Origin: a virus
Length of the DNA stretch: 20,318 bases
IMG/VR virus record: IMGVR_UViG_3300008448_000866
Coordinates: 1-20,318 of that record
Direction: 5' to 3' (one strand)
Shown: positions 1 through 20,318 of the stretch, piece by piece
How positions within the stretch are numbered: position 1 is the first letter of the stretch
How the letters are laid out: every line of letters begins with the position of its first letter
Translations under genes and position numbers: made by a program
The notes under the pieces: model-generated
Database searches by the model: none
Told to the model about the DNA's origin: nothing
Seen by the model: the letters and a program-made list of their open reading frames with translations, nothing else

Positions 1-97
1 TTCCTGAATAATACAATGAATGTGTATACTCATCACTTTCTATAACGTAATCTACTGTTATCAATGATTCTTCTTTTGGAATAACTAAATACTTCAT
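1..97 (-). CDS. Partial gene, N-terminal 32 residues of an unknown protein
   Basis: An open frame starts with ATG at 97 and runs off the left edge of the window without a stop. It begins MKYLVIPKEESLITVDYVIE and continues through an acidic, tyrosine-rich stretch. The start overlaps the stop of the upstream 247-aa gene (ATGA), and AAAGGAG lies about 4 bases before it, one of the clearest Shine-Dalgarno sites in the window. It is the last visible gene of the leftward early chain. I do not recognise the family, and too little is present to assign a role. Confidence 0.65.
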   Translation of the reverse strand, partial: MKYLVIPKEESLITVDYVIESDEYTHSLYYSG

Positions 98-837
98 TTT
101 TCTCCTTTGTTAATCTGTTTAATAATGTCAATGTAAACTATTCTGCTAAGCTCTATCTTCTTAGCATTGATAAAGTCCTGCTCAGTGCCTTCATTGCGAA
201 GCTTGTTAGCATCTTTCCACCGTTGTGCTATGCGTTGCTCGGCTAAGTCATCCATGCGCTCCCATACTTCAGGTATCCAATCAGACTTCTTATAAATGCC
301 TTGTCTGAACAAGCGCTGGCAGTTGTAAGGTGCAGATATCTCTACCCATGTTTGCTTGCCATTTTTGTAGCGCTCTGCATCAGCATGCAAGTCATCTATA
401 GGATTAGTAGGAGTGTATTCACGAGGCTCAGCCTCAGGCAAGATAAGCGCTTTATTAAGCTCTCTCCATGTCTTAGCCTTGTATTCTTCATAGCGTTTGA
501 ATACATCAGCCATAAAGCTTATGCTGAATAGGTTGTAGGCATCTACCCTCTCCCATTCCTTGCCCACAGCATTCAAGAGAAAAGCATTCTGCCAATCCTT
601 AATACTTGTAGTGCGATACGTATTTTGTGTAAGTTGCTGAAGCAGAGTAACTTCTATATCTGAAGGTAAAGCCTTAATAGAATTAATTACAGCAGCTTGA
701 GCAATGAGCTCTCTAAACTCCTGCTCAGATAATGAGTGAAGCTTAGGTGAGTTAATGGCCTCTACCATGCTAATCTCTTCAGCGCTTAGTGAACGACTGA
801 AGCTCTGATGTGCTAATGCGCCCAATCTTTTGCTCAT
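94..837 (-). CDS. Hypothetical early protein, 247 aa, in the replication cluster
   Basis: I do not recognise this protein with certainty. It is mostly helical and charged. A central segment around residues 77-120, with an aromatic-rich pattern (NAFLLNAVGKEWERVDAYNL, then FMADVFKRYEEYK), resembles helical domains in phage proteins encoded beside replication genes. The C-terminal third is rich in Trp, Arg and Lys and could bind nucleic acid. There is no signal peptide, membrane segment or Walker motif. It starts 59 bases inside the end of the 107-aa gene and its stop overlaps the next start, so it is probably translated by coupling. A replisome organiser or helicase-loading role is possible from context only. 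Confidence 0.8.
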   Translation of the reverse strand: MSKRLGALAHQSFSRSLSAEEISMVEAINSPKLHSLSEQEFRELIAQAAVINSIKALPSDIEVTLLQQLTQNTYRTTSIKDWQNAFLLNAVGKEWERVDAYNLFSISFMADVFKRYEEYKAKTWRELNKALILPEAEPREYTPTNPIDDLHADAERYKNGKQTWVEISAPYNCQRLFRQGIYKKSDWIPEVWERMDDLAEQRIAQRWKDANKLRNEGTEQDFINAKKIELSRIVYIDIIKQINKGEK

Positions 838-1102
838 CTTCTTTAGATTTTTGTTGGTTAGTATCTCTTGCTTTCCACTGATCAGCGGCTGCTCGCCAGC
901 TCTTCATGGAATTTCTGCCTACCTTCCATCCATTAGACTCGTAGAATGTATAAAAGCGCTTAGCTAATACTACATCTTGAGTGTATTCGATGATGTCGGC
1001 AAGTGATGGAGGAGTGAATTTAGTAGAGGCTGCACGCTTAGATTCAAGCGCTCGCACTCTCTCTTCAAGCGCTTCAATGCGCTTTAATAGAATTGTTGTC
1101 AT
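779..1102 (-). CDS. Small protein with FYESNGWKVG motif, replication-associated
   Basis: The 107-residue product begins with a short heptad-like helix (residues 6-24: RIEALEERVRALES) likely to form a coiled coil. Residues 50-76 carry an FYTFYESNGWKVGRNSMKSW-type pattern. This block occurs at the C-terminus of many phage and plasmid replication initiator or DnaD-like proteins, where it follows the pattern of YESNGW, a basic loop, then KSWRAAxxxW. Here it stands almost alone. The tail is charged and overlaps the start of the 247-aa gene by 59 bases. A DNA-binding or replication accessory role is inferred from the motif and from the nearby SSB-like and DnaA-like genes. Its leader, TAAACCAAATG, is like that of the preceding gene. 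Confidence 0.8.
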   Translation of the reverse strand: MTTILLKRIEALEERVRALESKRAASTKFTPPSLADIIEYTQDVVLAKRFYTFYESNGWKVGRNSMKSWRAAADQWKARDTNQQKSKEDEQKIGRISTSELQSFTKR

Positions 1103-1116
1103 TTGGTTTAAGATTA

Positions 1117-1500
1117 TTAATTATTGAGCAAATATAGAAGAAATCTCTTCCACCAAGGCAGTGCTACTGCTTTTTTTATTGTCTGAGTCTTAGGCATATT
1201 GACTAAACCAAGCATATCAGTATCAGGTTTTGAAGCTTGAATATCACTGTAGTATTTATTCTTCGCGTCAATGAACTGCTTGAACTTATCTTGTCTTAAA
1301 TGCTTGACTGCCTCCCATTCGCGAGTTCCTACTTTCTTAATAATCCCTACCTCTCTCATGATTTGCAGGTATTGCTTACCCATTCGTTCATGCTTCAGAG
1401 CGGCGCTTGGTGTCATGCCAGCATTGACTAAAACACACACGCTTTTTACTCTCTCTATGGTTACCTTACCGGTATCGTAACTAATGCTTAATTGCTTCAT
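1117..1500 (-). CDS. Hypothetical 127-aa protein, possible winged helix with hydrophobic tail
   Basis: The family is not recognised. Residues 15-65 read as three helices followed by a short beta wing (NAGMTPSAALKHERMGKQYL, then MREVGIIKKVGTREWEA), compatible with a small winged-helix DNA-binding fold. The C-terminus ends in an aromatic, hydrophobic and basic stretch (ALPWWKRFLLYLLNN) that could be an amphipathic membrane-binding helix. The gene lies between the DnaA-like gene and the FYESNGW gene with gaps of only 16 and 14 bases, so it belongs to the same transcript. The start is set by the leader CTAAACCAATG. A regulatory or replication accessory role is inferred from position only. Confidence 0.75.
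   Translation of the reverse strand: MKQLSISYDTGKVTIERVKSVCVLVNAGMTPSAALKHERMGKQYLQIMREVGIIKKVGTREWEAVKHLRQDKFKQFIDAKNKYYSDIQASKPDTDMLGLVNMPKTQTIKKAVALPWWKRFLLYLLNN
1129..1157 (-). promoter_or_regulatory. Candidate internal Bacteroidetes-type promoter
   Basis: Read on the minus strand, TATATTTG at 1136-1129 fits the Bacteroidetes -7 element TAnnTTTG, and CTTG lies 17 bases upstream at 1157-1154. A start a few bases downstream would give a leader of roughly 20 bases before the ATG at 1102. The spacing is 2 bases shorter than the 19 of the strong promoter at 3839-3869 and the -33 element is imperfect. It overlaps the end of the 127-aa gene. A weak internal promoter is possible; chance is also possible in AT-rich DNA. 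Confidence 0.3.
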
Positions 1501-1516
1501 TGGTTTAGTGATTTGA

Positions 1517-2005
1517 TTATTGAGTTAATTTATAAAACACTTTATTGAGATGCTCGTTATTAAGATGGCCAAGAATTTCCTCTACCTTCTCTCTGTAGAC
1601 TCTATCAGTCTGAATCATATTATCTACATGGCTGATAGCGTAAAGAATGGTAGAATGATCTCTAAGGAATATAGCACCGATGTTATGCAAGCTCATGCTG
1701 GTACCATGCCTGATAACCCACATGCATATCTGCCTCATATCATTCACCTCTCTTACTCGGCTTCTGCCTTTTAAGTTAGCCCAATCTGTGTAGCCTTTAT
1801 CTAAAAGAATCTCAAGCATTCGATTTGCCTTAGCCTCATTCATACTTTCAGCTATTCCATTTATAGACTTCCATTTAAGCTCAGGAATATTACTGTTGTT
1901 TACAGCTCTTACCAGGTTATCAATTCTTCTTCGTGCATTCTGCTGCATCTCAGCAGGAATCAAAAGCAGGATGTCTGCTATCTTTCTGTCAATTACTTTA
2001 CTCAT
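1517..2005 (-). CDS. Free-standing DnaA domain IV (DNA-binding) protein
   Basis: Residues 80-130 of this 162-aa protein match the C-terminal DNA-binding domain of the initiator DnaA: a basic helix (RSRVREVNDMRQICMWVIRH), then SLHNIGAIFLRDHSTILYAI. The core R-D-H-S-T at residues 115-119 corresponds to the DnaA signature (GRDHSTV) whose residues contact the DnaA box. The ATPase domains III and II are absent; the first 75 residues are helical and unlike AAA+. It can therefore bind DNA like DnaA but cannot act as an ATP-driven initiator alone. It probably marks the phage origin or competes with host DnaA. The ATG overlaps the stop of the HTH gene (AGCAAATGA). Confidence 0.88.
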   Translation of the reverse strand: MSKVIDRKIADILLLIPAEMQQNARRRIDNLVRAVNNSNIPELKWKSINGIAESMNEAKANRMLEILLDKGYTDWANLKGRSRVREVNDMRQICMWVIRHGTSMSLHNIGAIFLRDHSTILYAISHVDNMIQTDRVYREKVEEILGHLNNEHLNKVFYKLTQ

Positions 2006-2235
2006 TTGCTATCCTTCATTAATTCTAATATGTATGGTATCTCTTCCTCAGTGATATTAGCGAGCTTGCCAATATGCGTAACCTTCATGCTACGCGGCTG
2101 CTTAATGTATTTCTGAGCTGTTGGATAACTCACCTCAAGCACTTCAGCGAACTGAGCCACAGTCACAAAGTGACTGCGTACCCAGCTGTGAAATGGAGTA
2201 AGCTTAGAATGGCATTTCATCGTCTGCTGCTTCAT
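2002..2235 (-). CDS. Small helix-turn-helix DNA-binding protein, 77 aa
   Basis: Residues 24-62 (TVAQFAEVLEVSYPTAQKYI, then KVTHIGKLANITEEEI) have the spacing of a Cro/CI or excisionase-like HTH: a helix, a turn after EVS, a recognition helix containing PTAQKY, and a third helix ending in a weak LANIT-type segment. The rest is short, so the protein is essentially one DNA-binding domain. ATG 2235 overlaps the SSB-like gene by 32 bases; the second Met at 2220 would reduce this to 17. Its stop overlaps the DnaA-like gene start. It may regulate early genes or help the DnaA-like protein bind DNA; the target cannot be read from the sequence. Confidence 0.8.
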   Translation of the reverse strand: MKQQTMKCHSKLTPFHSWVRSHFVTVAQFAEVLEVSYPTAQKYIKQPRSMKVTHIGKLANITEEEIPYILELMKDSK

Positions 2236-2815
2236 TGGTTATAGCTAATTTAGTTTCAACAATAGATTCCTCTTTAAGCCACGCTAAGAATATCTCAGCT
2301 GTATCTAACACATCACCTGGCTTGCTGCCCTTCTGCTCTTTGCAGAATAACACAGCGTTATTTAGAGCTACTGATCTGCTAATAGAATTCTGCACTTCAG
2401 GGCTTTCTTTACGCGGAGTAAATGAAGCTCCACCTGCTGCTCTTGGAGTAGAGCTATTAGCATAAGGCATAGGATTCTGAAGCTTAATGTTAGTTGACTT
2501 TCTGCCTGTTGGCCCAGTGCGCTCTTCGGTTGTGTAGTGAATGGTAGCACCTACTGCAATTTTAGGGCTCTGCATGTCCTTTACACCTACCTGCCCTACT
2601 TCGCCATTCTCTAATACAAGGTCGAAGTAATAGATTGTGCCTGATGGGCCATTCCAATCTCTAACGAATTTCTGTGATTTTACTACTGACTGATTCATAA
2701 TTGTGTTGTTTTTATTTATGTATTTACTTAATTTTTCTGCTAACTTTTCTTCTTGCTCATCCCAATCAATGGTAGGCTTGAGCTTATCCCAATTGGGCTC
2801 ACGGTTGTAACTCAT
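2204..2815 (-). CDS. ssb: Single-stranded DNA binding protein (phage SSB-like)
   Basis: The product, 203 aa from ATG 2815, has a beta-rich segment at about residues 42-115 (FVRDWNGPSGTIYYFDLVLE and following strands) compatible with an OB fold, then a Ser/Pro/Gly linker, a helical block (SVALNNAVLF...AEIFLAWL) and an acidic end, AADDEMPF. That end mimics the DDDIPF tip by which bacterial SSBs recruit partner proteins, and is the main reason for the call. It coats single-stranded DNA in replication or recombination. The start is uncertain: ATG 2815 overlaps the preceding gene, while ATG 2698 has an A-rich leader (AAAAACAACACAATT) like those of other genes here and would give 164 aa. The 39-residue extension nevertheless looks coding. 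Confidence 0.82.
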   Translation of the reverse strand: MSYNREPNWDKLKPTIDWDEQEEKLAEKLSKYINKNNTIMNQSVVKSQKFVRDWNGPSGTIYYFDLVLENGEVGQVGVKDMQSPKIAVGATIHYTTEERTGPTGRKSTNIKLQNPMPYANSSTPRAAGGASFTPRKESPEVQNSISRSVALNNAVLFCKEQKGSKPGDVLDTAEIFLAWLKEESIVETKLAITNEAADDEMPF

Positions 2816-2969
2816 GTGGGTTATTCATAAAGTGCGCTCTCCAATTCTCGTAAGCAGTTGTGCCCTTAGCATATTGAAGGTGCTGTACTATTTCATTGTA
2901 GCTGAGTGACTCTCCCGACACCGAGCTCTGCACGCAGATGAAGCGGCTTTTAGCTCTTTCAGATAACAT
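2799..2969 (-). CDS. Hypothetical 56-aa early protein
   Basis: A small frame ends at 2799 with NNPHELQP. Several Met codons precede it. I prefer ATG 2969, which overlaps the end of the previous gene by 11 bases (ATGTTATCTGA) and gives a soluble protein of 56 residues containing SLSYNEIVQHLQYAKGTTAY and ENWRAHF. ATG 2999 would add a hydrophobic MYTIILCLTA lead. The Cys-rich part upstream of that is read from within the neighbouring gene and is probably not translated. The end overlaps ATG 2815 of the SSB-like gene. The family is not recognised. Confidence 0.6.
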   Translation of the reverse strand: MLSERAKSRFICVQSSVSGESLSYNEIVQHLQYAKGTTAYENWRAHFMNNPHELQP

Positions 2970-3189
2970 AGCGGTCAGACATAAAATAATCGTGTACATT
3001 GTTCTCATCTTGGCTTTCGAACTGGTACAAGAATGTGCCGTCATCAGGCAACACCTCACCATGCTTTTTAGCTGTTGAGAAATCAGTTAGTGAATAGGAG
3101 TGAGCTGATGTGTACAGTCTCCATGTGCAAGCTTCGGCATCCCACCGACTTACGATTACCCTTCCGGTAATTTGATTTGGTTTATTCAT
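2959..3189 (-). CDS. Hypothetical 76-aa early protein
   Basis: A small soluble protein, probably mixed alpha and beta: N-terminal strands (GRVIVSRWDAEACTWRLYTS) and a YSLTDFSTAKKHGEV segment. It has no membrane segment and no motif I recognise. It starts after a 20-base gap from the preceding gene with an AT-rich leader, and its stop lies inside the start region of the next small gene. It belongs to the chain of small genes behind the 3839-3869 promoter. Small early proteins in this position often act on the host, but nothing in the sequence proves that here. Confidence 0.7.
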   Translation of the reverse strand: MNKPNQITGRVIVSRWDAEACTWRLYTSAHSYSLTDFSTAKKHGEVLPDDGTFLYQFESQDENNVHDYFMSDRYVI

Positions 3190-3209
3190 GATTATTAATT
3201 TTTGCTAAT

Positions 3210-3440
3210 TTATAAAACTTTCTCTATCTCTATCAAAAAACCTTCACCCTCTATTGAATATTCTGTGAACTCTTCCTGGAAGGGCAGAGTCTCTTTGAAG
3301 TTGTAAAGGTCAAATAACATTAGTGCCATCTGCTGCGCTACCTGAAAGGTCTCTGCTTCGAATTGTGTAGGGATATTCAAGCGATGGTATAAGCTAATTC
3401 TATCCTCACGTAGAGGAGTTACTTTAAGTACAAAGCTCAT
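3210..3440 (-). CDS. Hypothetical 76-aa early protein
   Basis: The product has two predicted strands, MSFVLKVTPLREDRISLYHR and, near the end, EYSIEGEGFLIEIEKVL, around a helix (FQVAQQMALMLFDLYNF). It is acidic and soluble, with no recognised domain. Its ATG overlaps the stop of the 89-aa gene by 4 bases, indicating coupled translation. Both neighbours share its size and its strand-helix-strand style, so the pair may be related or form a complex; this is a guess from appearance. Confidence 0.7.
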   Translation of the reverse strand: MSFVLKVTPLREDRISLYHRLNIPTQFEAETFQVAQQMALMLFDLYNFKETLPFQEEFTEYSIEGEGFLIEIEKVL

Positions 3441-3706
3441 AGTTCTACCTCCTTGCTTACTAAGACTGTGCGAGTCTCTCTAAAGTTAGTAGCTAATGTG
3501 AATTCGGTAAAAGCTTCATCATAGGTAAAGAATGCTTTATGGCATGAGCCATCTACGTACAGGTAATAACGAGTGCCGTCATACTTGGCTACTTCAATAA
3601 TTTCAAAAAGTGTTTTCACAGGCTGTTTTTCTATTAGTTTTACTTTTAAAAAGTTGTTGTTAATGTTTGCAAGGTCATCGCAGAACTCATCTATAAATTG
3701 GCTCAT
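3437..3706 (-). CDS. Hypothetical 89-aa early protein
   Basis: A small acidic protein with an N-terminal helix (MSQFIDEFCDDLANINNNFL) followed by alternating strands (VKTLFEIIEVAKYDGTRYYL, KAFFTYDEAFTEFTLATNF). The repeated Phe/Tyr strands suggest a compact alpha+beta fold, but I recognise no family. The ATG overlaps the stop of the 37-aa membrane peptide upstream (AGCAAATGA), and its own end overlaps the next start. It is the second gene after the early promoter. Confidence 0.72.
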   Translation of the reverse strand: MSQFIDEFCDDLANINNNFLKVKLIEKQPVKTLFEIIEVAKYDGTRYYLYVDGSCHKAFFTYDEAFTEFTLATNFRETRTVLVSKEVEL

Positions 3707-3816
3707 TTGCTGTAGTGATTAGGTTGTGATTCTAAACGTTGAGTATCTGCATCGAATGATCCTCCGATGAGTAAGCCTGCTATTAGCATGGCTAAGAAGA
3801 GTAGTGCTTTTTTCAT
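3703..3816 (-). CDS. 37-aa membrane or signal-anchor peptide, first gene of early operon
   Basis: Reading from ATG 3816 gives MKKALLFLAMLIAGLLIGGS, then FDADTQRLESQPNHYSK and TGA. Two Lys followed by about 17 hydrophobic residues is a classic signal sequence or single-span anchor, with a short polar tail that would face the periplasm. The stop overlaps the ATG of the next gene (ATGA), and the start lies 22 bases downstream of the -7 promoter element, so it is probably the first cistron. Small membrane peptides expressed early can alter the host envelope or exclude other phages; the function here is unknown. The reading frame and its junctions support it as real. Confidence 0.62.
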   Translation of the reverse strand: MKKALLFLAMLIAGLLIGGSFDADTQRLESQPNHYSK

Positions 3817-3838
3817 TTGCTTATTGATTTAATTTTAG

Positions 3839-3869
3839 CAAATGTACTAAGAAATTTTAGATATGCAAA
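3839..3869 (-). promoter_or_regulatory. Strong Bacteroidetes-type promoter for the early operon
   Basis: On the minus strand, TTTG (3869-3866), 19 bases, then TACATTTG (3846-3839). This matches the Bacteroidetes sigma-ABfr consensus, TTTG at -33 and TAnnTTTG at -7, in both boxes and in spacing. It lies in the longest gene-free stretch of the window (3817-3916, 100 bases), between the last lysis gene and the first early gene, and points left. A transcript starting a few bases downstream would have a leader of about 15 bases before ATG 3816. Confidence 0.8.
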
Positions 3870-3916
3870 AGAAACCTTACTAATTATAGCAAAGTTATTA
3901 ACAAAAGAATGTTAGT

Positions 3917-4315
3917 TTAGAAAAATAGAGTGAAGATAATCCCTCCGATAAATGAGATGGGAATACCTATAAGCGCTGTGCTGCGCCACGCTTCTTTACG
4001 TGCAGCTTCTTTATAAAGCTCTTCCTGAGATTTGATTAACTGCTGTGATGTCTTTTCGTTGGTTAGCGCCCATGCATCAATAGACTTCTGCTGATCCTTA
4101 ATAACAATGGCTGAAATGCTATCCGATTTAGATAGCGTTATAAACTGAGTCTTAAGATAGTCACGCTCTGCCTTTAACTTAAGCAGCGCTCTTACTTCCT
4201 TAGTCGTTAGACTGACCAGGGTATCTCTCTCCTGCAAGCTCTGAGAGTAGATTGTGCATGGCTCTGCGAAGCCCATGCCTATCAAGAGAATCAATAGCAC
4301 TAATGTTTGCTTCAT
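3917..4315 (-). CDS. Spanin-like protein with signal peptide, coiled coil and C-terminal membrane segment
   Basis: The 132-aa product has an N-terminal export signal (MKQTLVLLILLIGMGFAEPC), a long helical charged region (residues 35-110, with ALLKLKAERDYLKTQ and SQQLIKSQEELYKEA heptads) and a C-terminal hydrophobic span (STALIGIPISFIGGIIFTLF). Export signal, periplasmic coiled coil and inner-membrane anchor is the layout of unimolecular spanins, which fuse inner and outer membranes in the last step of lysis. Cys20 could be a lipid site, but the residues before it (AEP) are not a canonical lipobox. It begins inside the upstream 115-aa gene (116-base overlap), like Rz/Rz1 pairs. The role is inferred from topology and position. 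Confidence 0.7.
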   Translation of the reverse strand: MKQTLVLLILLIGMGFAEPCTIYSQSLQERDTLVSLTTKEVRALLKLKAERDYLKTQFITLSKSDSISAIVIKDQQKSIDAWALTNEKTSQQLIKSQEELYKEAARKEAWRSTALIGIPISFIGGIIFTLFF

Positions 4316-4547
4316 ATCTTTCTTTGTTTCTTTCTAATTCTTCGCTAAGCTCTTCAATCTGAAGCATGCGCTGCACGTTGGTAGCTTCTAAGCTATCTAT
4401 AACTTTAGTAGCTCTATCAGCTCTGCGCTCATATCCTTCTATAGTCTTTTCATCCTGCTTAATTCTGATGTATAAAGTCTGAATGATTATGCAGATGGTG
4501 ATGGCTACAGCTATAACAATAGCGCCTTTAATTTGATCCTTCGTCAT
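4200..4547 (-). CDS. Inner-membrane spanin-like protein (Rz-type)
   Basis: The 115-aa protein has a short basic N-terminus, one membrane span (residues 9-27, AIVIAVAITICIIIQTLYI) and then a long charged coiled-coil region (KQDEKTIEGYERRADRATKV to about residue 90). This N-in, C-out layout is that of Rz-type i-spanins. It overlaps the holin-like gene by 20 bases upstream and contains the start of the 132-aa spanin-like gene. The two may form a two-component spanin, or one may be the functional spanin and the other an accessory. There is no enzyme motif. Confidence 0.7.
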   Translation of the reverse strand: MTKDQIKGAIVIAVAITICIIIQTLYIRIKQDEKTIEGYERRADRATKVIDSLEATNVQRMLQIEELSEELERNKERYEANISAIDSLDRHGLRRAMHNLLSELAGERYPGQSND

Positions 4548-4764
4548 TGCTTTTCTTTTTAGTAAAGATAGATTCTATCACTGTTAATCCTAACCCACCA
4601 CCTGCTAAAATAAGCAGACCATCGAACATAAATTCAGGGCATTTGTAATCAGTAAATGTACCAATGTATGAAAGGTTAATGCAAACGAGTAGAGCCAATA
4701 TAGAAGCCACTCTTTTGCTACTTGCATCGGTCTCATTACTGAATACACTCTTAAGCCATTTCAT
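4528..4764 (-). CDS. Holin-like membrane protein, 78 aa
   Basis: Two hydrophobic segments, at about residues 20-38 (VASILALLVCINLSYIGTF) and 46-66 (MFDGLLILAGGGLGLTVIES), are joined by a short loop. The N-terminus carries charged residues and the C-terminus is basic and polar (TKKKSNDEGSN). Size, two-span topology, charged tail and position between an endolysin-like gene and spanin-like genes fit a class II holin, which makes holes in the inner membrane for the lysin. Its ATG overlaps the stop of the 58-aa membrane protein (ATGA). Holins share little sequence, so the call rests on topology and context. Confidence 0.7.
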   Translation of the reverse strand: MKWLKSVFSNETDASSKRVASILALLVCINLSYIGTFTDYKCPEFMFDGLLILAGGGLGLTVIESIFTKKKSNDEGSN

Positions 4765-4937
4765 CTGCGCTTCTTATTCATCTTGTAGATGGTAAAGATT
4801 GAAGCCGCTGCTGATAAGAGTAAACAAATAATCTTAAGTGCGAATTCTATATCTAACATCCATGCAGGTACACTAAGTAAAATACTGCTCACTGTACCGG
4901 TTACTCCTTCCGCTATCTGTTGTTGGTTACTGCTCAT
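4761..4937 (-). CDS. 58-aa membrane protein of the lysis cassette (second holin or antiholin candidate)
   Basis: From ATG 4937 the frame reads MSSNQQQIAEGVTGTVSSIL, LSVPAWMLDIEFALKIICLL, LSAAASIFTIYKMNKKRR, then TGA. Residues 34-51 form a clear membrane span followed by a basic end (KMNKKRR), and residues 11-27 are moderately hydrophobic. The start is 11 bases inside the end of the endolysin-like gene and the stop overlaps the holin-like start, so it fills the space exactly. A basic, Gln-rich, one- or two-span protein next to a holin could be a holin, antiholin or lysis regulator; the sequence does not decide which. Confidence 0.68.
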   Translation of the reverse strand: MSSNQQQIAEGVTGTVSSILLSVPAWMLDIEFALKIICLLLSAAASIFTIYKMNKKRR

Positions 4938-5472
4938 GTAATAAAGTGTAAGTAAACGCTTTTTTATTCGATTTGATACAAGCTTGAATAAGCTCTTTAA
5001 ACTGACTTGGATTGTTCAACACTTGACAGCCAGCGCTCCACTTATCTACATTCTTAGATTCAGTAGATTCATTTGCACGATGGATGTTCATACCAAATAA
5101 GCCAGTATCTTCTTTGCCCTGCTCCTCAGCTACCGAATCTTTATCAGCATCTCTGAACACGGTTACTTTTTTAGACTGAACTAAAGCGCTGTATTTGCCC
5201 TGATGCAACCCAATAACCCAAGTGTCTACGTATTGCCCTGCCTTAAGTACAGCTGTGCCTAACTTATTCATAGGATTATTGAGCCAAAAAGTACCTGGAT
5301 TAGTTGTTCCAGTGTACCACTTAACCTCATTACCCTGCACCAAGCCTATTAGATCATCAAACTTATTAGGCTCGTTAGCTTTGCTGCGGATGCCCACGAT
5401 ATGAATAGTAGGCCATTTGTAGCCAAGCTCTGTGAATTGAGCCTTAAGCTCGTCTATTGTTGGTGCTTTCAT
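4927..5472 (-). CDS. Endolysin-like protein with His and SxGC (L,D-transpeptidase-like) motif
   Basis: The 181-aa protein carries GMNIHRAN at residues 127-134 (His131) and KWSAGCQV at 144-151 (Cys149). His followed by S-x-G-C recalls the active site of YkuD-type L,D-transpeptidase folds. Other conserved-looking blocks are GTTNPGTFW (55-63), GQYVDTWVIGLHQGKYSALV (79-98) and VFRDADKD. I recall similar proteins as putative lysins of Bacteroidetes phages. It has no signal peptide, so it would need the holin for release. Its place immediately before three or four membrane genes of a lysis cassette supports a cell-wall-degrading role. The bond it cleaves is not established, and a transpeptidase-like rather than muramidase mechanism is inferred. 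Confidence 0.72.
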   Translation of the reverse strand: MKAPTIDELKAQFTELGYKWPTIHIVGIRSKANEPNKFDDLIGLVQGNEVKWYTGTTNPGTFWLNNPMNKLGTAVLKAGQYVDTWVIGLHQGKYSALVQSKKVTVFRDADKDSVAEEQGKEDTGLFGMNIHRANESTESKNVDKWSAGCQVLNNPSQFKELIQACIKSNKKAFTYTLLHEQ

Positions 5473-5557
5473 TTTTTCTCAGTTCTTTGTCGCGTTTAGA
5501 TAAGTAGACTTTAAGCTTGCGCTCATAGTCTTTACGTGTTTTCTCTTCCTTTGTCAT
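5444..5557 (-). CDS. Small basic 37-aa peptide upstream of the endolysin
   Basis: ATG 5557 lies 6 bases after the stop of the adaptor gene and opens a frame reading MTKEEKTRKDYERKLKVYLS, KRDKELRKNESTNNRRA, then TAA. It overlaps the endolysin-like start by 29 bases. The product is very rich in Lys, Arg and Glu and would form one amphipathic helix with no membrane segment. AAAGG lies only a few bases before the start. It exactly fills the gap between adaptor and lysin, as a real gene would, but a chance frame in Lys-rich DNA is possible. Function unknown. Confidence 0.45.
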   Translation of the reverse strand: MTKEEKTRKDYERKLKVYLSKRDKELRKNESTNNRRA

Positions 5558-5563
5558 CCTTTA

Positions 5564-6136
5564 TTAATTAGTGAAATCTCTTACGTTAAATCTGCTCCAA
5601 GCACTATCGTAATTTCTACCTTCACTAAATGCCACAGTGCTCTGCCTGTTTACTTTGCGGAGAGGATGAATATCAGGGAAGTTATTGGATGTGTATTCAG
5701 GATAAGAAGTGCTGTTATCACATAAGTAATCCACTAATCTCTGAGTGTACCACTGAGCATTCTCACGCGCTTTTTCCACTAAGCTATCCATCTCACCCTT
5801 TGTGATGGCTGTAGTATTTTCAGATTGGCGAGTAACAAGATTTCCGTTATCGTGCTTATACATGAGGAAAGGATAAAGCTCTACCATGGTCCACCAAGCT
5901 GTTGGCTTTACGATATACTCGTTTAATAGAGTCTCATACACTCCTGTTAAAGTACCATTCTCAATTTCAGATTTAATCTTGTTAGTTAAATCAGTTCCAA
6001 GGTAAAGAGTCATGTACTTATCTTGTGCTAAATACATAGCAGGACGAATAAGGTTAGTGTCTACAGCTTCATTTAACTGAGTGTATTTCTTAAGAAATTC
6101 CTCATTGATAAATAATATTTCCGGTGCTATTGCCAT
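5564..6136 (-). CDS. Head-tail adaptor (connector) protein, DUF6712-like
   Basis: The 190-aa protein begins ILFINEEFLKKYTQLNEAVD, then NLIRPAMYLAQDKYMTLYLG and a TAWWTMVELYPFLMYK helix. This pattern (a helix, an IRP.M..AQD.Y....LG block, then helices with a Trp-rich centre) is typical of the DUF6712-type connector encoded near portal genes of Bacteroidetes phages, equivalent to HK97 gp6. It would sit under the portal ring and close the neck after packaging. The A-rich leader (AAAACTAACACACAATG) resembles that of the capsid gene. It follows the portal by 12 bases. The family name is from memory; the role fits the position. Confidence 0.7.
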   Translation of the reverse strand: MAIAPEILFINEEFLKKYTQLNEAVDTNLIRPAMYLAQDKYMTLYLGTDLTNKIKSEIENGTLTGVYETLLNEYIVKPTAWWTMVELYPFLMYKHDNGNLVTRQSENTTAITKGEMDSLVEKARENAQWYTQRLVDYLCDNSTSYPEYTSNNFPDIHPLRKVNRQSTVAFSEGRNYDSAWSRFNVRDFTN

Positions 6137-6148
6137 TGTGTGTTAGTT

Positions 6149-8257
6149 TTAATTTGTTCCTGGATATCTGCCATGTAAAGAGGATTGATCATAAGTAGCT
6201 GTATTAGCTTGGCCGAATCCTTTAGCTATATCTTTTAAAGGCATTCCTGCTCTGATTGCTTTAGCCACTGAGATTGGATCAGATGACTCTAAGCCATTAT
6301 CTGCAACGAATCTACCTTTCTCTCTCTTGCGGAAATAGACTCTGCGTTCCCAATAGTGTTTACAATTTACCCCACCATGATAAAGCCATACTGAATAGGT
6401 AGCGCCATTATGGCCCATGTTAGGATTAAGGCTATTGCTATCCGTTTCCATTTTAGTTAAATCTTCATAACGGTAAACATAGCCAGCCTTAGCTGCGCTT
6501 ACCATCTGTCTGCAAAACTTGCGGCTATTACCACTTAAATTCTTTGAATAAGAATAACGAATCTTATAAAGTCCGCTATCCATTTCAGATGGCTTATCAG
6601 GATCGGCATAGCTGCGAACTGATGCAAGATTAACAGGCTCAGCTTCGATTAATTCCCATTCATCCTCATCTACTATCTCACCTTTATCGGATAAGAATTC
6701 ACACCACCAATTCTCATCATCTTCTGTGAAGATTGGAGGCTTCTCTTGTGGATCAGTAGATAATTCAGTCTTATATCTATTGTAGATAGCAGTAGCCCAG
6801 TCTCTCCCTGCATCACCTCCCCATAATTGCCATGCTACTCTGCCTGCTGATGGGAAGCCATCCTCTCCCTGATTCCATCCTGTAGCTTCCTTATCTACTG
6901 CATGTCTTTCAAAGTAGCTGTACATGCGTGTGATGGTCTCATAAGATAGATTACGCTTATTGCTAATGTCGCGTGCTCTTGCTACTCCTACTTCAGTACC
7001 TCCTCTGCCGTATTCCTCTCTCCACTTTAAACCTAACTCAGCCTCTGCGGCCATCTCATTAGTAGGCTCAAATGACTCAGGGATTTCTAAATTAGTCTTT
7101 TTTTTTTGAGCGCTTAGTTGAGTTGTTGCAGTTTGTGCAACAGTTGTAGTAGTGATTTCTTCACCGAAAATATCATTAGACTCAATGTATAAATCAGCAA
7201 CAATGCCCATGCCTTTAAATATCTCTTCAAGGCTATCTGTTATAATTTGTTGGTAAGGCTCAATAATGTTTCTATTGAAGATGCGGTAAGCGCTCTTCAT
7301 TTCATCAGCGTTACTACCTAAGCCGCCTGCATCTCTAATACCAAAAAGTAGAGGTGAAGTTACTCTGTGAGCTGCTAAGATATTCTCTCTTGACTGCACG
7401 CTTAACTCTTGCCATTGCTTATCAGCATCACTCATAGGCACTAAGTCTAAACGCGGTGCTCTATCAGCTGACTCATTGAAAGTAAATACTACCTTACCTG
7501 CTTTCTTAGCACCCACCATAGTTTCCCAATTCCTTCTAATAGCCATCTGCTCTTCAGGATCAGGAATGCCGTTATTCATGTGCAAGAAATAGCTTGGCGC
7601 CATTCCATTGCTTAAGAAAGCTCTATAAAATTCGCTAATATCGCGAGTAATTTCAATGTAGTTAATAGCACTGTAGTAATCAGGCTTAGGATAGTAAGCG
7701 CTGCCTGGTGTCATAACTCCAACGAATAGCACTTGAGAAGGCTCATCTGCTTTCGTTGTTGGATTGTACATCGGGATAAACACAGGAATGTTTTTCTTCT
7801 TACGTGTGTCGCTCCAATCTTTAGAGTAGTAGATGCCCGGTATAATATCTTCATCATTCGCCACAGCTAATCTGCAATTCTCATAAGGCAGATGGTTAAT
7901 CTTAGCAATGGTGCTTCTATCTACGCTCCAAATCACTTCTAAGTAGTATCCTCCCTGCATCTTAGCATCCAATGCTATTGGTCTGCGAATAGTGTTAAGC
8001 TTTAATCTATCTATCTCACGCTGAGCAGCAGGATTGTTACTCTTAATTTCCTTCCCTGCTATCATAAATGAAATGCTCATGGTTAGAGCAGAGTGCACAG
8101 GAGAGGCATAGTATAAATCAATGAGATAATTACTAAACAAGTTAGCCTCGCCTAAAGTTACCCATCCTTTAGGTGTCTCTTTCTCGGTAGCCTCTTGTGG
8201 CATTGCTGCTCCAAGATTCACTAACATTGGTGCTGAGGTCTGTGCTATATTATCCAT
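6149..8257 (-). CDS. Portal protein fused to two C-terminal domains
   Basis: Residues 1 to about 385 form a portal core: an N-terminal arm, helices and strands (SALTMSISFMIAGKEI, IDRLKLNTIRRPIALDAKMQ), the stem-type segment EITRDISEFYRAFLSNGMAP, and a clip-to-crown part (VTSPLLFGIRDAGGLGSNAD). A Thr/Gln-rich linker follows, then a domain with RMYSYFERHAVDKEATGW and VAWQLWGGDAGRDWATA (residues 443-490) known from the ends of prohead proteases and other head proteins, and a last domain ending in GGVNCKHYWERRVYF (around 625-640) like the Cys/His tail of MuF-type minor head proteins. At 702 aa it is far longer than a bare portal. An A10 run lies at the core-linker junction. It forms the packaging vertex ring. 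Confidence 0.85.
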   Translation of the reverse strand: MDNIAQTSAPMLVNLGAAMPQEATEKETPKGWVTLGEANLFSNYLIDLYYASPVHSALTMSISFMIAGKEIKSNNPAAQREIDRLKLNTIRRPIALDAKMQGGYYLEVIWSVDRSTIAKINHLPYENCRLAVANDEDIIPGIYYSKDWSDTRKKKNIPVFIPMYNPTTKADEPSQVLFVGVMTPGSAYYPKPDYYSAINYIEITRDISEFYRAFLSNGMAPSYFLHMNNGIPDPEEQMAIRRNWETMVGAKKAGKVVFTFNESADRAPRLDLVPMSDADKQWQELSVQSRENILAAHRVTSPLLFGIRDAGGLGSNADEMKSAYRIFNRNIIEPYQQIITDSLEEIFKGMGIVADLYIESNDIFGEEITTTTVAQTATTQLSAQKKKTNLEIPESFEPTNEMAAEAELGLKWREEYGRGGTEVGVARARDISNKRNLSYETITRMYSYFERHAVDKEATGWNQGEDGFPSAGRVAWQLWGGDAGRDWATAIYNRYKTELSTDPQEKPPIFTEDDENWWCEFLSDKGEIVDEDEWELIEAEPVNLASVRSYADPDKPSEMDSGLYKIRYSYSKNLSGNSRKFCRQMVSAAKAGYVYRYEDLTKMETDSNSLNPNMGHNGATYSVWLYHGGVNCKHYWERRVYFRKREKGRFVADNGLESSDPISVAKAIRAGMPLKDIAKGFGQANTATYDQSSLHGRYPGTN

Positions 8258-8660
8258 TGTAAGTAATATCGTTATCTATTGTTAAATTGGGCTCAGTATA
8301 GCGAGGTGTAGTAATATCTTCAACGATTAAATAACCCTTCTCTATTACTCCCTCTACAGCCGCATTGGTAGGATCTAAATTAGTGCTGCTATTTTGGCCA
8401 TAAACTATGTACGAGAATCTCGCTGGGTAGTTAATTAATAGGCTTGCAGCTGTTGGTGTATTGGCATTCGTGCCAATCTGAATGGTAGTGTACCTATCAT
8501 TCTCTGCTATCTTAGTAGGGATAGCGTAAAGCTTCTGAAGTGTCTGCTCGTTTGTTAATTCAAGCAAGTAATGAGTGTATGTATTAGCAAGCAAAAGCTC
8601 CCCTTCCTTTAATGTAAGGTAGAGGAGCTGTGCTGCTGTATTTTTAAGTAAATAAATCAT
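8250..8660 (-). CDS. Beta-rich structural protein of unknown role, 136 aa
   Basis: Strands predominate: MIYLLKNTAAQLLYLTLKEG, then YTHYLLELTNEQTLQKLYAI, a RYTTIQIG strand and ARFSYIVYGQNSSTNLDPTN, ending in a VIEKGYLIV strand. I recall this layout, with the NLDP turn and a VExGxLxV end, from small proteins in Bacteroidetes phage structural clusters, but not an experimentally defined role. The fold could be Ig-like or like the N-terminal domain of baseplate BppU proteins. It overlaps the portal start by 8 bases and lies 24 bases after the tail tube gene. A neck or tail decoration role is a guess. Confidence 0.65.
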   Translation of the reverse strand: MIYLLKNTAAQLLYLTLKEGELLLANTYTHYLLELTNEQTLQKLYAIPTKIAENDRYTTIQIGTNANTPTAASLLINYPARFSYIVYGQNSSTNLDPTNAAVEGVIEKGYLIVEDITTPRYTEPNLTIDNDITYNG

Positions 8661-8684
8661 GCTTTAAAGATAGCACAATTTAGT

Positions 8685-9233
8685 TTACAATGTACCTGCT
8701 ACTACGGTAACAGTTGCGAAGTCTTCAAATGGAGTATCTCCAGCGTCTTGGTCAAGCAAGTATGCCTTATCTTTCTCCTCGCCTGTGAAGGTCACGGTGT
8801 AACCTACCATGTCGCCTTTAGCAGTACCTGTTTGAGTAGTGAATGCAGTAACCTCAACACCATCTTTGTAACCACACATCCAAATGTTATCGTTATTGTC
8901 TTGAACGAATAATACGTTACGGCCTTTAGCGATGTTTTGAAGTTGTAGTGAACGTGCAGCAGTCATTCCATGGAATGAAGCTACGATAGTTTGAGTGTAG
9001 TATACAGTGCCATTTTCAATAGAGATTGTAGCCTCTTCAGTAAATGATCCTGTGTGCTTAGGTAGTTCAAATTCGTAAACTGAACCTGTTGCAAGAGCAG
9101 TAACTAAGTTACTTGTTCCATCAATAGTAGCAGTATTAGCAAATGTAGCGTAAGAACCAAGGTAGATTGCTTTAATCCCACCAATCGATTCTTTGCACTG
9201 AATCTGGAGTCCAGCGGTAGTTAGACAGCTCAT
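8685..9233 (-). CDS. Probable major tail tube protein
   Basis: I start the gene at ATG 9233 (MSCLTTAGLQIQCKESIGGI, 182 aa) with an A-rich leader (CAAAAAAAAATTTACACACG). The frame is open to ATG 9302, but that part would encode a Lys-rich, non-conserved leader and runs through an RNA hairpin. The body alternates strands and turns, and the C-terminal half (RNVLFVQDNNDNIWMCGYKD, then GTAKGDMVGYTVTFTGEEKD) has the pattern I associate with Bacteroidetes phage tail tube proteins. With a tape measure protein and no sheath gene in view, this suits a siphovirus tail. It is unusual that the gene lies next to the capsid gene and away from the tape measure gene. Confidence 0.65.
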   Translation of the reverse strand: MSCLTTAGLQIQCKESIGGIKAIYLGSYATFANTATIDGTSNLVTALATGSVYEFELPKHTGSFTEEATISIENGTVYYTQTIVASFHGMTAARSLQLQNIAKGRNVLFVQDNNDNIWMCGYKDGVEVTAFTTQTGTAKGDMVGYTVTFTGEEKDKAYLLDQDAGDTPFEDFATVTVVAGTL

Positions 9234-9269
9234 ATCGTGTGTAAATTTTTTTTTGTTATTTTTTAAACT

Positions 9270-9285
9270 ATTCTTTGCAAAGAAT
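9270..9285. repeat. 16-bp perfect palindrome in the tail tube leader
   Basis: ATTCTTTGCAAAGAAT reads the same on both strands. Its right half (9279-9285 on the plus strand) is also part of the downstream arm of the larger hairpin at 9279-9312, so in RNA the two structures exclude each other. It could be a protein-binding site on DNA or a competing RNA fold. Followed on the minus strand by A-rich rather than T-rich sequence, it is not a classical terminator by itself. Confidence 0.6.
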
Positions 9286-9312
9286 GGGCGGCTCTTAGCC
9301 AACCCACTCTTT
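9279..9312 (-). terminator. Strong RNA hairpin after the major capsid gene (attenuating terminator or processing stem)
   Basis: In the transcript, AAAGAGUGGG (9312-9303) pairs with CCCAUUCUUU (9288-9279) over 10 pairs with one G-U, and an inner GGCU-AAG-AGCC stem-loop stacks inside across a small bulge. The hairpin starts 16 bases after the tandem TAA stops of the capsid gene and ends in a UUCUUU stretch. It probably reduces transcription into the tail tube and portal genes or protects the abundant capsid message. It lacks a long uninterrupted U tract, so complete termination is unlikely and downstream genes would still be read. Confidence 0.6.
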
Positions 9313-9328
9313 TAACAAAGGAGTATTA

Positions 9329-10258
9329 TTATGGGTTCATGAAACCTAAGATAGCCTCAGCAGGCACTGCTACTTGTGTACCAGCGCGGAACTTCATAAC
9401 CATTCTTACGTTATCTGATCCATCAGTTACAGACATATCTACAACCTTAACTTCATTGAAGTCAGATACAGTGTCAGTACCAAAGAACAAGTTCTCAGGC
9501 TTAGCGAAAAGAGCTACGTTGTCAGGAATACCTGGGCAAACATAGATTTCGTATCCATCAAACATCAATGGGTAGTTAGAAGCAGCGTTGAACTGTTGCA
9601 AGTAACCCAAAGCTGATAAAGCTTGGCGGTAAAGTTGAGCAGTCTTTCTGTTTACATAAAGCTTAACAGAAGCATCACCGATTAATGTAGCAGGAAGTGC
9701 AGCCATCAAAGTCTCAAGAGATGCGATTACGTTAGATGCAGTGAATGCGTTAGCGAAGTCAACATCAGGAGTACCTGATTTAGCAGTATCTAACACTTTC
9801 AAAATACCATTGAAAGAAGTGTAAGAAGAGCTTTCGAAGTTACCTTGCCACAAAGTGTATTCGATGTTCTCAGCTACTTTACCTGAAAGGTGAGCGATTA
9901 AGAAATCAGCGAAGTTAGCAGGGATAGTATCGTTAGCAAATCCACGACCAGTTTGAGCAGCTTCCCAATCTTTTGCAAATTGATCCTTGCACACTTCAAC
10001 ATTCACCTTAAGGTCAGTAACAGTCAATACACGCTCAGCCAAAGTCAAGGTAGAGTCAGCATTGTCGAAGTCACAACCCCATGCTTTTACGATGTCAGTA
10101 GAAGCAAGAGTCTTAAGTACCATCTTGTACTTAACATTCTCTTTTACTGTGATGTAGTTGTTAGCAATAGTGTCTCCTGACAATACTGCTGCGCTGATAT
10201 ACGGCAGAGCTAACTCGCCAGCATATGAGCTTGAAGAAATGGTTAAATTAGTTGCCAT
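9329..10258 (-). CDS. Major capsid protein, HK97-fold type
   Basis: The 309-aa protein follows the protease and scaffold genes, as usual for a major capsid gene. N-terminal residues are polar (MATNLTISSSSYAGELALPY); a central helix (PANFADFLIAHLSGKVAENI, then EYTLWQGNF) matches the spine-helix region, and the C-terminal half has the P and A-domain pattern (VKLYVNRKTAQLYRQALSAL, YLQQFNAASNYPLMFDGYEI, VPAEAILGF). It assembles the icosahedral shell. The leader at 10259-10285 has near-repeats of AAAAACAAACA before AAAAAATG, suited to strong translation in a Bacteroidetes host. It ends in tandem TAA codons followed by a hairpin. Confidence 0.85.
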   Translation of the reverse strand: MATNLTISSSSYAGELALPYISAAVLSGDTIANNYITVKENVKYKMVLKTLASTDIVKAWGCDFDNADSTLTLAERVLTVTDLKVNVEVCKDQFAKDWEAAQTGRGFANDTIPANFADFLIAHLSGKVAENIEYTLWQGNFESSSYTSFNGILKVLDTAKSGTPDVDFANAFTASNVIASLETLMAALPATLIGDASVKLYVNRKTAQLYRQALSALGYLQQFNAASNYPLMFDGYEIYVCPGIPDNVALFAKPENLFFGTDTVSDFNEVKVVDMSVTDGSDNVRMVMKFRAGTQVAVPAEAILGFMNP

Positions 10259-10285
10259 TTTTTGTGTTTGTTTTTATGTTTGTTT
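10259..10285 (-). promoter_or_regulatory. A-rich translation leader of the capsid gene
   Basis: The 27 bases between the scaffold stop and the capsid ATG read, in the transcript sense, AAAAACAAACAT then AAAAACAAACACAAAAA before ATG: two near-copies of one A/C block with no G. There is no Shine-Dalgarno sequence. Flavobacteriia ribosomes hide the anti-Shine-Dalgarno end of 16S rRNA and favour A-rich, unstructured leaders, so this is probably a strong initiation site matched to the high demand for capsid protein. Confidence 0.6.
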
Positions 10286-10864
10286 TTATTTGAGTTTATT
10301 AATCATAGCGTAGGCACGTTGTTGTGCTGTCATGCGAGACATGTCTACGTGTTGTGTTGGTGCTGTTTGACGAGCTTGCTTAACAGTTACTGCTGCCGGT
10401 GCTTGTGAAAGCTCTACAATTTTCTTTTCAGCAGCGCTAAGCTTAGCTTCGAATTCAGCAATTACGTTTTTAAGTAAACCTTCAACCTGCTCTTTCGAAT
10501 AAGTCTCAGCTACCTCTTGCTCTATGGTAACTTCTACCTCAGGCTTCTCTTCCTCTTTTGGTACTTCAATAGCGCTTGCAATAATGCCAGCTGCTACCAC
10601 GATTACCATACCGTTATCGAGTGTATACTCTCCATCAGCAAGAGGTGTAGCATTGCCATCTGCATCCATTACAAATACCTCTACTCCCTCAGCCCATACT
10701 TCAGCTGGTGAATAGATCATAGTACCATCAGCTAAAGCGCCCTCTACCATCATCTCTACCTTGGTAGATTCTTCAGCGGCAGGAGTCTCTTCAACTGATA
10801 ATTTCACTCCATGCTTACTAAGCTGTGGAGCGAACTTTTCTAAAATTTCAGAAATCATGTTCAT
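10286..10864 (-). CDS. Scaffolding-like head assembly protein, 192 aa
   Basis: The protein combines a beta-rich domain at residues 35-95 (VEGALADGTMIYSPAEVWAE, EVFVMDADGNATPLADGEYT, GMVIVVAAGIIASAI) with a Glu/Lys-rich region, a coiled coil (EQVEGLLKNVIAEFEAKLSA, AEKKIVELSQ) and a basic end (RMTAQQRAYAMINKLK). Acidic coiled-coil proteins with a basic C-terminal helix just before the capsid gene are typical of scaffolds, where the end binds the shell. The DADGNATPLADGEYTL domain occurs in head proteins of related phages. It follows the protease by 26 bases, and the protease probably removes it during maturation. The start may be Met1 or Met3. Confidence 0.72.
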   Translation of the reverse strand: MNMISEILEKFAPQLSKHGVKLSVEETPAAEESTKVEMMVEGALADGTMIYSPAEVWAEGVEVFVMDADGNATPLADGEYTLDNGMVIVVAAGIIASAIEVPKEEEKPEVEVTIEQEVAETYSKEQVEGLLKNVIAEFEAKLSAAEKKIVELSQAPAAVTVKQARQTAPTQHVDMSRMTAQQRAYAMINKLK

Positions 10865-10890
10865 AGTGTATTATTTATTAGTGGAAAAAA

Positions 10891-11484
10891 TTAAGAATTC
10901 ATTTCAAGTGCTTGAGCCAATTCAGCCAACAGCTTCTCTAAGTCTTTCTCTTCTACGTTCTTCTCAGTTAGTGGAGTAAACCATCCTTCTATTGAAAAGC
11001 CTTTAACCTCGCCATTCTTTACAGCTGCCCAAGTAGCATCATCATCTACTTTTACCCCTATCATCCACGTGCCATCAGGAAGCTCAAAGCCGTAGTTATC
11101 TCCCTTATCAGCCCCTGCTTTAATCCATGACTCTACTACTGTAAGATTGTTTACAGGCATCTCATGTTGAATGGTGTGGTTATGGTGCATGTTACGCTTA
11201 AGGAACTCTTGAGCAGTTTGCTCTATAGTCTCTTTAGAGTAAGTAATAAAGTACTTCTCACCATTACCATCATAACGCACTATAGGCTGATTAGGAATCA
11301 AAGCAGGGCCATACAGCATGCGCTTCTCTCCATCTTCCACGCGAGCGAGCATTAGATTCTGTTTGCTTAGCGCTACAAAGTCTACCATTATAGCAGGCTC
11401 ACTAACTAAGCTGACAGCGTAGACTCCCATGTTAGAATCCTCTTCGCCTAAGCCGTATTCAATTAACTTCAATTTATCATTCAT
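10891..11484 (-). CDS. Prohead protease, XkdF-like (peptidase S78 type 2)
   Basis: From ATG 11484 the product is 197 aa (MNDKLKLIEYGLGEEDSNMG). It matches the XkdF-like serine protease pattern: GPALIPNQPIVRYDGNGEKY, an FLKRNMHHNHTIQHE block (His residues near 99-103), NLTVVESWIKAGADKGDNYG and ATWAAVKNGEVKGFSIEGW, where Ser164 in GFSIEG is the likely nucleophile. The frame continues up to 11535, but the extra MMRLLTLYYLKYQKLTI lies inside the preceding 52-aa gene and is not conserved-looking. It cleaves scaffold and capsid arms during prohead maturation; the scaffold and capsid genes follow directly. The acidic Leu-rich C-terminus may bind the scaffold. Confidence 0.85.
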   Translation of the reverse strand: MNDKLKLIEYGLGEEDSNMGVYAVSLVSEPAIMVDFVALSKQNLMLARVEDGEKRMLYGPALIPNQPIVRYDGNGEKYFITYSKETIEQTAQEFLKRNMHHNHTIQHEMPVNNLTVVESWIKAGADKGDNYGFELPDGTWMIGVKVDDDATWAAVKNGEVKGFSIEGWFTPLTEKNVEEKDLEKLLAELAQALEMNS

Positions 11485-11635
11485 TATCGTAAGTTTCTGA
11501 TATTTCAAATAGTATAGCGTTAACAACCTCATCAATTATAGCCTCGGTATCTTCGAGCTCTGTTCTATCAATTTCAGATAGAGCATTTCTTACCCCTCTC
11601 GCTATGCACTTTTTAAGTAGTGGAAAGTTTGCCAT
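11477..11635 (-). CDS. 52-aa protein between tape measure and protease genes
   Basis: ATG 11635 lies 5 bases after the stop of the tape measure gene and opens MANFPLLKKCIARGVRNALS, EIDRTELEDTEAIIDEVVNA, ILFEISETYDNE, then TGA. It overlaps the protease ATG by 8 bases. It is short, helical and strongly acidic after a basic first third, with no membrane segment. Because it spans the gap exactly and is coupled on both sides, I take it as a real gene. The function is unknown; a tail or head assembly cofactor is possible from position. Confidence 0.6.
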   Translation of the reverse strand: MANFPLLKKCIARGVRNALSEIDRTELEDTEAIIDEVVNAILFEISETYDNE

Positions 11636-11640
11636 ATTCG

Positions 11641-13878
11641 TTATAGATAAGATTGATCAATAATCTTTTGACGTGCTTCTAATGCGTTAGCTACGTTGCC
11701 TGCTAACACATAAGTCTCTACTGTACCTGGGCCATTAGGATTAAACTGCCCTCCGCTAAAGTCAATAGCCGGTGCATTGGCTTGAGTGGTGCTATCAGCA
11801 TTACCTCCCTGATTCATTGACGTATCAGGACTTGTTCCACCGAATTGAGTCTTAGCAATCTTAGCCACATTAGCAAATCCCATAACACCCACCGCAACAG
11901 CTTGCGCTATCTTAACTGATGTTGGAACTGTCTCAGGTGAGTTAAGTGCTTTAACAATGGCTGAATAAGTGTCTATTAAAGACATTGCGATATTAAGAGC
12001 CTTGTTTACGTTGAACTGTCTCTTAGCAGTCTTTTCAGTGCGTGCAGTGAAGCTGTCATTAAGCGCTGCTAATGCTGCGAATCCTTGAGATACAGCTGCT
12101 ACTTTCATCTCTTGTAGAGCAATAGTATCTGCTGTTTCTTTATCTCTCCATTTCTTTTTAATAGCATCTTCTTCTGCTAATTGAGCATCTAAAAATACTT
12201 TGGTATCTATACCTCTTAAATCAGCTTCAGCTATTAAAGCATCATATTTATCTTTATTAATCTTAAGCTCTTTATCTTTTTCACTAAGTAATCTTAATTC
12301 ATTCTCTTTAGCTTGTTCAGCAGCTGCATCACTTATAGCTTTATACTTTTGTTTGAATTCTTCTTGAATAGCTAAATCAGCTGCTACTTGTTTATCATAT
12401 TCAATTTTCGCGTATTTATCTCTGATTGCTTGCTCTTCTTCTTTATGAAATTGAAGTAATGCTGCTGTTTCTTCTGCTGATTTTTTAGCCCTTTTGTATG
12501 TGTCTACTTCTAATTTTTGTCTTTCATGGAGTAAGAATAGTTCCTTATCTAAATCACTTAAGTTACGTCTATCCCATTCAGCTAATTCTTTTTTAATGGC
12601 TAATAATTCATCGGCTAATTTCTTTGCTTCTGCTTCACGTTCTGCTTTTCTACGTGCAGCTTCTTCGTCTTTTTTAGCTTGCTCTTCTGCTGTAATAGTA
12701 TTGTTCCATACTTCAACACCTTTAGCTTTAATAATTTGTAAATCTTTTTCAGATTGAGATATTAACTTTTCTTGTGTAGCTACTTTTTCACGAGCATTTC
12801 TCAAATCAGCGCGAGCATATTTAGCAGCGTCGGATGTATCTCCAGCATATTGCTGTGCATATTCTGCTGCTTTAGCTAATTCCCAATTTAATTTATCTTG
12901 TTGCTTTTTTTGTTCAGCAATAGCTAATTCTATTTCTTGAGCTTTACTAACATACTGTTGAGTTGCTTTTATTTTTGCTTGCTGTAACTCAACATCTTTA
13001 TTGTCTTCTGCTACAATATCTTGTGCTATCGAATGGCCTTCAGCCAATGTAGCATTTATTTTAGCTTGTCTTTCTGCTCTTGAATCTTCTAATGATGCGC
13101 GAGTCTCAGCTATAGCAGCTTGTTCTCCTTCTAATAATGCCAATTTATAAGCTGCTGCAAATTGTTTTTCTTTAGCATTTAAAACATCTAATTCAGCTCC
13201 ATAAATTTCTCCTGCACTGGCTTTAGAAGATTTAAGTAAAGTAACATTACGCTCTAATACTTTTGTCTGACGGGATAATAAATCTACTTGCTGTTGAAGT
13301 GATTTAATCATTCCGCTTTTATTACCTACTAAAGCTTCTAATTCTTTCCAATAAACAATAACTCCTGTAATGGCCGCAGCTAAGAAGAAAATAGGATTAG
13401 CCTTAATAGCTTGACCTAAACCCTTTAATGCGTTTTTTCCTGCTGTTAATAAGTCTCCAAATCCCTTGCTAATATCTTCAGGTTTTAATCTACCTAAATT
13501 ACCAGCTACTAAATTTACGGACTGTGCTAATCCTTCAAAGTCAAGATTTCTAATCTGACTTCCCATCATTCCAAATGAATTGCTTAATCCTTCTACAGCA
13601 GGCCCTGTATTTCCTTTAACAGCATCGGCAGCATCATTCATTCTATCCTTAAGCTCTCCCATCTTTTGAGATAGCTCAACGAATTTCTTTGTGCCTGGAT
13701 CGTACTTATCTTGCTGCTTCTTTAATTCAGCATATTGCTGCTTTAAAGTCTTAGTTGACTTCTCTACTTGGTTAGTTGAGTCGTCTACTTTCTTAAGCTC
13801 TTTATTAATCTCTTCTAATCCTGCGAAAGTTCCATCGTCATTAAAGAGGAGCTTTAATATCATTTCTTGTGCTGCCAT
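11641..13878 (-). CDS. Tape measure protein
   Basis: At 745 aa this is the typical tape measure: an N-terminal coiled coil (LEEINKELKKVDDSTNQVEK), a Gly/Asn-rich stretch, a hydrophobic segment at about residues 155-180 (ANPIFFLAAAITGVIVYWKE), then several hundred residues of Ala/Lys/Glu/Gln coiled coil, a second small hydrophobic region (INAMS/AVAVGVMGFANVA type) and a Gly/Asn linker before VETYVLAGNVANALEARQKI. It sets tail length and helps DNA cross the inner membrane. Using the common rule of about 1.5 angstrom per residue, the tail would be roughly 110 nm. Its ATG shares one base with the stop of the 65-aa gene. Confidence 0.85.
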   Translation of the reverse strand: MAAQEMILKLLFNDDGTFAGLEEINKELKKVDDSTNQVEKSTKTLKQQYAELKKQQDKYDPGTKKFVELSQKMGELKDRMNDAADAVKGNTGPAVEGLSNSFGMMGSQIRNLDFEGLAQSVNLVAGNLGRLKPEDISKGFGDLLTAGKNALKGLGQAIKANPIFFLAAAITGVIVYWKELEALVGNKSGMIKSLQQQVDLLSRQTKVLERNVTLLKSSKASAGEIYGAELDVLNAKEKQFAAAYKLALLEGEQAAIAETRASLEDSRAERQAKINATLAEGHSIAQDIVAEDNKDVELQQAKIKATQQYVSKAQEIELAIAEQKKQQDKLNWELAKAAEYAQQYAGDTSDAAKYARADLRNAREKVATQEKLISQSEKDLQIIKAKGVEVWNNTITAEEQAKKDEEAARRKAEREAEAKKLADELLAIKKELAEWDRRNLSDLDKELFLLHERQKLEVDTYKRAKKSAEETAALLQFHKEEEQAIRDKYAKIEYDKQVAADLAIQEEFKQKYKAISDAAAEQAKENELRLLSEKDKELKINKDKYDALIAEADLRGIDTKVFLDAQLAEEDAIKKKWRDKETADTIALQEMKVAAVSQGFAALAALNDSFTARTEKTAKRQFNVNKALNIAMSLIDTYSAIVKALNSPETVPTSVKIAQAVAVGVMGFANVAKIAKTQFGGTSPDTSMNQGGNADSTTQANAPAIDFSGGQFNPNGPGTVETYVLAGNVANALEARQKIIDQSYL

Positions 13879-14075
13879 TATGCTATGCTATAAATTGTTA
13901 GTGCGATTAAACCGATTACTCCTAATAGTATAGTGTAATTAATAGCCCTTATTTGCCACACCTTTAAGCGTGCGTAATGGATGCCACTTGCTTGGTGAAA
14001 TTCTTTACTCTTGCCAGGTACACCTGAGCGCAATAAAGTCATACTATAGATAATATCTTCGTAAGGATTTGTCAT
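13878..14075 (-). CDS. Small membrane protein (65 aa) before the tape measure gene
   Basis: MTNPYEDIIYSMTLLRSGVP is followed by a charged middle (GKSKEFHQASGIHYARLKVW) and a C-terminal span (YTILLGVIGLIALTIYSIA). It occupies the position where many siphoviruses encode tail assembly chaperones, but its membrane span and length do not fit that family, and I see no slippery site for a frameshifted partner. It shares TAATG with the tape measure start and ATGA with the tail-tip gene. The role is unknown; association with the hydrophobic tape measure or with the membrane during tail assembly is possible. Confidence 0.72.
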   Translation of the reverse strand: MTNPYEDIIYSMTLLRSGVPGKSKEFHQASGIHYARLKVWQIRAINYTILLGVIGLIALTIYSIA

Positions 14076-17000
14076 ATTATAGGTGTACGTTGGAATTTAG
14101 TCTGAGTGTATTGAATCGTTGCGCTGATTACAGCAGTCTTACCTGTGGTCTTACATGCGATGTATGGCGCTACCTTGTTACTAACAACAGGAATGTATAA
14201 ATCAAATAGGTTAGCACCCCATCCATTACTAAACTGATTAACTAAAATTGGATTAGAGCTGTATTGAGTTGTTTTATCCTTCCACATCATGCTGCTATAT
14301 TCAAGGCTCGCTACCTTACCTGTGAAATCAGTTACGTTGTAATCATATTCAAGAATAGAGATGTACACCTTAACCATCCACACCGTCTCAGTTGGCATAG
14401 CAATAGTGCCACCATTTACTCCATCTAATAGCAGATTCACATTAGTTGGATTAGATGTAAGTGAAGCTAACCCCATAAGCTGAATAAAGCCATGTTGTGA
14501 GCGCCCTGGTATAGTTGTTCCAAAGTCAGAAGTACCATCGTACCAAGTACCCCCACCAAAGTGCACCCCTCTTACATCTGCCTCTGCCCATCTGCCCATC
14601 ACAGTAGTGCCTTCTAAATTAGGCCTAATGAAGTTGCGATAGCCCATGGCTTGGCTGTAGTTATTGTTAGGGCTGATGCCATGACCTAAGCCACTAACAA
14701 AAATGCGTTCGTTGTTATTTTCAATGGATGCTCGGTTTACGTTGCCCATGCCGGTAGCACTCTTTTGATTACCGCTTGTGTTAGTGATATTGCTACCTCC
14801 TATATTATTAGGACTGCTAATTATTCCACCTGTACCATTAGTACCAGTGCTTGCGAAGCATCTTCCCTTATCAGTGTTCCAAGTGTAGCCATAATATTCG
14901 CAGCACACTTGTGAGCCATAGCTTGTGTTGCCATCGTAATCTAAGAATTCTACTGCGCCTGTGCTTACGTTAATGGTAGATGGTGTGTATTGACAAAGCG
15001 CTCCAATGTCAAGTAAACGCATAAGCTTGCACTTAGTTACTTGTTCATCTGCCACGATGTAATCAGTTAACTCTATTACTCTCCACCACGAGTCTTTAAC
15101 CCAAATCTTATCATTAAACTTTAAGCCAAATACATCAGTTACGCTAAGCTTAAAATAAGCCTCCATTATCTTCTGCTCACTGTCATAAAGTTCTGCGATA
15201 TACTCTCTCCAATATCTATCCCATAGCGTATGTAATGGCATGGCCTCTATTGGATGTGGAGGAATCTCCTGTCCGAAGTTCAAGTCATCTGTGCCTATCT
15301 CTGTTGGGATAGATGCGTAATGGCTAAGTAGTGGAATAATAGTAAAGCTTGCATCTTCTGCTACCTCATCATAAACCATAACTACAGCCGCCTCTTCATT
15401 AGCTCTTCTGTAAAGAATGCGTGGCCCAGGTGACATAAACTCTCCTGTCTCATTAAAATACTTCGGGATGATGTAATTAGTGTTAGGGATAAGGTCACAA
15501 GGTGAAGCTCCAAAGGTTAATTCAACAGTGTAGTCACTTGTGCTAAAGTCATTGCCTGCATCCGTTAAGCGCAGCTCTCCATACACTCTTTGAGCACCGC
15601 TCTTATATTTAGCATTGAAGAAATCTCCCTGCTCTTTGTAGCTCCACTTAAGCACTCTCTTTCTGATATCAGATGCAGGAGTAAGCACGATGTCTTTAGA
15701 TAGGTCAATCTTGCCTGTCCAATCGTAATCATCACCGCTTCCCAAATATTCAACCATTGGAATAATCTCAACAGCGTTAGGCATGTTAGGATTAGGCACA
15801 AGCACTGCATTGAACATCTTTAGGATGTCGCGCAAGTAATCTACCTGCTTCATCTCAGGTGCATTCTTTTCAAAGCTTACAGGCTGCGCTTGTAATTCTC
15901 CTGTTACGAATGAAATACCTATAGTACATGCAGCACCAAATAAAATAGTCTGAGCGCTGCCAGCATGAGCATAAACATAGTAACGTATCTCATCACCTAC
16001 TTGCATGTCTAAAGTGTAGGTAGCGTAAACTACAGGATCAACAGGAGATTGAATATATTGTCCTGTTGAAAAATCATATTCTATAACTGTATCTGAAATA
16101 GCACTACCCGCACCCATTGGGTAAAGCGTTTCTATGCCATCTCTTGTAACACCTAAAACAAAGTCATATGCATTCTGAGCAAATGCTACTGCACCTGGAA
16201 TAGTAAAGTTAGCATTGATATAAAAAGTAGCTAAGAAATTACCTTGTGAAGTGTAGACGTTAGAAGCAAAGCTGTTGGAAGGATCACTTGCCTCAGTCCA
16301 TCCTGTGAGCTGTTTTTTAGTTTGCCCATTAGGAGCAGCATCATTAATAGTAACTGAAGTTGTAGCTCCTGCAAATGCTGCTAAGAATTTAGCCTCGTCA
16401 TTACTTAATGGGCCAAGCGTTAGAGGATTAGTTATGTAAGGAATATACATGCGAGCAAGTTCCTCGTCTATTGTTGTTCCACTCCAATTGAATCCAGCCT
16501 CAGTTATAATCTTGTTAAGTAACCACTTGGCTTGCACTGCTAAAGTTAACTCAGAAGTGTAGATAGGATTAACTGAACTAAAAACTCTTCTGCTTCCGAT
16601 GGCTGTATCTTCGCTCCAATTCTGCCCCTTATCAGTTAGCGTATAGCAGATAGCGTTATCGAATAAAGTACCATCGTTAATATCAGTGATATTTGCATAG
16701 CTATTCTCATGGTCTAAATCTGAGTAGTCTAATTCTTTCAGCAGCTTATCTCCAATGCTGCGAGCTAAGTCAACAGTCTCACCAAAAAATGCTATTACGA
16801 ACTCATGCATCTTACCCTGTTGAGTAATGGCCTGCTTAAATTGTATGTGTCCTTCAGCAATGGGTAAGGTATCTACTGAGAGCGTTGCCTCTATCTTGCG
16901 TAATACGTTAATTTGCGTAGTGTCATCATTAAGCAGATTAGCGTTATACTGCTGCCCGAAGAAATCTACGTTAGCCTTCGTTGCAGGGATTCTGAACTCA

Positions 17001-17140
17001 CGCGAGAAAGCGCCCCTGGTAGTGAACTCAGAAACGCTGTTAAAATTAGATGAGTAGCTTATGCTCTCATTCTCGTATAAGTCTACTACTACAGCAGCTC
17101 CATTGGTTGCCTTAACCGTTAATATTACTGATGGCTTCAT
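14072..17140 (-). CDS. Tail-tip (baseplate) protein with adhesin-like C-terminal region
   Basis: The first 700 residues resemble the large tail-tip proteins of Bacteroidetes phages: a start with VILTVKATNGAAVVVDLYEN, a strand pair ending in SREFRIPATKANVDFFG, and later MKQVDYLRDILKMFNAVLVP and NDKIWVKDSWWRVIELTDYI. Around residues 745-762 is a short Cys module (CCEYYGYTW...GRC). After a Gly/Ser/Asn-rich linker comes a fibre-like end with collar-type repeats (GHGISPNNNYSQAMGYRNFI, EADVRGVHFGGG, SQHGFIQL) and a jelly-roll-like C-terminus, suited to receptor binding. So hub and receptor-binding part seem fused. It overlaps both neighbours by 4 bases. Confidence 0.78.
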   Translation of the reverse strand: MKPSVILTVKATNGAAVVVDLYENESISYSSNFNSVSEFTTRGAFSREFRIPATKANVDFFGQQYNANLLNDDTTQINVLRKIEATLSVDTLPIAEGHIQFKQAITQQGKMHEFVIAFFGETVDLARSIGDKLLKELDYSDLDHENSYANITDINDGTLFDNAICYTLTDKGQNWSEDTAIGSRRVFSSVNPIYTSELTLAVQAKWLLNKIITEAGFNWSGTTIDEELARMYIPYITNPLTLGPLSNDEAKFLAAFAGATTSVTINDAAPNGQTKKQLTGWTEASDPSNSFASNVYTSQGNFLATFYINANFTIPGAVAFAQNAYDFVLGVTRDGIETLYPMGAGSAISDTVIEYDFSTGQYIQSPVDPVVYATYTLDMQVGDEIRYYVYAHAGSAQTILFGAACTIGISFVTGELQAQPVSFEKNAPEMKQVDYLRDILKMFNAVLVPNPNMPNAVEIIPMVEYLGSGDDYDWTGKIDLSKDIVLTPASDIRKRVLKWSYKEQGDFFNAKYKSGAQRVYGELRLTDAGNDFSTSDYTVELTFGASPCDLIPNTNYIIPKYFNETGEFMSPGPRILYRRANEEAAVVMVYDEVAEDASFTIIPLLSHYASIPTEIGTDDLNFGQEIPPHPIEAMPLHTLWDRYWREYIAELYDSEQKIMEAYFKLSVTDVFGLKFNDKIWVKDSWWRVIELTDYIVADEQVTKCKLMRLLDIGALCQYTPSTINVSTGAVEFLDYDGNTSYGSQVCCEYYGYTWNTDKGRCFASTGTNGTGGIISSPNNIGGSNITNTSGNQKSATGMGNVNRASIENNNERIFVSGLGHGISPNNNYSQAMGYRNFIRPNLEGTTVMGRWAEADVRGVHFGGGTWYDGTSDFGTTIPGRSQHGFIQLMGLASLTSNPTNVNLLLDGVNGGTIAMPTETVWMVKVYISILEYDYNVTDFTGKVASLEYSSMMWKDKTTQYSSNPILVNQFSNGWGANLFDLYIPVVSNKVAPYIACKTTGKTAVISATIQYTQTKFQRTPII

Positions 17141-18417
17141 ACTGTGTAATCGTTGCTAAATTTCAATGTCAATTCTAAGTCTGTTTTCGCAAAGCTGCGA
17201 GTCTTAATAGCCACGTAGTTATTAGATTCAATGACCACAGGAGTAGCGCTTCCATCTGCTCCAATCATGTAGACTGATTCGGAGTAGATAAGATTCTTAA
17301 GGTATTCGAACTGTCCCTCTGTTAAGTAGTCAGTGCGTATGCGCATCATCTTTTCAACGAATGGACTGCGCTCAGTTAACCCTCTATCGTAAGTGTTAAA
17401 TCCAAATTCAGTAGTCTCATCTGCTGTGCCGTAGTTACCCACTACCTTTCTATATCTCTTGCGCTCTATTGAGTAAGAATCCTCAGAGCGTTTAGTAAAA
17501 TTGAAATAGTCCCATCCGCCTCTGCTGTTAGTCCATCCTAATCTTACCTTATCAAATCTACATTCGTCAGCTGCCTTGAATACTGCTATTGATCGTGCAC
17601 ATGGTGAGCCTCCCGAAGTTCTGAAGTTTAAGATGTAGTGATGCCATGCCGCATCTAACGCAAACATCTCATTGATGTTAGCAGGCATGAGAGGCAAATG
17701 GTTAATTGTTCCTGCTGCAATTACGCACGCTAAAGTGTCAGTCTGAATAGGTGAGCCTGCTGCATTGAATTGAATAATCTGCACCTCATCTATCGCGTTA
17801 CCTGTTAAAGTAGTGCCATCATCCGCAGGAATAGTAAGCACCCCATAATCATCATTATATCCTGTTATGCCTATCGTGTTAGCGCCTAAGCTGTACTTGC
17901 TCAATACATCATCCATTGCATAGGTGCTACGTACTAAATCACTCATGATATAGCTCGTTGCTGAGCTCAGTGCAAAGTGAGTAGCTGGATTAGGATTAAA
18001 GCCATCACTAATCTGAAACGCTGCATTGATTAAAGCGCTGCCATCTAATGGGTAAGCAGTAGCCTGCACCTCGAATACACCAAGCACCTCATAACCTTCT
18101 TTGATGATTGTGCTAATGCCCAAGATATTACGCGATGTAGCCGCATCTTGAACGGTGTAACTACCAAATAAGCTCGCTGCTACGTCTGTAGTATTTACTC
18201 CTAAATCCATTGCAGAGCTTACCACAGGATTCAGGTCAAACACTAAAGCGCCATTGATGTTAGGCTGCACGTAAAACGTATTGGTAGTAGTGCCGTTGCT
18301 TACCTCTATCACATAGCGAAAGCCAGGCTGTCCTATGTTAGAAGATGTAGCCACTACTATAAGCTTCTGCTTAAGCGCAGTAAAAACGTATGGCTGCTGA
18401 TGTATTGTAATTGCCAT
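17137..18417 (-). CDS. Tail protein (distal tail or baseplate), 426 aa
   Basis: The beta-rich product starts with IHQQPYVFTALKQKLIVVAT, has NGALVFDLNPVVSSAM near residue 55-70, a HFALSSATSYI region, and a C-terminal block with KVRLGWTNSRGGWDYFNFTK (about residue 300-320) and YLTEGQFEYLKNLIYSESVY near the end. The W-x-N-S-x-G-G-W-D-Y-F motif followed by a SESVY-type segment is widespread in large tail proteins of Bacteroidetes phages, next to the tail-tip gene as here. It is probably part of the distal tail or baseplate ring. It overlaps the tail-tip gene by 4 bases. Exact virion location is inferred. Confidence 0.7.
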   Translation of the reverse strand: MAITIHQQPYVFTALKQKLIVVATSSNIGQPGFRYVIEVSNGTTTNTFYVQPNINGALVFDLNPVVSSAMDLGVNTTDVAASLFGSYTVQDAATSRNILGISTIIKEGYEVLGVFEVQATAYPLDGSALINAAFQISDGFNPNPATHFALSSATSYIMSDLVRSTYAMDDVLSKYSLGANTIGITGYNDDYGVLTIPADDGTTLTGNAIDEVQIIQFNAAGSPIQTDTLACVIAAGTINHLPLMPANINEMFALDAAWHHYILNFRTSGGSPCARSIAVFKAADECRFDKVRLGWTNSRGGWDYFNFTKRSEDSYSIERKRYRKVVGNYGTADETTEFGFNTYDRGLTERSPFVEKMMRIRTDYLTEGQFEYLKNLIYSESVYMIGADGSATPVVIESNNYVAIKTRSFAKTDLELTLKFSNDYTV

Positions 18418-18419
18418 TA

Positions 18420-19043
18420 TTAGACAGGTTTAATATTAGTTAATTTTCTCGTTTGATTTAAGATGTAAACATAGACTGCATCCCCCATTGCCTCATTCAG
18501 TTGCGGCCCATATTCAGGTAATGTCTCAAGATATGCATCTCTCCAATAGTACAATGGTGCAATACCTTTCTTCTCAATACTCTTAGCCATAGCATTAGCC
18601 ACTCTTAAGCGCTGTGCTTCGTCTCTATTGATTGCTGATTTAGCGAACTTAGTTCTTCTGCCTGTCTCACCAATGCTGCGGAGCTTAATCTTCTTTAGAT
18701 TCATCCAGTTAAGAATAGCCTCTACCGGAGGCTTAGCTGCTCCTGCTGCGAATCGTGTATCTATACCTTTGTAATTACTCTCCTTACCTTGCCTACCATA
18801 TTCCACCCATTTAGCGTAATCAGCTGATGAGTTAAATGAGATAGATGGAGTAGTACCGGTTACATCCATGTCATAATATAGCGAAGCTGCAAGGGTGCCT
18901 GTTGTGTTAGCTCTGCGCTTCTTTCCGTATCTTGTTTGCTGTATTCTAATGTTAGAGCGTGCACGATCAGTAACGGTCTCACCGAAATCTAAAAGCACAT
19001 CGTATAGTGCGCCCTGTTCAAATAGCTCAGCAAGTATGCTCAT
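18420..19043 (-). CDS. HK97 gp10-like tail completion or head-tail joining protein
   Basis: The 207-aa protein has an N-terminal helix, a basic stretch (RSNIRIQQTRYGKKRRANTT), GTLAASLYYDMDVTG, then SADYAKWVEYGRQGKESN. The substrate-like pattern of a basic helix, L-A-x-S-L, a strand and D-Y-A-x-x-V-E-Y-G-R is the signature of gp10-like neck or tail-terminator proteins of siphoviruses. The C-terminal half contains KPPVEAILNWMNLKKIKLRS and a long helix with YYWRDAYLETLPEYG. It caps the tail tube or joins it to the head. It lies away from the portal and adaptor genes, another sign of the unusual gene order. Confidence 0.75.
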   Translation of the reverse strand: MSILAELFEQGALYDVLLDFGETVTDRARSNIRIQQTRYGKKRRANTTGTLAASLYYDMDVTGTTPSISFNSSADYAKWVEYGRQGKESNYKGIDTRFAAGAAKPPVEAILNWMNLKKIKLRSIGETGRRTKFAKSAINRDEAQRLRVANAMAKSIEKKGIAPLYYWRDAYLETLPEYGPQLNEAMGDAVYVYILNQTRKLTNIKPV

Positions 19044-19162
19044 TCCTTTTCAGCTTCCTCTTTAATCTTGTTGAAGAATTGAATCAATGGCAAGCCAAAT
19101 TTGACAGGCATCTCTTGGATGAAAGCATCAAGTTGCTTCAAATGTTCCTCTGTTAAGTTCAT
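19040..19162 (-). CDS. Small 40-aa protein
   Basis: From ATG 19162 the frame reads MNLTEEHLKQLDAFIQEMPV, KFGLPLIQFFNKIKEEAEKE, then TGA. The stop overlaps the ATG of the gp10-like gene, and the start is 2 bases after the stop of the 89-aa gene, so it fills the gap exactly. It forms two amphipathic helices joined by a KFGLPLIQFF turn, which looks conserved in style. It has no recognised domain. A chaperone or minor virion role is possible. Confidence 0.6.
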   Translation of the reverse strand: MNLTEEHLKQLDAFIQEMPVKFGLPLIQFFNKIKEEAEKE

Positions 19163-19164
19163 AG

Positions 19165-19434
19165 TTAGAAAGATAAAATTGTTACTCCTATCGCGTTTGC
19201 TACGCATTGCTCCACCCACGTGTTGTCCTCACCCCACGCTGCGAACTCTTGTTCTGTTAGCGTGTAGTTACCATTGCTCAAAACCTTTGAAGGCACTTCT
19301 TCAGTAGCCTCTGATTTTAACTCATAGTAAGTTGTGCAAGTTGTTGCAGATGTTTCGAAGTTCAAGATTAGAACTGTCATTTCTGTAGCTGTTCCTTGAT
19401 TTAAAGGAAAGACTATTGGTTGTATTTTAGCCAT
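19165..19434 (-). CDS. Hypothetical structural-region protein, 89 aa
   Basis: A small acidic beta-rich protein (MTVLILNFETSATTCTTYYE, then SNGNYTLTEQEFAAWGEDNT) ending in a helix and strand (WVEQCVANAIGVTILSF). The NYTLTEQEFAAWGEDN segment followed by V....A..IGV.I is a pattern I associate with small proteins encoded next to tail fibres in Bacteroidetes phages, without known function. The A-rich leader (AAACAAACAATATAAACA) suggests good translation. It sits directly behind the tail fibre, so a fibre assembly or minor tail role is plausible. Confidence 0.65.
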   Translation of the reverse strand: MAKIQPIVFPLNQGTATEMTVLILNFETSATTCTTYYELKSEATEEVPSKVLSNGNYTLTEQEFAAWGEDNTWVEQCVANAIGVTILSF

Positions 19435-19453
19435 TGTTTATATTGTTTGTTTA

Positions 19454-20318
19454 TTAGAATAAATCGTTCCAAGTGCTACCATTATAACAGCACAATTTGT
19501 TTGTTGTTGTATCGTAAACTACTAAGCCCGCAGCAGGCGAAGCAATAGCGTTCTTTTCAGTTGTTGTCATTCGTGGAGGTAAAAAGCCTTTTGTAGTGCT
19601 GTCTATTTGAAAAACAGACGAAGAGTTTAATGTTGTTGTGTTAATACCAACACCTGCGCTATTAAAAACTCTTAAATTTGCAGTGCCACTAAATAATCGC
19701 ATTGTGGTTCCTGAATTTCTTCCTATTTCTAAACCTTCTGCTCCAGAACCAGTTCGGTAAAAAGCCCCAATTCCTTGAGTGTACGTGAAAATATCAGCTC
19801 CTACTATAGCTGAATTAATTGTCAAGTTCCCACTCACCCTCGCCGTTCCATTCACATCGAGTTTAAAGCCTGCGTCTACTGATGTACCAATTAAAGTATA
19901 ACCTGTAATAGTAGCATTTCTACCAACATTAACATCTAAACCTGCAGTAAAATATGTCGCTGATACATTACCATTTAATGCAGTTGACAAATAAGAAGCT
20001 CCATTATTAGGGTTTGCAAAGACAAAAGTACCATCATCTCTAATTATTAAAGTATTATAAGCAGCACTACTATTTGTAATAGTTAAGGTATTTGTTGCAC
20101 TTGTAGTACCTATACCTTTTATTCTTGCACTGCCATTCACGTCGAGCTTATACCCTGCGTCTGTTGTTGTGCCGATAGCTACGTTGCGTGAAGCAAATAT
20201 ATTAAAAATATTATCTGAGCCAAATAAACCAAACGACAACCTATTACTTGCGTTTCCATCGGAAGCGTGTACATAACTTATTCCACCTCTGTTATTTGTA
20301 GATGCAGATTTTCCTATA
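19454..20318 (-). CDS. Tail fibre protein, C-terminal part (cut by window edge)
   Basis: The frame is open to the right edge, so the N-terminus lies outside the window; upstream residues such as KSASTNNRGGISYVHASDGN continue the same style, and TTG 20239 is not a true start. The visible 287 residues contain two copies of a fibre repeat (VAIGTTTDAGYKLDVNGSAR and TLIGTSVDAGFKLDVNGTAR), spaced by about 95 residues, many Asn/Thr/Gly strands, and the C-terminal block KGFLPPRMTTTEKNAIASPA, then GLVVYDTTTNKLCCYNGSTW. That block is common at the ends of Bacteroidetes phage fibres and surface proteins and probably helps trimerisation or receptor contact. Host binding is the likely role. Confidence 0.8.
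   Translation of the reverse strand, partial: IGKSASTNNRGGISYVHASDGNASNRLSFGLFGSDNIFNIFASRNVAIGTTTDAGYKLDVNGSARIKGIGTTSATNTLTITNSSAAYNTLIIRDDGTFVFANPNNGASYLSTALNGNVSATYFTAGLDVNVGRNATITGYTLIGTSVDAGFKLDVNGTARVSGNLTINSAIVGADIFTYTQGIGAFYRTGSGAEGLEIGRNSGTTMRLFSGTANLRVFNSAGVGINTTTLNSSSVFQIDSTTKGFLPPRMTTTEKNAIASPAAGLVVYDTTTNKLCCYNGSTWNDLF
19848..19888 (-). repeat. Fibre repeat copy B (encodes VDAGFKLDVNG)
   Basis: This 41-base segment aligns without gaps to 20133-20173, with about 33 of 41 positions identical. It encodes the second LDVNG copy of the tail fibre. Divergence lies mainly at silent or conservative positions, as expected of an old internal duplication. Confidence 0.6.
20133..20173 (-). 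repeat. Fibre repeat copy A (encodes TDAGYKLDVNG)
   Basis: This is the upstream partner of the repeat at 19848-19888, in the same orientation and frame. The pair offers homology for recombination within or between fibre genes, a common source of host-range change. Confidence 0.6.

Follow-up and report, generated by a model that had tools for sequence, protein, structure and literature searches.

The portal gene of an uncultured virus carries ten consecutive A in its mRNA, between the region encoding the portal core and the region encoding a C-terminal extension. Runs of ten to twelve A (A10 to A12) are kept at this boundary across a large and diverse family of related phages. The run is probably a programmed slip site similar to that of Thermus thermophilus dnaX, on which RNA polymerase would realign so that both a bare portal and a portal fusion are made from one gene. 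That two products arise through slippage of some kind is very likely, and RNA polymerase is likely its main cause. These results support the original prediction, which interpreted the run as a slip site that may set the ratio of short portal to long fusion.

The A run and the portal gene

The window is the whole stretch of DNA that was analysed, namely positions 1 to 20,318 (20,318 nt) of IMG/VR record IMGVR_UViG_3300008448_000866. Its relevant features are as follows.

6149-8257, minus strand: portal gene (ORF; phrog_33693); 702-aa 0-frame product composed of core, linker, A10 and extension domains B and C
7178-8257, minus strand: portal core, about residues 1-360 (PF04860 at 94-345, TIGR01540 at 163-346)
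7109-7177, minus strand: Thr/Gln linker, residues 361-383 (codon comparisons)
7098-7107, minus strand: predicted A10 slippery run, CAA AAA AAA AAG, codons 384-387 spanning 7097-7108
7092-7094, minus strand: TAA stop of the frame entered by an added A or a -1 ribosomal shift; 388 aa, ending in QKKKD
7087-7089, minus strand: TAG stop of the frame entered by loss of an A or a +1 ribosomal shift; 389 aa, ending in QKKRLI
6797-7075, minus strand: extension domain B (residues 395-487), which is mobile among head genes and absent in many close relatives
6152-6796, minus strand: extension domain C, residues 488-702, also the C-terminus of the portal of Nonlabens phage P12024S
10891-11535, minus strand: XkdF-like prohead protease of the window phage, lacking both domain B and an A run (PF14550, E 3e-19)

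The ten-A run itself was confirmed: the plus strand at 7098-7107 reads TTTTTTTTTT (T10), which gives ten A in the minus-strand ORF 6149-8257. The run begins in codon 384, where CAA AAA AAA AAG encodes Q384 and K385-K387. By homology of its core, including homology to the annotated P12024S portal, the gene is an HK97/PBSX-type phage portal gene. The supporting matches are to Pfam Phage_portal PF04860 (E 5e-8) and TIGR01540 (E 2e-18), both below the curated cut-offs, and to phrog_33693 (E 6e-74), which covers residues 26-384; from the HMM matches the core ends near residue 346-360, ahead of the run.

A slip in either direction ends translation soon after the run, at QKKKD* with one A more and at QKKRLI* with one A fewer, as had been foreseen. 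The predicted masses are 43.6 kDa and 43.7 kDa, respectively, and 79.3 kDa for the 0-frame product. The short product is thus close to a bare portal in size as proposed, and the proposed length of 386-388 residues was off by one or two.

Synonymous-codon resampling with the codons of this phage gave a probability of 0.24 for at least ten A in a row anywhere in the gene and of 0.12 at the site of the run. As chance occurrence in this one gene is not small, the significance of the run lies in its conservation and not in its rarity. No other run of at least nine A was found among 16 longer genes of the window. An A9 is located at 9246-9254 (minus strand) near the 5' end of ORF 8685-9302; if this ORF truly starts at an internal ATG (MSCLTTAG...), its A9 is untranslated leader.

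Conservation of the run among relatives

A first scan of IMG/VR was performed with portal peptide patterns that exclude the run, and the best 80 loci (71-100% identity) were compared. Every locus that reaches the site reads exactly [C/G]AA AAA AAA AAG, while the adjacent codons vary synonymously and the residue ahead of KKK switches between Gln and Glu. The sole exception, L060, is a contig that ends at the run. Scans with ever more distant members widened the family to 41% core identity. Each scan returned the best 80 matches and may favour in-frame fusions, though out-of-frame copies would score as two pieces.

Among the matches listed, 184 distinct ORFs with the core end carry at least ten A, and 182 of these are represented in loci retrieved independently of the A10 pattern. 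All 182 in-family genes among these matches have the run at the domain boundary (A10 in 157, A11 in 23 and A12 in two) and none has an interrupted run, which agrees with the expectation that A9 or longer would be kept in relatives despite the option of AAG. Of the ORFs that lack the run, six stop at a contig end or shortly ahead of one (L060, L362, L481, L439, L441 and L531), and another four are chimeric or broken (L435, L436, L132 and L514, the last with an adapter-like end). Genuine portal fusions to a C-terminal extension without the run were found in three remote lineages, namely L287, L450 and Nonlabens phage P12024S. Relatives that have the fusion and an interrupted run, named in advance as evidence against a slip site, are therefore missing within the family, but fusions without any run do exist outside it. 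The run is thus a clade trait and not a requirement of the fusion, and a ring made entirely of fusion protein must be viable somewhere. In these run-less lineages the phages evidently either rely on the fusion by itself or process it.

In a tree of the core, 17 run-bearing representatives are placed apart from P12024S and L287. Since L450 forms a long branch of unsure placement, the tree neither supports nor rules out a single origin of the run. Of 17 longer related contigs (29-38 kb), 12 contain no second A10 on either strand. The relatives with the run are all metagenome contigs of uncultured phages; solely the Nonlabens relative points to a Bacteroidota host, and a search by portal alignment found no relatives in cellular genomes.

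Several contigs show irregularities of their own. L435, L436, L437, L438 and L444, from the 33000081xx samples, are short contigs with deletions or frame breaks beside the A run; in L444 an A11 is joined to GAATGGGAG. These breaks may stem from faulty assembly or may be true deletions at the run. The portal ORF of L514:4437 ends in the Illumina-adapter-like TAGATCGGAATAGAGTCGTGTAGGG, an assembly artefact in the IMG/VR contig. In L456, L457, L459 and L460 the portal ORF ends in AAA AAA AAA TAA, an A9 abutting the stop codon, where slippage would alter the C-terminus.

For the codon test, clustering at 95% left 42 representatives, whose cores are pairwise at least 41% identical. All of them have AAA at the two central codons of the run, whereas each of the 57 conserved degenerate core columns varies in its codon over this set, and the lysine codons of the family are divided about 50:50 between AAA and AAG. 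Q, E, L or I precedes the run, in each case with a codon that ends in A. The codon phase also differs between clades, which use xAA AAA AAA AAG, (T/C/A)TA AAA AAA AAA G or xAA AAA AAA AAA G, besides the A12 genes; in every phase the extension stays in the 0 frame, with one doubtful exception (L444). This variable preceding residue with its A-ending codon, together with the shifting phase, indicates that the conserved feature is a run of at least ten A and not a codon string. KKK is invariant as residues too, and its conservation as a protein motif weakens the codon argument, which nevertheless stands.

In the window clade, stops occur in both shifted frames within 11 nt of the run. Across the family, the stop beyond KKK is reached after a median of one codon (maximum 17) with an added A and of two codons (maximum 22) with a missing A. 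By themselves such paired stops are weak evidence and arise readily by chance, since in these genes both are reached within 20 nt from 18% of positions. Two features expected of programmed slippage are both present, namely a coding run of at least nine A or T that is kept beyond synonymous freedom, and a long 0-frame product with near stops in both other frames.

Domain exchange around the run and a second site

The regions on both sides of the run are exchanged between relatives. On the upstream side lies a short Thr/Gln linker or else one of several domains of ~80 residues (SVSDVTYNGAQI... or SSDMAAIIAIAGQV...), which replaces or extends this linker; on the downstream side comes domain C, with or without a domain B ahead of it. 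The run holds its boundary position while the upstream domain type and the presence of domain B change. Its predicted placement at the exact junction between core and extension applies to the window clade, with a Thr/Gln linker of ~25 residues, but not to the many relatives with a ~80-residue insert, in which the extension is nevertheless bounded by the run.

Domain B is a widespread mobile head-gene domain. In Roseobacter phage CRP-811 (L369) and Synechococcus phage S-CBS1 (L370), it is the N-terminal part of a separate gene directly after the portal gene; the run thus sits where other phages end their portal. In the haloarchaeal viruses HRTV-28 (L535) and HRTV-4 (L536), domain B lies inside portal-MuF fusions without the run, and a search with the L287 protease retrieved small stand-alone domain-B genes, also without the run, from three metagenome-assembled bacterial genomes (L532-L534). 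Foldseek comparison of a model of the extension with viral models (BFVD) placed domain B on prohead proteases, portals and other proteins, and no structural match to this model was found in the PDB, where sequence searches were empty as well. The extension model had a pLDDT of 57.9 overall and ~55-93 over residues 1-110, and is good for domain B only; an AlphaFold2 model of the full 702-aa protein (pLDDT 35.5) was discarded.

Domain C was considered as a Mu gpF / SPP1 gp7 minor head protein and this assignment was rejected, as there was no Pfam hit and a profile comparison with the HRTV-28 and HRTV-4 fusions gave no match. The original prediction had also linked the run to a minor head protein; domain C is not detectably MuF-like, and that designation was itself inferential.

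The run also occurs in a second head gene. In ten contigs, the same A10 with the same downstream bases is located between an XkdF-like prohead protease (Peptidase_S78_2) and domain B (L287 at 12513-13412, minus strand, L289, L291, L302, L303, L325, L330, L335, L342 and L362). L287-type phages carry the run and domain B on the protease gene instead, and in L325 an additional linker precedes the A10 and the run is retained. These loci agree on the run by construction, as they were fetched by the A10 pattern, but its location in the protease gene at the joint with domain B is not by construction. The retrieved loci include 106 distinct proteases that lack domain B; in 104 of these no A run reaches nine, and in none of the 106 does one reach ten. 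Stand-alone or N-terminal domain-B genes are likewise without a run.

Candidate mechanisms and comparison with known systems

In the preferred mechanism, RNA polymerase would realign on A10 to A12, so that part of the portal mRNA has one or more A too many or too few. Unslipped mRNA, or mRNA shifted by a multiple of three, would give the 79.3-kDa portal-B-C fusion, and slipped mRNA would run into a stop a few codons on and give a 43.6-kDa portal of ordinary size. One gene could then supply a mix of bare and extended subunits for the 12-mer ring; alternatively, a few extended subunits may carry domains B and C into the procapsid. Judged by homology, the short product is a whole portal, which makes either role a natural reading. 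SPP1 gp7 offers a point of reference, since it reaches the procapsid through binding to the portal (PMC6316719).

The closest known counterpart is dnaX of T. thermophilus (tau/gamma), where, in the accounts cited here, RNA polymerase slips on A9, stops follow in both non-zero frames and the short product amounts to ~50% (PMC5009743, PMC1088944). Both genes have a long 0-frame product, an intragenic A run and stops in both other frames. The short dnaX product is functional by itself (PMC5009743, PMC1088944), and here the short product is a predicted portal. The Thermus gene encodes a replicase subunit, whereas the present run of A10 to A12 lies in a phage head gene with a modular, exchanged extension and a predicted pair of products.

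The same two products could be made by the ribosome, through a -1 frameshift on A_AAA_AAG or A_AAA_AAA of the E. coli dnaX type or through sliding on iterated AAA, a route we consider rather unlikely. The dnaX heptamer A_AAA_AAG is indeed part of xAA AAA AAA AAG, and a -1 shift there meets a stop after one further codon (KKKD*), like in E. coli dnaX; E. coli ribosomes are moreover known to slide on K3 encoded by 9-13 A, robustly at A11 (PMC4363877). A heptamer of the form X_XXY_YYZ with an early stop is accordingly present, as A_AAA_AAG with GAC TAA in the window clade and as A_AAA_AAA elsewhere. Yet seven A suffice for such a heptamer, while at least ten are kept, plus an A-ending codon ahead; A_AAA_AAA stands in a different phase in other clades; and the other shifted frame keeps its stops as well. 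Both stimulators of -1 frameshifting, a downstream stem-loop and an upstream Shine-Dalgarno-like element, were sought. Over 45 representatives no conserved downstream stem-loop was detected (z-scores between -1.6 and +0.4, median energy percentile 0.28), nor was a Shine-Dalgarno-like element conserved, the best match to AGGAGG being 2-4 of 6. The gene thus resembles E. coli dnaX in the heptamer of one clade and the stop one codon past the shift, but differs in the missing stimulators, the run that is longer than needed and the other phase in other clades. The lack of both elements is as expected of polymerase slippage. A match to phage T7-type RNA polymerase (PF00940) was not found in 17 related contigs, but the control set gave none either, so this negative carries little weight.

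It is improbable that there is no recoding at all and that the [QE]KKK motif or the local DNA is kept for another reason, such as a protease cleavage site or a recombination joint, with the run being incidental. The KKK residues are indeed invariant, and the exchange of domains on both sides would suit a recombination joint, but protein function cannot account for the missing AAG at the first two lysines given the 50:50 usage, a recombination joint needs no stops in both frames, and the clades differ in flanking bases and codon phase. Least credible, to the point of being nearly dismissed, is a DNA phase-variation (contingency) tract, in which replication slippage toggles the extension within the phage population. 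Homopolymers are indeed hypermutable, and the gain or loss of a single base would turn the extension off, but all 182 run genes have an in-frame length (A10, A11 or A12 with compensating codons) apart from L444. Out-of-frame alleles in the population, which mark a contingency locus, were thus seen in this doubtful case only; its contig carries a deletion beside the run and comes from a series of samples in which several ORFs are broken.

Polymerase slippage at the portal run would also differ from the recoding described in phage structural genes. In T3/T7 gene 10, the Lactobacillus A2 capsid, Listeria PSA, SPP1 gp17.1* and proteins with Ig-like domains, a fraction of subunits receives a C-terminal add-on (PMC5009743, PMC6316719). 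There, a ribosomal shift adds the domain, whereas here a shift would remove it, would occur at an A run and would concern a portal or prohead protease subunit. The 'Pormufvirus' HRTV-28 and HRTV-4 likewise combine the portal, domain B and a further C-terminal region in one ORF; they lack the A run, and domain C of the window has no detectable similarity to their MuF part. The portal of Nonlabens phage P12024S/L shares core and domain C in one ORF (34% identity), but has no A run, linker domain or domain B.

As the original prediction had presumed, our literature search found no description of slippage in a portal gene, nor in a prohead protease gene, which does not prove its absence. With respect to T. 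thermophilus dnaX, Baranov et al. (PMC1088944) pointed out that recoding that shortens a product is hard to detect comparatively, as there is no new frame to test. Here, synonymous-site conservation over a large and diverse phage family exposes such a candidate in a structural gene. The chances are about even that a broader reading applies across this tailed-phage group, in which a mobile A10 to A12 transcriptional slip site forms a 'detachable joint' between head proteins (the portal and the XkdF-like protease) and exchangeable C-terminal domains, each protein being made bare and extended in a ratio set by polymerase slippage. If slippage at the portal run is confirmed, the annotation of such portals as a single product would be incomplete, and these phages would offer a readily testable system for slippage by the polymerases of their hosts. 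It would also mean a portal ring of mixed composition made by slippage, or cargo targeted to the portal, and a simple route by which phages bolt optional domains on their head proteins.
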